This document shows positions 1 through 51,543 of a stretch of 51,543 bases of DNA, piece after piece (the first letter of the stretch is position 1; each line of letters starts with the position of its first letter). The DNA is from Ruminococcus flavefaciens (GTDB taxonomy: Bacteria > Bacillota > Clostridia > Oscillospirales > Ruminococcaceae): positions 49,021 to 100,563 of the forward strand of contig DFJW01000075.1 of assembly GCA_002373775.1 (NCBI GenBank), in the 5' to 3' direction. Under the pieces are notes generated by a model. That model worked only from the letters and a program-made list of their open reading frames with translations. It was not told where the DNA came from and made no database searches. The translations under genes and the position numbers were made by a program.

Positions 1-19
1 AGATGTCACGCAGTGACAG

Positions 20-85
20 AGGGGAACGCCTCCGTCAGAGGGAACCCTTTTTCAAAAGGGATTTTCTCAAGGGGCTGCGCATCAC
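20..85. repeat. Intergenic hairpin repeat ending in CTGCGCATCAC
   Basis: This stretch downstream of the epimerase-like gene holds a short hairpin (CCCTTTTTCAAAAGGG, 45-60) and ends with CTGCGCATCAC, which overlaps the stop codon of the next gene. The reverse complement, GTGATGCGCAG, also begins the repeat copy near 6488. Related edges occur near 26671, 27148 and 42417. It looks like a partial copy of the dispersed family described in the findings. Confidence 0.5.
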
Positions 86-1092
86 TTAGCAAAGAATCGC
101 TGGTGGGCGGTGAAGGAGTCGCCGGGTCTTACTTCGCGGTAGCCGGTAACGTCAGCAGGAAGGCTGAGGTTGGGAGCGTCTATCATAGCGGTCATAGGCT
201 CGGGGCAGAAGTAGTGGTTGAAGCCGCGGTCGTTCCAGATTATCCAGAAGCCGTACTCTTCGGAGACTTCGTAGCAGAGTTTTTTGCCGCTGGCGATATC
301 CTCAGCAATGACGCCGTGGAACTTTTCGTGGTCGAGGTCAGTATACTCGCCGATGTACATATCGTTATCGCATACCTGAAGGACGGGGCATTTATTGCCG
401 CTCTTGTATTCGAGGTCCCACATGGTGAGGGATTTTAATTTTTCAGTAGGAAGGCAGCGCTCGTTGAGTTCGCACTTCTTGCCTATCGGGACAGTGAGGC
501 GGATATCGCCTTCCTTAGCGCCGTCCACGAAGGGAGCGTTGATAGTGGTATGGGAAGCGAGGGACATGGGGAGCACCTTATCTGATGAGACGTTGGTGAA
601 CTTAATGTCCTGTTCGAGACCGTTTTCAGAGAGGGTGAAGGTATACTCTGCGACGAATTTAACCGGGAGATACTGGAAGAACTCGTCCTTTTCGTCGTAG
701 ACGTATCTTGTCTTTACCCATGCGCAGTTGCTGTCGGCGTTGTGCTCAACGACTTCGTGGACTCTCTTGTGGATGAAGCCGTGGATGTGGTTGTTGTAGG
801 GAGCTTTCTCGTTGACAGGGAGCTGATAAACGGCATCGGAAGTCTTCAGAACGCCGTCAGCAAAACGGTTAGGCAGGTAGAGGGTAGGAAGTCCCCATAC
901 CTCTGCGGACTGTCTGATTACGTCGGCATCGTTGTCAGCCTTGAAGCGGAAGAACTCCATGCCCTTGTCGTTGTTCCTGAGACGGATGACATTGGAGCCT
1001 ATCTCATAGGCAACGAGGGCTTCGTAGCCGCCAGCCTGCAATCTCACGCAGGTCGTGCCGTTCCAGTTGATGATCTGAGTTGAATTGTTCAT
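82..1092 (-). CDS. Aldose 1-epimerase-like (galactose mutarotase family) protein
   Basis: A 336-residue cytoplasmic protein with the overall pattern of the aldose-1-epimerase superfamily, a beta-sandwich that interconverts sugar anomers. NNHIHG at residues 100-105 and SHTTIN around His181 fit the two histidines used by mutarotases. I could not assign the catalytic glutamate with confidence, so the protein may be a divergent member with another sugar substrate. There is no signal peptide. An AAAGGA ribosome-binding site precedes the ATG. The stop codon overlaps a dispersed repeat edge. Family assignment is fairly secure; the exact substrate is unknown. Confidence 0.7.
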   Translation of the reverse strand: MNNSTQIINWNGTTCVRLQAGGYEALVAYEIGSNVIRLRNNDKGMEFFRFKADNDADVIRQSAEVWGLPTLYLPNRFADGVLKTSDAVYQLPVNEKAPYNNHIHGFIHKRVHEVVEHNADSNCAWVKTRYVYDEKDEFFQYLPVKFVAEYTFTLSENGLEQDIKFTNVSSDKVLPMSLASHTTINAPFVDGAKEGDIRLTVPIGKKCELNERCLPTEKLKSLTMWDLEYKSGNKCPVLQVCDNDMYIGEYTDLDHEKFHGVIAEDIASGKKLCYEVSEEYGFWIIWNDRGFNHYFCPEPMTAMIDAPNLSLPADVTGYREVRPGDSFTAHQRFFAK

Positions 1093-1218
1093 ATTGATTT
1101 TTCCTTTCGTTTTTTATTATATAAATAATTGTTCCATGATGAGCGCAGTCCGGGATGCAAGGAAGCATATCAGCCGACGGAATACCCGAAAGCTTTTATG
1201 ATGATATTTGATATACGA

Positions 1219-1335
1219 TCACCCTTCCGTCTGATCGTTCTTCTTATTGCGGTTTAGTTCCTTGTGACATGACCATTTAAAGATTAGTACGAAAAAGGTA
1301 AAGCTGCCAATTATAATAAATATATTAAATAACAT
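1219..1335 (-). CDS. Small single-span membrane protein (38 residues)
   Basis: A short ORF beginning MLFNIFIIIG, with a strong ribosome-binding site (GAGGAGGG) just upstream of its ATG. Residues 2-19 are almost entirely hydrophobic and would form one transmembrane helix. The rest is basic and polar (KWSCHKELNRNKK). It lies 25 bases downstream of the four-span membrane protein gene on the same strand, so it is probably the last gene of that small operon. I recognise no family. Its reality rests on the ribosome-binding site, the clean hydrophobic-then-charged composition and the operon position; it could still be a chance ORF. Confidence 0.5.
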   Translation of the reverse strand: MLFNIFIIIGSFTFFVLIFKWSCHKELNRNKKNDQTEG

Positions 1336-1360
1336 AATACCCTCCTCGCTGAACAAGTTT

Positions 1361-1789
1361 TTACTTTGCCTTTCCTATCAGAGCCACGACACCGCGGAAG
1401 ATCGCTGCCCAGATGAGACCGGGGATGAGCATGCAGCCAAGTACGGCTATACCTATGCCGGTAAGGTCAAGAAAGCCTTCGGGTTCCGGAAAAAATCTCT
1501 GGTAACCTATGATGAAAAAAGAAGCTATTGTTGCCGCTATAGCAAAAACATATCCGGTGAAATACGGGAACAGGTGATCCTTTGCGGACATTTTCAGCTC
1601 CCTTGTCGTATATTTTTCGGCTTTCAGACTTATCACCGGCACTAAAAGCAGCACCAGTGCTTCAAGGACTGACGCAGCAGCAAATCCTGCGTTGCTTTCA
1701 ACAGTCACTATGTCAATGAATGCACCGAGGGCGAATACTGCTGTCAGAACAGCAAAGGTGACGAGACATATCCTGAGTTTGTACTTCAT
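1361..1789 (-). CDS. Hypothetical four-span membrane protein
   Basis: A 142-residue, very hydrophobic protein with about four transmembrane segments: roughly residues 5-26, 36-54, 76-96 and 108-135. No soluble domain, metal site or catalytic motif is visible. It starts 20 bases after the zinc-ribbon/DUF805 gene on the same strand and is probably co-transcribed with it and with the 38-residue membrane ORF downstream. The ribosome-binding site is weak, which fits translational dependence on the upstream gene. I do not recognise the family. Confidence 0.7.
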   Translation of the reverse strand: MKYKLRICLVTFAVLTAVFALGAFIDIVTVESNAGFAAASVLEALVLLLVPVISLKAEKYTTRELKMSAKDHLFPYFTGYVFAIAATIASFFIIGYQRFFPEPEGFLDLTGIGIAVLGCMLIPGLIWAAIFRGVVALIGKAK

Positions 1790-1809
1790 ATTACATTCCC
1801 TATATGTAC

Positions 1810-2691
1810 TCAGTACGGTGCTCTGCCGTATCTGTTAGGCGTAGGCTGGCTTTCCTTTTTGTTGATGTAGTAAAGCCTTATTCCGAAGATGAGCATAGCG
1901 ATAAGAGCGATGCCCATGAGGAGCAGAATAAATATTGCCTCCTGAAGAGCAGATGCAAGCTCGGAAAAATCTGAACTGGAATCAAGTCCGCCGCTTATTA
2001 TCATAGACATCAGTGCAAGCAGCATTGTGGCACCGAATGAGACATAAAATCCTATGGCAGCACTGCCGTCTTTGCCTGTATCATGAGAACGGCGCACGCT
2101 TAACGAGAGCTCCGGGATCAGCATAATAAGTGCTGCTATAAAAACAATAGCCGGATTTTCTATGGCTTTGCCTATAAGATAGAAAAAGAGTATGATTATG
2201 CCCCATACAGAGCTGCCGTAGCGGTATTCACTGCGTGTTGAGCGTCCTGAGAAGTTCATCCAGTTCAGGAAGAAAAGCTTCACGCCCTCGCCGTATCCGA
2301 CGTGCTTCGGTGATACTCCGCCGGAAACATTCCTGTAGACCGGCTGCTGCTGATACCGGGGCTGCTGATATTGTGGCTGCTGATATTGTGGCTGCTGATA
2401 CTGCGGCTGTGGATACTGCGGCTGTGGATACTGCGGCTGCTGGTATTGAGGCTGCTGATATTGTGGCTGCTGGTATTGAGGCTGCTGATACTGGGGCTGC
2501 TGATATTGTGGCTGCTGATATTGTGGCTGCTGGTATTGAGGCTGCTGGTACTGCGGCTGCTGATACTGTGGCTGCATATACTGCGGCTGTACAGGCGCAG
2601 CTGCATTGGTATCCACATCCTGAACGGCACCGCATTTTCCGCAGAATCTGACGCCCGGTCTGAGCTGATTTCCGCATTTTGTACAGAACAT
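1810..2691 (-). CDS. Zinc-ribbon, PQYQQ-repeat, DUF805 membrane protein
   Basis: A 293-residue protein in three parts. The N-terminus is a zinc ribbon (MFCTKCGNQL...FCGKCGA) with CxxC pairs at residues 3-6 and 17-20. Next comes a low-complexity stretch of about 16 QPQYQ-type pentads (residues about 35-117), encoded by a tandem 15-bp repeat. The C-terminal half has about four transmembrane helices and matches the DUF805 pattern (FSGRSTRSEYRYG, then RRSHDTGKDG). A GGGGGAG ribosome-binding site precedes the ATG. It is first in an operon with the next two small membrane genes. The Gln/Pro/Tyr tract is probably a flexible linker whose length may vary between strains. Function is unknown. Confidence 0.85.
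   Translation of the reverse strand: MFCTKCGNQLRPGVRFCGKCGAVQDVDTNAAAPVQPQYMQPQYQQPQYQQPQYQQPQYQQPQYQQPQYQQPQYQQPQYQQPQYQQPQYPQPQYPQPQYQQPQYQQPQYQQPRYQQQPVYRNVSGGVSPKHVGYGEGVKLFFLNWMNFSGRSTRSEYRYGSSVWGIIILFFYLIGKAIENPAIVFIAALIMLIPELSLSVRRSHDTGKDGSAAIGFYVSFGATMLLALMSMIISGGLDSSSDFSELASALQEAIFILLLMGIALIAMLIFGIRLYYINKKESQPTPNRYGRAPY
2345..2590 (-). repeat. In-frame 15-bp tandem repeat coding QPQYQ
   Basis: About 16 degenerate 15-bp units (on the plus strand of the type GGCTGCTGATATTGT) run head to tail inside the zinc-ribbon/DUF805 gene. They keep frame and encode QPQYQ or QPQYP pentads. The array creates long spurious ORFs in other frames on both strands. Slippage would change linker length without a frameshift. 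Confidence 0.9.
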
Positions 2692-2719
2692 GATACTCCC
2701 CCTTATTTTTATGTAATTG

Positions 2720-2746
2720 TAGGGAACGCCGCGGCGACGTTCCCTA
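2720..2746. terminator. Hairpin between citrate synthase and zinc-ribbon operon
   Basis: TAGGGAACG pairs with CGTTCCCTA around a GC-rich loop. It lies downstream of the minus-strand citrate synthase gene, but the run of T follows it only on the plus strand, so its use as that gene's terminator is uncertain. Confidence 0.35.
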
Positions 2747-2785
2747 TTTTCCTGATATTATACGGATACTGTCCGGCTGATGCGT

Positions 2786-4165
2786 TCAGTCCATTCTGTT
2801 TTCCATATCCGTATACTCCCTCATCGGCGATATCGCCTTATATGCCGGACGGATTATCTTATTCGAATTTATAAGCTCTTCAATGCGGTGGGCTGACCAG
2901 CCGGCTATCCTGGATGCCGCAAAAAGCGGAGTGAACAGCTCATCCGGTATGCCCAGCATACGATAAACGAATCCGCTGTAGAAGTCCACATTGGCGCAGA
3001 CGCCCTTATAAATGCGTCTTTCCTCTGCGATGACTTCGGGGGCGAGCCGCTCTACCAGTGAATAGAGCCTGAATTCGTCCTCTCTGCCCTTTTCTGCCGA
3101 GAGTTTTTCCACGAAACTCTTGAAGACTTTGGCTCTCGGATCGGACTGCGAATACACGGCATGTCCCATTCCGTAGATAAGACCGGCATGGTCGAAGGCT
3201 TCTTTGTGGAGAAGAGCACGGAGGTAACTGCGGACTTCGTCCTCATCCTGCCAGTTGCCGACGTGTTCCTTCATGTCGTCGAACATCATCGCGACTTTGA
3301 TATTAGCGCCGCCGTGCTTTGGTCCTTTCAGCGAACCGAGAGCAGCAGCTATCGCGGAATAGGTATCGGTTCCAGAGGAAGACACCACATGCACCGTGAA
3401 GGTGGAGTTGTTTCCGCCGCCGTGTTCAGCGTGGAGTACGAGCGCAAGGTCAAGTATGCGCGCTTCCAGTTCGGTATAGTTCTTGTTGGGACGCAGCATA
3501 TACAGCAGATTTTCGGCGATCGAGAGATCCGGATGCGGATCGTGGATGAAAAGACTGCCGCCGAAAGTAGAATATCTGTAAGCCTGATAACCATAGACCG
3601 CAAGCACCGGGAACAGCGTTATAAGCTCTATGCACTGACGCAGTACGTTGGGGATAGATATATCATTGGCTTTTTCATCATATGAATAAAGAGCGAGGAC
3701 GCTCTTGGCGAGGGTATTCATCATATTGTCGCTGGGGGATTTCATGATGATATCCCTTGTGAAAGTGGAAGGGAGCTGGCGGAAATCTGCAAGTATCTTC
3801 CGGAAGTCCGTGAGTTCATGTTCCGACGGCATTTTTCCGAAAAGCAGCAGGTATATGGTTTCCTCAAAGCCGAAGCGTTTTTCCTTGATGAAGCCCTCAA
3901 CGATATCCTCCACGTCTATGCCGCGGTAGTACAGCTTTCCGTCACCGTGATTAGGCATGCCGTCGCCGGCGTCTATCACTTTGATAGTGCTGATGTTGGT
4001 GAGACCTGCAACGACTCCGTTGCCGTTGATGTCGCGCAGACCGCGCTTTACGTCATACTGCGTATAAAGAGCAGGATCTATCCTGTAGCCCTCCATTGAT
4101 CTTTCAGCAAGAAGCTCTATCTCCGGTGTGACCTCTGAAAATCTGTAACCCAAGAATATCGTCAT
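2786..4165 (-). CDS. gltA: Citrate synthase
   Basis: A 459-residue citrate synthase that condenses acetyl-CoA and oxaloacetate to citrate in the cytoplasm. The three catalytic residues are present: His284 in GPKHGGAN, His335 in GMGHAVYSQSDPR and Asp394 in NVDFYSG. The N-terminal region carries GLRDINGNGVVAGLTNIS and YYRGIDVED, usual in this family. Length matches the long form common in Clostridia. In fermentative relatives the enzyme feeds a partial TCA cycle for glutamate synthesis. It stands alone behind a perfect-spacing sigma-A promoter. The purine-rich ribosome-binding site lies unusually close to the chosen ATG, so the start could be slightly off. Confidence 0.95.
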   Translation of the reverse strand: MTIFLGYRFSEVTPEIELLAERSMEGYRIDPALYTQYDVKRGLRDINGNGVVAGLTNISTIKVIDAGDGMPNHGDGKLYYRGIDVEDIVEGFIKEKRFGFEETIYLLLFGKMPSEHELTDFRKILADFRQLPSTFTRDIIMKSPSDNMMNTLAKSVLALYSYDEKANDISIPNVLRQCIELITLFPVLAVYGYQAYRYSTFGGSLFIHDPHPDLSIAENLLYMLRPNKNYTELEARILDLALVLHAEHGGGNNSTFTVHVVSSSGTDTYSAIAAALGSLKGPKHGGANIKVAMMFDDMKEHVGNWQDEDEVRSYLRALLHKEAFDHAGLIYGMGHAVYSQSDPRAKVFKSFVEKLSAEKGREDEFRLYSLVERLAPEVIAEERRIYKGVCANVDFYSGFVYRMLGIPDELFTPLFAASRIAGWSAHRIEELINSNKIIRPAYKAISPMREYTDMENRMD

Positions 4166-4265
4166 CCCTTTCTTTCGTTATCTTTCCGGCGCATTCGTCA
4201 GCACATTCGTGCAAATCCCGGAAGCATAAAATCGTTGTTGATATGAGTAATAATTATTATATATC

Positions 4266-4294
4266 ATTATAATCTATTTTTACTAACTTGTCAA
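4266..4294 (-). promoter_or_regulatory. Sigma-A promoter for citrate synthase
   Basis: Read on the minus strand: TTGACA (4294-4289), a 17-base spacer, then TATAAT (4271-4266). This is full consensus at ideal spacing, about 100 bases upstream of the citrate synthase start. Confidence 0.85.
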
Positions 4295-4365
4295 GCAGAA
4301 ATACAGTTCACACAAACATATCCTCCAAAAAAACGGGTTCAGACAGCGGATTTGGTAAATTGCTC

Positions 4366-4394
4366 TTGCAAAACACTCCGGTCTGTGGTAATAT
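4366..4394 (+). promoter_or_regulatory. Promoter for zinc-ribbon/TPM operon
   Basis: TTGCAA (4366-4371), 17-base spacer, TAATAT (4389-4394), about 70 bases upstream of the TTG start at 4466. The 4166-4465 gap holds only this promoter, the divergent citrate synthase promoter and AT-rich sequence. Confidence 0.6.
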
Positions 4395-4465
4395 ATAATA
4401 TGACTATTTATGTATTATGAGTGATATTTTCATTTCTATCCTGCTTTTGAAAGGAGCTGAACTCT

Positions 4466-5521
4466 TTGGACGCTATCGAATACAAATGTCCCAACTGTAA
4501 CGCCGATCTGAAATTCGATCCGGCTGCTCAGAAACTCAGCTGTGAATACTGCCTCAGCAGTTTTACCATAGACGAGATAAGAAAGATATATTCTGAGAAT
4601 ATCGTCCCGCCAACACAGCAGGAAGCTCAGATACGCGATGAATTCGCTGAGCACACCAATCTCTACCACTGCGCCAGCTGCGGTGCTGACATCATGTGCG
4701 ACGATCAGCAGACTGCTCTTTTCTGCTACTACTGCCATAATCCCGTTATCCTCGCCGGAAAGATGACAGGCTCCTACAAACCCCACAAGGTCATCGGTTT
4801 CCGTCTCACAAGGGAACAGGCTGTGGATAAGTTCAAGCACTGGTGCGGAAGCAGGATGTTTATCCCCAAGGATTTCAGATCTGAACAGCAGATAGAAAAA
4901 ATAACCGGTCTCTATGTGCCATTCTGGGTGGCTGACTGCAATATCAAGGCGGATTTCAACGCCCTCGGCAAGAAGGTGCGCACATGGTCCACAGGCAGCT
5001 ACGTTTACACCGAGACCAAGGAGTTCCGCGTTCTGCGAAATGCCGATATCATCACTGTCGGCATCCCTGCCGACGGTGAGAGCAAGATAGACGACCTGCT
5101 CATGGAGTCCATCGAGCCTTTCGATTACAGTGAAATGAAGGATTTCTCCATGAGTTACCTCAGCGGATTCTTCGCAGATAAATACGACGTTGACAAGGCG
5201 GAAGTGTTCCCCAGGATACGTTCAAGAGCATCTCAGGCGAGCAAGAACGTCATCCGCGACAGCGTGGGCAAGTATTCAAGTCTTGCTGTAACTACAGAGG
5301 ACTACAAAATAATGAACACCGACTGGAAGTATGCCATGCTGCCCGTCTGGTTCATGACCTACAAGTACAAGGACGTTATCTACGAATTCGCGGTAAACGG
5401 TCAGACCGGCAAACTCGCCGGCACTCCGCCGCTGAATAAGCTGAAACTGAAACTCGTCAGCGCCGGAATAGGCGTCGGAACTGCACTTTTGTTGTATATA
5501 GGAGGTGGACTCTTCCTATGA
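4466..5521 (+). CDS. Double TFIIB-type zinc-ribbon protein with C-terminal membrane anchor
   Basis: A 351-residue protein starting at TTG, chosen because AAGGAG sits nine bases upstream and the first zinc ribbon follows at once. Ribbon 1 uses Cys8, Cys11, Cys26 and Cys29 (CPNC...CEYC); ribbon 2 uses Cys69, Cys72, Cys87 and Cys90 (CASC...CYYC). The middle, with LYVPFWVADC and LPVWFMTYKYK, is a beta-rich domain of unknown role. The last 22 residues form a glycine-rich transmembrane helix. It overlaps the next gene by four bases (ATGA), so the two are translationally coupled. The pairing with a TPM-domain protein suggests a membrane-associated assembly or quality-control role; that is inference. 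Confidence 0.85.
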   Translation: MDAIEYKCPNCNADLKFDPAAQKLSCEYCLSSFTIDEIRKIYSENIVPPTQQEAQIRDEFAEHTNLYHCASCGADIMCDDQQTALFCYYCHNPVILAGKMTGSYKPHKVIGFRLTREQAVDKFKHWCGSRMFIPKDFRSEQQIEKITGLYVPFWVADCNIKADFNALGKKVRTWSTGSYVYTETKEFRVLRNADIITVGIPADGESKIDDLLMESIEPFDYSEMKDFSMSYLSGFFADKYDVDKAEVFPRIRSRASQASKNVIRDSVGKYSSLAVTTEDYKIMNTDWKYAMLPVWFMTYKYKDVIYEFAVNGQTGKLAGTPPLNKLKLKLVSAGIGVGTALLLYIGGGLFL

Positions 5522-6480
5522 GTAATGCCAATAACAAAAAACAGGGCAATGTATTCCTTGATATACTGGTCGTTATCGGCGTTGCGGCACTGGTGTTCAT
5601 ACTCTGCGCTGCAATAGCGAAAATAGATATCAATCCCACCGAAAACCTCGCCGAAGGCTTCGACGGCGACACATCAGCCTGCCGGGTATACGATGAATAC
5701 GGCATTTTTGAAAATGAAAAGGGTACCCTGAAAGCTCTCAATGAGACACTGAAGGAGTGTTCCGAGGAGTTTGACATGTACCTTGCAGTCTACATAGCTC
5801 CCCCTTCAAACCGAAACTTCTCCGATCCTCAGACCGAGAATTTCACCGCCGGACTGTATCTCGATACATTCGGTCAGTACACCGACGGCGCAATATACTA
5901 TATGGATATTTCCGGCAAGTCGCCGGCTTATGACTTCATATACACCGAGGGCAAGGCAATGCTTGTCTATAATGATGAGATAGAGGATATGTTCAAGGTC
6001 ATCAACAGCAATATGCCGGCTTCCGGACAGACAGTATATCCTTCACAGGCGGAGAACGCCATATATGCCTTCTGCTCTCAGCTGAGAAGCTATAATAAGG
6101 ACTTCAAGCCCTCCGCTTTCAGCTATGAACACGATAAGGACTATGAGCCCGATGTATACGTCTATATGAAGGGTGACGAAGTATATATAACCGAGAGCAA
6201 AGCTCCCGGCGCAAGATTCCTCCAGCTCATTATCGCGTCCTTCGCCGGAACTCTCATCGCTTTCCTCTTCTACTTCATCACCAGACATCGCTATAAGTTC
6301 AAGAGTTCCGTCAACCCGAATATCTACGTCTCCAAAAACCGTACCGTTTTCAACGTCCGATCTGATGACCTCATCCGTACCTATGTCACCAAGCATAAGG
6401 TGCAGTCCAGCAGCGGCGGTCACCGCGGCGGCGGAGGCGGCGGCGGTTTCAGTTCACACGGCGGCGGTGCTCACCGATGA
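5518..6480 (+). CDS. TPM-domain membrane protein with Gly/His-rich tail
   Basis: A 320-residue protein with an N-terminal transmembrane helix (residues about 12-33), an outward-facing domain with the TPM fold pattern (YDEYGIFENEKGTLKALNETL, then DGAIYYMDISGK and FIYTEGKA), a second helix near residues 230-254, and a tail of glycine, serine and histidine (SSGGHRGGGGGGGFSSHGG). TPM proteins are linked to membrane-protein maintenance, and some members have phosphatase activity. The glycine-rich end is typical of bacterial TPM proteins. It is coupled by ATGA overlap to the zinc-ribbon gene upstream. The specific function is not known. Confidence 0.8.
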   Translation: MSNANNKKQGNVFLDILVVIGVAALVFILCAAIAKIDINPTENLAEGFDGDTSACRVYDEYGIFENEKGTLKALNETLKECSEEFDMYLAVYIAPPSNRNFSDPQTENFTAGLYLDTFGQYTDGAIYYMDISGKSPAYDFIYTEGKAMLVYNDEIEDMFKVINSNMPASGQTVYPSQAENAIYAFCSQLRSYNKDFKPSAFSYEHDKDYEPDVYVYMKGDEVYITESKAPGARFLQLIIASFAGTLIAFLFYFITRHRYKFKSSVNPNIYVSKNRTVFNVRSDDLIRTYVTKHKVQSSSGGHRGGGGGGGFSSHGGGAHR

Positions 6481-6487
6481 TCTGTGG

Positions 6488-6721
6488 GTGATGCGCAGTT
6501 CTCGGGGCAAAACCTTTCTGAGGAAAGGTTCCTTTCCCGAACCCTTTTTTCAAAGACTTTCATAATATGATTCCCCCGCATATGGCGCTTCAACATGTCC
6601 GGAACGCGAGTTCACGGATGCACCATATGCGGGGGAAATTTAAATTTATAAAGTTTTAGGAAAGGAGTTTGATGAAGAGCCCTTTCTCAAAAGGGCTCTT
6701 CATCAAGAGATCTGCATCACT
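6488..6721. repeat. MITE-like three-hairpin repeat, copy 1
   Basis: A non-coding element between two convergent genes. Its ends are imperfect inverted repeats: GTGATGCGCAG at 6488-6498 and CTGCATCAC at 6713-6721. Inside are three stem-loops: AACCTTTC/GAAAGGTT (6511-6530), a long imperfect palindrome with arms TTCCCCCGCATATGG (6571-6585) and its complement (6623-6637), and a perfect 15-bp stem starting GATGAAGAGCCC (6671-6704). The core 6511-6704 matches the reverse complement of 49784-49979 closely along its whole length. Confidence 0.85.
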
Positions 6722-6722
6722 T

Positions 6723-8459
6723 TCAATTTACGGAAGCTTTTTCCTTACGCTTGATGCTTTTCCTGACTTTCTTGAAGATGAAGCCGAGGAGCATCCATAC
6801 CACACCTGAGCCGAGAGCTGCAAGACCGAAGGGGAGCAGCACGTTAGCGATGATGTAGAATACGACATTGCCTGTGATAGTAAACACAACAGCAGCACCG
6901 GCAAGGATAGCAGCACCGATAAGGAAGAGGATAAGTCCGCTGATGAAGAAGATATTTCCGTAGAAGCCCATGAGGTGCTTGCCTCGCTTATCAACTATAA
7001 CGGCTATCCAGATAAGGAGCACGAGGACGACAGCGCCGACGATGCCGATAGTTACGAATGAGAGAGCATAGTTCAGGTTCTTCAGATCGAATCCTGCTTT
7101 TTTGTTCCATTCCTTGACTGAGAGAGTGGTGTCGATGTCGTTGTCATTGAGACGGCTCTTCAGTTCTTTGAGGTTATTCTTGCCGAGAGGATAACCGAAC
7201 TCCTCGTCAGCAACGTCGTTATTATCGTCATCTGCGAAGAACTCGTCCTTTATCACACTTGCGGTAACAGACGGATCATCGCCCTTGCCCTCGATGATAT
7301 AGTCAGCGTAGTCCTTGACATGGCTGCCGATGAATTCGAGGATATTAGTTCTTACGATATATTTCTTGAAGCTTGCCTCATCAGCGTAGCCTTCTGTGAG
7401 GCTTCTGAATCCGAGGCTGTTGTACATGTCCTTGGATATTTCCTCGCCCTGATATTTGGCGCTGAATATAGTGTTCTCATCCAGCTTGTTGATACGCTTT
7501 TCGAGTATCTCGCCGCTTGCGCCGAATCTGATACAGAGGGCGATGCTGACGAAGAGGAGGAAGATAGTTGCGAAGACAGAAACTATAGTCGCGCCTGTAA
7601 TTCTTCCGCCGCCGACTTTGGCCTTCTGCTTCTGAGGCGGCATGGGAGCCGGTGCAGCAGGCTGAGGCTGGAACTGAGGCTGCGGCTGTGGGTAGACAGG
7701 CTGTCCTCCCATGGGAGCACCGTTCTGAACTCCCTGATTCACTGGCATCACCGGAGGCGGTGCAGGGATATTGTTGATTGGAGCAGTCTCGCTTGCATCG
7801 GAGACTGTAGTGCCGAAGTCGATTATCTCGTCGTCCTCAACTGACTGGTGAACAGTGGGCTGGTCGCCGGAAGCGTCGTAAAGTCCCACGGGTTCGAGCT
7901 GAACGGTATCCTCATTATCAAGAGCGCTGGCGCTGATGTTGTCATCGTCGATAAGCTCTGTGGGAGTATCGTTCACAGCGGAGAGGCTGTCACTGAGAAG
8001 TGAAGTGGGCGTATCATCCAGAGCAGATGCCGGAGCATCGCTGAGAAGTGAAGTGGGCGTATCATCCAGAGCGGACGCCGGAGCATCGCTGAGAAGTGAT
8101 GTAGGCGTGTCATCCAGAGCAGATGCCGGAGCATCGCTGAGAAGTGATGTGGGTGTGTCGTCCAGAGCGGATGCCGGAGCATCGCTGAGAAGTGATGTGG
8201 GTGTGTCGTCCAGAGCTGACTGAGGTGCAGCTGAAAGGTCGTCATCCACATAAGAAGTGCTTTCATTCAGAAGCGCAGTAGGCTCTTCATCGAAGAGATC
8301 ATCCACCGGCATATGTACTGTAGGCTCGTCGCCTGCATCTGAAAGAAGTGAAGGGGTAGCAGCAGCGTGGATCATGGGCTGCTCATCCTGACGTGCACCG
8401 CAGGCAGTACAGAATTTGGCTTCATCCTCAAGCTGCTTTCCGCATTTATAGCAAAACAT
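6723..8459 (-). CDS. Zinc-ribbon membrane protein with 16-residue tandem repeats
   Basis: A 578-residue protein. I start it at 8459 because AGGAGG lies seven bases upstream and translation opens directly into a zinc ribbon (MFCYKCGKQL...FCTACGA; Cys3, Cys6, Cys17, Cys20); a longer reading frame upstream has no support. An acidic region follows, holding five near-identical copies of SALDDTPTSLLSDAPA, then a Pro/Gln-rich linker. The C-terminal half has one transmembrane helix, an outward soluble segment, and three more helices. The architecture (zinc ribbon, disordered repeats, membrane domain) parallels the 1810-2691 gene. Function is unknown. It converges with the TPM gene across the repeat element. 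Confidence 0.8.
   Translation of the reverse strand: MFCYKCGKQLEDEAKFCTACGARQDEQPMIHAAATPSLLSDAGDEPTVHMPVDDLFDEEPTALLNESTSYVDDDLSAAPQSALDDTPTSLLSDAPASALDDTPTSLLSDAPASALDDTPTSLLSDAPASALDDTPTSLLSDAPASALDDTPTSLLSDSLSAVNDTPTELIDDDNISASALDNEDTVQLEPVGLYDASGDQPTVHQSVEDDEIIDFGTTVSDASETAPINNIPAPPPVMPVNQGVQNGAPMGGQPVYPQPQPQFQPQPAAPAPMPPQKQKAKVGGGRITGATIVSVFATIFLLFVSIALCIRFGASGEILEKRINKLDENTIFSAKYQGEEISKDMYNSLGFRSLTEGYADEASFKKYIVRTNILEFIGSHVKDYADYIIEGKGDDPSVTASVIKDEFFADDDNNDVADEEFGYPLGKNNLKELKSRLNDNDIDTTLSVKEWNKKAGFDLKNLNYALSFVTIGIVGAVVLVLLIWIAVIVDKRGKHLMGFYGNIFFISGLILFLIGAAILAGAAVVFTITGNVVFYIIANVLLPFGLAALGSGVVWMLLGFIFKKVRKSIKRKEKASVN
7975..8225 (-). repeat. In-frame 48-bp tandem repeat
   Basis: Five near-perfect 48-bp units encode SALDDTPTSLLSDAPA in the gene above; a sixth degenerate unit (SLSAVNDTPTELI) follows. 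The units differ mainly at third codon positions (GTGGGC, GTAGGC, GTGGGT on the plus strand), a sign of purifying selection on the peptide after duplication. Confidence 0.9.
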
Positions 8460-8534
8460 AACAAATCCTCCTATAAAGAATAATGATAGAAAACCTGCTG
8501 TTTCTATTATATAGCATAAAAGCCAATATGTCAA

Positions 8535-8584
8535 TAAAAAAATAAAAGGATCCGCCGGGACTTTCATCCGTTCCCGGCGGATCC
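8535..8584 (-). terminator. Terminator of the GH74 gene
   Basis: A perfect 13-bp stem, GGATCCGCCGGGA with its complement (8548-8560 and 8572-8584), is followed on the minus strand by TTTTATTTTTTTA. This is a classic intrinsic terminator, placed about 60 bases after the GH74 stop codon. Confidence 0.9.
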
Positions 8585-8646
8585 TGTGTGTTAGCGTTAT
8601 GGACTCAGCATCAAAGGCTCCCGAAGGAGCATCCCTTGAACTGAGA

Positions 8647-11289
8647 TCAGACAGGGAGTTTAGAAACGAGACCGAGTTTATACTCCTGAATGGTAGAAGC
8701 GTCGGAGTTAGTTACGCCGTCACCGCCGCCGTATACGTCTGCATTGGCAAGACCGGTAGAAGTGATGCCGTCCTTTTTGCCTTCGCCGTAGACATCCGGG
8801 TTAGAGAGGTACTGCATAACGAGTACAGCGTCAGCCATATTTACCTGCTTGTCGCAGTTAGCGTCGCCGTAGAGAGTAACCTTAGGCTCGTCGATCGGTG
8901 CGTCAGAGAGACGGCCGTAAACGATACCGCAGCCTACAGTTGACATATATACCTTGCCGAATTCATCCATGTCGCCGACGAGGAAGTTTCCGTTGCCTGT
9001 ACCGCCGTAGAGGTGGTCGGTATTGATGCATACCCATGATTTGCCGCCGTCAGTTGAGCGATAGATGCCCTCGGGATCGGACTCCTTGACCTTGCCGTAG
9101 AAGTAGATAGTATTGAGTCCGCCCTTCTTTTCGGGAGCACCGTAGCCGAGAGTCTTGCAGTAGAACACATCCAGCTTTTCGGTGGAAGAAACTTTGCCGT
9201 TCTCCACCTTTACATGATACATGCCGTACCAGCCGCCGCCGAGCATGAGGTCACCTTCGCCGAGGTAGCCGATGCGTCCTGCGCTGTCGCACTGGTCGTA
9301 CATACAGATATCAGTAGAAGTGAATGTCTTGCCGCCGTCTGTGCTGACGCAGAACTTATACTGTGCATCAGAAGCGTCGGGCTCAGTCTTTGAGTAGTGC
9401 CATGATGAATTATAGTAAGTAGCGTAAGCGTAAACAGTATTCGGATCGTTGGGTTCAACGAGGAGCATAGTGGGCTTTGAGCCGTACTGTGAAGGTATGC
9501 CTTCGCACTTGTTCCATGTGCCGCCCCAGTTATCGGAATAGGAAACGCCGCCGTCTTCCTTGCCGGTATTGAAAATGCGGTATTTTCCGCTGCTTATCTC
9601 AGCTATAGCGAGCTTTCCGCCCTTGACAGCAGGAGAGAATGCGTTCCATGTCTTGCCTCTGTCTGTGGTGTAGTAGCCGGCGCCGTTGTCGCCCTCAGCT
9701 ATTCTTGCCCATACATCAGTATTCTGCGGGCATACTGCGATAGCCGAAGTTGAGCCCATATTGGGCTTATACTGGAGACCTATCTTGTCTGTGGACTGAT
9801 GAACGAAACCGTCGTAGTCACCGATAGCAGAGAGATCGAGACCGTCGGAAGTGCTGACAAAGTCGAGAGCAACTACTTCTTCGATGCCGTCCGGATGGAA
9901 TGTATAAGTAGGAGCATTGTCCTTGTCGGTGCTCCAGAGATTTGTGCAGACGAAAACGCCGTTTCCTGAGGTTATCCACATCCTGTTGTGGTCACGGGGA
10001 TCTGTAACAACAGTGCCGGACCAGTGGATAGCCTTGTCGCGTATCCAGTCGTATCCGCCGTCCTGGAGGTAATTTGCAACGAGGTACTTGGCTCCCCAGT
10101 CACCAGCCTGCTTTCCGGGAGTGAAGTTCTCCCATGTCTCGCCGCCGTCGAATGAACGGAAGTACTGGTCGCCCCATGTTGCACCGTGCTCATCGGTCCA
10201 TGGCTGCCAGAGCTGATCCTCCCACTTTCCGCAGCTTCCTGCGATAATGTGGTCAGGGTTTGTAGGATCTGCCCACATAGAGCCCAGACCTACGCCGCTG
10301 CTGAATATCTGCTTTACAGTTCCGGTCTTGGGAGAATAGCGATATCCGCCGCCGGACTGACCATTGAATGCCAGACCTGCGATGTAAGTGATGAGAAGGT
10401 CTCCGTTGGGATCAACGTTTATACGCGACGGGAAAACATCTGTCGGGAGGTCTTTGCTGAGGAGCGAGAATTCATCGTCCTTAGTGCTTGCAACGTGAAC
10501 ATTTCCCACGCCTTTAGCGGAAGTTGCAACATAGACTTTGCCGTCTTTTATAGCGATAGCAGCAACGCCATTCTGGTGCTGGTACTCGTCACTTGTTACG
10601 GAACGGGCGTAATTATCTGTCCATGTAGGCCATTTTGTGGTTTTAGCGAAGAGTCCGAGGTCATCGTAGCCTTTTACGGGCTCCCAAGTCTCGCCGCCGT
10701 CGGTGGATTTTATGAGAGCGGACTTGGAATCTGTGTTGGAAGTAACATCGCCGCCGGCGTAGATAACGTTCGGGTTGTCGGGATCTACAGCGATAGACTC
10801 GCCGCACTGACGTCCGTCGCCGTTGCCCATTACCTTGATGAGGTTGGTCACGTCGATCTCCTTCATGGTCTTGCCGCCGTCAGTTGTCTTGAAGATGACA
10901 GTCTTCTCAGCTGAGAAGTAAGCGCAGCCGCAAAGGAAGTAAACAGTATCATCGTCGGTAGGGTCAATAGCCATAGCGTCAACGCTGAGCAGACCTCTGT
11001 CTGCGTCATTGATAAATCCGAGGAGCTGTTCCCAGCTCTCAGTCTCATAGTTGTACTTGTAAGCACCGCCGACATCGGTACGGGCGTACATTTCCTTCTT
11101 TCCGGTAACGATACCGGAAACGAATCCGCCTCCGCCGATTCTGAGAGTGCCCCACTCCATATTGGGAGCGGAATCCACAGCAGATGCTATCACCTGACTG
11201 CTGTCTGTTGAGCCCATCGCTGCGGGGAGCGCAGTTACGCTCAGGCACAACGAAAAGAGGCCCGCAATGGTCCTTTTGATTTTTTCCAT
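8647..11289 (-). CDS. GH74 xyloglucanase with type I dockerin
   Basis: An 880-residue secreted enzyme. The start at 11289 is chosen over an upstream one because GGAGG lies eight bases before it and a signal peptide follows (residues 1-27, ending near LPAAMG). The GH74 double beta-propeller spans about residues 40-790. The signature ARTDVGGAYKYN supplies Asp72, and SAIGDYDGFVHQ supplies Asp491, matching the spacing of the two catalytic aspartates in GH74 endo-xyloglucanases. Several S/KTDGGKTW Asp-box-like repeats are visible. Residues about 804-880 form a dockerin: two segments, GDANCDKQVNMADAVLVMQ and GDGVTNSDASTIQEYK, each with a calcium-binding pattern. This indicates a cellulosome component acting on xyloglucan. 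It has its own promoter and terminator. Confidence 0.95.
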   Translation of the reverse strand: MEKIKRTIAGLFSLCLSVTALPAAMGSTDSSQVIASAVDSAPNMEWGTLRIGGGGFVSGIVTGKKEMYARTDVGGAYKYNYETESWEQLLGFINDADRGLLSVDAMAIDPTDDDTVYFLCGCAYFSAEKTVIFKTTDGGKTMKEIDVTNLIKVMGNGDGRQCGESIAVDPDNPNVIYAGGDVTSNTDSKSALIKSTDGGETWEPVKGYDDLGLFAKTTKWPTWTDNYARSVTSDEYQHQNGVAAIAIKDGKVYVATSAKGVGNVHVASTKDDEFSLLSKDLPTDVFPSRINVDPNGDLLITYIAGLAFNGQSGGGYRYSPKTGTVKQIFSSGVGLGSMWADPTNPDHIIAGSCGKWEDQLWQPWTDEHGATWGDQYFRSFDGGETWENFTPGKQAGDWGAKYLVANYLQDGGYDWIRDKAIHWSGTVVTDPRDHNRMWITSGNGVFVCTNLWSTDKDNAPTYTFHPDGIEEVVALDFVSTSDGLDLSAIGDYDGFVHQSTDKIGLQYKPNMGSTSAIAVCPQNTDVWARIAEGDNGAGYYTTDRGKTWNAFSPAVKGGKLAIAEISSGKYRIFNTGKEDGGVSYSDNWGGTWNKCEGIPSQYGSKPTMLLVEPNDPNTVYAYATYYNSSWHYSKTEPDASDAQYKFCVSTDGGKTFTSTDICMYDQCDSAGRIGYLGEGDLMLGGGWYGMYHVKVENGKVSSTEKLDVFYCKTLGYGAPEKKGGLNTIYFYGKVKESDPEGIYRSTDGGKSWVCINTDHLYGGTGNGNFLVGDMDEFGKVYMSTVGCGIVYGRLSDAPIDEPKVTLYGDANCDKQVNMADAVLVMQYLSNPDVYGEGKKDGITSTGLANADVYGGGDGVTNSDASTIQEYKLGLVSKLPV

Positions 11290-11401
11290 GTTCTTTTCCT
11301 CCGTTTTCTCAGGATTGCCTAAATCCCATTCAGGTATATTACGCAGTACTGACCAATGCCTATAATCAGTATCAGCGAAAATATAACTATATTGCACCAA
11401 T

Positions 11402-11430
11402 ATTTTATCACACTTTTTCATAACTGTCAA
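11402..11430 (-). promoter_or_regulatory. Sigma-A promoter for GH74 gene
   Basis: On the minus strand: TTGACA (11430-11425), 17-base spacer, TAAAAT (11407-11402). It leaves a leader of about 105 bases before the ATG at 11289. A second TTGACA lies further upstream (about 11485) without an obvious -10. Confidence 0.75.
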
Positions 11431-11504
11431 TAGTATCTGCACTTTTTCATGCTATTTATCAGTAAAATAATATTTTTTGTCAATGGTCCTGCCTTTAAGC
11501 TGCA

Positions 11505-11544
11505 CAAAAACGAGGGGAAGCTCCTCTGGTAAGGAACTTCCCCT
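11505..11544 (-). terminator. Terminator of the GH5 gene
   Basis: A GGGGAAG/CTTCCCC-type stem (11513-11544), followed on the minus strand by CGTTTTTG, sits about 25 bases after the GH5 stop. Confidence 0.8.
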
Positions 11545-11569
11545 GTAAAACCGTATTCAGTTTACTGCA

Positions 11570-13990
11570 TCAGCCGGCTTTCTCGATCTCAGGGAGAGAA
11601 TCAATGATACCGAGCTTGAACTTCTGGATAGAGCTTGCGTCAGCATTTGTCATGCCTGTGCCGGGCTCATATACGTCAGCGTTCGCGATACCTGTAGCAG
11701 TGATGCCGTCGGGCTTGCCTTCGCCGTATACGTCAGGATTCGAAAGAGCCTGCATGATGAGTACAGCGTCAGCCATATTTACCTGCTCGTCGCAGTTAGC
11801 ATCGCCGAGGAGAGTAACTTTTGTGCCGCCGGAAATGTTGGATGTACCCTTCTTGTAAGTACCGTCAACAGTGAAGATCACCTTGATCTCATCAGTTACA
11901 GCAGTTTCCTCAGGGAGACCGAGGTCGATGCCCTGATTAGCGCCCCAGTTAGCTCTGAGGTATGCTCTTACCTTGCCGCCGCCCTCATAGTATCTGAGGT
12001 CATAAGCGTCAGCGTTGTCCTCGAAAGCCCACTCTGTGCCGTCGATGATTATCTTGTCAACGGTGAGGGAGATGTTCGGGAAAGTATCGTTTGTGAACGG
12101 ATTGCCGAATTCTTCTGTAGATGCGATCTCCAGCATGAGGAAGTCGATAGTTCCTGTGCCGTCGCCGTCTATCTTCCATGTAGCTTCGAAAGTGCCGTTG
12201 CCGTCAACATCAGCGACTATGCCGCCCTTTTCGCCCTGCTCAGCAGCATTCCAGCGAGCGTCTCCGCCCATTGAACCTGCGAGATAAGCGTTTCCGTAAA
12301 CGCCTTCGAAGGAAGTTGTAGTGCCTGTGGAAGTAGTGCTGTCAGTTGTAACTGTTGTGGTCGTTGTAGTAGTAACAGTAGTTGTAGTTGTGGAAGTTGT
12401 AGTCTGTGAAGGATCAACCACACCGGGGATCTGAGCAACTGTCATCTTGGGATAATCAGCTGCATTGAGAGTATTCCAGTTGCCTGCTGCATCAGCATAG
12501 CCTGCGTAGTAGATCTGCACCTGAACGTTGTCTGTGGAAACGCCGTCAGGGAGCTGGATGTATCCCTCGTTCACGTCGATCGTTGCGGAGGAATCATCGG
12601 GATCGGGCTCTGTCTGAGCGATAGTGGCATTGCCGTCCTTGTCGATAGAGAAACGGAAGCTTGCGCCGTTGTTCACCCATGCGCCCTTGCCGCTGTTGGC
12701 GTTCTTGTCCCAGTAGCTTACGCCGCCTGTACCGCCTGCACCGTTCACGCCGGTGAAGAGGAACTTGACCTTGGTAGCTGAGCCGATGTCGATCTGATAA
12801 GCGCCGTCAACAACTGCGCCGTTGTCGTCCTTGACCTGATTGAAAGCGGTGTCTACCCAGTCGATAGTCACGATACCGCTGCCGCTGCCGAGCTTCTTGT
12901 AGATAGCCTCAACGTCGGGATTTCTCCACTTGAGGGCAGCTCTGTTGAAGAACTGCATATCTCCGCAGTCGCCGGAATCCCAGAGGAAGGTTGAGATGCC
13001 GTTGGTATTGAGACCGGCAGTAGCAACAGTCTCAAGGAACTTCTCAACGGAGTCTTCTTTCTTGCCGCCGTTTGTGAGAGCGCCGTATTCACCGATGATG
13101 ACCGGCACGCCCTTGTCAACGAAGTAGGACTGCATCTTTGCGAAGTCATTGTATACAGTGTTCACTTCTGCTGAAGTGCCCCATTCAGCGCTGTAGCCCC
13201 ATGTAGAATCCTGAGGTGCAACGCAGAACGTGGGAGGATTGTAGTAGTGGATAGAAACAGCTACCATATCATCATTGGGAACGACAAAGCTGCTGTTCAT
13301 AGTCTTGGTCATGTCGGTGTTTGAGCCGGCAAGGAGGAGGAGACGGCTGCCGTTGTTGCCGCCGGTAGCTCTTACAGTGTCAACGAAATTCTGGTTGAAC
13401 TTGTTGAGAACGTCGTAAGAGAAAGTGACCTCGTTGAGGCTCTCGAACACGAGGTGGCTGTCATAGCTCTTGAAGTAGTTGGAGATCTCTTTCCACATCG
13501 TATTGTACTGCGGAAGAGCAGACTCGCCCTTGTTGAGCCAGAGTGAACCGTTGGACACCCAGTCCCAGTGCATATTGATGATGACATACATATCGTTGTC
13601 GATACAGTAGTCAACGACTTTCTTGATACGCGCAAGGTAGGAATCGCTGATATCGAAAGTAGAACTGTCGGTATTCTCGTACCATGTGATCGGGATACGC
13701 ACGGAATTGAAGCCGCTCGCCTTGATAGCGTCGATCATTTCCTTTGAGGTGACAGGGTTGCCCCAGCCCTTTTCGGTCTGTGAAGCAGACCAGCCTGAAA
13801 CGTTCCAGCAGTCAAAGGTGTTGCCTAAATTCCAACCTAAGCCCATGTCGTTTACGAGAGCGATAGCCGACTGACTTCCTGCGGCATCAGCAGTGCCTAT
13901 ATTGCTGATATCGCTGACGTTGATGATGCACATTGAAGCAGCCATGATAGAGGATGTAGCTGCTGCAATAGCCCTTCTGAAGATCTTCAT
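11570..13990 (-). CDS. GH5 endoglucanase with accessory modules and type I dockerin
   Basis: An 806-residue secreted glycoside hydrolase. A signal peptide (about residues 1-37) precedes a GH5 catalytic domain, of subfamily-4 type judging by GLGWNLGNTFD at 50-60. The acid/base is Glu187 (FESLNEV) and the nucleophile Glu301 (IIGEYGA); VSIHYYNPP contains the active-site His248. Residues about 370-515 look like a beta-sandwich accessory module. A Thr/Ser linker (about 519-560) leads to a second possible carbohydrate-binding module (about 563-720), then a dockerin (about 730-806: GDANCDEQVNMADAVLIMQ and GTGMTNADASSIQKFK). Neither accessory module could be tied to a named CBM family by eye. It probably acts on beta-glucan, cellulose or xyloglucan within the cellulosome, complementing the adjacent GH74. 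Confidence 0.95.
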   Translation of the reverse strand: MKIFRRAIAAATSSIMAASMCIINVSDISNIGTADAAGSQSAIALVNDMGLGWNLGNTFDCWNVSGWSASQTEKGWGNPVTSKEMIDAIKASGFNSVRIPITWYENTDSSTFDISDSYLARIKKVVDYCIDNDMYVIINMHWDWVSNGSLWLNKGESALPQYNTMWKEISNYFKSYDSHLVFESLNEVTFSYDVLNKFNQNFVDTVRATGGNNGSRLLLLAGSNTDMTKTMNSSFVVPNDDMVAVSIHYYNPPTFCVAPQDSTWGYSAEWGTSAEVNTVYNDFAKMQSYFVDKGVPVIIGEYGALTNGGKKEDSVEKFLETVATAGLNTNGISTFLWDSGDCGDMQFFNRAALKWRNPDVEAIYKKLGSGSGIVTIDWVDTAFNQVKDDNGAVVDGAYQIDIGSATKVKFLFTGVNGAGGTGGVSYWDKNANSGKGAWVNNGASFRFSIDKDGNATIAQTEPDPDDSSATIDVNEGYIQLPDGVSTDNVQVQIYYAGYADAAGNWNTLNAADYPKMTVAQIPGVVDPSQTTTSTTTTTVTTTTTTTVTTDSTTSTGTTTSFEGVYGNAYLAGSMGGDARWNAAEQGEKGGIVADVDGNGTFEATWKIDGDGTGTIDFLMLEIASTEEFGNPFTNDTFPNISLTVDKIIIDGTEWAFEDNADAYDLRYYEGGGKVRAYLRANWGANQGIDLGLPEETAVTDEIKVIFTVDGTYKKGTSNISGGTKVTLLGDANCDEQVNMADAVLIMQALSNPDVYGEGKPDGITATGIANADVYEPGTGMTNADASSIQKFKLGIIDSLPEIEKAG

Positions 13991-14027
13991 AAGGTATCAA
14001 ACTCCTTTATATTAAATTGGTACTTTA

Positions 14028-14056
14028 AATGTAACACAAAATAGCAAAAATGTCAA
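14028..14056 (-). promoter_or_regulatory. Sigma-A promoter for GH5 gene
   Basis: On the minus strand: TTGACA (14056-14051), 17-base spacer, TACATT (14033-14028), about 38 bases upstream of the start codon. AAAGGAG supplies the ribosome-binding site. Confidence 0.75.
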
Positions 14057-14066
14057 TAACTAACAT

Positions 14067-14120
14067 TAAAAATATACACCTGCCGTTTTAATTTGTGGAT
14101 ACATCACATCGGCAGGCGTA
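14067..14120 (-). terminator. Probable terminator of the TetR gene
   Basis: CCTGCCG (14079-14085) pairs with CGGCAGG (14110-14116) across a long loop. On the minus strand it is followed by ATATTTTTAA. It separates the TetR gene from the GH5 promoter. Confidence 0.5.
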
Positions 14121-14200
14121 TTGTTTTGGTGTTTTTGCTCACAGCTCTGCACGGCGGCAAGATAATTCCTGCGGCATTATTGAACAGAATGTGAATAAGT

Positions 14201-14815
14201 TTATTTCCGGGCAGAAAGCCTGTGGCGGGCGATAATGTCCCTTACTCCGTCGTACAGATAGGGCTTCAGCTTTTTCAGATCGCAGGGCTCGCTGTAGAGT
14301 ATAGAGGAATAGCATGTGGAAGATACCAGCTCGATTATCATGAAGAGCATTATCTCGGGATCGCGGAAACCGCCGGGCTCTTCACTGAGCATGGAATAGT
14401 AGACGTCCCCGAAATTCACATCGCCCTCGGCAGTGGTGGAAGTGAGGGCAGATTTGAATATCCCCCAACTCAGGTTCTTGGATATGAAGGTGAGCAGCGA
14501 CTGATTGGCGTTGAGCTGATTCACGATATTGTCGATAATCATGATGAGCTTATCTTCGAAGGACTTGCCTTCCGTCCGGCTGCCAAGTTCCTGAAGTGCA
14601 TTGCTGAAAAGCTGGCTGGATTTATGGGCGATGAGCCTGTTGCGGATGTCATATTTATCCTTGAAGTACAGATAGAACGTGCCCTTTGCAACGCCAGCCT
14701 TGCTGACGATATCCGAGATAGAGGTTTTGCTGAACCCCTTGGTAGTAAAAAAGTCAAAGGCTGTACGCAGGAGAGAGGTCTCCTTAATCTGTTTATTGGA
14801 ATCGACTTTTCCCAT
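14201..14815 (-). CDS. TetR/AcrR-family transcriptional repressor
   Basis: A 204-residue regulator. The start at 14815 is preferred because GGGGGTGAG lies just upstream and the helix-turn-helix follows at a normal distance. The N-terminal DNA-binding domain (residues about 14-60) has the typical pattern: AFDFFTTKGFSKTSISDIV, then AGVAKGTFYLYFKDKYDI. The C-terminal ligand-binding region is divergent, as is usual, so the inducer cannot be told. The gene diverges from an MMPL exporter and an exported heptad-repeat protein. Four copies of one palindrome lie between them, one overlapping the exporter promoter. This supports direct repression of the exporter and probable autoregulation. Confidence 0.9.
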   Translation of the reverse strand: MGKVDSNKQIKETSLLRTAFDFFTTKGFSKTSISDIVSKAGVAKGTFYLYFKDKYDIRNRLIAHKSSQLFSNALQELGSRTEGKSFEDKLIMIIDNIVNQLNANQSLLTFISKNLSWGIFKSALTSTTAEGDVNFGDVYYSMLSEEPGGFRDPEIMLFMIIELVSSTCYSSILYSEPCDLKKLKPYLYDGVRDIIARHRLSARK

Positions 14816-14888
14816 ATTCTCACCCCCTGAGAGCATCGCAGACTGCCGGAGATGTTTCGCCGGTCTGACTGCGGGATTCGTTACAATC

Positions 14889-14918
14889 ATTATAATCCAA
14901 AAGGTCTGAGATTGTCAA
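14889..14918 (-). promoter_or_regulatory. Promoter for the TetR gene
   Basis: On the minus strand: TTGACA (14918-14913), 18-base spacer, TATAAT (14894-14889). One operator-like palindrome (14930-14942) lies immediately upstream. Confidence 0.8.
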
Positions 14919-14929
14919 TACCCCAAAAA

Positions 14930-14942
14930 TGACCAATCGTCA
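14930..14942. promoter_or_regulatory. TetR operator-like palindrome 1 (imperfect)
   Basis: TGACCAATCGTCA fits the pattern TGACY-N3-RGTCA with one mismatch. It lies just upstream of the repressor's own -35 box. Confidence 0.55.
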
Positions 14943-14983
14943 GCCTTTGACAGCACGCATTGTTTGTGCATGTAAACAAAAAT

Positions 14984-14998
14984 ATGACTAAGAGTCAT
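14984..14998. promoter_or_regulatory. TetR operator palindrome 2
   Basis: ATGACTAAGAGTCAT is a perfect inverted repeat with a 3-base centre, located between the two divergent promoters. Confidence 0.75.
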
Positions 14999-15016
14999 TT
15001 TTTCAGCATCAAGATA

Positions 15017-15045
15017 TTGACTATCAGTCATTTTTGTCATATACT
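15017..15045 (+). promoter_or_regulatory. MMPL exporter promoter with embedded operator 3
   Basis: TTGACT (15017-15022), 17-base spacer, TATACT (15040-15045) form a strong sigma-A promoter. The palindrome TGACTATCAGTCA (15018-15030) covers the -35 box and part of the spacer, so a bound TetR protein would block RNA polymerase. Confidence 0.8.
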
Positions 15046-15062
15046 ATTTTATAAGAACATTT

Positions 15063-15077
15063 ATGACCGCCGGTCAT
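15063..15077. promoter_or_regulatory. TetR operator palindrome 4
   Basis: ATGACCGCCGGTCAT is a perfect inverted repeat just downstream of the predicted transcription start, between promoter and exporter start codon. Confidence 0.75.
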
Positions 15078-15122
15078 TACAGTCCGGCTCTGATATGCAA
15101 TAAATTATGAAAGGATGATAAT

Positions 15123-17231
15123 ATGCTGAAATTCGGAAAACTGGTAGTGAAACACAAGGTGCTGATACTCGTTGTCGGCGTCCTGCTGATAATACCTTCC
15201 GCGCTGGGGTTCATCAACACCCGCGTAAATTACGACATACTTTCCTATCTCCCGGGCGACATCGACACAATGGTGGGACAGGACGTGCTGAAGGACGAAT
15301 TCGGTCAGGGAGGCTTCTCCCTTGTAATGGTCGAGGGCATGTCCCCGAAAGACGTTGCAGCCACAGCTGATAAGTTCAGCGAGATAGACCATGTTTCTGA
15401 AGTCGTCTGCTATGATTCCCTCACAGACTGCAAGATACCCCGTGAAGTCCTGCCGGATAAGGTGTACGACTTCTTCAACAAGGGCGATACGACCATGATG
15501 GCAGTGTTCTTCGACGACACGACTTCTGCCGACGGCACTCTCGATGCAGTTGAAGAGATGCGCAGAGTCGCCGATAAACAGTGCTTCATCAGCGGAATGT
15601 CCGCCATAACACTGGACATGAAAAACCTTGCACAGAGCGAGACTATCATATACGCGGTCATCGCAGTCATCCTCACCAGCATCGTCCTCGTAGCTGCAAT
15701 GGATTCCTTCCTTATACCCGTGTTCTTCATGCTCAGCATCGGACTTGCGATAGTATGGAACTTAGGCACGAATTTCCTGCTCGGCGAGATATCCTTCATC
15801 ACCCAGTCCCTTGCACTGGTCCTCCAGCTGGGCGTCACTATGGACTACTCCATTTTCCTCTGGCACAGCTACAAGGAACAGCTGAGCATCTATCCCGATA
15901 ACAAAAATGAAGCCATGGCACATGCCATTGCAAACACCATAGTTTCCGTGGTCAGCAGTTCGTTCACAACGGTAGCCGGATTCCTCGCGATGTGCTTCAT
16001 GAGCTTCACCCTCGGTCTGGACCTTGGCATAGTAATGGCAAAGGGCGTTGTCTGCGGAGTGATCGCCTGCGTAACTGTACTGCCTGCGCTGATACTTATA
16101 TTTGAAAAGGCTATCGACCGTACATCCCACCGCGACTTCCTCCCTTCGTTCAGCCGCACATCCTCATTCATAGTCAAGCACACATGGGCATTCCTCACAG
16201 CGGCGATAGTTCTTCTCATACCTGCTGTATACGGCAACAACAACTACGATGTCTACTACAAGCTTGACAGCACTCTCCCGGAAGACCTTGACAGCGTTAT
16301 CGCCAACACCAAGCTTTCCGAAGAGTACAACATGAACAGCACCCACATTCTCCTTGCGGACGCGGACATGGACGCAAAGACCGCATCAAAGATGCTCGGC
16401 GAGATGAAAAAAGTGGAAGGCGTGCAGTTCGCTGCCGGCTTCAACAGCCTCGTAGGTCCGGCGATACCGGAAGAGATCATCCCGGATTCCGTAAAGAGCA
16501 TCCTCAAGAGCGATGAACATCAGCTCATGCTCATAGGTTCGGAATACGAAGTGGCATCCGACGCAGTGAACGCTCAGGTGGCTGAGCTCAACGACATCGC
16601 CGGAAAATACGATGAAAGCGCCATGCTCATCGGTGAAGCACCTGCCACAAAGGACCTCATCGAGATAACCGACAAGGACTTCAAGTTCGTAAACTTCCTC
16701 TCCATAGCCGTTATCTTCCTGATAATCGCATTCACTTTCAAGTCCATAACACTTCCCGTGATACTCGTATCGGTCATAGAGCTCGCCATAATGATAAATC
16801 TCGGCATTGCATACTACACCGGCTCGAAGCTATCCTTCATCGCGCCCATAGTCATCGGCACTATCCAGCTCGGCGCAACCGTTGATTACGCTATCCTCAT
16901 GACCACGAGATACCGTACCGAAAGAAGCTCGGGAAAGAGCAAGAAGGAGTCCATAAACATCTCCCTCAGCACATCCGTAAAATCGGTGCTGACCTCAGCT
17001 CTCGGCTTCTTTGCCGCAACAGTCGGCGTAGCGCTCTACTCCGACATCGGACTCATCTCCGAACTCTGCATGCTCCTTGCAAGAGGTGCACTCATATCAA
17101 TGGTGATAGTAATAACCGTGCTGCCTTCAATGTTCATGGTATTCGACAAATTGATATGCAACACAAGCGCAGGCTTCCGTCCTGAAAACGAACGCAGCCG
17201 CAGATTCAGAATGCGCGAGAAGACCGTCTGA
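15123..17231 (+). CDS. MMPL/RND-superfamily exporter
   Basis: A 702-residue integral membrane transporter of the MMPL type (proton-driven RND superfamily). It shows the usual duplicated layout: one N-terminal helix (about residues 13-30), an extracellular domain, five or six helices, then the same pattern again after about residue 350. Conserved features include LQLGVTMDYSIFLWH in repeat one and IQLGATVDYAILMTTRYR in repeat two, where the aspartates sit within the membrane and are expected to carry protons. Clostridial members of about 700 residues export lipids, hydrophobic drugs or lipid-linked compounds; the substrate here is unknown. It forms an operon with the heptad-repeat protein 41 bases downstream and is probably controlled by the divergent TetR repressor. 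Confidence 0.9.
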   Translation: MLKFGKLVVKHKVLILVVGVLLIIPSALGFINTRVNYDILSYLPGDIDTMVGQDVLKDEFGQGGFSLVMVEGMSPKDVAATADKFSEIDHVSEVVCYDSLTDCKIPREVLPDKVYDFFNKGDTTMMAVFFDDTTSADGTLDAVEEMRRVADKQCFISGMSAITLDMKNLAQSETIIYAVIAVILTSIVLVAAMDSFLIPVFFMLSIGLAIVWNLGTNFLLGEISFITQSLALVLQLGVTMDYSIFLWHSYKEQLSIYPDNKNEAMAHAIANTIVSVVSSSFTTVAGFLAMCFMSFTLGLDLGIVMAKGVVCGVIACVTVLPALILIFEKAIDRTSHRDFLPSFSRTSSFIVKHTWAFLTAAIVLLIPAVYGNNNYDVYYKLDSTLPEDLDSVIANTKLSEEYNMNSTHILLADADMDAKTASKMLGEMKKVEGVQFAAGFNSLVGPAIPEEIIPDSVKSILKSDEHQLMLIGSEYEVASDAVNAQVAELNDIAGKYDESAMLIGEAPATKDLIEITDKDFKFVNFLSIAVIFLIIAFTFKSITLPVILVSVIELAIMINLGIAYYTGSKLSFIAPIVIGTIQLGATVDYAILMTTRYRTERSSGKSKKESINISLSTSVKSVLTSALGFFAATVGVALYSDIGLISELCMLLARGALISMVIVITVLPSMFMVFDKLICNTSAGFRPENERSRRFRMREKTV

Positions 17232-17272
17232 AACAAGCCGTTATCTCTCATTTACCGAAAGGAGTAATATAT

Positions 17273-19861
17273 ATGAAAAATTACAGAAAGCTCATCACAT
17301 CCGCAGTTGCCGTTGCGGCATCAGCAGCAGTCACATGCTCAGCTGCATATGCAAAGAATACAACAGAGTCAGACAACGTGACCGTAATGGACACCGGCAG
17401 CAATGCCGCATCAGATACAGAAAGACCGGCACTCGAACAGGCAGCCTTCAAGGACGAGACAGTCTATGTGCTCTGCGGAAATGACAGTGAAGTCAAGAAC
17501 GTTATCGTCAGCGACTGGCTCCAGAATGCTCCGGCAATGAAGTCCGTCAGTGACGTTTCCTTCCTGAAGGACATCACCAATGTCAAGGGTGACGAGACCT
17601 GTGCGGCAAACGGCAGCGAGCTGATATGGGACGCAAACGGAAATGACATCTACTACCGCGGCACGACCGACAAGCAGCTGCCTGTGACTGTGAAAATCAC
17701 CTATTTCCTTGACGGTGAGGAAGTCGATCCCGATGATATCGCCGGAAAGAGCGGACATCTGACCATCCGCTGGGAATACACCAACAACGAAAAGGTGACA
17801 CGCACTGTAAACGGTGAGGAAAAGGAGCTGTATGTGCCTTTCCTGACCGCAACGGCAGCAGTCCTCGACACTGAAAAGTTCCTCAATGTGGAAGTGACAA
17901 ACGGCAAGGTGATCTCCGACGGCAACCGTCTCATCGCAGTCGGCGCTGCCTTCCCCGGACTCACTGAGAGTCTCGGACTTGAAGGTCTGGACGACATCGA
18001 CATCTCCCTTCCGGACAGCTTTGAGATCAGTGCGGATGTAAAGGATTTCAGCATGGGTACATCCGTGACTGCCGTATCAAATGAGCTCTTCTCACAGCTT
18101 GACATGGACAATGTGGGCGATTTTGAAGGACTCATCGGCAAGATAAAGGAACTCAGCGACGGCGCTCAGAAACTCTGCGACGGAACAGCCGCTCTCAGCA
18201 CAGGCGCATCCGATCTCAATGACGGCGCAGGCGATCTTTCAGACGGCATTTCCAAGCTCTATGACGGTTCAAAGACGCTGAATGACGGCGCTAAAGACCT
18301 TGATGACGGTGCAGGCAAACTCTCGGACGGCGCAAAGACGCTCTCTGACTCAGCAGCCGCACTCAATACCGGCATCGGCACTGCAAAGTCTGGTTCAGCC
18401 AAGCTGGCAAAGGGCGCATCCGATCTTGAAGAAGGCGCAGAAAAGCTTGCCGGCGGACTTTCCTCAGCCAGCAGCGGCGCATCCGATCTCTATGACGGCA
18501 TCAAGAGCGCCAAGGAAGGTTCCGACACACTGACCAAGGGCTTCGGTCAGGTGGACAAGGGCACAGAGGCTCTGAAAAACGGTGCAGATTCGCTCTCGGA
18601 AGGCGTGGATACGCTCTCCGAAGGCAGTGCTGGTCTGAAAAGCGGAGCAAAGACAGTTTCCGACGGTGCATCCGCACTCAGCAGCGGCGCTGAAACACTC
18701 AGCGATTCTGCCGGCAAGCTTTCGGAAGGCATTTCCAACGCAAAATCCGGCGCAGATTCGCTATCTGAAGGCGTTTCAACTGCCAAATCCGGCGCAGACC
18801 TCCTTTCAGAAGGAGCAGCACAGCTGTCCGACGGCATCGACACCGCCGGCACCTCCCTCAGCACAACTATCAGCGCTAACGAGCAGGCTCTCGCCGCATT
18901 GCAGGAATTATACAAGCAGTCGCCTTCACCGGAACTGGAGACCGCTATCGGCACTCTACAGCAGACTATCAAGGCACAGAAGCAGCTGGCAGCTTCCATG
19001 GGCAAGGACGGCACACTGAAAAAAGGCGCAGACAGTCTCAAAGACGGTTCATCACAGCTCAGCGAAGGTCTCGGTACAGCTGAGACAGGCGCATCCGCAC
19101 TCAGCAGCGGTCTCGGCACACTTGACGAAGGCGGCAAGGCTCTCGCAAACGGCGCCGGCGTTCTCTCGGATTCCGCAAAGCAGCTCTCAGACGGCACAGA
19201 TACGCTCTATAAAGGCGCAGATGCCCTCGACAGCGGCATCAGTCTCTTTGCGGAAAAGAGCTCCGGTCTCATAGGCGGACTTGATACCCTTGTTGAAGGA
19301 CTTGAACAGCTTTCCGCAGGCAATTCCGCCCTCAATAAAGGTCTCGGTCAGCTCAGTGAAGGCGCTTCTTCTCTCAATGACGGACTCACAGTCCTCGACA
19401 CCGGAGCAGGCGACCTGAAAGACGGCATCACTCAGCTCAGTGACGGTGCAGACGACCTCGACGCCGGACTTGATACCATCAACACCGGCAGCGGCAAGCT
19501 CAGCAGCGGTGCAAAAACTCTCTCCGATTCCACAGCCGAACTCAAAAATGGCACATCCAAGCTCAGCGAAGGTTCGGATTCGCTCTTCACCGGCATCAGC
19601 GACCTGAAGGACGGCTGCAAAGTCCTCATAAGCGGCATAACCAAACTGAAGGACGGCGCAGATGAGCTTGACAAAGGCATGAAAAAGTTCAATGACGAAG
19701 GCATCTCGAAGATCGCAGGAGCAGTGAACGAAAAACTCCCGGGCGTGGTCAATAACTTCAAGGCACTCCGCGATGTCTCCAGAGAATACAACAGCTTCTC
19801 CGGCATCTCTCAGGATATGGAAGGCAGCGTAAGATTCATCTATACTTTTGACGGCACATGA
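17273..19861 (+). CDS. Exported YhgE/Pip-like heptad-repeat protein
   Basis: An 862-residue exported protein. A signal peptide (residues 1-27, ending AAYA) is followed by a domain of about 260 residues. From about residue 290 to 810 there are dozens of heptads of the type LSDGAxx/LxxG (SDGAKTLSDSAAALNTG and similar), the XXXLXXG repeat seen in YhgE/Pip phage-infection proteins. A short C-terminal tail ends FDGT. Unlike full YhgE/Pip proteins I see no C-terminal multispan membrane domain, so this looks like a soluble extracytoplasmic partner. Position directly behind the MMPL gene suggests it helps the exporter, perhaps as a long stalk; that is inference. The repeats leave long open frames on both strands that are not genes. 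Confidence 0.85.
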   Translation: MKNYRKLITSAVAVAASAAVTCSAAYAKNTTESDNVTVMDTGSNAASDTERPALEQAAFKDETVYVLCGNDSEVKNVIVSDWLQNAPAMKSVSDVSFLKDITNVKGDETCAANGSELIWDANGNDIYYRGTTDKQLPVTVKITYFLDGEEVDPDDIAGKSGHLTIRWEYTNNEKVTRTVNGEEKELYVPFLTATAAVLDTEKFLNVEVTNGKVISDGNRLIAVGAAFPGLTESLGLEGLDDIDISLPDSFEISADVKDFSMGTSVTAVSNELFSQLDMDNVGDFEGLIGKIKELSDGAQKLCDGTAALSTGASDLNDGAGDLSDGISKLYDGSKTLNDGAKDLDDGAGKLSDGAKTLSDSAAALNTGIGTAKSGSAKLAKGASDLEEGAEKLAGGLSSASSGASDLYDGIKSAKEGSDTLTKGFGQVDKGTEALKNGADSLSEGVDTLSEGSAGLKSGAKTVSDGASALSSGAETLSDSAGKLSEGISNAKSGADSLSEGVSTAKSGADLLSEGAAQLSDGIDTAGTSLSTTISANEQALAALQELYKQSPSPELETAIGTLQQTIKAQKQLAASMGKDGTLKKGADSLKDGSSQLSEGLGTAETGASALSSGLGTLDEGGKALANGAGVLSDSAKQLSDGTDTLYKGADALDSGISLFAEKSSGLIGGLDTLVEGLEQLSAGNSALNKGLGQLSEGASSLNDGLTVLDTGAGDLKDGITQLSDGADDLDAGLDTINTGSGKLSSGAKTLSDSTAELKNGTSKLSEGSDSLFTGISDLKDGCKVLISGITKLKDGADELDKGMKKFNDEGISKIAGAVNEKLPGVVNNFKALRDVSREYNSFSGISQDMEGSVRFIYTFDGT

Positions 19862-19889
19862 TGAACGTCTTCCGAATTCAGAATACAGA

Positions 19890-19928
19890 ATATCCCCCGT
19901 ATACGGTGCGTCCGTATACGGGGGATAT
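19890..19928. terminator. Bidirectional CCCCCGTATAC-type terminator
   Basis: A perfect 17-bp stem with left arm ATATCCCCCGTATACGG and a 5-base loop, followed by GTTTTATAG on the plus strand. It lies between the convergent heptad-repeat gene and a minus-strand lipoprotein gene. Near-identical stems occur at 34556 and in shorter form at 49480. Confidence 0.85.
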
Positions 19929-19978
19929 GTTTTATAGTCTCTTTAAACAGGCACAGGGGCATGCCTTACAGAAAACGG

Positions 19979-20638
19979 TTATGACAGAATGCCGTTATTG
20001 AGCTGGGTAAGTTCTTCATCTGATCTTGATCCGAGTTCCTCCTCATTGTAGAACCGGGTGAGGATCACAGCGACAGGCTTGCCGCTGGATGTGAAGACGA
20101 GGTCGTAAAGACCGGGGCTGCAATCTTCTGGCGAGAGGTAGAAACTGCCCCAGGAAGCATTCGCGTCGTCGGGATTCTTACTGAGTTCACACACCTGAAC
20201 AAAGCCCTCGGCATCCTCAGAAACGGTGTTGTCGAGATAGAACTCAGGCTCATCCTGATGTCTGAACGTCCAGCATTTCAGTCCGCTTTCCGCATCTGTG
20301 TCGAGATATACGTCTACCCATTCATTCAACTCGAAGATGCAGCGGATATCCTCTGTGGAAGGTGATTTGGAGTTGAATTCGGAGCTGCCTGCCCTGTTTC
20401 CTGACAGGCTGATGCCGCGGAGCATCTGGCTCTCACCGGGTGCGAGAGGGTATACGAGCAGCTTGCCGGGTTCGAGGGGGACGAGGCTGATCTCATCAGT
20501 CGAAGTATCAGAAGACGAAGCATCGGCAGACGACTGTTTTGCTGAGCCTGATCCTTCTGACGAACTGTCCTTGCCGCCGCATGCTGTGACAGCGGCTGTA
20601 AGTGCCGCGGCGAGTAAAAATGCCATTGTTTTTTTCAT
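19979..20638 (-). CDS. Hypothetical lipoprotein
   Basis: A 219-residue secreted lipoprotein. The start at 20638 is preferred because AGGAGG lies eight bases upstream and a classic lipoprotein signal follows (MKKTMAFLLAAALTAAVTAC, cysteine in a TAC-G lipobox). After a serine-rich spacer the mature part is a single domain of about 170 residues with no motif I recognise; DLVFTSSGKPVAVILTRFY near the C-terminus suggests a beta-rich fold. It has no obvious operon partner. It converges with the heptad-repeat gene and is divergent from the ECF sigma gene. Localisation is well supported; function is unknown. Confidence 0.8.
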   Translation of the reverse strand: MKKTMAFLLAAALTAAVTACGGKDSSSEGSGSAKQSSADASSSDTSTDEISLVPLEPGKLLVYPLAPGESQMLRGISLSGNRAGSSEFNSKSPSTEDIRCIFELNEWVDVYLDTDAESGLKCWTFRHQDEPEFYLDNTVSEDAEGFVQVCELSKNPDDANASWGSFYLSPEDCSPGLYDLVFTSSGKPVAVILTRFYNEEELGSRSDEELTQLNNGILS

Positions 20639-20819
20639 TTGACATCCTCCTTGCTTTATAAGATACAATGGGGTTGGTTATCCGTGTCCGGTTCTGAAAG
20701 AAAGCTGTTTATTAAATACAATTTAACACAAGATACGGAAAATGTCAATAGTCCGGAAGCATCTGTGAAAAAAGAAACAGCAAGCCCGGATACAGAATGT
20801 TAAATCAAAAAAATATATT

Positions 20820-20847
20820 TTGCCCTGTTATGTTTTTATGGTATACT
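20820..20847 (+). promoter_or_regulatory. Candidate promoter for ECF sigma operon
   Basis: TTGCCC (20820-20825), 16-base spacer, TATACT (20842-20847), about 60 bases upstream of the sigma factor start. An additional promoter read by the ECF factor itself was not identified. Confidence 0.5.
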
Positions 20848-20906
20848 TCAAATAGATAATATGAAAGCTTGATAAGTGCATTTACAAAGCTAAAGGCGGT
20901 GATACC

Positions 20907-21470
20907 ATGACGCAGGAAGAATTCCGCACGGAGATGCAGCGTTCTGCTGAAGCAGGATGCAGGCGGCTCTTTGACGAATATTGCAGCTATGTATATACCA
21001 TAGTGTTCAACCGACTGCGGCAGTGTGCCAGCCGCGAGGACATTGACGAATGTGTAGGGGACGTATTTGCAGAGATATACCGTTCCTTCGACACCGAAGG
21101 CGGATTCAGCGGCAACATGTCCGGCTTTGTGGGGACAGTTGCAAGGCGCAGGGCGGCATACGTCTATAACCGGCTCACAGCCGGAAAGAAGACGGTGAGT
21201 CTCGATGATGAAGAACTTGAAACGCTCCCCTCGGATGCCGACGTGGAAGCCGAAGCTGAACGCAGCGAGATGCAGTCGATGCTGCTGGACAAGATAGCGG
21301 AACTGGGCGAACCGGACGCGACCATACTGATCCAGAAGTACTATTACGGCCGCAGTGCAAAGGAAATAGCCGGATTCGTGCCGCTCTCCCCGGAGGCTAT
21401 CCGCGTCAGATGCGGCAGAGCGGTAAAGAAACTGAAAAAACTCCTCGATGATTCGGGCATCACCCTGTAA
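20907..21470 (+). CDS. ECF-type RNA polymerase sigma factor
   Basis: A 187-residue sigma-70 family factor of the extracytoplasmic-function group. Region 2 (residues about 10-85) contains FDEYCSYVYTIVFNRL and VGDVFAEIYRSF, used to bind core polymerase and the -10 element. Region 4 (about 125-180) contains IQKYYYGRSAKEIAGFV and the recognition helix area PEAIRVRCGRAVKKLKKLL, for the -35 element. Region 3 is absent, as expected. The next gene starts 13 bases downstream and encodes a one-span membrane protein, the usual layout for a sigma factor and its membrane-bound controller. The regulon is not known. Confidence 0.9.
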   Translation: MTQEEFRTEMQRSAEAGCRRLFDEYCSYVYTIVFNRLRQCASREDIDECVGDVFAEIYRSFDTEGGFSGNMSGFVGTVARRRAAYVYNRLTAGKKTVSLDDEELETLPSDADVEAEAERSEMQSMLLDKIAELGEPDATILIQKYYYGRSAKEIAGFVPLSPEAIRVRCGRAVKKLKKLLDDSGITL

Positions 21471-21483
21471 GGAGGTATTGTAT

Positions 21484-22857
21484 ATGAAAAATAATGATCT
21501 TGACCTCAGTGCTCTTGAAAATGCAGACGAAAACATAACCGAAAGGCTCGCCGGGAGCTATGAAGCCCTTGACAGCACAGAAAAGGAAAAGCTATTCGCC
21601 ATGAGTTTCCGGAAATTCACCGGCGAAGCTCATGAGAAAACTGCCGGGGACGACGTTTCCGGAGTAGATACATACAGGCGGCCGGTATGGCGCACGGTGC
21701 TCTCCATAGCGTCAGTGCTGGTGATAGCTGCCGCCGTGGGAGCAGGCGGCGCTGCTGTGATGAAAAAGACCAGCATATCCGTGAATGACAATGAGATAAC
21801 TGCGGAGGATGCGTCTCTTCCCGAGACTTCAGCGCAGTCCGTAACGCAGGAGACTGTTTCAGCGGTTATGCTCACATCTCCGGAAACTGCGCAGCCGTCT
21901 TCGGCTGCCGATGTCACGACCACAACTTCTCCGGAAGTCAGCAGCACTTCCGTTTCAAAAGTTGTACAGCCGCCGGTCACCACTCAGGCTTTTCAGACAC
22001 AGTCTGAGCCCTTGGTGACGACTACAGACAGCAGCACATCATCCGCCGCAGCAACTGCACCTTCCGGCACTTCACCTCAGCCGGTCCGGACCACATCATC
22101 AGTACTTACGACCACATCTGCAACGGTCACGGAAAAGATGCCTGCAACGACGGCTCCCAAGGCAGAAGTGCAGGTCATGCGTGACCTGACGCTGAGCGAC
22201 GTGCTGAGCCTTTCAAAGAAGGGCGACGCTCTATCGTGGGATGACCTGCGGTGGTTCAACGGCTATGATATGTTCTACGGCCGCTACGGGATAACCTATC
22301 CCATTGCCGGCAGAGATGATCTCAGCCTGATAGTCACGGATGATCCCATAACAAAAGCGGAACTCCGCTCATCTGACGGGCGCACAAGTCCCGATATCAG
22401 GAGCGATAAGTTCCGCGAGATGAATATGCTGAACTGTCTGCTGCCATGGTGGGGCGGAGCAGAGAACAACGCTGAAAATCAGGCAGATGCCCGTGTACTC
22501 GGCGCGTACATGCTTGACCGGCTGAAAAGCGGCGCATCAGATACGGATCTGATAGTCACCGCATGGGATTTCGCAGACAAGATAAGTCCGGAGATGTACG
22601 AAATAATGCGCAAAGGCAACCTTACCGGCATGAAATTCCTTGACGAGCATACCGTAATGATACTGATGCACGGCAGCGGATATTACGCATACGGCTACCT
22701 TTTCACCGACGGCACAGTGACATACAGCGTCGGTGAGAATGCAGGCATCCCGGGCATTGGCTCAGCTGACGACCGTGCAGGGATAAAATGGGCTGAAGGC
22801 TCTCTCGCCTATTTTGTCGCAAACACCGAAGAGCTCGAAGGTCCTCTTCCGTTTTAA
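21484..22857 (+). CDS. Single-span membrane protein, probable anti-sigma partner
   Basis: A 457-residue protein. The start at 21484 is chosen because AAGGAGG precedes it and the alternative start overlaps the sigma gene. Residues 1-68 are cytoplasmic and acidic, 69-92 are one transmembrane helix, about 100-235 are a Ser/Thr/Pro-rich extracellular spacer, and about 240-457 are a folded outer domain of unknown type (SLSKKGDALSWDDLRWFNGYD and a C-terminal MHGSGYYAYGYLF). I see no zinc-type anti-sigma motif in the N-terminus, so the regulator role rests on gene order and topology. The outer domain may sense a surface cue, as in clostridial sigma/anti-sigma pairs that sense polysaccharide; that is inference. 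Confidence 0.7.
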   Translation: MKNNDLDLSALENADENITERLAGSYEALDSTEKEKLFAMSFRKFTGEAHEKTAGDDVSGVDTYRRPVWRTVLSIASVLVIAAAVGAGGAAVMKKTSISVNDNEITAEDASLPETSAQSVTQETVSAVMLTSPETAQPSSAADVTTTTSPEVSSTSVSKVVQPPVTTQAFQTQSEPLVTTTDSSTSSAAATAPSGTSPQPVRTTSSVLTTTSATVTEKMPATTAPKAEVQVMRDLTLSDVLSLSKKGDALSWDDLRWFNGYDMFYGRYGITYPIAGRDDLSLIVTDDPITKAELRSSDGRTSPDIRSDKFREMNMLNCLLPWWGGAENNAENQADARVLGAYMLDRLKSGASDTDLIVTAWDFADKISPEMYEIMRKGNLTGMKFLDEHTVMILMHGSGYYAYGYLFTDGTVTYSVGENAGIPGIGSADDRAGIKWAEGSLAYFVANTEELEGPLPF

Positions 22858-22877
22858 TATGGGCTGTACATCCCGAA

Positions 22878-23576
22878 TTACAGTGACAAACTGCGCAGCA
22901 TTGCGTAGAGTTCGGCGTTGGATGGTACATATGGGCAGAAATCTTCGGAGGCAGCGAAGTCCTCGGCAGAGCAGCACATAGGGTAGAGTTTGGTGTTGTC
23001 GAAGCTTGCTGAAGCTGCCACCCATATTCTGAAGACGTAGTACTTATATGAGCCGTCCACAGTGAACTCGGTATCGGCGGAGGAATTGGCGAGGACTTCA
23101 AGGGCGAGGTCGTCGTTGTATCCGTAGAGCTGGATACGGACGCTGCTGCTGCCGGTCCCTCTGAGGACATATCTGCCGTTTCTGAGGAAGGGCTCCTGCT
23201 TATTCTCGGTAGATGCCGAGGCATTGGCGTAGAGGTCAAAGACGAGGATAGTACTTGAAGAGGTATTATTCGTGCCGTTGAGAGTGAGAGTACCGTCCGG
23301 CTCGGGAGTAATGGTTATGCCGGATTTGGTAGTTTCTCTGAAACCGATGATTATGCGATTTTTCGCGCCCTTATCGACAATGCCTGCAAGGATATCATCC
23401 TGAACGGTCTGGCTGGTCTGAAGGGCAGAGACGGATGCCTGCACTGACTGCATGTCACGGGCATCCGCTTTTTCGGCAAGGAGTGCATCGGTCTGGGCTT
23501 TGGTGTAGACATCTCCGGGTGCAGAGGCACTGCCGCTGAATTTAGCCGCCTTGAACATATCGTATATCTCACCCAT
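22878..23576 (-). CDS. Phage tail/fibre-like protein
   Basis: A 232-residue protein. The ATG at 23576 is preferred over an upstream GTG because AAGGAGG lies eight bases before it. The N-terminus has YTKAQTDALLAEKADA, a motif very common in phage tail fibre and baseplate-appendage proteins, followed by a short coiled coil (residues about 38-65). The C-terminal 150 residues are beta-rich, with TPEPDGTLTLNGTNNTSS and a jelly-roll-like Ser/Thr/Asn composition, plausibly a receptor- or carbohydrate-binding domain. Its start overlaps the preceding gene. No other phage genes lie nearby, but the operon shares an upstream block with the head-gene cluster at 42.6 kb, suggesting it supplies that particle's adhesion part. 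Confidence 0.65.
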   Translation of the reverse strand: MGEIYDMFKAAKFSGSASAPGDVYTKAQTDALLAEKADARDMQSVQASVSALQTSQTVQDDILAGIVDKGAKNRIIIGFRETTKSGITITPEPDGTLTLNGTNNTSSSTILVFDLYANASASTENKQEPFLRNGRYVLRGTGSSSVRIQLYGYNDDLALEVLANSSADTEFTVDGSYKYYVFRIWVAASASFDNTKLYPMCCSAEDFAASEDFCPYVPSNAELYAMLRSLSL

Positions 23577-23817
23577 TCTGTTCACCTCCTTCGAAAAGGG
23601 AACTGTCGTGTCCCTGATATACCCACCTGCCGCTGCTGGTGAGGGCGTAGAATTCGCCGGCGGCTATCACCCATGCGATGCTTCCCATTGAGAGAAGACT
23701 TCCGGGGAATGCGTCGGCTGCCGGAAGGTCAGCAGCAGTATCTGCCGCTATTTCCGCGCGTACGAGAGCTTTTCCGTTTTCGTACCTGAGAAAAGTCTCA
23801 CTGATTATCGTTCTCAT
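23569..23817 (-). CDS. Small phage tail-associated-like protein
   Basis: An 82-residue protein with a good ribosome-binding site (GGAGG). It has no signal peptide or membrane helix. It begins MRTIISETFLRYENGKALVRAEI and contains LSMGSIAWVIAAGEFYALTSSGRWVYQGHD, a composition typical of the small proteins encoded just before tail-fibre genes in clostridial prophages. It overlaps the fibre-like gene by eight bases and is probably translationally coupled. I assign it as phage-derived from this context; no domain was firmly recognised. Confidence 0.55.
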   Translation of the reverse strand: MRTIISETFLRYENGKALVRAEIAADTAADLPAADAFPGSLLSMGSIAWVIAAGEFYALTSSGRWVYQGHDSSLFEGGEQNG

Positions 23818-23854
23818 GTATGTACCTCCATTCTGTAGATAAAAAGTGTATCCG

Positions 23855-23915
23855 CATAATAGGGCATAAAACGGGGATTTTTCAACGGAAAACCATTGAA
23901 TATCCGAAAAAGTTT
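23855..23915 (-). promoter_or_regulatory. Conserved control block upstream of tail-fibre operon
   Basis: Read on the minus strand, this block begins AAACTTTTT, continues with GATATTCAATGGTTTT, CGTT, AAAAA, ATGCCC and TTATG, and includes a usable promoter (TTGAAA, 18-base spacer, TATTAT). The same elements, in the same order and almost the same spacing, occur upstream of the terminase gene at 42499-42558. The block ends about 60 bases before the start codon in both cases. Confidence 0.8.
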
Positions 23916-23930
23916 ACAAAATGTTCACAT

Positions 23931-23959
23931 TTGCAAATAACACAAAGATGTGCTATAAT
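23931..23959 (+). promoter_or_regulatory. Promoter for phosphopantetheinyl transferase
   Basis: TTGCAA (23931-23936), 17-base spacer, TATAAT (23954-23959), leaving a very short leader before the ATG at 23977. It is divergent from, and does not overlap, the conserved block on the other strand. Confidence 0.7.
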
Positions 23960-23976
23960 CATCGTGGTGATGAAAA

Positions 23977-24507
23977 ATGCTCATGATATCATTGATAGAC
24001 AAGGACAAAAAGGAATACCACGCCCATGCTCACAGTCTGCTGAGGGAATGTCTCCGGCACAGGGGCATAATTTATGACGATTCGCTGGTATTCAGCAGCG
24101 GAGAGCACGGAAAACCGGCGCTTTCCGGATACACTGACGTTCACTTCAACCTCTCACACGCTGCCGGCATAGCAGCCTGCATAGTCAGCAGCAGAGAATG
24201 CGGGATAGACTGCGAAATGGTTCGCGAATACCGTCCCAACGTCATCCGCCGGGCATTTTCCGAAGAGGAAAAGCGTCTCATGGAGGAAACTCCCGAGTCC
24301 GAGCGCAGCCTCATGTTTTTCCGGCTGTGGACGCTGAAAGAGGCGTATGTCAAGGCAATAGGCATCGGCATTTCCTATCCGCTGGACACTGCCTCCTTTT
24401 CGTTCAGTGAGGACGGCGGCATAGTCACGGACATTTCCGGCTGCACCTTCCGGCAGTATATCATAAAGGGGAAGTATGTGGTCTCGGTCTGCCGGCTGGA
24501 TGCGTGA
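23977..24507 (+). CDS. 4'-phosphopantetheinyl transferase (Sfp/AcpS superfamily)
   Basis: A 176-residue cytoplasmic enzyme that moves the phosphopantetheine arm of CoA onto a serine of carrier proteins. Family motifs appear in order: GKPAL near residue 47, VHFNLSHA near 55-62, the magnesium-binding GIDCE near 76-80, and the WTLKEAYVKAIG signature near 117-128. At under 180 residues it is a compact form of the Sfp type. No polyketide or peptide synthetase gene is in the window, so its carrier protein cannot be told; it may simply serve fatty acid synthesis. A hairpin terminator follows. Confidence 0.93.
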   Translation: MLMISLIDKDKKEYHAHAHSLLRECLRHRGIIYDDSLVFSSGEHGKPALSGYTDVHFNLSHAAGIAACIVSSRECGIDCEMVREYRPNVIRRAFSEEEKRLMEETPESERSLMFFRLWTLKEAYVKAIGIGISYPLDTASFSFSEDGGIVTDISGCTFRQYIIKGKYVVSVCRLDA

Positions 24508-24542
24508 TCCTTCCCATTTTACATCAGTTTTCGTGATCTCAG

Positions 24543-24570
24543 GGCGGCGTTATGCCGCCTTTTGATTTTG
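24543..24570 (+). terminator. Terminator after phosphopantetheinyl transferase
   Basis: GGCGGC (24543-24548) pairs with GCCGCC (24554-24559), followed by TTTTGATTTTG. A second GC-rich hairpin, GGGCGG...CCGCCC, follows at 24600-24618 within GCGGGCGGTGGAACGCCG, which looks like a dispersed clostridial intergenic repeat. Confidence 0.75.
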
Positions 24571-24659
24571 TTCTTACCGTTCTCTTTTTCGTAATTTGCG
24601 GGCGGTGGAACGCCGCCCCTACATTTCTACTCACTGCTAAACTACTCTCTACTTAATAC

Positions 24660-24688
24660 TTGCTATTTCGATTCTTTTATGATATAAT
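24660..24688 (+). promoter_or_regulatory. Promoter for flippase operon
   Basis: TTGCTA (24660-24665), 17-base spacer, TATAAT (24683-24688), about 65 bases upstream of the flippase ATG. Confidence 0.65.
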
Positions 24689-24754
24689 ATTTATGATTAT
24701 GGTTTCTTATTTAAATTTAAACAGACAAAGATAAACAGAAAGCGAGAACAAAAG

Positions 24755-26182
24755 ATGAACAAGTACAAAAACCTTGCACTTAACACGCTGATATTCGCGA
24801 TCGGCAGCTTTGGTTCGAAGATACTCGTCCTGCTGCTCACCCGTCTTTATACCAGCAACATCAGCCCTGCGGATTCCAGTACAAAGGAACTGCTGGAGAT
24901 CACTGCCAACTTCCTGCTCCCCATTTTCACCTTCTCCATGTCGGAAGCTATCATCCGATTCGGTCTCGACAAGAAGTACAACAAGGCAGAAGTATTTACG
25001 ACCGCGACTGTCCTGAACGGCGTGGGACTCGTTCTCATGCTCATCATAGGTCCGCTGCTGAAGTTCATTTCTTTCCTTGACTTCATCGACGGATACACGA
25101 TCCTGCTGCTGGTCTACGTCTGCACTTCGGCATTCCGGTCGCTCTGCTCTCAGTTCGTCCGCGCAAGAGGCATGGTAAAGCTGTTCTCTCTGGACGGCAT
25201 TCTCGCTACCATGACGCTCTTTCTCTTCAATATCGTCTTCATCGCAAGATTCCACTGGGGCGTCAAGGGCTTCATGCTCTCCGTTATCCTCTCCGACCTC
25301 TGCTCGGCTGTGTTCCTATTTATCGTCGCCGGACTTCATCAGTTCCTCGGCAAGAGATACTACAACAAACGTCTCGCTACCAGCCTTATGAGGTTTGCTG
25401 TCCCGCTGATACCGACGGTCGTTATGTGGGTGATAACCGGCTTCTCGGACCGACTATTCATCCGCTATATGCACAGCGACAAGGTAACTCTCGGAGAGAG
25501 TGCTGCCGGCATCTACGGCTATGCCACCAAAGTCCCCAACCTCATCTCCATGGTCTCGACTATTTTCTTCCAGGCGTGGAATATGTCCGCCATTATGGAG
25601 AACGACTCCGAAGACCGCAGCCAGTTCTATGAAAAAGTCTACGGCGCATATGAAGCTCTGCTCTTCATCGCCTCCGGATTTCTCATCGCAGGCGTTCAGA
25701 TAATCACGCCCATATTCGTCAGCACCTCCAAATTCGGCGAATACGGCGACGTTTACATGTACACCCCCGTGCTGGTAGTTGCCGTGCTATTCATGTGCCT
25801 TGACCAGTTTCTCAGCAGTATCTATACCGCCACAAAACACACCAAGAACTCCTTCTGGACAAGTTTCGCCGCAAGTATGGCGAATATCGTCCTCAACTTC
25901 TTCCTCATCCCGGAATGGGGCATACAGGGCGCTTCTATCGCAACTTTCCTCAGCTACTACCTCTGCTTCTGGGCAAGAATAATCGACGCAAGATATTACA
26001 TCCCCTTCAGATTCGACGCTGTGAAGTCCTTCGTGAATACTACCGTCCTCCTCGTTATGTGCTGGATGGTCATCGGAAAACCGCCGGTCTTCGCACTCTG
26101 GGTAATCATCATGCTCGCCTTCGTTTCTTGGTATAACTATAAGTCGCTTCTTGCCACAGTCAAGAAACTGCTCGGAAAGTGA
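24755..26182 (+). CDS. Polysaccharide flippase (MOP/Wzx-type transporter)
   Basis: A 475-residue integral membrane protein with about 12-14 helices spread evenly along the chain, of the polysaccharide-transporter branch of the MOP superfamily. These proteins flip lipid-linked sugars across the membrane. Visible family features include the N-terminal NTLIFAIGSFGSKILVLLL with the following LYTSNISPADSS, and a central VPLIPTVVMWVITGFSDRLFI. No glycosyltransferase genes are adjacent, so the glycan it carries is unknown. The start has only a weak purine-rich ribosome-binding site. A cysteine-cluster gene follows after six bases. Confidence 0.9.
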   Translation: MNKYKNLALNTLIFAIGSFGSKILVLLLTRLYTSNISPADSSTKELLEITANFLLPIFTFSMSEAIIRFGLDKKYNKAEVFTTATVLNGVGLVLMLIIGPLLKFISFLDFIDGYTILLLVYVCTSAFRSLCSQFVRARGMVKLFSLDGILATMTLFLFNIVFIARFHWGVKGFMLSVILSDLCSAVFLFIVAGLHQFLGKRYYNKRLATSLMRFAVPLIPTVVMWVITGFSDRLFIRYMHSDKVTLGESAAGIYGYATKVPNLISMVSTIFFQAWNMSAIMENDSEDRSQFYEKVYGAYEALLFIASGFLIAGVQIITPIFVSTSKFGEYGDVYMYTPVLVVAVLFMCLDQFLSSIYTATKHTKNSFWTSFAASMANIVLNFFLIPEWGIQGASIATFLSYYLCFWARIIDARYYIPFRFDAVKSFVNTTVLLVMCWMVIGKPPVFALWVIIMLAFVSWYNYKSLLATVKKLLGK

Positions 26183-26188
26183 GCCGCC

Positions 26189-26671
26189 ATGCTAAGTTCA
26201 CTGCTCTCGCCCAAGACATGTGCAGACTGCCGGATGTGCTGCTCTTTCGAGGCTTACCACGTCATGGACACGCCTGTGTTCACCGCAGATATGAAGGAAC
26301 GCATCTCCGCGCTCAGCCCGGATGCCGTTTTCATCCCCAAAGCCCACGGCTTCATCTTCCGGCCTGATAAGTTCGATGCGGAGCATATGTTCACATGTCC
26401 TGCCCTGACAGACTCAGGCTGCCTTTTCGGCAAGAACAAGCCCTTCGAATGCAGTATCTGGCCGTTTCTTATCATGGATGTCAACGGCAGACGCGCCGTC
26501 ACTATCTCGCCCCTTTGCACCGAATTGTTCAGCCGTCCGCTCTCCGAACTCGTTTCCTTCCTCCGCGGCGGACTTGCAGGCTCTATCTTCGCCTACGCGG
26601 ACGCTCATCCGGATTCCGTCAGACCATACTACCCCAACTGCCCCGTGCTGATCTTCGAAAACCGGGAGTAA
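26189..26671 (+). CDS. YkgJ-family cysteine-cluster protein
   Basis: A 160-residue cytoplasmic protein with the cysteine pattern of the YkgJ family, thought to bind iron or zinc: CADCRMCC near the N-terminus, then CPALTDSGCLF and FECSIWPF, and a late YYPNCPV. Only six bases separate it from the flippase gene, so the two are probably co-transcribed, although no functional link is obvious. The ribosome-binding site is weak. The stop codon abuts a copy of the GTGATGCG repeat edge. A terminator hairpin follows at 26762. Confidence 0.85.
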   Translation: MLSSLLSPKTCADCRMCCSFEAYHVMDTPVFTADMKERISALSPDAVFIPKAHGFIFRPDKFDAEHMFTCPALTDSGCLFGKNKPFECSIWPFLIMDVNGRRAVTISPLCTELFSRPLSELVSFLRGGLAGSIFAYADAHPDSVRPYYPNCPVLIFENRE

Positions 26672-26712
26672 TGCGTGACCTCTCGGGTGAGATCCTTTCT
26701 GAGAAAAGGGAC
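26670..26712. repeat. Repeat edge (ATGCGTGACCTCTCGGG type)
   Basis: AATGCGTGACCTCTCGGG followed by TCCTTTCTGAGAAAAGGGA resembles the left end of the intergenic repeat family, in inverted orientation to the edge at 27137-27148. Confidence 0.5.
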
Positions 26713-26761
26713 ACGGCATATTCATATCGTTGTAAAGAAAAGTAAACCGAATAGGACTAAA

Positions 26762-26797
26762 AACAGCGGTGCTCAGACGAGTACCGCTGTTTTATCA
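26762..26797 (+). terminator. Terminator of flippase/YkgJ operon
   Basis: AACAGCGGT (26762-26770) pairs with ACCGCTGTT (26783-26791), followed by TTATCATTT. Confidence 0.75.
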
Positions 26798-26798
26798 T

Positions 26799-26910
26799 TT
26801 ACGATCGTTCACTAAGCAGTATAGATACACGGTTCTGTATCATCTCAGCGCACTGCGCGGCAGAATGTTCTCCTGCAAAATAGTATTCCGTTTCATGACG
26901 ATACCTCCTT
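26799..26910 (-). pseudogene. Relic of a solute-binding lipoprotein (start plus C-terminus)
   Basis: On the minus strand the reading frame ending at the stop 26801-26799 encodes SAAQCAEMIQNRVSILLSER. This aligns without gaps to the C-terminus of the intact lipoprotein at 34628 (TAEECAETIQERVSLYLSER), and similarity extends about 10 residues further upstream. Just before it, in another frame, lies AAAGGAGG then ATGAAA, closely resembling the ribosome-binding site and start of the intact gene. The simplest reading is a large internal deletion that joined the start to the last 25-30 codons out of frame. The out-of-frame ATG opens only a 17-residue peptide. Confidence 0.75.
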
Positions 26911-26991
26911 TGTTATTTTCAGTTTGGTTGGCAGACCTTTTCTATATAACATTGGAGGTTTTTATTTTCTACTCATAGCTAAAGCTTTTTG

Positions 26992-27056
26992 AACCCCCAG
27001 TTAAACTGGGGGTTTTCGGGATACAACAAATCTCCGAGGGATCACTCCCTCGGAGA
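26992..27056. terminator. Two tandem hairpins in the 26.7-27.15 kb gap
   Basis: AACCCCCAG/CTGGGGGTT (26992-27014, followed by TTTTC on the plus strand) and TCTCCGAGGG/CCCTCGGAGA (27031-27056). The second could terminate the minus-strand YfhO gene (ATTTGTTG follows on that strand). Apart from these, the relic gene and repeat edges, I see nothing in this 480-base gap. Confidence 0.5.
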
Positions 27057-27094
27057 CATAATAAATAATATACTTTCCTTAAAATATGCTTAGG

Positions 27095-27148
27095 GCGTGG
27101 GAAAGAACCTTCCTAAGAAAGTTTCTTTCCCCGGGAGTCACGCATCAC
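27095..27148. repeat. Repeat edge (GAGTCACGCATCAC type)
   Basis: GGGAAAGAA and TTTCTTTCCC form a stem (27099-27131), followed by the edge GAGTCACGCATCAC. The reverse complement of that edge begins GTGATGCGTGACTC, as in other copies of the family. Confidence 0.5.
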
Positions 27149-27152
27149 CAGA

Positions 27153-30100
27153 TCACTTTTTCTTCTTTTTCTTTTTGCCGGAATTGGATCTGGAGTTATT
27201 CTTGTTATTGTTATTCTTGCCCTTATTATTGCTGTTTACGGAGCTCTTAGCCTGCTCCTTTACTTTTTCGGCAGTCTCGTCAGCAGTTTTCTCTGCTTCT
27301 TCCTCTGCCTGCTCAGCGGCATGTTCTGCGTAGGCTTTGCCCTTATTCAGGAGAGCCTCGTTCTGATTTTTCAGCTTTTCGGCTTCTTCCTGTGCTTCCT
27401 TCTCCTTTTGCTTTGCAGCTTCGGAGGTCTCGGCGGTTATCTCTCCCTTGGATTTGATTATCTGGACCGTCTTTTTCTTGGGAGCTTCCTCAGCAGGGAT
27501 TACTTCCTCGGGAACGATGCCCTGCTTCTTCATTTCTTTCGCCTGACGCCTTGCTTTGAGCACGGGATTATGCTTTCTGTCGTAGATGTAGAACATCACG
27601 ATGCAGACGATACCGAGTATAAGTGTGACGATACCGATATTAAATCCGGGCGGAGTATACTTCATGGAGATAGTGTGTTCTCCGGGCGGAAGTTTGATGC
27701 CGATGAGCGAGCCGACAACGATTACCTCACCGTCCTCGGTGATATTGCCGTTTTCGTCGCCGTGGTTCCTGAGAACGGGCTTGCCGGTCTCTTCGTCCTT
27801 TTCCTCAACTATGAGGTTGTCGATCTTCTTGCCGTCCACCTTTATGGTCCAGCCTTCCTCATAGGGAATGGATGTGACGAATATCTCGTCCTCGCCGATA
27901 GTTACCTTGCCTTCGAGATAGCGGTCGTTGGACTTGTCCGTATCTATCTCCCACTGATGATCCTTGAGCTTGGAGATATCCTCTGCGAACTTGTCCGCGT
28001 CAAGGTAGTAGAGCTGGAAGTCACCGATAGTAACAGCAGCAGGATCGCCGTTCATGTCTGTGATGACATTGCCGTTTTCGTCATATGCTGTACCGAGTTC
28101 CTTCTCAACAGCCATGAGGTACTCGCCTGCACCGGTATAGGAATTGCCGTTTGAAGGCGGGATAGTGAGTCTTACTTCAACTTCATCTCCTGCCTTGAAA
28201 GGTCCGAGACGCATCGTGATAGCGGAGTTGGTGTCGAAGTACTGACCGTACTCGTCGTAGGTCTCCTTGTTGGTGCCTCTGTACTTGCCGTCTTCGCCCT
28301 TGATGCCTACCCATACATTTACCTGCTTCTTGACATTGGAGTTGATGTGCAGGTAGAGGTTTCCGTCGTCGGGAACTGTTGTATCGAGGTTCACATGAGC
28401 GTCGGTAGAAGTGGGCTTGGACTCATAGCAGGCATGGATTATCTCTTTGCCGTTTGAATCCTTATAGGGATACTGGTGGAAGCTGATCTGTTCGGGATCG
28501 AAAGTCAGCTTTGTATCGCAGGGAACGTAGTACTCGTTGCCGGTGGAGGTCTCGGTATCGAGTTCACCGATGAGAGCGCTGAGATAGCGGTTCAGACCGT
28601 CGAAAGGATCGTCGCCGATGAGCACTTCAAGAGCCTGCGGGCTTGCTGCATAGCCGATAGAAAGTGCGTTGGGGTTGAGGTAGAAATCAACGGGATGATC
28701 TTCCTCAACGAGCACTCTCTGGTCTCTTGCCTTGATGTAGGAAGAACCCACATCAAGCTTCTGATAGGAATCGTCAAGCAGTTTCTTTGTAGCCACACGC
28801 TGAGGATCGTCGATAACGTACTTGATGCCCAGCAGTGAATCTGCTACGGGGTTGTTGCCCTCGTACTTGGATTCGAAGCTCTGTGTGAAGTAGCCCAGTG
28901 AAGTCAGGAGGTTGATAGCTCTTGTGTTCATGACTGAGCTGGAGTGGGTGAGTCCCTTGAGTCCGATGCCTATATTGTCGTTAGGCATACGGGAATAGGT
29001 CTTTTCAGCACGGTAGAAACCGGGATCCATAGCTTCCAGATCTTCAACGACCTTTCTGCCGGTGATTATCTCGGTGTAGGACTTTCTGTCGGAGTTGCCG
29101 ACTTCCTTGTATATCTTGCGGAAGGTATCGTAACCGTTGTAGCCGGCTTCAAAGAATACCACCGCTGCCATACCCACGATTATGAGCTGTTTGGTCTGTT
29201 TCTTTTTGGCGTTGCTGTAGAAGTATATGCACAGCGAATATATCAGCGCCAGTATCACGGCAAAGACTACCGTACCGAGCCATATCTCGTTCCAGCGCTT
29301 GTCGCCGTAGTTCATCTCAGCCTTGTAGGGCAGTTCTGCAACGTACTGGTACTTGCTCTCGTTGTAGTTGTAGCTGTGCATCACGGAGGTGAACCAGACG
29401 GCAAGGAAGGTCATTCCGCCGAAAGTTCCGCCCACAGCCGGCACGGAGAGTTTGTAGCCGTCCAGATGTGAGAACACCTCTGCTGCCATTGCTACCAGCA
29501 GGAAGGATACGAGGAAGGAGTATCTGTAAGGGAGCCAGTTAGGATCCTGACCGCCGTGCCATCTCATATTGATGGGCTTGATGTACATGCTCTCGAACAT
29601 TACCAGAAGCATAGCACCGTATCCCAGTTTGTGGTTGATCTTTATCTTCTTGTTGATGAAGAAGAGCGGCAGCAGCACTACTGAAAGCACACCGCAGTAT
29701 ATCTCGGGACGTCCGTAGAGACGTGTGCCTTCGTCAACGTTTACGGAGTAGTACTGGTCGGGCATGAGTGTCGCGATGAGCTCAGGCCATTCAAAGAGAC
29801 GCTTCTTCCAGTCGAATACAGGCTCGGAGAAGTCGAACTTACCCAGTGAGAGCGCACTGTATACCGGCAGTATCATGATCGCACTGCACATCAGCACGAC
29901 TATGGTGGATATAAACATCACACCGCCGGTCTTGGCGTAATCCTTCAGACCGTTGAACTTCCGCTTTGAACAGAAGAACAGGTAGAATACGAAGTATATC
30001 GCAACGAATATGGCTATCATGTAGCCGATGTAGAAGTTTGCGATGAACATGAGTGCCAGTGGGATGATGTAGTTGATCTTTCTGCCGTCGTCGATTAGAT

Positions 30101-30755
30101 ATTCAACACCGAGGATTATGAGCGGCAGGAATACCGGTCCGTCCACCCACATGGGGTTTATGAGCTGTATCATAACGTAGCTCATCATAGCGTACATCGT
30201 CGAGAAGATCACTGACGGCAGCGGTGCAACGTGTTTGGAGCGCTGTGCGTAGATGCAGAAAGTGAGACCGGCAGCTCCGACCTTGCACATCTGCATGAGC
30301 ATAATGGCTTCCAGGATGAGTTTCCGGGGCATCAGCACGACTATCGCCGTGAACGGGCTGGCAAGGTAATAACCTATGACACCCATGAATCCGCCGGAGA
30401 GATTCCTGCTCCAGTTATAGAACAAGCTTCCGTCGCCTCTGAAGGCATCGCGTATCGCTTCAAAGTAGTAGATGTACTGACCGTTGAGGTCCAGTGTCAG
30501 GACTGAACGGTCGCCGAAGGGATAGACGTCGAAGCCGATGTAGCCGATCATTGTAAGCAGAAACGGCACAAAGAAAGCAACGATACAGAACCATGGGCTG
30601 AACTTGGAGCCGTTGAGTTCTGCGATGACATCTGCTGCTGTACGGGCTGGCTTCCCGCCGGCAGCCTTGGGAGTGCGGACAGCGGTCCCGGCTGTTCTGG
30701 TGCTTGCTTTAGCACCGGAAGCTGACTTGCTGCCCTTAGCTTTTGACTTGGCCAA
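27153..30755 (-). CDS. YfhO-family giant membrane protein
   Basis: A 1200-residue protein. I start it at a TTG (30755) because AGGAGG lies seven bases upstream and the longer frame has no ribosome-binding site. After a basic Ala/Lys/Thr-rich cytoplasmic segment (about 60 residues) come about 11-12 transmembrane helices (roughly residues 68-560), then a long outward domain (about 560-1035) with beta-rich segments, and a last helix near 1040-1060. The pattern fits YfhO (VLTLDLNGQYIYYFEAIRD, FYNWSRNLSGGFMGVIGYY), implicated in transferring sugars to teichoic or lipoteichoic acid. The C-terminus is unusual: a charged Glu/Ala/Lys stretch likely to be helical, ending in an Asn/Lys run and seven lysines. 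Confidence 0.88.
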   Translation of the reverse strand: MAKSKAKGSKSASGAKASTRTAGTAVRTPKAAGGKPARTAADVIAELNGSKFSPWFCIVAFFVPFLLTMIGYIGFDVYPFGDRSVLTLDLNGQYIYYFEAIRDAFRGDGSLFYNWSRNLSGGFMGVIGYYLASPFTAIVVLMPRKLILEAIMLMQMCKVGAAGLTFCIYAQRSKHVAPLPSVIFSTMYAMMSYVMIQLINPMWVDGPVFLPLIILGVEYLIDDGRKINYIIPLALMFIANFYIGYMIAIFVAIYFVFYLFFCSKRKFNGLKDYAKTGGVMFISTIVVLMCSAIMILPVYSALSLGKFDFSEPVFDWKKRLFEWPELIATLMPDQYYSVNVDEGTRLYGRPEIYCGVLSVVLLPLFFINKKIKINHKLGYGAMLLVMFESMYIKPINMRWHGGQDPNWLPYRYSFLVSFLLVAMAAEVFSHLDGYKLSVPAVGGTFGGMTFLAVWFTSVMHSYNYNESKYQYVAELPYKAEMNYGDKRWNEIWLGTVVFAVILALIYSLCIYFYSNAKKKQTKQLIIVGMAAVVFFEAGYNGYDTFRKIYKEVGNSDRKSYTEIITGRKVVEDLEAMDPGFYRAEKTYSRMPNDNIGIGLKGLTHSSSVMNTRAINLLTSLGYFTQSFESKYEGNNPVADSLLGIKYVIDDPQRVATKKLLDDSYQKLDVGSSYIKARDQRVLVEEDHPVDFYLNPNALSIGYAASPQALEVLIGDDPFDGLNRYLSALIGELDTETSTGNEYYVPCDTKLTFDPEQISFHQYPYKDSNGKEIIHACYESKPTSTDAHVNLDTTVPDDGNLYLHINSNVKKQVNVWVGIKGEDGKYRGTNKETYDEYGQYFDTNSAITMRLGPFKAGDEVEVRLTIPPSNGNSYTGAGEYLMAVEKELGTAYDENGNVITDMNGDPAAVTIGDFQLYYLDADKFAEDISKLKDHQWEIDTDKSNDRYLEGKVTIGEDEIFVTSIPYEEGWTIKVDGKKIDNLIVEEKDEETGKPVLRNHGDENGNITEDGEVIVVGSLIGIKLPPGEHTISMKYTPPGFNIGIVTLILGIVCIVMFYIYDRKHNPVLKARRQAKEMKKQGIVPEEVIPAEEAPKKKTVQIIKSKGEITAETSEAAKQKEKEAQEEAEKLKNQNEALLNKGKAYAEHAAEQAEEEAEKTADETAEKVKEQAKSSVNSNNKGKNNNNKNNSRSNSGKKKKKKK

Positions 30756-30911
30756 TGTTGTTCCTCCTTTTGTGTCGGGGCGGCAAAAGCCATACTCCCC
30801 GATTTTAATACTATTTCCTATTATACTACATTTCATTTTCAAATGCAATAGCGGAAAGCGGATTTTTTTGCTTTTTCACTTTATACCGGAAAATTATTTT
30901 TGCCGTGCGCC

Positions 30912-30940
30912 TTGATATTTCTCATACGATATGTTATACT
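30912..30940 (+). promoter_or_regulatory. Promoter for pheA-metH operon
   Basis: TTGATA (30912-30917), 17-base spacer, TATACT (30935-30940), about 60 bases upstream of the pheA start. I saw no T-box, leader peptide or SAM riboswitch in the short leader. Confidence 0.7.
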
Positions 30941-31004
30941 ATATAAATAGATAATCGAAAATACTGAGGCGGAGAAGCTTCGCCCCATTTCCCGGAGGTC
31001 ATAT

Positions 31005-32123
31005 ATGAAAGATCTTAAACAGCTCCGCGACAGCATCGACGACATAGACCAGCAGATACTCTCGCTTTTCATGCAGCGCATGGAACTCTGCAAAGGCGTT
31101 GCAGATTATAAGAAATTGCACGACCTGCCCGTTTTTCAGGGCGGACGCGAAAAGCAGGTCATCGACCGCATAAAGGCTCTCACAGGTCATTCCGAACTCG
31201 AAAACGGCACAGCTGCCCTCTTCACAACTATCATGGACATCAGTAAGATACTCCAGAACCGCACTATCTTTGCAGGCAGCCCTGACCGCGAGTTCAGAGC
31301 TCCGGCTTTTGCATCTGCAAAGCGCATCGGCTGTCAGGGTACGGCAGGCGCCAACTCCGAGACCGCCGCAAGGATGATATTCGGAGACAAGCAGCTGACT
31401 TACTACAAGACCTTCGAGGACGTATTCAGAGCCGTACAGTCCGGCGAGCTGGATTACGGCGTGCTTCCCGTACATAACTCGACAGCCGGTTCTGTGGACA
31501 GCACCTACGACCTCATGGCGAAATACGTCGTGTATACCGTCAAGGAAGTCACCGTCGAGATAAATCATTGTCTCGCCGCAAAGCCCGGTACTTCTTTGTC
31601 GGATGTGACCTGCGTTTACTCTCACCCGCAGGCTATAGCTCAGTGCAGCGAGTTCCTGACCATGAACGCCCTCAAAGCCCATGAATCCAGCAATACTGCC
31701 GTAGCTGCCGAAAAAGTCGCCGGCAGCGATGAGGCTTATGCAGCGATCTGCTCAATTGAATGTGCTGAGAGACTGGGACTGGATATCATCGCAGAGAATA
31801 TCGCGGACTGCTCCGTGAACCGCACACGCTTCGTCTGCATCTCGAAAGAACTTCAGGTGGATCCGTGGTCGGATGCAGTATCCGTTATGCTCACTATCCC
31901 GCATACCGAAGGTAGTCTTTACAGGCTCCTGACCAAGTTCTATGTGAACGGCATGAACCTTCTGCGCATTGAGAACCGTCCGATCCGCGACGGCAGCTTC
32001 GATGTCCGGTTCTACCTCGATTTCAGCGGCAAACTTACTGATCCCAACGTGAAAGCTACTATACGCGATCTGGAAGAGAATCTTGAATATTTCCGTTTCC
32101 TCGGAACATTCAGGAGCGAATAA
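31005..32123 (+). CDS. pheA: Bifunctional chorismate mutase/prephenate dehydratase (P-protein)
   Basis: A 372-residue fused enzyme for phenylalanine synthesis: chorismate to prephenate, then prephenate to phenylpyruvate. The chorismate mutase domain (AroQ type, residues 1-90) has LRDSIDDIDQQILSLFMQRM and FQGGREKQVIDRI. The dehydratase domain (about 105-282) contains GTAGANSE, LPVHNSTAGSV and the catalytic TRF motif at 274-276 (NRTRFVCIS). A C-terminal ACT domain (about 290-372) has GSLYRLL and ENRPI, a variant of the usual ESRP, so phenylalanine feedback is likely but may differ in strength. A GGAGG ribosome-binding site precedes the ATG. MetH follows after 13 bases. Confidence 0.95.
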   Translation: MKDLKQLRDSIDDIDQQILSLFMQRMELCKGVADYKKLHDLPVFQGGREKQVIDRIKALTGHSELENGTAALFTTIMDISKILQNRTIFAGSPDREFRAPAFASAKRIGCQGTAGANSETAARMIFGDKQLTYYKTFEDVFRAVQSGELDYGVLPVHNSTAGSVDSTYDLMAKYVVYTVKEVTVEINHCLAAKPGTSLSDVTCVYSHPQAIAQCSEFLTMNALKAHESSNTAVAAEKVAGSDEAYAAICSIECAERLGLDIIAENIADCSVNRTRFVCISKELQVDPWSDAVSVMLTIPHTEGSLYRLLTKFYVNGMNLLRIENRPIRDGSFDVRFYLDFSGKLTDPNVKATIRDLEENLEYFRFLGTFRSE

Positions 32124-32136
32124 GGAGGAATGTCAT

Positions 32137-34515
32137 ATGTCCCAAGGCTTTAAAGAGCTGCTCGGCAGCAGAGAATTCGTATTCCTTGACGGAGGCATGG
32201 GCACTATGCTGCAAGCTGCCGGTGTACAGACCGGACACATCCCGGAGATGCTGAATATCACCGATCCGGATATCGTCATCGGTATCCACAGAAAGTACGT
32301 CGAAAGCGGTGCTGATGTCATCTACGCAAATACCTTCGGCGCTAACCGGTTCAAGCTGTTTTTCAGCGAGAACACCGTGGAGGAAGTTGTGGCTGCCGGA
32401 GTTGCCAATGCTAAAAAGGCTGCCGGCGGAAAGGCTCTGACCGCTCTTGATATCGGTCCGATCGGTCAGCTTCTGGAACCCTCCGGCACTCTCACATTTG
32501 AAGAGGCATATGACTGCTACAAGGAGATAGTCCTCGCCGGAAAGGATGCCGACCTCATCGCCATTGAGACTATGACCGACCTCTATGAAGTCAAAGCCGC
32601 ACTGCTGGCGGCAAAGGAAAATTCTGACAAGCCGGTAATGGTCACCATGTCATTTGAGGAGAATATGCGCACATTCACCGGTGTTTCGCCGGAATGTATG
32701 GCTGCTGTGCTGGAAGGTCTCGGCGCTGACGCCATCGGCGTAAACTGCTCTCTCGGTCCTGAGGAACTCTATCCCGTTCTGGAAAGGCTCTGCACTCTCA
32801 CGTCTCTTCCCGTGGTCGCCAAACCCAATGCAGGTCTGCCCGATCCTGTCACCAACACTTTCAACGTAGGTCCGGAGGAATTCTCGGATGCCGCTGTCAG
32901 ACTGGCAGAAGCAGGAGTCGCCGTGTTCGGAGGATGCTGCGGAACTACTCCGGCGCATATCCGCATGGTAACCGAAAAACTCGCCGGCATGAAGCGCGTA
33001 AAGCGCGATGTAAAGCGGCACAGTGTGGTCTGTTCAGCTGTGAACCACGTCGTTATCGACCAGCCGCGTGTCATCGGAGAACGTATAAATCCCACCGGCA
33101 AGAAGCGTTTCAAAGAGGCTCTCCTTGCCCATGACATAGACTACATCCTCGGTCAGGCTATCGAGCAGATACATGCCGGCGCAGAGATACTGGACGTAAA
33201 TGTGGGACTTCCCGGCATAGATGAGAAGGAAATGATGATATCCGCGGTAAAGGCGGTACAAGGCATCTGCGATACGCCTCTCCAGCTGGATTCCACCATG
33301 CCGGAAGTTCTGGAAGCAGGACTGCGTGTCTACAACGGCAAGCCCATTGTCAACTCCGTCAACGGTGAGGATGAATCCCTTGAAAATATACTTCCCCTTG
33401 TTAAAAAGTACGGTGCCGCTGTGGTGGGACTCGCTCTGGACAAGGGCGGCATCCCCAAGACCGCAGAAGGCAGATTCGCCATTGCGGAGAAGATACTCCG
33501 CCGTGCTATGGAATACGGCATCCCCCGCGAAGATGTGTACATCGACTGCCTCACCCTTACAGCATCCGCTGAACAGGACGGCGTTATGGAAACTCTCGGC
33601 GCTCTCAGCCGTGTAAAGAAAGAACTGGGACTGCGCACCGTTCTGGGCGTTTCCAACATCTCTTTCGGACTTCCAAACCGCGAACTCATCACCCGTACCT
33701 TCCTGACTATGGCACTGCACAGCGGTCTTGACCTGCCTATCATAAACCCGAATGTGGATTCCATAATCGGTGCAGTAAGGGCATACAGGCTGCTCGCCGG
33801 CATTGACCGCGATTCCAAGGACTTCATCAGCGTTTATGCGCAGGATGCGTCTGCACCGAAACCGGCTGCTGCCCCTGCTCAGGACAAAGGCACTCCCGAC
33901 CTCATGTATGCCGTGGAGAACGGACTGAAGGGTGACGCTGTAAAAGCCGCTGAGGAACTGCTTTACAGCGTGGACGCCATGGAGATAATCAACAGCTATC
34001 TCATACCGGCTCTGGATTCCGCCGGTGAAAAATTCGAGAAGGGAAAGATATTCCTTCCTCAGCTGATACTCAACGCCGGTGCAGCTCAGGCTTGCTTCGA
34101 GGTCATAAAAAGCAGGCTCTCGGTCACCAGTTCAGACAGCGTTTCCAAGGGCAAAGTGGTACTCGCCACCGTCAAAGGCGATATCCACGACATCGGCAAG
34201 AACATCGTAAAGGTACTGCTGGAGAGCTACGGTTTCACAGTCATCGACCTGGGCAAGGATGTCGATCCGGAGGTCGTTGTGGAGGCGGCTGTGAAACATC
34301 AGGTGAAACTCGTGGGACTTTCCGCCCTCATGACCACCACTCTCGGTGCTATGGCGGATACTATCACACTGCTCAACAAGGAATATCCAGGCTGCAAGAC
34401 CGTGGTGGGCGGCGCTGTCCTCACAGCTTCCTACGCAGAACAGATACACGCCGATTATTACGGCAAGGACGCTAAGCAGACCGTCGATATCGCCTGCGAG
34501 GTCTACGGTGCATAA
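32137..34515 (+). CDS. metH: Cobalamin-dependent methionine synthase, short form
   Basis: A 792-residue B12-dependent methyltransferase that makes methionine from homocysteine and methyl-tetrahydrofolate. The start at 32137 follows an AAGGAGG. The homocysteine domain (residues about 1-300) has the zinc-binding cysteines Cys204 (GVNCSLG) and Cys267-Cys268 (GGCCGTTP). The pterin-binding domain spans about 315-570 (VIGERINPTGKKRFKEAL; NVGLPGIDE). The cobalamin domain (about 590-792) has GDIHDIGKN with the B12 ligand His684, then SALMTTTLGAM and VVGGAVL. The C-terminal SAM-dependent reactivation domain of the E. coli enzyme (over 1200 residues) is absent, as in many anaerobes, so another protein may re-reduce the cofactor. 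It shares an operon with pheA. Confidence 0.93.
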   Translation: MSQGFKELLGSREFVFLDGGMGTMLQAAGVQTGHIPEMLNITDPDIVIGIHRKYVESGADVIYANTFGANRFKLFFSENTVEEVVAAGVANAKKAAGGKALTALDIGPIGQLLEPSGTLTFEEAYDCYKEIVLAGKDADLIAIETMTDLYEVKAALLAAKENSDKPVMVTMSFEENMRTFTGVSPECMAAVLEGLGADAIGVNCSLGPEELYPVLERLCTLTSLPVVAKPNAGLPDPVTNTFNVGPEEFSDAAVRLAEAGVAVFGGCCGTTPAHIRMVTEKLAGMKRVKRDVKRHSVVCSAVNHVVIDQPRVIGERINPTGKKRFKEALLAHDIDYILGQAIEQIHAGAEILDVNVGLPGIDEKEMMISAVKAVQGICDTPLQLDSTMPEVLEAGLRVYNGKPIVNSVNGEDESLENILPLVKKYGAAVVGLALDKGGIPKTAEGRFAIAEKILRRAMEYGIPREDVYIDCLTLTASAEQDGVMETLGALSRVKKELGLRTVLGVSNISFGLPNRELITRTFLTMALHSGLDLPIINPNVDSIIGAVRAYRLLAGIDRDSKDFISVYAQDASAPKPAAAPAQDKGTPDLMYAVENGLKGDAVKAAEELLYSVDAMEIINSYLIPALDSAGEKFEKGKIFLPQLILNAGAAQACFEVIKSRLSVTSSDSVSKGKVVLATVKGDIHDIGKNIVKVLLESYGFTVIDLGKDVDPEVVVEAAVKHQVKLVGLSALMTTTLGAMADTITLLNKEYPGCKTVVGGAVLTASYAEQIHADYYGKDAKQTVDIACEVYGA

Positions 34516-34555
34516 AGACGCAGTGTCTCTCTTTTCATATACTATTATAATGTAA

Positions 34556-34600
34556 ATATCCCCCGTATACGCGGCTGAATGTGCTGTATACGGGGGATAT
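34556..34600. terminator. Bidirectional CCCCCGTATAC-type terminator
   Basis: A perfect 15-bp stem with arm ATATCCCCCGTATAC (34556-34570) and its complement (34586-34600). It lies between the convergent metH and solute-binding lipoprotein genes and matches the hairpin at 19890. Confidence 0.8.
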
Positions 34601-34627
34601 GTTCATGCTTGGAGAAGAAGGTCATGG

Positions 34628-36883
34628 TCAGCCGTATCTCTCGCTGAGGTATAGGGATACTCGTTCCTGTATCGTCTCAGCACACTCTTCGGCAGTACAC
34701 TCATAGTCGAAGAATTTCATCGTCTCTTCGTAGATTATCGAAACTGCGTCCAGATCGTCGCGCAGGACTTCCGCATTGGTGACGATATCGTAGAAATAGT
34801 CGAACTCCTCCTGACTGAACGGCTCCATCTTTCCGAGGTCTATCATTTGCTTGGTCTCATTGTCCCAGTCGTAGTATCTCCACTCGGTTTTCTCGAATTT
34901 ATCCGGGATGATCTTCCCCGTATCTTCATCACACGCAAAGAACGGATAGCCGTCCTGCATGGTATAGCCTGCAAGCTCGTCAAAGCGCTCTTTCAGCACG
35001 GGGAATGACAGATAGGCGTTAGGATCTATCTTAGTGTAGTAATCGTCTGTCAGCAGCATTCGCAGGAACTGCCACGCGCCCTCCTTATGGACAGAGGCCT
35101 CCATAATGGCACAGCATTCATTGAGGCGTATGAACGAACCGCTGTGCTCACCGTCAAAGGGATAGCCGGCAAGAACATAGTCATTTTCGTACTCATTGCG
35201 CTTTTTGTCAAGGAACGTACCGAACCACTGGATATTGTGCTCGTCAAAATCCACGAACAGGTTTCCGTTCTTGACAGGAAAAGGCGTGATATCGTAAGAA
35301 AAATCGCCGGAAAGGTTCTGATACTCAGTCATCGAAAGTCCTATCTGGTTATCGTTGAAGAAATTCAGGAGCTTGATGAATTCAGGCGAATCAAAGTGGC
35401 ACTCGGCGTTGTCATAGTCGATGAAGAAGGACGTCTTGACAACAGAATCGAAATAGGCACTCCGGGCTGTGCTTTCCATCTGCCGGAACATCTCCTTGCC
35501 CTCGGGCTTGTTCTCGTAGGCATAAATTAGATCGTCAACGCTCCAGTTTTCGCGGACTCCCGGATAGGCTTTTGCCTGCACTGTATGGAAGGAAAATGTA
35601 GGGGCTATCATTATCATTCTGCCGTCACGTTCCATGCCCTTGCGGACATTCGGCAGGAAATCCTCGCGTGAAAAGTCCGGATCGCTGTCAATGAATTCGT
35701 ACAGGTCCGCAAAAGCGCCCGTATTCAGCGAATCTATGCCGAGTGCTGTGACCTGAGGTATGATGTCGGGAGCATCGCCGCTGAGTATCTGCAATCTCAG
35801 ATTCGCAAGCTTATCATCGAAGTATTCGCCCTCCAGCGGCATATACTCTATTTTGTAATCGTCATTATGGCTGTTGAAGTACCTGACAGCTTCATCATAC
35901 ATCCCGATACCGCCCTGCGACCACGTCGCCATGGTGATGACTTCCTTTGACCTCAGTTCTGAAATGTCCTGTTCGGTGAGCAGATACATCTCACCGGAAT
36001 AGAGCAGTACTGCTATCTCGCTGTCAGATACCATAGCTATGTCCTGCACCTCATATTCGCGGAATTCAAGATCGGTGAAATTCGTCAGCCGTACCTTATC
36101 GGTATCCGTAATTCCGTATATCGCGCTGTTGTCAACAAAGATGAACCTGTACTCTCCGTAGCCGGTCCCCACGGCATAGCCCGATGATGAACCCGCCTTT
36201 AAGCTGAACTTTTCGGTGACTGTCAGTGACCTGACATCCACGCTGTTGACCGATATTTCCTTGAAATCGGTGAGCAGCACATTCAGTTCCCCTTCAAGAT
36301 CACAGCACACCCCCGATATGGTATCTCCGGTCTTCACGTCACCGATGAGGCTGCCGTCAGACGAAAGCGCGATAACACGGGCGTTGCCGACGTTGATGAT
36401 GAAGCCGTCATCGCCGTTGCCGTAAAGCTTTACAGGCGCAGTCTCGCCCTCTTCGAGCACTTCGCCGCATTCAAGCGTCTTTTCGAGGGCATTGTCAGCA
36501 TTATATATGTAGATGAAAGTCTCGCTGCCGCGGCGTGTGAGTACGCCTTTTTTCCCGTAGGAAAGCATTGCTGCGCTCTGCACAGTCTCGTCCTCCTGCG
36601 GTGTGAAGTGAAATTCCGAGTGGTCGCTGAATTTCCCGTCGGTGACATATCCGCTGTATCCTCCTGCATCGGTCTCGCCGAATATGAGGACCTTATCTCC
36701 GCTGCCTTTGCTGAGGTTGCAGATGTGCGAAAAATGTTTCGCCATATCTATAGTCGCTGTCCTGTAGCTGTAGAGCTGCTCGTTTTCAAAAGCCGTGCTC
36801 TCGGTCGTGCTGTTCTTTCCCGAACATGCTGCCGTTACACACAGCATGGATGCCGCACACAGGATCGCCATAGCTTTTTTCAT
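34628..36883 (-). CDS. Extracellular solute-binding lipoprotein with long N-terminal domain
   Basis: A 751-residue lipoprotein. The start at 36883 follows AAAGGAGG and leads into a lipoprotein signal (MKKAMAILCAASMLCVTAAC; lipobox TAAC-S). Residues about 40-320 are a beta-rich region with repeated short strands (YNADNALEKTLECGE, YTDGKFSDHS-like patterns), perhaps a propeller. From about residue 315 the chain matches family 1 sugar-binding proteins of ABC importers: ITMATWSQGG, MYDEAVRYFNSHNDDYKIEYM, LRLQILSGDAPDII and NTGAFADLYEFIDSD. No permease or ATPase gene is adjacent, so it may serve a distant transporter or act as a sensor. A relic of a paralogue lies at 26.8 kb. Confidence 0.85.
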   Translation of the reverse strand: MKKAMAILCAASMLCVTAACSGKNSTTESTAFENEQLYSYRTATIDMAKHFSHICNLSKGSGDKVLIFGETDAGGYSGYVTDGKFSDHSEFHFTPQEDETVQSAAMLSYGKKGVLTRRGSETFIYIYNADNALEKTLECGEVLEEGETAPVKLYGNGDDGFIINVGNARVIALSSDGSLIGDVKTGDTISGVCCDLEGELNVLLTDFKEISVNSVDVRSLTVTEKFSLKAGSSSGYAVGTGYGEYRFIFVDNSAIYGITDTDKVRLTNFTDLEFREYEVQDIAMVSDSEIAVLLYSGEMYLLTEQDISELRSKEVITMATWSQGGIGMYDEAVRYFNSHNDDYKIEYMPLEGEYFDDKLANLRLQILSGDAPDIIPQVTALGIDSLNTGAFADLYEFIDSDPDFSREDFLPNVRKGMERDGRMIMIAPTFSFHTVQAKAYPGVRENWSVDDLIYAYENKPEGKEMFRQMESTARSAYFDSVVKTSFFIDYDNAECHFDSPEFIKLLNFFNDNQIGLSMTEYQNLSGDFSYDITPFPVKNGNLFVDFDEHNIQWFGTFLDKKRNEYENDYVLAGYPFDGEHSGSFIRLNECCAIMEASVHKEGAWQFLRMLLTDDYYTKIDPNAYLSFPVLKERFDELAGYTMQDGYPFFACDEDTGKIIPDKFEKTEWRYYDWDNETKQMIDLGKMEPFSQEEFDYFYDIVTNAEVLRDDLDAVSIIYEETMKFFDYECTAEECAETIQERVSLYLSERYG

Positions 36884-37112
36884 AGTATCGTCCTCCTTTT
36901 GTCCTTTGCGGACAGTGTTCACTCTATAGTGATACTATGAGACTGAAAAGACGAATTTCCGCCGGATCTTCTCCCTTATCACCAATAGCCGCTCCCTTCA
37001 TTTGTACACAATCAACAAGAGGCACGGACACGCTCTCTGCTGTCTGCATATAAAAAGGCGATAACATACAGCATGTTACCGCCTTTTCTGATATTCTGTT
37101 TATGACGCTTCC

Positions 37113-37973
37113 TCAGGCACGGACGCCTATCTTTTCGCCGTATTTTACTACGGTCTCAAAGTCCTCGCGGGAATTGCGCAGGATATCGGCATCGGGAACG
37201 GCTTTGTCCTTTTCAAAGAGGAGAACGATCGTGGAGCCGCCGAATTCGAATCTGCCTTTTTCCTGACCGCGTGATATATTGGCTTCCGCGTGACGGTTGC
37301 AGATGCGTCCGACGAGCATCGCGCCGACTTCTATCTGCACGACATCGCCGAAATTGCAGGTGTGCAGCACAGTATACTCACGGCAGTTGCGCTTATAGAT
37401 GTTGTATTTTTCCAGAGCAATGGGGTTGACGGTATGCAGCTCTCCGGGAATGAAGGTGTTGCCGGTCTTGGTGCCGTCGTCGATATAGCAGTATCTGTGA
37501 TAGTCATCGACTTCAAGGCGGAATATCATGCACCAGCCGCCCTCAAACCGCCGGGCGAGGAAATCGTTCCTCAGCAGGTCGCTGACGCGGTAGTATGAAT
37601 CCTTGATGCGGAAAACGCTCCTGCTGTTTATCCTGTAGACGGAAAGCTTTGAATCGCAGGGGCTTATGAGATGCCGGGGATCGGTGTCAACGGGACGTTT
37701 TTCCGGCTTTATGCGCCTTGTGAAGAAGGCATTGTATGAGCGGAAATCCTCGCTGATGTACTGGGACATATCTATGCCGTTCCTGCGGATGAAGGAGTCG
37801 ATGAGCGAACGTGAAAGGCGCGAGTCCATGAAGGCTCCGGCTATAATGGAAATAAGCGGATGTGTCAGGACTTTCAGCGCTATTCTTCCGGGAAGCGTGC
37901 CGTAGAGTTTTTTCAGTGCTTTGTTCTGTTTTTCATTGGTGACGATGATCTCGCCGGTACGTTTTTTTATCAT
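37113..37973 (-). CDS. psd: Phosphatidylserine decarboxylase
   Basis: A 286-residue enzyme converting phosphatidylserine to phosphatidylethanolamine at the membrane. It is a proenzyme that cuts itself to make a pyruvoyl cofactor: the site is GGST at 245-248, with Ser247 becoming the pyruvoyl group. The other self-cleavage residues fit Asp107 (SPCDSKLS) and His159 (DDYHRYCYIDDG). The start has only a weak ribosome-binding site, but the gene lies 33 bases behind the activase-like gene on the same strand, so it is probably the third gene of that operon. No phosphatidylserine synthase gene is in the window. Confidence 0.93.
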   Translation of the reverse strand: MIKKRTGEIIVTNEKQNKALKKLYGTLPGRIALKVLTHPLISIIAGAFMDSRLSRSLIDSFIRRNGIDMSQYISEDFRSYNAFFTRRIKPEKRPVDTDPRHLISPCDSKLSVYRINSRSVFRIKDSYYRVSDLLRNDFLARRFEGGWCMIFRLEVDDYHRYCYIDDGTKTGNTFIPGELHTVNPIALEKYNIYKRNCREYTVLHTCNFGDVVQIEVGAMLVGRICNRHAEANISRGQEKGRFEFGGSTIVLLFEKDKAVPDADILRNSREDFETVVKYGEKIGVRA

Positions 37974-38006
37974 ATCAATTACCGTAGATTACTGGGCGGT
38001 TAGTCG

Positions 38007-39239
38007 TTATCTCAGTCTTGCATTGGCAAGCATGAGCTTGATGCGGTTTTCCTGGTTTACTCTTGTTGCGCCGGGATCGTAGTCGATAGCGACGATATTT
38101 GCGTTGGGATTGTCCTGCTTGATAGCACGGGACATCCCCTTTGCAACGATATGGTTAGGCAGGCAGCCGAAGGGCTGAGTGCAGATGATATTGTCCACGC
38201 CCGACTTTGCCAGCGCAGCCATTTCTGCCGGGATGAGCCAGCCTTCTCCCATAACTACGCCCTGATTTATGTACTTGTCCGCCAGTTTGCGGAGGTATTC
38301 GAAGTCGTGGAGAGGCTCGAAACTTCCCTGCTCCTTCATTATCTTTATGAGTTCCTTCTGCTTGGAGTAGATGAGTTTGTACCCCAGCTTGTATATCCTC
38401 GACATCTTGTTCTTGTTGTCGTAGATCTCAGCGTCGTTGAATGTACCGGCGGCGCAGTACATCACGAATTCCAGAAGTGAAGGCACTACCGGCTCGCAGC
38501 CCTCGGAGATGAGGAAGTCCTCAAGGTGGTTATTGGCAAGGGGAGAGTATTTTACATAGATCTCGCCCACTATGCCGACGCGGATCTTCTTCTCGCCGCT
38601 GAGCTTGATGCTTGCGAAATCGTTGAGGATGTCGGTGTACACGCGCTTGGTCTTGAGATACATGCGGCTCTTTTTGCGGAAGATGTTGCCGAGGCGGTTC
38701 TGCCATTTATCCAGCATTTTCTTGGATTCGCCCTTGTTCACCTCATATGCGCGGCATTTGTTATAGCAGGTCATGAGGAGATCACCGTAGAGCACCGCAT
38801 AGAGCAGCTTTATGAAATTGCCGGGAGTTATCCGGAATGCGCTGTCCTTTTCAAGTCCGCTGAAATTCAGAGACACCACAGGCACCTGCGGATACTTCTT
38901 GTCAACGGCTTTTCTGAGCAGGTGGATATAGTTTGAAGCACGGCAGCCGCCGCCGGTCTGGGTTATGAGCAGTGCGGTCTTGTCGGGATCGTACTTTCCG
39001 CTGTTGAGAGCGTCCATGAACTGTCCGATGACCAGCAGGGCAGGATAACAGGCGTCATTATGGACATTCTTCAGTCCTTCATCCACAACAGCGCGGGAAT
39101 CGTTCTGGAGCAGTTCCATTTTATAGCCTTCCGCTTCAAAAATAGCTATGAGCAGTTTGAAATGTACCGGCAGCATATCCGGAACGAGGATAGTGTGAGT
39201 TTTTATCATATCCTCGGTAAATTTTGCGTATTCGTGCAT
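38007..39239 (-). CDS. Acyl-CoA dehydratase activase-related protein
   Basis: A 410-residue cytoplasmic protein related to the 2-hydroxyacyl-CoA dehydratase (HgdB/FldC-like) fold. The start at 39239 follows GGAGGTG. Features include NDACYPALLVIGQFMDAL, TQTGGGCRASNYIHLLRKA, VGIVGEIYVKYSPLANNH and CTQPFGCLPNHIVAKG, whose cysteines could bind an iron-sulphur cluster. It lies 41 bases after the large activase gene; the two are often neighbours or fused in Clostridia. The substrate is unknown. It is not a complete dehydratase and could be part of a reductive ATP-driven system of undefined role. Confidence 0.82.
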   Translation of the reverse strand: MHEYAKFTEDMIKTHTILVPDMLPVHFKLLIAIFEAEGYKMELLQNDSRAVVDEGLKNVHNDACYPALLVIGQFMDALNSGKYDPDKTALLITQTGGGCRASNYIHLLRKAVDKKYPQVPVVSLNFSGLEKDSAFRITPGNFIKLLYAVLYGDLLMTCYNKCRAYEVNKGESKKMLDKWQNRLGNIFRKKSRMYLKTKRVYTDILNDFASIKLSGEKKIRVGIVGEIYVKYSPLANNHLEDFLISEGCEPVVPSLLEFVMYCAAGTFNDAEIYDNKNKMSRIYKLGYKLIYSKQKELIKIMKEQGSFEPLHDFEYLRKLADKYINQGVVMGEGWLIPAEMAALAKSGVDNIICTQPFGCLPNHIVAKGMSRAIKQDNPNANIVAIDYDPGATRVNQENRIKLMLANARLR

Positions 39240-39280
39240 ATTGACACCTCCGTATTGGATGCACAAAGGTCATACCTGAG

Positions 39281-42232
39281 TCAGTTCTTCTTATCTTCGG
39301 CTTTTGGCTGTTCCATTGCGGCAACAAGACTGCGCAGACGTATCCTTGCAGCGCCGAGATTGTTTATTTCGTCTATCTTGAGCTGGGTATAGAGTTTTCC
39401 TTTGCTTTCGAGAATGGAGCGGACTTCGTCGCCTGTAACGGCGTCAATGCCGCATCCGAAGGAGACAAGCTGTATCAGCTGCATATCCGGCTGTGTGGTA
39501 ACGTATTCGGCAGCACGGTAGAGTCTTGAATGGTAAGTCCACTGGTTGAGGACGCCGAGCTTCGGTGTCCTTGCCAGCTGAGCAACGCTGTCCTCGGTTA
39601 TGACAGCCATTCCGAGACTGGTGATGAGCTTGTGGATGCCGTGGTTTATCTCCTTGTCGATATGGTAAGGTCTGCCGGCGAGGACGATTATGTTCCGCTT
39701 TTCGTTCCTTGCCTGTTCGATGATATCACGCGCCTTGTTGGCTATCTCGGCGTGATAGCGTTCCAGAGCCTCATATGCAGCATCGACTGCCATGGGTATC
39801 CTGCCCTTGATGTTGTACTTCTTCAGCACCTTTGAGAGCACGTTTATGACGTTCTTCCTGATGTTGAGGTCAAGATAGGGATGCAGGAAATTCTCATTGT
39901 TGAGACGCGGATTGTTCGCCAACAGGAGCTCGGGATAATAAGCAACTACAGGGCAGTTGAAGTGATTGTCGCTGCCGCCTTCGTCGAGGTTGTAGCTCAT
40001 GCAGGGGTAGAAGATGAAATCAACGCCCTTGTCGAGGAGATTTTCGATGTGTCCGTGAGTGAGCTTTGCAGGGTAGCAGACAGTATCTGAAGGGATAGTA
40101 TGCTGACCGAGATAGTACATCTGACGTGAACTCTCGTCGGATACGACTGTCCTGAAACCGAGAGTGGTGAAGAGCATGTGCCAGAAAGGCAGCTGCTCAT
40201 AGAATCCCAGTGCCAGAGGAAGTCCCACAACACCGCGGTATTTTCGGGGCTGATGCGTCTTTACAGTGTTGATGATGCTGTCGTATTTATATTCATAGAG
40301 ATTGGGTATCTTGTTCTTTACAGCCTTTCCGCCGCCCTTTTCACAGCGGTTTCCGGAGATGAAGCGTCTGCCTTTTCCGAAGCTGATTATGTTCAGCTGA
40401 CAGTGAGCTGTACATCCGCCGCAGTTAGCGGAACGGGATGTGTAGGCAAAAGTTTCCAGCTCATCCTTTGAGATGAGGGAGGATACCTCTCCGACGGCTC
40501 TTTCCTTGGCGTAGAGTGCGCATCCGAAAGCGCCCATAAGTCCGGATATAGCCGGACGGATAACGTTCCTGCCCAGTTCCTTCTCGAAGGAACGAAGCAC
40601 TGCGTCATTAAGGAATGTACCGCCCTGAACTACGATGTTCTTGCCCAGTTCATCCGGAGACTTTGCACGGATGACCTTATAGATGGCGTTCTTTATTATG
40701 GATGATGAGAGACCGGCGGAGATGTCCTCAACTGTGGCGCCGTCCTTCTGAGCCTGTTTTACAGAGCTGTTCATGAAAACGGTGCAGCGTGAACCCAGAT
40801 CAACGGGATGCTCAGCGAAAAGTCCAAGCTGTGAGAACTCAGCGATGTCATAGCCCAGAGCCATGGCAAAGGTCTGTATGAACGAGCCGCAGCCGGATGA
40901 ACATGCCTCGTTCAGCATGATGCTGTCTATGCTGTGGTTCTTTATCTTGAAGCACTTGATGTCCTGACCGCCGATATCTATGATGAAGTCAACTTCCGGG
41001 CAGAAATATGCGGCAGCCTTGAAGTGCGCAACTGTCTCAACTATGCCGTGGTCTATGGAGAGACCGGCTTTTATGAGATCCTCGCCGTAACCGGTGACAG
41101 CTGAGCCGCGGATGTTGATGTCCGGGTTCATCTCATTGTATATGCGCTTGACCTGATCTGCGATCTTGTCGAGAGGCTGTCCCTGATTGGAGGAATAGTG
41201 GTGGTAGAGTATCTTTCCGTCCTCGGTGATGAGCACCAGCTTTGTGGTGGTAGAACCGGCGTCGATACCGAGGTAGGCATCGCCCTTGTATGTACGCATA
41301 TCAGCATAGCCGAGGTCGAATTTCTTATGACGTTCGATAAATTCGTCGTACTCAGCCTGCGATCGGAAAAGCGGTTCGCCTGTGATGATGTCATCAGACG
41401 CACGGGCGTTGGTTATCTTCGATATCATCTCGTCGATAGTATAAGCATCACCGGAGGATGCGGCATATATTGAACATCCGTACGCCACGAATACCGGTGC
41501 TTCCGGCGGGAATACAGCATGATCCTCGTCCAGTCCCAGTGTCTTTACGAAAGCGTGACGAAGTCCCTTCAGGAAGAAGAGCGGACCGCCAAGGAAAAGT
41601 ACCTTTCCCTCGATAGTGCGTCCCTGTGCAAGACCGGACACAGTCTGGTCCACAACTGCCTGAAATATGCTGGCAGATATATCCTCGCGCCTTGCTCCCT
41701 GATTCAGCAGAGGCTGGATGTCTGACTTCGCAAATACTCCGCAGCGTGACGCTATTGGATACACCTTCTGCGCATGGAGAGCCAGTTCGTCCAGCTCGTC
41801 GGCTGTGATGCCCAGCAGAGTTGCCATCTGGTCTATGAATGCTCCTGTACCGCCGGCACATGAGCCGTTCATTCTCTGCTCAACACCGCCTGTAAGGAAT
41901 ATTATCTTGGCATCCTCACCGCCAAGCTCGATAACTGCATCAGCATCAGGCTGCTTCTTCTTCACCGCAAGAAACGCCGCGTGTACTTCCTGTACGAACG
42001 GTATCTCCGCAGAATTGGCAAGTCCGAGTCCTGCCGAACCTGTGATGCACACAGTCATCTCCTGATCCGGATAGTCAGCGCGTATCAGCTTCAGCTGATC
42101 TGTCACCGTCTCCTTTACCTTCGAAAGGTGACGCTGGTATTTCGAATAAAGGATGTTTCCCTCTTCATCCGTTATTACGGTCTTAACCGTCGTCGATCCT
42201 ACATCTATACCAAGTGATAATTTCTTCACCAT
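39281..42232 (-). CDS. Tandem BadF/HgdC-type activase fused to DUF2229 region
   Basis: A 983-residue protein. Two ASKHA-fold ATPase modules are in tandem. The first begins LGIDVGSTTVKTVI, with GSCAGGTGAFIDQMA for the cluster-binding and nucleotide site. The second begins LGIDAGSTTTKLVL near residue 320, with EACSSGCGSFIQTFAMALG. These match activators of 2-hydroxyacyl-CoA dehydratases, which hydrolyse ATP to fire an electron into the dehydratase. The C-terminal third (about 650-960) has GLPLALGFYEQLPFW, PSDTVCYPAKLTHGHIENLL and VSFGCGIDAVTGDEV, similar to the partner protein downstream. A ribosome-binding site (AGAGGTGG) precedes the ATG. It starts a three-gene operon ending in psd; the true substrate is unknown. 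Confidence 0.88.
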   Translation of the reverse strand: MVKKLSLGIDVGSTTVKTVITDEEGNILYSKYQRHLSKVKETVTDQLKLIRADYPDQEMTVCITGSAGLGLANSAEIPFVQEVHAAFLAVKKKQPDADAVIELGGEDAKIIFLTGGVEQRMNGSCAGGTGAFIDQMATLLGITADELDELALHAQKVYPIASRCGVFAKSDIQPLLNQGARREDISASIFQAVVDQTVSGLAQGRTIEGKVLFLGGPLFFLKGLRHAFVKTLGLDEDHAVFPPEAPVFVAYGCSIYAASSGDAYTIDEMISKITNARASDDIITGEPLFRSQAEYDEFIERHKKFDLGYADMRTYKGDAYLGIDAGSTTTKLVLITEDGKILYHHYSSNQGQPLDKIADQVKRIYNEMNPDINIRGSAVTGYGEDLIKAGLSIDHGIVETVAHFKAAAYFCPEVDFIIDIGGQDIKCFKIKNHSIDSIMLNEACSSGCGSFIQTFAMALGYDIAEFSQLGLFAEHPVDLGSRCTVFMNSSVKQAQKDGATVEDISAGLSSSIIKNAIYKVIRAKSPDELGKNIVVQGGTFLNDAVLRSFEKELGRNVIRPAISGLMGAFGCALYAKERAVGEVSSLISKDELETFAYTSRSANCGGCTAHCQLNIISFGKGRRFISGNRCEKGGGKAVKNKIPNLYEYKYDSIINTVKTHQPRKYRGVVGLPLALGFYEQLPFWHMLFTTLGFRTVVSDESSRQMYYLGQHTIPSDTVCYPAKLTHGHIENLLDKGVDFIFYPCMSYNLDEGGSDNHFNCPVVAYYPELLLANNPRLNNENFLHPYLDLNIRKNVINVLSKVLKKYNIKGRIPMAVDAAYEALERYHAEIANKARDIIEQARNEKRNIIVLAGRPYHIDKEINHGIHKLITSLGMAVITEDSVAQLARTPKLGVLNQWTYHSRLYRAAEYVTTQPDMQLIQLVSFGCGIDAVTGDEVRSILESKGKLYTQLKIDEINNLGAARIRLRSLVAAMEQPKAEDKKN

Positions 42233-42353
42233 AATCCACCTCTGATATTAATTGCAACATAGTGATACATTATTATTATACTACATTTATAAGAAAAAAG
42301 AAAGAGTAAATTTTGGATTTTGTAAAAAAATGTCGCCTTCTTCGTTTGGGTGG

Positions 42354-42417
42354 GGATGCGTATCTCTCGGGAAGAACTCTTTCTCAAAATTTTTTTCCTC
42401 AAGAAGTCACGCATCAC
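42354..42417. repeat. Short copy of the GTGATGCG-edged repeat
   Basis: GGATGCGTATCTCTCGGGAAG at the left and AAGTCACGCATCAC at the right are inverted edges around a 30-base interior with CTCTTTCTCAAAA. It looks like an internally deleted member of the family at 6488-6721. The 42233-42593 gap otherwise holds AT-rich promoter-like sequence and the conserved block below. Confidence 0.55.
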
Positions 42418-42498
42418 TCCCGGAACGGAGTGCAGAAGATTTGTAGGAAATGGACTGAAATGACTGTTGAAGATTGTGCAGGTATACGAAGATCGAAA

Positions 42499-42558
42499 AA
42501 ACTTTTTAGATATTCAATGGTTTTGCGTTTAAAAAAGGGCAAAAAATGCCCCCTTATG
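42499..42558 (+). promoter_or_regulatory. Conserved control block upstream of phage head cluster
   Basis: AAACTTTTT, GATATTCAATGGTTTT, CGTT, AAAAA, ATGCCC and TTATG occur in this order, matching the block upstream of the tail-fibre operon (23915-23855, minus strand). The core (42499-42535) is identical at 34 of 38 aligned positions by eye, with one 1-base indel. The -10-like hexamer here (CCTTAT) is poorer than in the other copy (TATTAT), which would suit activator dependence. The first start codon lies about 58 bases downstream. Confidence 0.8.
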
Positions 42559-42593
42559 AACGGTGTTTCACTGTGAAGGAAGGAGGAATGACA

Positions 42594-43070
42594 ATGGCTG
42601 AACGCGGGATAAGCAAGAAGCGTGAAGACTTCTGCGGTCTGTACGCGACGCTGGGGAACGTATCGGAGGCGGCTGAGAAGGCTGGTTTTGAAAAGTCATC
42701 GGCGCTGAAGGAAGGGCTGAGATGTCTGGGCAGAGAAAAATGCAGGGAGCGCATCCGTGAAGTTGCGGAACTGCTCTCGGGAAGCGGGAGCGTTGCTGCC
42801 GGGCTGAGACGGCTCGCATTCGGAAGCTGCAATGATGCGGTATATCTCGTATTTGCGGACGAACTGCCGCCGGCATCGGTGATAAGCGGACTTGATCTTT
42901 TCAACGTTTCCGAGATCAGAAGGGTGAAAGGCGGAGGCGTGGAGGTAAAGCTTTTCGACAGGCAGAAAGCACTGGAGAAACTGCTGGAGCTGGACACTTC
43001 GGTTTCGGACCGTGAAAAGGCGGAAAGCCTTATCGAAGCACTGACGTGCAGGGAGGATGAGCAGGTATGA
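42594..43070 (+). CDS. terS: Phage terminase small subunit
   Basis: A 158-residue DNA-binding packaging protein. Of two close ATGs the second is chosen because AAGGAGG then has normal spacing. The N-terminus (SKKREDFCGLYATLGNVSEAAEKAGF) is the helix-turn-helix typical of small terminase subunits, and the C-terminus (VSEIRRVKGGGVEVKLFDRQKALEKLLEL) matches the common tail that follows it. It would recognise DNA for packaging. It overlaps terL by four bases (ATGA). No regulator, integrase or recombinase gene lies upstream; the neighbour is the host activase on the opposite strand. Confidence 0.88.
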   Translation: MAERGISKKREDFCGLYATLGNVSEAAEKAGFEKSSALKEGLRCLGREKCRERIREVAELLSGSGSVAAGLRRLAFGSCNDAVYLVFADELPPASVISGLDLFNVSEIRRVKGGGVEVKLFDRQKALEKLLELDTSVSDREKAESLIEALTCREDEQV

Positions 43071-44311
43071 ATATCCGCAGTTTCTCACCGAAACAGCGGC
43101 TGGCTCTCAGCTGGTGGAAGGAGCCGGAGTACGCTTCAATGGACGCTGTCATTTGCGACGGCGCTGTCAGAAGCGGAAAAACGCTCTCGCTCTCGCTGGG
43201 CTTCATGCTCTGGGCAGGGACCTGTTTCAACGGACGCGATCTTGCGCTCTGCGGCAAGACTGTCACATCTCTGCGGCGCAATTTAGTCGTTCCGCTGATG
43301 TCGATGCTGCCGGGATGCGGTTTCACATGCCGGGAAAAGGTGAGCAGGAACTACATAGACGTCACATTTCTCGGACACACTAACCGTTTCTATCTCTTCG
43401 GCGGCAGGGACGAGAGCTCAGCGGCTCTGATACAGGGAATGACACTGGCAGGCGTGCTTTTTGACGAAGCTGCACTCATGCCGCGGTCTTTCATCGAGCA
43501 GGCTATTGCGAGATGTTCGGTGAACGGCTCGAAAATGTGGTTCAACTGCAATCCGGACAATCCCTCCCACTGGTTCTACTGCGAGTGGATAAGAAAAGCC
43601 GCAGAGAAAAAGGCACTGTACATCCATTTCACTATGGACGACAATCCTTCCCTGAGCAGGAGCATGAAAGCAAGGTACAGGAGACTGTATACCGGCGCTT
43701 TCTATGACAGATTCATTCTCGGGAAATGGACAGTGTCGGAAGGGACGGTCTATCCCATGTTCAGCGTGGAGAAGCACATCACGGACAGCATCCCGGAGTG
43801 TGGAAAATACGTTATATCCTGTGACTACGGCACTGTAAATCCGTCGTCATTCGGGCTGTGGGGACTCTCAGGCGATATCTGGTACAGGATAAGAGAGTAC
43901 TATTACTCCTCAAAAAAAGAGGGAGTCCAGCGCACAGACGAAGAACACTACGCCGCTCTTGAAGAACTTGCAGGAGGTCTTGACATAGCGAAGGTGATAG
44001 TCGATCCTTCTGCTGCAAGCTTTATCGAGTGTATCCGCAGACACGGCAGGTTCAGAGTGGTAAAGGCGGACAACGACGTGGTCTCGGGCATAAGGAACGT
44101 TAGTTCGATGCTCTCGCAGGGCAGGCTCATGTTCCATGAGTCATGCAGGGACACTATCCGGGAATTCGGCCTCTACCGCTGGAACGAAAGCTCCGGCAGG
44201 GATGCTCCGGTCAAGGAGAACGACCACGCTATGGACGATATCCGCTACTTTGTCACCGACATGCTCAGCGGCAGTCAGGATGCAGTTTTTGCGATCTCTG
44301 TGCCGCGATGA
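43067..44311 (+). CDS. terL: Phage terminase large subunit
   Basis: A 414-residue packaging motor and nuclease of the PBSX-like type. The ATPase half has a Walker A (GAVRSGKT, residues 32-39), a Walker B (GVLFDEA, Asp133-Glu134) and the coupling-type segment MWFNCNPDNPSHWF. The nuclease half has the metal-binding acids Asp253 (SCDYGTVNPSS), Asp313 (IVDPSA) and Asp390-Asp391 (HAMDDIRYF). All expected catalytic residues are present, so it should be active. Length is normal for the family. It is translationally coupled to terS and sits 29 bases before the portal gene. Codon use resembles the host genes, suggesting long residence. Confidence 0.95.
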   Translation: MNIRSFSPKQRLALSWWKEPEYASMDAVICDGAVRSGKTLSLSLGFMLWAGTCFNGRDLALCGKTVTSLRRNLVVPLMSMLPGCGFTCREKVSRNYIDVTFLGHTNRFYLFGGRDESSAALIQGMTLAGVLFDEAALMPRSFIEQAIARCSVNGSKMWFNCNPDNPSHWFYCEWIRKAAEKKALYIHFTMDDNPSLSRSMKARYRRLYTGAFYDRFILGKWTVSEGTVYPMFSVEKHITDSIPECGKYVISCDYGTVNPSSFGLWGLSGDIWYRIREYYYSSKKEGVQRTDEEHYAALEELAGGLDIAKVIVDPSAASFIECIRRHGRFRVVKADNDVVSGIRNVSSMLSQGRLMFHESCRDTIREFGLYRWNESSGRDAPVKENDHAMDDIRYFVTDMLSGSQDAVFAISVPR

Positions 44312-44340
44312 CACCGTTCAGTATTTTCAAAGGAGGAGCT

Positions 44341-45468
44341 ATGAAGCTATTCAAAAAGAAGACGCCGCCGGCACAGGCTCCGGAGATAGTGAGTGCCGGA
44401 AGGTATCATTCTCTCAGCACACGTCTGCCGCCTGCGGTAGAACCATTCGAAAAGGAGCTTTACGACCGGCTGAGATATGCCGTGCCTGTCATTGATGCGG
44501 CTTTGATGAAAATAATCCGCCTTACCGGCGGATTCCGGGTGATATGCTCCGACGAGAGATATCAGGAAGAACTCGACAGCTTTATGGAAAATGTGCCGGT
44601 AGGCATCGCCGGAAGGTCCATAGGCTTCTTCACCGATAATTTCCTCGACAGCATCCTCACTTACGGCAGCGCTGCCGCAGAGATAGTCCACGATGAGGAC
44701 AATGAACGCATAGCCGGCATATGCCTCGGGGATATCTCCCGTATACGCATGACCGCCGGAAAAGATCCGTTTACACGGGGATATACCGTCGTATCGGAGG
44801 ACGGCAGCGAAAAGCCTGTCAAGCATCCGGAAAGGATACTCTACTCCTCCCTTGCCGGCGGACATTCCCTGCTGCGCGGACTGCCTTCACTGAGCAGCAT
44901 ACTCCTGCGCATTTACGAATGTATCGGTCAGAATTATGACCGGGCAGGAAATGTGAGGTACGCGGTCACATACAGACCGCCTGCCGGTTCGGGAGATGCA
45001 GTTTACTCCCGTGAAAGGGCACGGCAGATAGCCGAGGAATGGGCGGACGGCATGAACTCCGCCAGATACGGTCAGGTCAAGGACTTCGTCGCCGTGGGGG
45101 ACGTAGATATCAAGGTCATAGGAGCTGACAATCAGCTTTTCGACACGAACGTTCCCGTGCGGCAGCTGCTGGAACAGATAGTCGCAAAACTCTCGATACC
45201 GCCTTTCCTGCTGGGACTCAGCTGGAGCAGCACCGAGAGGATGTCCTCACAGCAGGCGGATATCCTCACCTCGGAACTGGAATACTACCGCAGACTGCTG
45301 TCACCGGTGATTTGCGATGTGGGAAACAGTTTCCTCGCATCCGAAGGCTATGAAGCCGTATGCCGCGTGGAATGGGAAAACATCAACCTTCAGGACGAAT
45401 CCGTACTCGCTCAGGCGAGACTCACAAACGCCCGTGCTGCCGAAATAGAGGCAAGACTGGGCATCTGA
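44341..45468 (+). CDS. Phage portal protein
   Basis: A 375-residue portal, the dodecameric ring through which DNA enters the capsid. The start at 44341 follows AGGAGGAG; the frame is open further upstream but has no site there. Recognisable features are the helical stem region with DAALMKIIRLTGGF, DSILTYGSAAAEIVHDEDN and, late, LFDTNVPVRQLLEQIVAKLSIPPFLLGLSWSSTERMSSQQ, a strong portal signature. At 375 residues it is shorter than most portals (400-500) and lacks any extension at the C-terminus. It lies between terL and the capsid gene as usual. Confidence 0.88.
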   Translation: MKLFKKKTPPAQAPEIVSAGRYHSLSTRLPPAVEPFEKELYDRLRYAVPVIDAALMKIIRLTGGFRVICSDERYQEELDSFMENVPVGIAGRSIGFFTDNFLDSILTYGSAAAEIVHDEDNERIAGICLGDISRIRMTAGKDPFTRGYTVVSEDGSEKPVKHPERILYSSLAGGHSLLRGLPSLSSILLRIYECIGQNYDRAGNVRYAVTYRPPAGSGDAVYSRERARQIAEEWADGMNSARYGQVKDFVAVGDVDIKVIGADNQLFDTNVPVRQLLEQIVAKLSIPPFLLGLSWSSTERMSSQQADILTSELEYYRRLLSPVICDVGNSFLASEGYEAVCRVEWENINLQDESVLAQARLTNARAAEIEARLGI

Positions 45469-45506
45469 AACTTATCCATAATTAATTATTTATCAGGAGG
45501 CAGATC

Positions 45507-46463
45507 ATGTATAACGATATCAGACTTGAAAAGGGATTTTATAATCTCAGCGGAAAATCATTCACTGCTGCTCTGGAAGAGCTCGATCCTTCTTCGGCTT
45601 ACAGCGGCACTCCACTGGAAAAGCTGGATGCTTTCGAGAGACAGCTCAAGAGGTTCAACATCCGCATAAGCGGTGAGAACTGCGACTGCGTGGAGAAATT
45701 CTTCACATCCACGGAAACCGCCATACTCTTCCCGGAATTCGTCACACGCTCTATCAGAAAGGGCTTTGATGAGACTGTGCTCTCGTCCGTCTGCGCCGCA
45801 AAGACCTACAGCAATTCCGGTCAGTACCTCGGCTGCACTCTGGACGATACGGCTGAATATACTCCCTCCGCACAGGCAGCTTCACTTCCTTCCGCTTCCG
45901 TAAGGGAGAGCGCTTCCGCTACCGTCCTCGCTAAGTACGGCAGACTCATCAGCGCTTCATATGAAGCTGTTCGTCAGCAGAGACTGGACGTCTTCGGCAT
46001 CATGCTCAGAAGCATCGGTGTGAAACTCGCTGCTGCCGTAGTCAAGCAGGCTGTGGAGGTACTGGCAGAGGATGCAGCTTCGATCTCCACATCTTCACTC
46101 AGCTACGACGACCTTGCAAAACTCTACGGCTGCTTCGACTGCTTCGATATGACTACGGTCATCGCATCTCCGGAGGTAGCTTCAAAGATCGCGGCAATGG
46201 ATCAGCTCGCGGACAGCTCTGCCGGTCCGGACGGAAGATTCATGCTCCCCTTCGGCTCAGAACTCATTAAGACACCTGCTGCTTCAAACAGCAAAATCAT
46301 CGGCATCGACCGCGCATTCGCACTGGAATTCATCACAAGCACCGACCTTGTAATGGAGACGGACAAGCTCATCGACCGTCAGCTGGATCAGATAAGCGTT
46401 TCCATTACCTGCGGTTTCAGGAAGATAACTCCGGAAGCTGTAAAAGTGCTTGAGATCGCGTAA
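45507..46463 (+). CDS. Major capsid protein (HK97-fold)
   Basis: A 318-residue capsid protein by order and pattern. A short N-terminal arm is followed by a P-domain-like segment (TILFPEFVTRSIRKGF), an alternating beta stretch with PSASVRESASATVLAKYGRLISASYEAVRQQ, the long spine helix region (DVFGIMLRSIGVKLAAAVVKQAVEVL), and an A-domain (MTTVIASPEVASKIAAMDQLADS and the terminal FITSTDLVMETDKLIDRQLDQISVSITCG). The gene has a strong AGGAGG site. A stable hairpin follows the stop codon, a common way to raise capsid expression over the next gene. The closest named family could not be determined by eye. Confidence 0.82.
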   Translation: MYNDIRLEKGFYNLSGKSFTAALEELDPSSAYSGTPLEKLDAFERQLKRFNIRISGENCDCVEKFFTSTETAILFPEFVTRSIRKGFDETVLSSVCAAKTYSNSGQYLGCTLDDTAEYTPSAQAASLPSASVRESASATVLAKYGRLISASYEAVRQQRLDVFGIMLRSIGVKLAAAVVKQAVEVLAEDAASISTSSLSYDDLAKLYGCFDCFDMTTVIASPEVASKIAAMDQLADSSAGPDGRFMLPFGSELIKTPAASNSKIIGIDRAFALEFITSTDLVMETDKLIDRQLDQISVSITCGFRKITPEAVKVLEIA

Positions 46464-46478
46464 GAACTGAATGACACC

Positions 46479-46510
46479 GGGGACTGATGACGGCTTTCCG
46501 ATCAGTCCCC
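46479..46510 (+). terminator. Hairpin after the capsid gene
   Basis: GGGGACTGAT (46479-46488) pairs perfectly with ATCAGTCCCC (46501-46510); outer TGAC/GTCA can extend it. No T-run follows directly (CGCGTCACGTCTTTTG), so it is more likely a partial attenuator or mRNA stabiliser than a full stop. Confidence 0.6.
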
Positions 46511-46547
46511 CGCGTCACGTCTTTTGCATAATATGAAAGGAGAGATC

Positions 46548-47378
46548 ATGGATAACGCAGTTCTCGATAAGATAAACCGATTCACACGCCGTCCCATGAA
46601 GGAAGAGGAGGTCTACGTCTTCTCAGTCGTGCTCTGCGACAACGAGATAGACCGCGACTGCGAACGCTTTTCAGATGAGGCACTGGCTCAGCTCTGCGAG
46701 GGATTCATTGGAAGGACGGGTATATCAGACCACGATCCTTCTGCCGCAAATCAGACAGCGCGTATCTTCGATGCCTGCCTTGTGACTGATGAAAGCAGAA
46801 AGAACCGATGCGGCATGCCTTACAAATACCTGAAAGCACAGGCTTATATGGTGCGCACCGATGAGAACCGCGACCTCATCGCGGAAATAGACGGCGGCAT
46901 AAAAAAGGAGGTCAGCATCTCCTGCTCGGCTGAGAAAAAAACCTGTTCGGTCTGCGGCTGTGACAGGAACACTTCCGGATGCAGTCACGTCAGAGGAAAG
47001 TACTACGGCGGCAAGCTCTGCCATACCGTGCTCAGCGGCATTACAGATACTTACGAATGGAGCTTCGTTGCTGTCCCGGCACAGGTGAATGCCGGCGTGA
47101 CAAAGCATTTCAGCAGCACGGATGTCACCGGAAGTCCGGCGGCATCTCAGATCGCAGAGGCTGACGAGGAACTGCGCCGGGATATCCGCAGACTGGCGTA
47201 CTTTTCCGGCGGAAGAGAGGCGGCGGATTCTTACAGTCTTGCCTGCCGTGATATGGATACTTCCCGTCTCATCAGTCTGAAAAAGTCACTGGAGAGCCGC
47301 CGGAAGAGAAACGGCATCGAAGTTCAGCTGACAACAGGCAGCACAGAGGATGCTGCCGAGGGATTTTCTATGAAATGA
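46548..47378 (+). CDS. Prohead protease-like protein with zinc-ribbon insert
   Basis: A 276-residue protein, start supported by AAAGGAG. The first 130 residues resemble phage prohead protease-type domains: YVFSVVLCDNEIDRDCERF, GRTGISDHDPSAANQTARIF with a candidate catalytic His, and IKKEVSISCS with a candidate Ser. A cysteine/histidine cluster follows (CSVCGCDRNTSGCSHVRGKYY...LC), then the conserved WSFVAVPAQVNAGVTKHF. The same arrangement occurs in prophage proteins encoded near capsid genes. It lies after the capsid gene rather than before it, which is unusual for a maturation protease, so a scaffold-like role is possible. Catalysis is inferred, not shown. Confidence 0.65.
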   Translation: MDNAVLDKINRFTRRPMKEEEVYVFSVVLCDNEIDRDCERFSDEALAQLCEGFIGRTGISDHDPSAANQTARIFDACLVTDESRKNRCGMPYKYLKAQAYMVRTDENRDLIAEIDGGIKKEVSISCSAEKKTCSVCGCDRNTSGCSHVRGKYYGGKLCHTVLSGITDTYEWSFVAVPAQVNAGVTKHFSSTDVTGSPAASQIAEADEELRRDIRRLAYFSGGREAADSYSLACRDMDTSRLISLKKSLESRRKRNGIEVQLTTGSTEDAAEGFSMK

Positions 47379-47386
47379 GGTGTGCT

Positions 47387-47758
47387 ATGGACAATGCAGA
47401 AATAAGATCACTTTTCCTGCTCTTCTCCGGAGAAGAGGAGATAGGTGCAAACGGTCCGTTTATCGACATAGCAGTGGCTGAAACGGAAAAAATGCTGCTG
47501 CCGGGCTGTGATACCGAAGACATGCGGCTCAATTTCCTTGCGGCGGCTATCGCAAATGAACGCTTTCAGCAGGCGAAAGCTGCAAGAGACAGGACAAGAG
47601 CGGCATATGCCGGGAAAATGCTCACTGCCGGTTCGGAACTTCCGGTAAAGCATGCTCACGGTCTCGTGCTGGACTACATGCGGCTCTGCGAAGATATCCT
47701 CAGCAGCAGGACTTTCTTTTTCATGAGCACGCCTTTCAGAGAGGAGGAACAGATATGA
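47387..47758 (+). CDS. Probable phage head-tail connector protein
   Basis: A 123-residue, mostly helical protein. The ATG at 47387 is preferred because GAGGTG then has normal spacing; an ATG twelve bases earlier overlaps the previous stop. It has no signal peptide. Features are MDNAEIRSLFLLFSGEEE, LRLNFLAAAIAN-like helix (MRLNFLAAAIANERF) and a final helix with YMRLCEDIL. Size, helix content and position between protease and tail-terminator genes match gp6-like adaptor proteins that close the portal. The assignment depends mostly on gene order. It overlaps the next gene by four bases. Confidence 0.6.
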   Translation: MDNAEIRSLFLLFSGEEEIGANGPFIDIAVAETEKMLLPGCDTEDMRLNFLAAAIANERFQQAKAARDRTRAAYAGKMLTAGSELPVKHAHGLVLDYMRLCEDILSSRTFFFMSTPFREEEQI

Positions 47759-48165
47759 TAAGCGATATCGTACCGATCATAGTAAACACACTCAGAAATG
47801 CAGGCGTTGAGAATGTGTACAGTGCCTTTGACGCGATACCCGTCGAAAGCAAGGGCAGAAGCATTTTCACAGTGGTCGGCATTGAGAGCTGTTCAGTTTC
47901 AGCGCCTATATACAGCTACTCTACGGTATATGCGCCGTTCAAAGCTGAGATAGGCATAAAGGTGACAGCTCCCGGCGATTTCTCCATGGGCAGCGTATAC
48001 GGTCACTACAGCGAAAATATAGAACCGGTGCTGGAGGAAATGAGCTCCCTGACATGTTCTGTCAGGGAGGCTGCTGTGAAATATGATTCCAATATAAACA
48101 GACTGGTGCTGAACATCAGGATGAACGTCACAGGCATGAGCAGGCTGGAAAGGAGGACATCATGA
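47755..48165 (+). CDS. Probable phage tail-terminator/minor tail protein
   Basis: A 136-residue protein, ATGA-coupled at both ends. It has alternating helix and strand: ISDIVPIIVNTLRNAGVENVYSAF, then IYSYSTVYAPFKAEIGIKVTAPGDFSMGSVYGHYSENIEPVL and a final NRLVLNIRMNVTGMSRLE. Size and fold pattern resemble the tail-terminator or neck proteins encoded after the connector. I could not match a named family with certainty. Intact frame and tight coupling argue it is still used. Confidence 0.5.
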   Translation: MISDIVPIIVNTLRNAGVENVYSAFDAIPVESKGRSIFTVVGIESCSVSAPIYSYSTVYAPFKAEIGIKVTAPGDFSMGSVYGHYSENIEPVLEEMSSLTCSVREAAVKYDSNINRLVLNIRMNVTGMSRLERRTS

Positions 48166-48557
48166 GCAGTACGGCTTCCATAACTCACCGTGAGGCTGTT
48201 CCGGTAGTCATCGGCGGAGTGCGTTTCTACTGCGAGAGCTTCAGGGCTGAATCCGCCGGGCATATCAGCGATGCAGCTACAGTCTCCGGCGGAGATGTGC
48301 TTACGAATATCGCCCCCGGTCCGGTAAGACTTACTCTGAACTGCCGGATAGCAGACGAGGAACAGCCCATGCGAGCTGTGCAGATACTCCACAATATGAT
48401 GCGCTCTCCGTCCCTTTTCTCCTTCTCCTACCGGGGACTCAGCTTCACGGGATGCTGCATACATTCATTCTCTGCCGACGATAACGGCGAGGACTTCATC
48501 AGCGTCTCATTCACTCTTCTGACACCGGATATCATCGGACTGGAGGTGCAGTCATGA
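48162..48557 (+). CDS. Small phage tail protein of unknown type
   Basis: A 131-residue, beta-rich protein, overlapping its neighbours on both sides by four bases. It has ITHREAVPVVIGGVRFYCESF, a central GPVRLTLNCRIADEEQPMRAVQILHNMM and SVSFTLLTPDIIGLEV. In contractile and siphophage clusters this position, just before the hub, holds tube, LysM-type or baseplate wedge proteins, but no LysM motif is visible. It is far too short for a tape-measure protein. Role unknown; structural by context. Confidence 0.5.
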   Translation: MSSTASITHREAVPVVIGGVRFYCESFRAESAGHISDAATVSGGDVLTNIAPGPVRLTLNCRIADEEQPMRAVQILHNMMRSPSLFSFSYRGLSFTGCCIHSFSADDNGEDFISVSFTLLTPDIIGLEVQS

Positions 48558-49474
48558 ATATAAGACTTGTCATCAGGGACAGCAGCGGCGCTTCTTTTGC
48601 GTCCGATAACGTTCTCAGGTTCACATTCAGAAAGGACGCCTATGTTCCCTATACCGCGCTGACTGTCAGAGCGGTCATGGATGCGGATATCACTGACGCT
48701 GCTGAGGTGAAACTCTACATCGGCAGCAGGCTCATCCATCACGGACTGGCTGACAGCGTGAGATCGGTATACTCCGGAGGAAAGAGGATAGTTTCGGCTT
48801 CGTCACGCGGTTTCACTTCGCTGCTCTGCCAGAATCAGATACCGCCCGGTCTGAAGACCGGCGTTTCACTGAACAGCCTCATGAACGGCTACTACCTTCT
48901 CCCAAATGTCACCCACGAGGACAATTCCGACGTGGACAACTACATATATGTGGATAAGAATTCCACCATGTGGGACGGCATCGCCAATCTCTGCTTCCGC
49001 CTGAACGGAAGATATCCCTACATCCGCGGTGCTAATAATGTGCGGATAACTCCCGTTGCTCCGCCGAGGATGTTCGAATACACTGCCAGTCAGCTGCTCT
49101 CCACCGGTACTGAACTGACCGGCAGGAGACTTATCAGTAATTTCCACATGGCTGACATAGCCGGAGAATACGGCACTTACGAGCTTCAGGATGACGATGC
49201 CATAAGCATGAAGGTGATACGCCATAAATTCTTCGATCTGGATATGGAGTTCCTCCGCGATCCGGACAACGCTCTGGTGTACAGGGACAATATCGCTTCC
49301 CGTGGAAAAAAACACATCTTTTGCAGCTACAGCGGCTATAACGGCGAGGACCTCTCCGATGTCCTGAGCTTCGGTGCTTACACCGAAAAACGTATATCCA
49401 CTCTGAAAGTCACCGGCAGCAGTTCCGGAGTGATAACAGAAGTCGGATTCTATGAGGATAAGTTCCCCCACTGA
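48554..49474 (+). CDS. Phage baseplate hub-like protein (XkdQ/gpD type)
   Basis: A 306-residue protein with the pattern of the tail hub domain shared by XkdQ of PBSX and gpD of P2. It has an N-terminal strand-rich region (LRFTFRKDAYVPYTALTVRAVMD), then the characteristic IGSRLIHHGLADSVRSVYSGGKRIVSASSRGFTSLL, a central helical part (NSTMWDGIANLCFRLNGRYPYI), and a C-terminal VSSGVITEVGFYEDKF-like strand pair. This hub normally sits at the tail tip. Here it is the last phage gene: tape-measure, sheath, baseplate, holin and lysin genes expected next are absent, and a hairpin and FeoA-like gene follow. Confidence 0.7.
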   Translation: MNIRLVIRDSSGASFASDNVLRFTFRKDAYVPYTALTVRAVMDADITDAAEVKLYIGSRLIHHGLADSVRSVYSGGKRIVSASSRGFTSLLCQNQIPPGLKTGVSLNSLMNGYYLLPNVTHEDNSDVDNYIYVDKNSTMWDGIANLCFRLNGRYPYIRGANNVRITPVAPPRMFEYTASQLLSTGTELTGRRLISNFHMADIAGEYGTYELQDDDAISMKVIRHKFFDLDMEFLRDPDNALVYRDNIASRGKKHIFCSYSGYNGEDLSDVLSFGAYTEKRISTLKVTGSSSGVITEVGFYEDKFPH

Positions 49475-49479
49475 TTAAC

Positions 49480-49518
49480 ATCCCCCGTGTCTTGTGAATA
49501 CTATGACACGGGGGTGAT
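49480..49518 (+). terminator. Hairpin between hub and FeoA-like gene, covering its ribosome-binding site
   Basis: CCCCCGTGTC (49482-49491) pairs with GACACGGGGG (49505-49514), followed by TGATCTTTTA. The right arm is also the GGGGGTGA ribosome-binding site of the next gene, so the fold could both end the phage transcript and limit FeoA-like translation. Confidence 0.65.
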
Positions 49519-49523
49519 CTTTT

Positions 49524-49769
49524 ATGGAAAGGAACGGCAGCCTCAGTTCGCTCAGAGAGGGCGGGTGCTGCATCGTTACGGACATTTCGGCAGCAGGGAA
49601 AATGCGCAGCAGGTTCATCGACCTCGGCGTCGAAAAAGGGGCAAGGATAGAATGTCTGCATGCCCGTCCCGGCGGAGGCATCGCCGCTTATCTCATCTGC
49701 GGCGCTGTCATCGCCCTCCGCTCTGCCGACGCCGCCTGCATCAGAGGTGTTATCTCCGATCCCCCATAA
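49524..49769 (+). CDS. FeoA-domain protein
   Basis: An 81-residue cytoplasmic protein with the SH3-like FeoA fold: LSSLREGGCCIVTDIS, then RSRFIDLGVEKGARIECLHARPGGGIAAYLICGAVIALRSADAACIRGV. FeoA proteins assist the FeoB ferrous-iron transporter, but no feoB gene is next to it; it stands between the phage cluster and the three-hairpin repeat, converging with carB. It could be a stand-alone FeoA paralogue, which are frequent in Clostridia. Its ribosome-binding site lies in the arm of a stable hairpin, suggesting weak or regulated translation. A link to the phage genes is not shown. Confidence 0.8.
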   Translation: MERNGSLSSLREGGCCIVTDISAAGKMRSRFIDLGVEKGARIECLHARPGGGIAAYLICGAVIALRSADAACIRGVISDPP

Positions 49770-49783
49770 CTCCCCGCTTTTAT

Positions 49784-49979
49784 TGAGGGAAACCCTTTTG
49801 AGAAAGGGTTCTCCCTCAAACTCCCTTCCTAAAACTTTATAGATTTAATTTTCCCCCGCATATGGCGCATCCGGGAACTCGCGTTCCGGACATGTTGAAG
49901 CGCCATATACGGGGGAAAATCATATTATAAAAGTCTTTGGAAAGGGGGTTCGGGGGAAGAACCTTTCCTCAGAAAGGTT
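49784..49979. repeat. Three-hairpin repeat, copy 2 (inverted relative to copy 1)
   Basis: A 196-base element between the convergent FeoA-like and carB genes. It has the stems GAGGGA-ACCCTTT/AAAGGGT-CTCCCTC (49784-49818), a long palindrome with arm CCCCCGCATATGGCGC and one mismatch (49852-49915), and AACCTTTC/GAAAGGTT (49960-49979). Order and sequence match 6704-6511 read on the other strand. It lacks the outer GTGATGCG edges of copy 1. Confidence 0.85.
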
Positions 49980-50010
49980 TTCACCCGATAAACCGCGTAT
50001 TGCTCGGAAA

Positions 50011-51543
50011 TTACTTGATATCGGCGTGGTGGGACTGGAGGGACTTGACGCCGAAGTGTTTATTCTCCTTATGGGCACGGATACCCTCGGCACTTGCCTT
50101 AGCGGCAGCCATAGTAGTTATATAAGTAACGCGGTGCTTGATAGCAGCCTTACGGATATAGCTGTCGTCGTGGATACTTGTCTTGCCTGCGGGAGTATTG
50201 ATGATGAGCTGGATCTCGCCGTTAGCGATCTCGTCAGCGATATTCGGTCTTCCCTCGTACATCTTGTAGATACGCTCTACGGGGATGCCTGCTTCCTTTA
50301 TCATCTCATAGCTCTTGCCGGTAGCGATGATACGGAATCCGAGGTCATTGAAATCTCTTGCGATGTCCACGAGTTCGGGCTTGTCTCTGTCGCATACGCT
50401 GAGGAGGACTGTGCCTTCATCGGGGAGACGAGTCTGGGTAGCTTCCTGAGCCTTGTAGTAAGCTTCACCGAAAGTGGGAGCGATACCGAGAACTTCGCCG
50501 GTAGAACGCATCTCAGGTCCGAGTACAGGATCCACTTCCGGGAACATATTGAACGGGAATACAGCTTCCTTTACGCCGTAGTGGCAGATCTCGCGGTCGT
50601 GGAGTTCCGGAACGGGAGACGGTCTGCCGGTGAGTGAGGAAGTGATTATATCTGTTGCTATCTTTACCATGTTGATATCGCATACCTTGGATACCAGCGG
50701 AACAGTTCTTGAAGCACGGGGGTTAGCTTCGAGAACGTAAACTGTGTCGCCCTCGATAGCGTACTGCATGTTCATGAGACCGCATACGTTCATCTCAACA
50801 GCGATCTTCTTTGTGTACTCCTTGATAGTAGCTATCTGCTTCTCTGTGAGGTTCTTTGCAGGGAGGATGCAAGCGGAGTCACCGGAGTGAACGCCGGCAA
50901 GCTCGATATGCTCCATAACAGCAGGAACGAAGCAGTGTGTGCCGTCTGAGATCGCGTCAGCCTCACACTCTGTAGCGTGGTTGAGGAAACGGTCGATGAG
51001 GATAGGTCTGTCGGGAGTTACACCTACAGCAGCGTCCATGTATACCTTCATCATCTCGTCGTCGTGTACGATCTCCATTCCGCGTCCGCCGAGAACGTAG
51101 GAAGGACGAACCATTACGGGGTAGCCGATCTTGTTTGCGATAGCGATAGCTTCCTCAGAGTTTACAGCCATGCCAGCCTCAGGCATCGGGATGCCCAGCT
51201 TGTCCATCATAGCGCGGAAGTGGTCGCGGTCCTCAGCAAGGTCGATAGTCTCGGGAGTTGTACCGAGGATATTTACGCCGTACTTTTTGAGGTCGTTGGC
51301 GAGATTGAGGGGAGTCTGACCGCCGAACTGAGCGATAACGCCGACGGGCTTCTCCTTTTCGTGTATGGAAAGTACATCCTCCAGAGTAAGGGGCTCGAAA
51401 TAGAGCTTGTCGGATGTATCATAGTCTGTGGAAACAGTCTCGGGGTTGCAGTTTACGATAATGGACTCGAATCCCAGCTTCTTGAGAGCGAGAGCAGCGT
51501 GAACGCAGCAGTAATCGAATTCGATACCCTGACCGATACGGTT
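50011..51543 (-). CDS. carB: Carbamoyl-phosphate synthase large subunit (C-terminal 510 residues)
   Basis: The 3' part of carB; the gene continues beyond the right edge of the window. The visible part begins NRIGQGIEFDYCCVHAALAL and covers the second ATP-grasp synthetase domain plus the C-terminal allosteric (MGS-like) domain. Recognisable segments are IAQFGGQTPLNLA, YPVMVRPSYVLGGRGMEIV, ECEADAISDG, GLMNMQYAI, NPRASRTVPLVSKV and, in the regulatory domain, ATGKSYEMIKEAGIPVERIYK and IQLIINTPAGK. The enzyme makes carbamoyl phosphate for arginine and pyrimidine synthesis. The frame is intact to the window edge. Confidence 0.97.
   Translation of the reverse strand, partial: NRIGQGIEFDYCCVHAALALKKLGFESIIVNCNPETVSTDYDTSDKLYFEPLTLEDVLSIHEKEKPVGVIAQFGGQTPLNLANDLKKYGVNILGTTPETIDLAEDRDHFRAMMDKLGIPMPEAGMAVNSEEAIAIANKIGYPVMVRPSYVLGGRGMEIVHDDEMMKVYMDAAVGVTPDRPILIDRFLNHATECEADAISDGTHCFVPAVMEHIELAGVHSGDSACILPAKNLTEKQIATIKEYTKKIAVEMNVCGLMNMQYAIEGDTVYVLEANPRASRTVPLVSKVCDINMVKIATDIITSSLTGRPSPVPELHDREICHYGVKEAVFPFNMFPEVDPVLGPEMRSTGEVLGIAPTFGEAYYKAQEATQTRLPDEGTVLLSVCDRDKPELVDIARDFNDLGFRIIATGKSYEMIKEAGIPVERIYKMYEGRPNIADEIANGEIQLIINTPAGKTSIHDDSYIRKAAIKHRVTYITTMAAAKASAEGIRAHKENKHFGVKSLQSHHADIK

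Follow-up and report, generated by a model that had tools for sequence, protein, structure and literature searches.

The block upstream of the small terminase gene (terS) in this Ruminococcus flavefaciens genome is, from comparison of sequences across the genus, very probably the promoter box of a dispersed regulon resembling a gene transfer agent (GTA), with that degree of confidence attaching to the claim of a shared promoter. The same compound element is found at a similar distance from the start codon in a head-packaging operon, two kinds of tail operon, holin/endolysin cassettes, and replication-type genes, and the operons led by the box occupy separate chromosomal loci in the genus. A first-pass annotation of the window, which is the whole 51,543-nucleotide stretch of DNA analysed, had proposed a shared activator or sigma site tying two loci into one regulon. 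Both copies lie where it placed them (42499-42558, plus strand; 23915-23855, minus strand), upstream of terS, which has its start codon at 42588 or 42594 (plus strand), and of a tail operon with its start codon at 23817 (minus strand). The parts of the two copies are:

42477..42490, plus strand: upstream element TGCAGGTATACGAA of the terS copy (genus consensus TGCAnnTATACAAA), from alignment A1 of 43 terS upstream regions
42499..42507, plus strand: A/T tract AAACTTTTT of the terS copy, from the sequence and A1
42513..42532, plus strand: core dyad TTCAATGGTTTTGCGTTTAA of the terS copy, the proposed binding site of a dimer, from A1, arm concordance and arm covariation
42553..42563, plus strand: -10-like element CTTATGAACGG of the terS copy, a conserved block of columns in A1
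42576..42586, plus strand: Shine-Dalgarno region of terS, from the sequence
23912..23929, minus strand: direct repeat TGTGAAC / TGTAAAC replacing TGCAnnTATACAAA upstream of the tail copy, from the sequence
23907..23915, minus strand: A/T tract AAACTTTTT of the tail copy, from the sequence
23881..23900, minus strand: core dyad TTCAATGGTTTTCCGTTGAA of the tail copy, with a right arm that begins with a -35-like TTGAAA, from the sequence and the leave-out matrix
23851..23861, minus strand: -10-like element of the tail copy, TATTAT within TATTATGCGGA, from the sequence

Global alignment of the tail and terS copies, with one gap, gives 46 identical columns of 61, reproducing the whole-block identity of about 46/61 reported in the annotation. 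The same elements are present in both copies as it described, but the spacing is not equal, the T-run being separated from GATATT by one base in one copy and by two in the other. Chance similarity was ruled out by pattern matches, shuffled pairs, and a leave-out matrix. The pattern AAACTTTTTNNGATATTCAATGGTTTT with up to three mismatches occurs at just these two places in the genome's own assembly (2.84 Mb, 87% complete), while the reversed pattern has no match there. The two 188-bp upstream regions have a local alignment score of 32.5, compared to a maximum of 22.5 among 2000 Markov-shuffled pairs, and a matrix made from the terS-upstream blocks of 42 relatives, without the window copies, finds exactly two sites in the window (scores of 54.5 and 48.0; next best -12.9), with the tail copy outscoring the terS copy. 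A duplicated gene end, which the annotation had also argued against, was ruled out as well: the downstream genes are unrelated and the block is found again at many loci. A third, weaker site in the same genome (C6:9536; E 1.8e-4 with R1, a sequence-only model) precedes a gene resembling phage replication proteins.

The core of the box is a 20-bp dyad of the type TTCAAYGG-N4-CCRTTGAA behind an A/T tract, and in both window copies the centre of the dyad is about 34 bp upstream of the centre of the -10-like TTAT. Alignment A1 combines the terS upstream regions of 42 relatives with that of the window (43 rows); the TerL loci were fetched from 80 contigs, and 38 of the 80 were left out of A1 for a contig end, an unrecognisable block, or a redundant row. 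The alignment shows TGCAnnTATACAAA, the A/T tract, the dyad, a spacer of about 20 bp, and TTATGAACGG, and the spacing between the dyad and the -10-like element is strict. The block is conserved above its flanking sequence, as the first-pass annotation expected of a shared site. When the sites of a single genome are compared, the conserved positions between about -65 and +55 form a comb with variable gaps, and identity beyond those limits is at background. The terS copy lacks a hexamer pair of the sigma-70 type; the tail copy has one, TTGAAA-18-TATTAT (10/12 to consensus, where shuffles of the region average 1.1 such pairs), and its TTGAAA hexamer starts inside the right arm of the dyad.

R1 was scanned over 60 genomes, 36 from the genus and 24 from other orders, and since it was trained on terS blocks from genomes overlapping those scanned, its terS matches are not independent. 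Sites with E below 1e-5 are present in 33 of the 36 genus genomes (all except G016, G022, and G023), while none of the 24 other-order genomes has a site below 1e-4 (best 4.8e-4). At E up to 0.05 there are three sites in the genome of the window, six in G035, 11 in G008, 17 in G019, and 26 in G007, and 59 of these 63 sites are below 1e-6. The regularity of site spacing along contigs has p values of 0.008 in G019, 0.037 in G007, and 0.68 in G008 (0.075 pooled). This genus-wide scan, which had been suggested with the first-pass annotation, finds the block upstream of orthologous terS clusters, tail operons, and lysis genes, and so supports the proposed tie of two loci into one regulon.

Classification was applied to 122 sites, these being the sites found by R1 scans and fetched rather than all sites. 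Four precede terS, 36 precede another gene in the sense direction 23-89 bp after the dyad (within a class limit of 120 bp), 61 are convergent, meaning that the stop of a facing gene lies within 160 bp, and 21 belong to no class. Genes around the sites were predicted with a simple codon-usage caller, which may miss small genes, and labels without a family match are by resemblance. Among the 36 non-terS sense genes, 33 are of tail, lysis, or phage-replication type by family match or resemblance, and the other three (L180, L273, and L302) have no assigned type. Host-type genes follow the site in the sense direction at L152, L159, L278b, and L281, at a larger distance.

The tail operon of the window has two genes:

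23569..23817, minus strand: P0002, a small tail-operon protein of 82 aa and first gene of the operon, with genus matches that have the box upstream
22878..23585, minus strand: P0001, a tail-fibre-like protein by resemblance and by its position after P0002, as in L182, L194, and L164

Neither protein has a meaningful family match, P0001 having one irrelevant match below the cut-off. P0002 has 14 matches in 13 of the 36 genus genomes, its own included, and 13 of the 14 loci have a same-strand R1 site upstream. The distance from site to match is 28-62 bp at nine loci, 134 bp at one, and 423-441 bp at three, where a holin-like gene lies between; the site at L235 is weak, and L237 is the one locus without a box. 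A second, unrelated tail protein is downstream of boxes as well, with the box directly upstream at seven of nine distinct loci; the box is weak at L338, and there is none at L343 (the most divergent genome) or L346 (a weak homologue). On larger stretches from relatives, box-led cassettes are set among host genes:

L329: box-led cassette of holin, P0002, fibre, and M15 endolysin
L321: box-led cassette of P0002, fibre, holin, and M23
L322 and L327: box-led cassettes of holin and M15
L326: box-led cassette of M15
L317 and L318: box-led tail operons

Representatives of these cassettes match Phage_holin_4_1, Peptidase_M15_3, and Peptidase_M23 with LysM in Pfam. A second operon like that of the Faecalibacterium prausnitzii GTA (FpGTA), with tail fibre, holin, and endolysin, is present at L329 and L321; it was not seen complete in the genome of the window, where none of the three R1 sites precedes a lysis gene. 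At L309 (R. albus KH2T6), the box is followed by a ribosome-binding site, ATG, and the start of what appears by resemblance to be a decayed tail-fibre gene.

The box also precedes replication-type genes encoding AAA_25, CHC2 primase, DUF3987, Lin1244_N, and DUF6291 proteins, some of them single between host genes and some heading an apparent phage replication operon (L178, L181, and L206). These cases hint that the switch of the GTA also serves prophages or related elements. Phage- or element-type replication operons start with the box at these three loci and at L176, L177, and L183, and most of the six carry another upstream element of the TGTAAAC-TTT-GTGAAC type. The AAA_25 helicase-type gene was ruled out as a universal partner of the box, being present in only four of 22 genus genomes sampled (G004, G007, G008, and G019, each of which has many convergent sites), while G006 has many too but no AAA_25 gene. 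The gene has a box in the three genomes where it is at least 55% identical, and lacks one at the G008 copy; at L203, L199, and L331 (G019, G007, and G004) it stands alone behind the box with host genes on both sides.

The head cluster downstream of the terS copy consists of:

42588..43070, plus strand: terS, small terminase (PHROG small terminase 6e-11; Pfam Terminase_2 2.6e-10)
43067..44311, plus strand: terL, large terminase (TIGR01547 2.3e-57; PHROG 2.2e-47)
44143..45468, plus strand: portal protein ORF (PHROG portal 1.5e-126), with the true start probably near 44.3-44.5 kb
45507..46463, plus strand: major capsid protein (PHROG major head protein 2e-62)
46548..47378, plus strand: conserved head-cluster protein (phrog_16951 5e-90 for ORF 46524-47378)
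47387..49474, plus strand: four more conserved cluster genes, one weakly Dit-like, below the Pfam cut-off
49524..49769, plus strand: small FeoA-domain gene, last in the cluster (Pfam FeoA 7.5e-12)

The order of the genes in 47387..49474 is identical in L210, L211, and L220. A small FeoA-domain gene closes the head cluster in G031 too (L325 6516-6749; Pfam FeoA 2e-17). A capsid homologue is found in 31 of the 36 genus genomes, as a single match each with 56-84% identity (the G031 gene being partly masked by N), and distant matches (41-42%) are found in two of the 24 other-order genomes. The cluster is flanked by host genes, of CoA-enzyme-activase and carbamoyl-phosphate-synthase type, and the ten head-cluster ORFs scanned have no integrase match. 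The locus has phage-type head and packaging genes, is conserved in single copy across the lineage, unlike a sporadic prophage, lies between host genes, and has a structural cluster free of integrase and replication genes; head, tail, and lysis cassettes occupy separate places. On gene content, conservation, and dispersal, these loci are best labelled a putative gene transfer agent. Four records fetched from among the closest "phage" TerL matches have no obvious regulator beside terS other than a MarR-type gene in L238, and three of the four resemble chromosomal GTA-like loci, not phages. Among the closest TerL matches are the "Bacteriophage sp." virome records L238, L239, and L241 (MT835508.1, MT835952.1, and MT835769.1), which have terS-terL-portal-capsid clusters with flanks that are host-like by resemblance (ABC transporter, rRNA methyltransferase, and thymidylate synthase types); these records may be GTA-packaged host DNA, not phages.

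The arms of the dyad differ between species. They are TTAAACGG/CCGTTTAA in G007, ATCAACGG/CCRTTGCA in G008 and G004, and TTCAAGG/CCTTGAA in G010; in more distant genomes with a GTA the architecture is the same and the arms are GTTGCAC/GTGCAAC. Six copies of a GTTGTAC-N6-GTACAAC dyad are scattered over the R. albus KH2T6 genome, one of them at terS, and the reversed control has none. Within a genome, each dyad has on average 1.82 mismatches of 16 to that genome's terS dyad, compared to 4.43 on permutation of the terS dyads across genomes (102 sites in 21 genomes with a terS dyad at hand; p=1e-4, the smallest possible, with genome relatedness only partly controlled). The same p value is reached with convergent sites alone (58 sites, eight genomes) and with sense sites alone (43 sites, 21 genomes); some genomes, G013, G015, G032, and G035 among them, show poor agreement. 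Since the arms vary between species yet largely agree within a genome, they point to one trans-acting dimeric regulator serving the sites of each genome.

The first-pass annotation had left the choice between an activator and a sigma site, and of these a dimeric regulator, presumed to be an activator, suits the dyad core and its covarying arms better than a bare sigma site does. A dedicated alternative sigma factor that used the box as its promoter, with the dyad as part of the -35 region, would produce the same regulon and is consistent with the strict spacing between dyad and -10-like element, but sigma sites are normally not symmetric and both arms alter jointly between species, so this origin of the box is improbable. 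The arm covariation (24 double-changed cells, with none of 500 shuffles as high) is also what a dyad acting as RNA would show, that is, a hairpin in the 5' leader with a role in antitermination, processing, or translation control and a promoter further upstream, and both L034 and the tail copy do fold as hairpins. An RNA function is nevertheless unlikely to explain the dyad: 20.6% of arm cells are non-standard pairs, the hairpin of the dyad is missing from the minimum-energy folds of the window's terS copy and L047, A1 yields no consensus structure with RNAalifold, no Rfam family reaches the gathering score at positions 42300-42700, and the -10-like element sits between the dyad and the start codon.

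In the dimeric regulator model, one DNA-binding protein would bind the dyad, with the right arm overlapping the -35 position and the centre near -43 of the expected start, and would control head, tail, and lysis transcription jointly, so that the cell makes and releases particles. From these sequence features an activator is more likely than a repressor, because of the position of the dyad centre near -43 and the lack of a sigma-70-type hexamer pair in the terS copy. The same regulon with the opposite sign, the dyad binding a repressor with phage-repressor or LexA-like logic, is a possible but doubtful alternative. The overlap of the dyad with the -35 position would suit a repressor, as would the near-consensus hexamer pair that begins in the right arm of the tail copy, and the changing arms, which phage-replication-type operons also carry, are reminiscent of immunity operators; the terS copy, however, having no such pair, would need help to fire, although this is not decisive. 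Two candidate types for the regulator were considered. An ArpU-type protein has no match over the cut-off in seven genomes (weak matches below the cut-off in two of the seven), and NarL/LuxR-type proteins, with three to seven matches per genome in all seven, are not diagnostic. Two NarL/LuxR proteins in G008 resemble ordinary two-component regulators; one is incomplete at the end of its stretch, and one of the two genes is divergent from site L154.

Half of the classified sites (61 of 122) face a convergent gene, and many of these genes are recognisable host genes, not all of them identified. Such copies lie at unrelated loci, with 7-20 classified sites in each of G004, G006, G007, G008, and G019, and the upstream part is also quite similar among the G007 copies. 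Both observations would suit a dispersed, possibly mobile, MITE-like repeat that is found at phage-type and host loci by chance, with no shared regulation; a common dispersed repeat was the contrary case named in the first-pass annotation, and many copies at unrelated host loci are indeed found in some relatives, but they are not repeat-like. A copied repeat is most unlikely because conservation is comb-like, with variable inner gaps and background identity in the flanks, because the arms track each genome's terS dyad, and because some sites stay in place from one species to another: the site is retained in two species at twelve convergent gene pairs from ten families, with 57-96% identity (the closely related G004 and G008 account for four of them), and some of the pairs show a joint change of both arms, for example at a coaBC-like gene (G006 and G007). 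The predominance of phage-type genes among the sense genes within 120 bp (33, with three of no assigned type) also argues against chance placement. An origin of convergent sites as empty versus filled cassettes was considered and has one clear pair alone, G019 L169 and G035 L180. These two loci have the same convergent gene (55.5% over 677 aa), with the box at its stop in G019 and the box plus small cargo genes in G035.

If the box is a regulatory site, as is preferred here, the convergent copies could tentatively be seen as a working part of the system, in which the GTA regulator would fire conserved promoters, as many as about 20, backwards into host genes at their 3' ends, for antisense silencing or transcription-primed local replication. 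In the first version, host genes would be silenced by antisense transcription during particle production; in the second, local replication primed by transcription would feed host DNA to packaging, which is hinted at by the box-led helicase, primase, and replication-initiator-like genes.

Control of known GTAs offers partial parallels. The Rhodobacter capsulatus GTA (RcGTA) is described as controlled by GafA, which binds directly to the promoters of RcGTA, of its own gene, and of the lysis cassette (PMC6363796). The Ruminococcus system would be similar in having one regulator that reaches several promoters, here inferred from shared sites, but it belongs to a different phylum and, compared to the parts of that account considered here, differs in its dyad with species-specific arms and its antisense-facing sites (PMC6363796). 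The Caulobacter crescentus GTA (CcGTA) is controlled by GafY/GafZ with IHF, and its cluster promoter has a near-palindromic regulator element (PMC11150451). That element sits in the interval from -35 to -10 and is required for the action of GafZ, a protein that allows polymerase to read through a terminator (PMC11150451). A palindrome-type regulator element at a GTA cluster promoter would be shared with Ruminococcus, where, however, the dyad precedes the spacer and is repeated at scattered loci (PMC11150451). FpGTA is reported to have an operon I of terS-terL-portal-scaffold-capsid and an operon II of baseplate, tail fibre, and RBP with holin and endolysin (PMC12946183). Head and tail-lysis operons are likewise separate in Ruminococcus, and its cassettes match the content of operon II, but its modules are more scattered than those described for FpGTA and share a box (PMC12946183). 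The same 2026 report describes GTA-like packaging as widespread among Ruminococcaceae from three human gut donors, reports 4.6 kb GTA-like packaging in Ruminococcus callidus, and sought FpGTA genes in 16 genomes of Faecalibacterium, Gemmiger, and Subdoligranulum plus its own scaffolds (PMC12946183). The words promoter and motif are absent from the main text of that paper (PMC12946183), and no description of FpGTA regulation was found in open-licence PubMed Central. Open-licence PubMed Central papers gave no account of the control of any Firmicutes GTA.

The box provides a sequence handle that lists regulon members hard to find by phage homology, namely tail fibres, lysis genes, and replication-type genes. 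It also offers a bait with which the regulator could be captured, and searches of genomes and viromes for GTA loci may benefit from it. With the co-evolving dyads, joint evolution of regulator and operator can be tested in many species, and RNA sequencing can directly test the conserved sites that face antisense. If the tentative role of the convergent sites is true, an antisense or run-off programme spanning the chromosome would be a new property for a GTA regulator.
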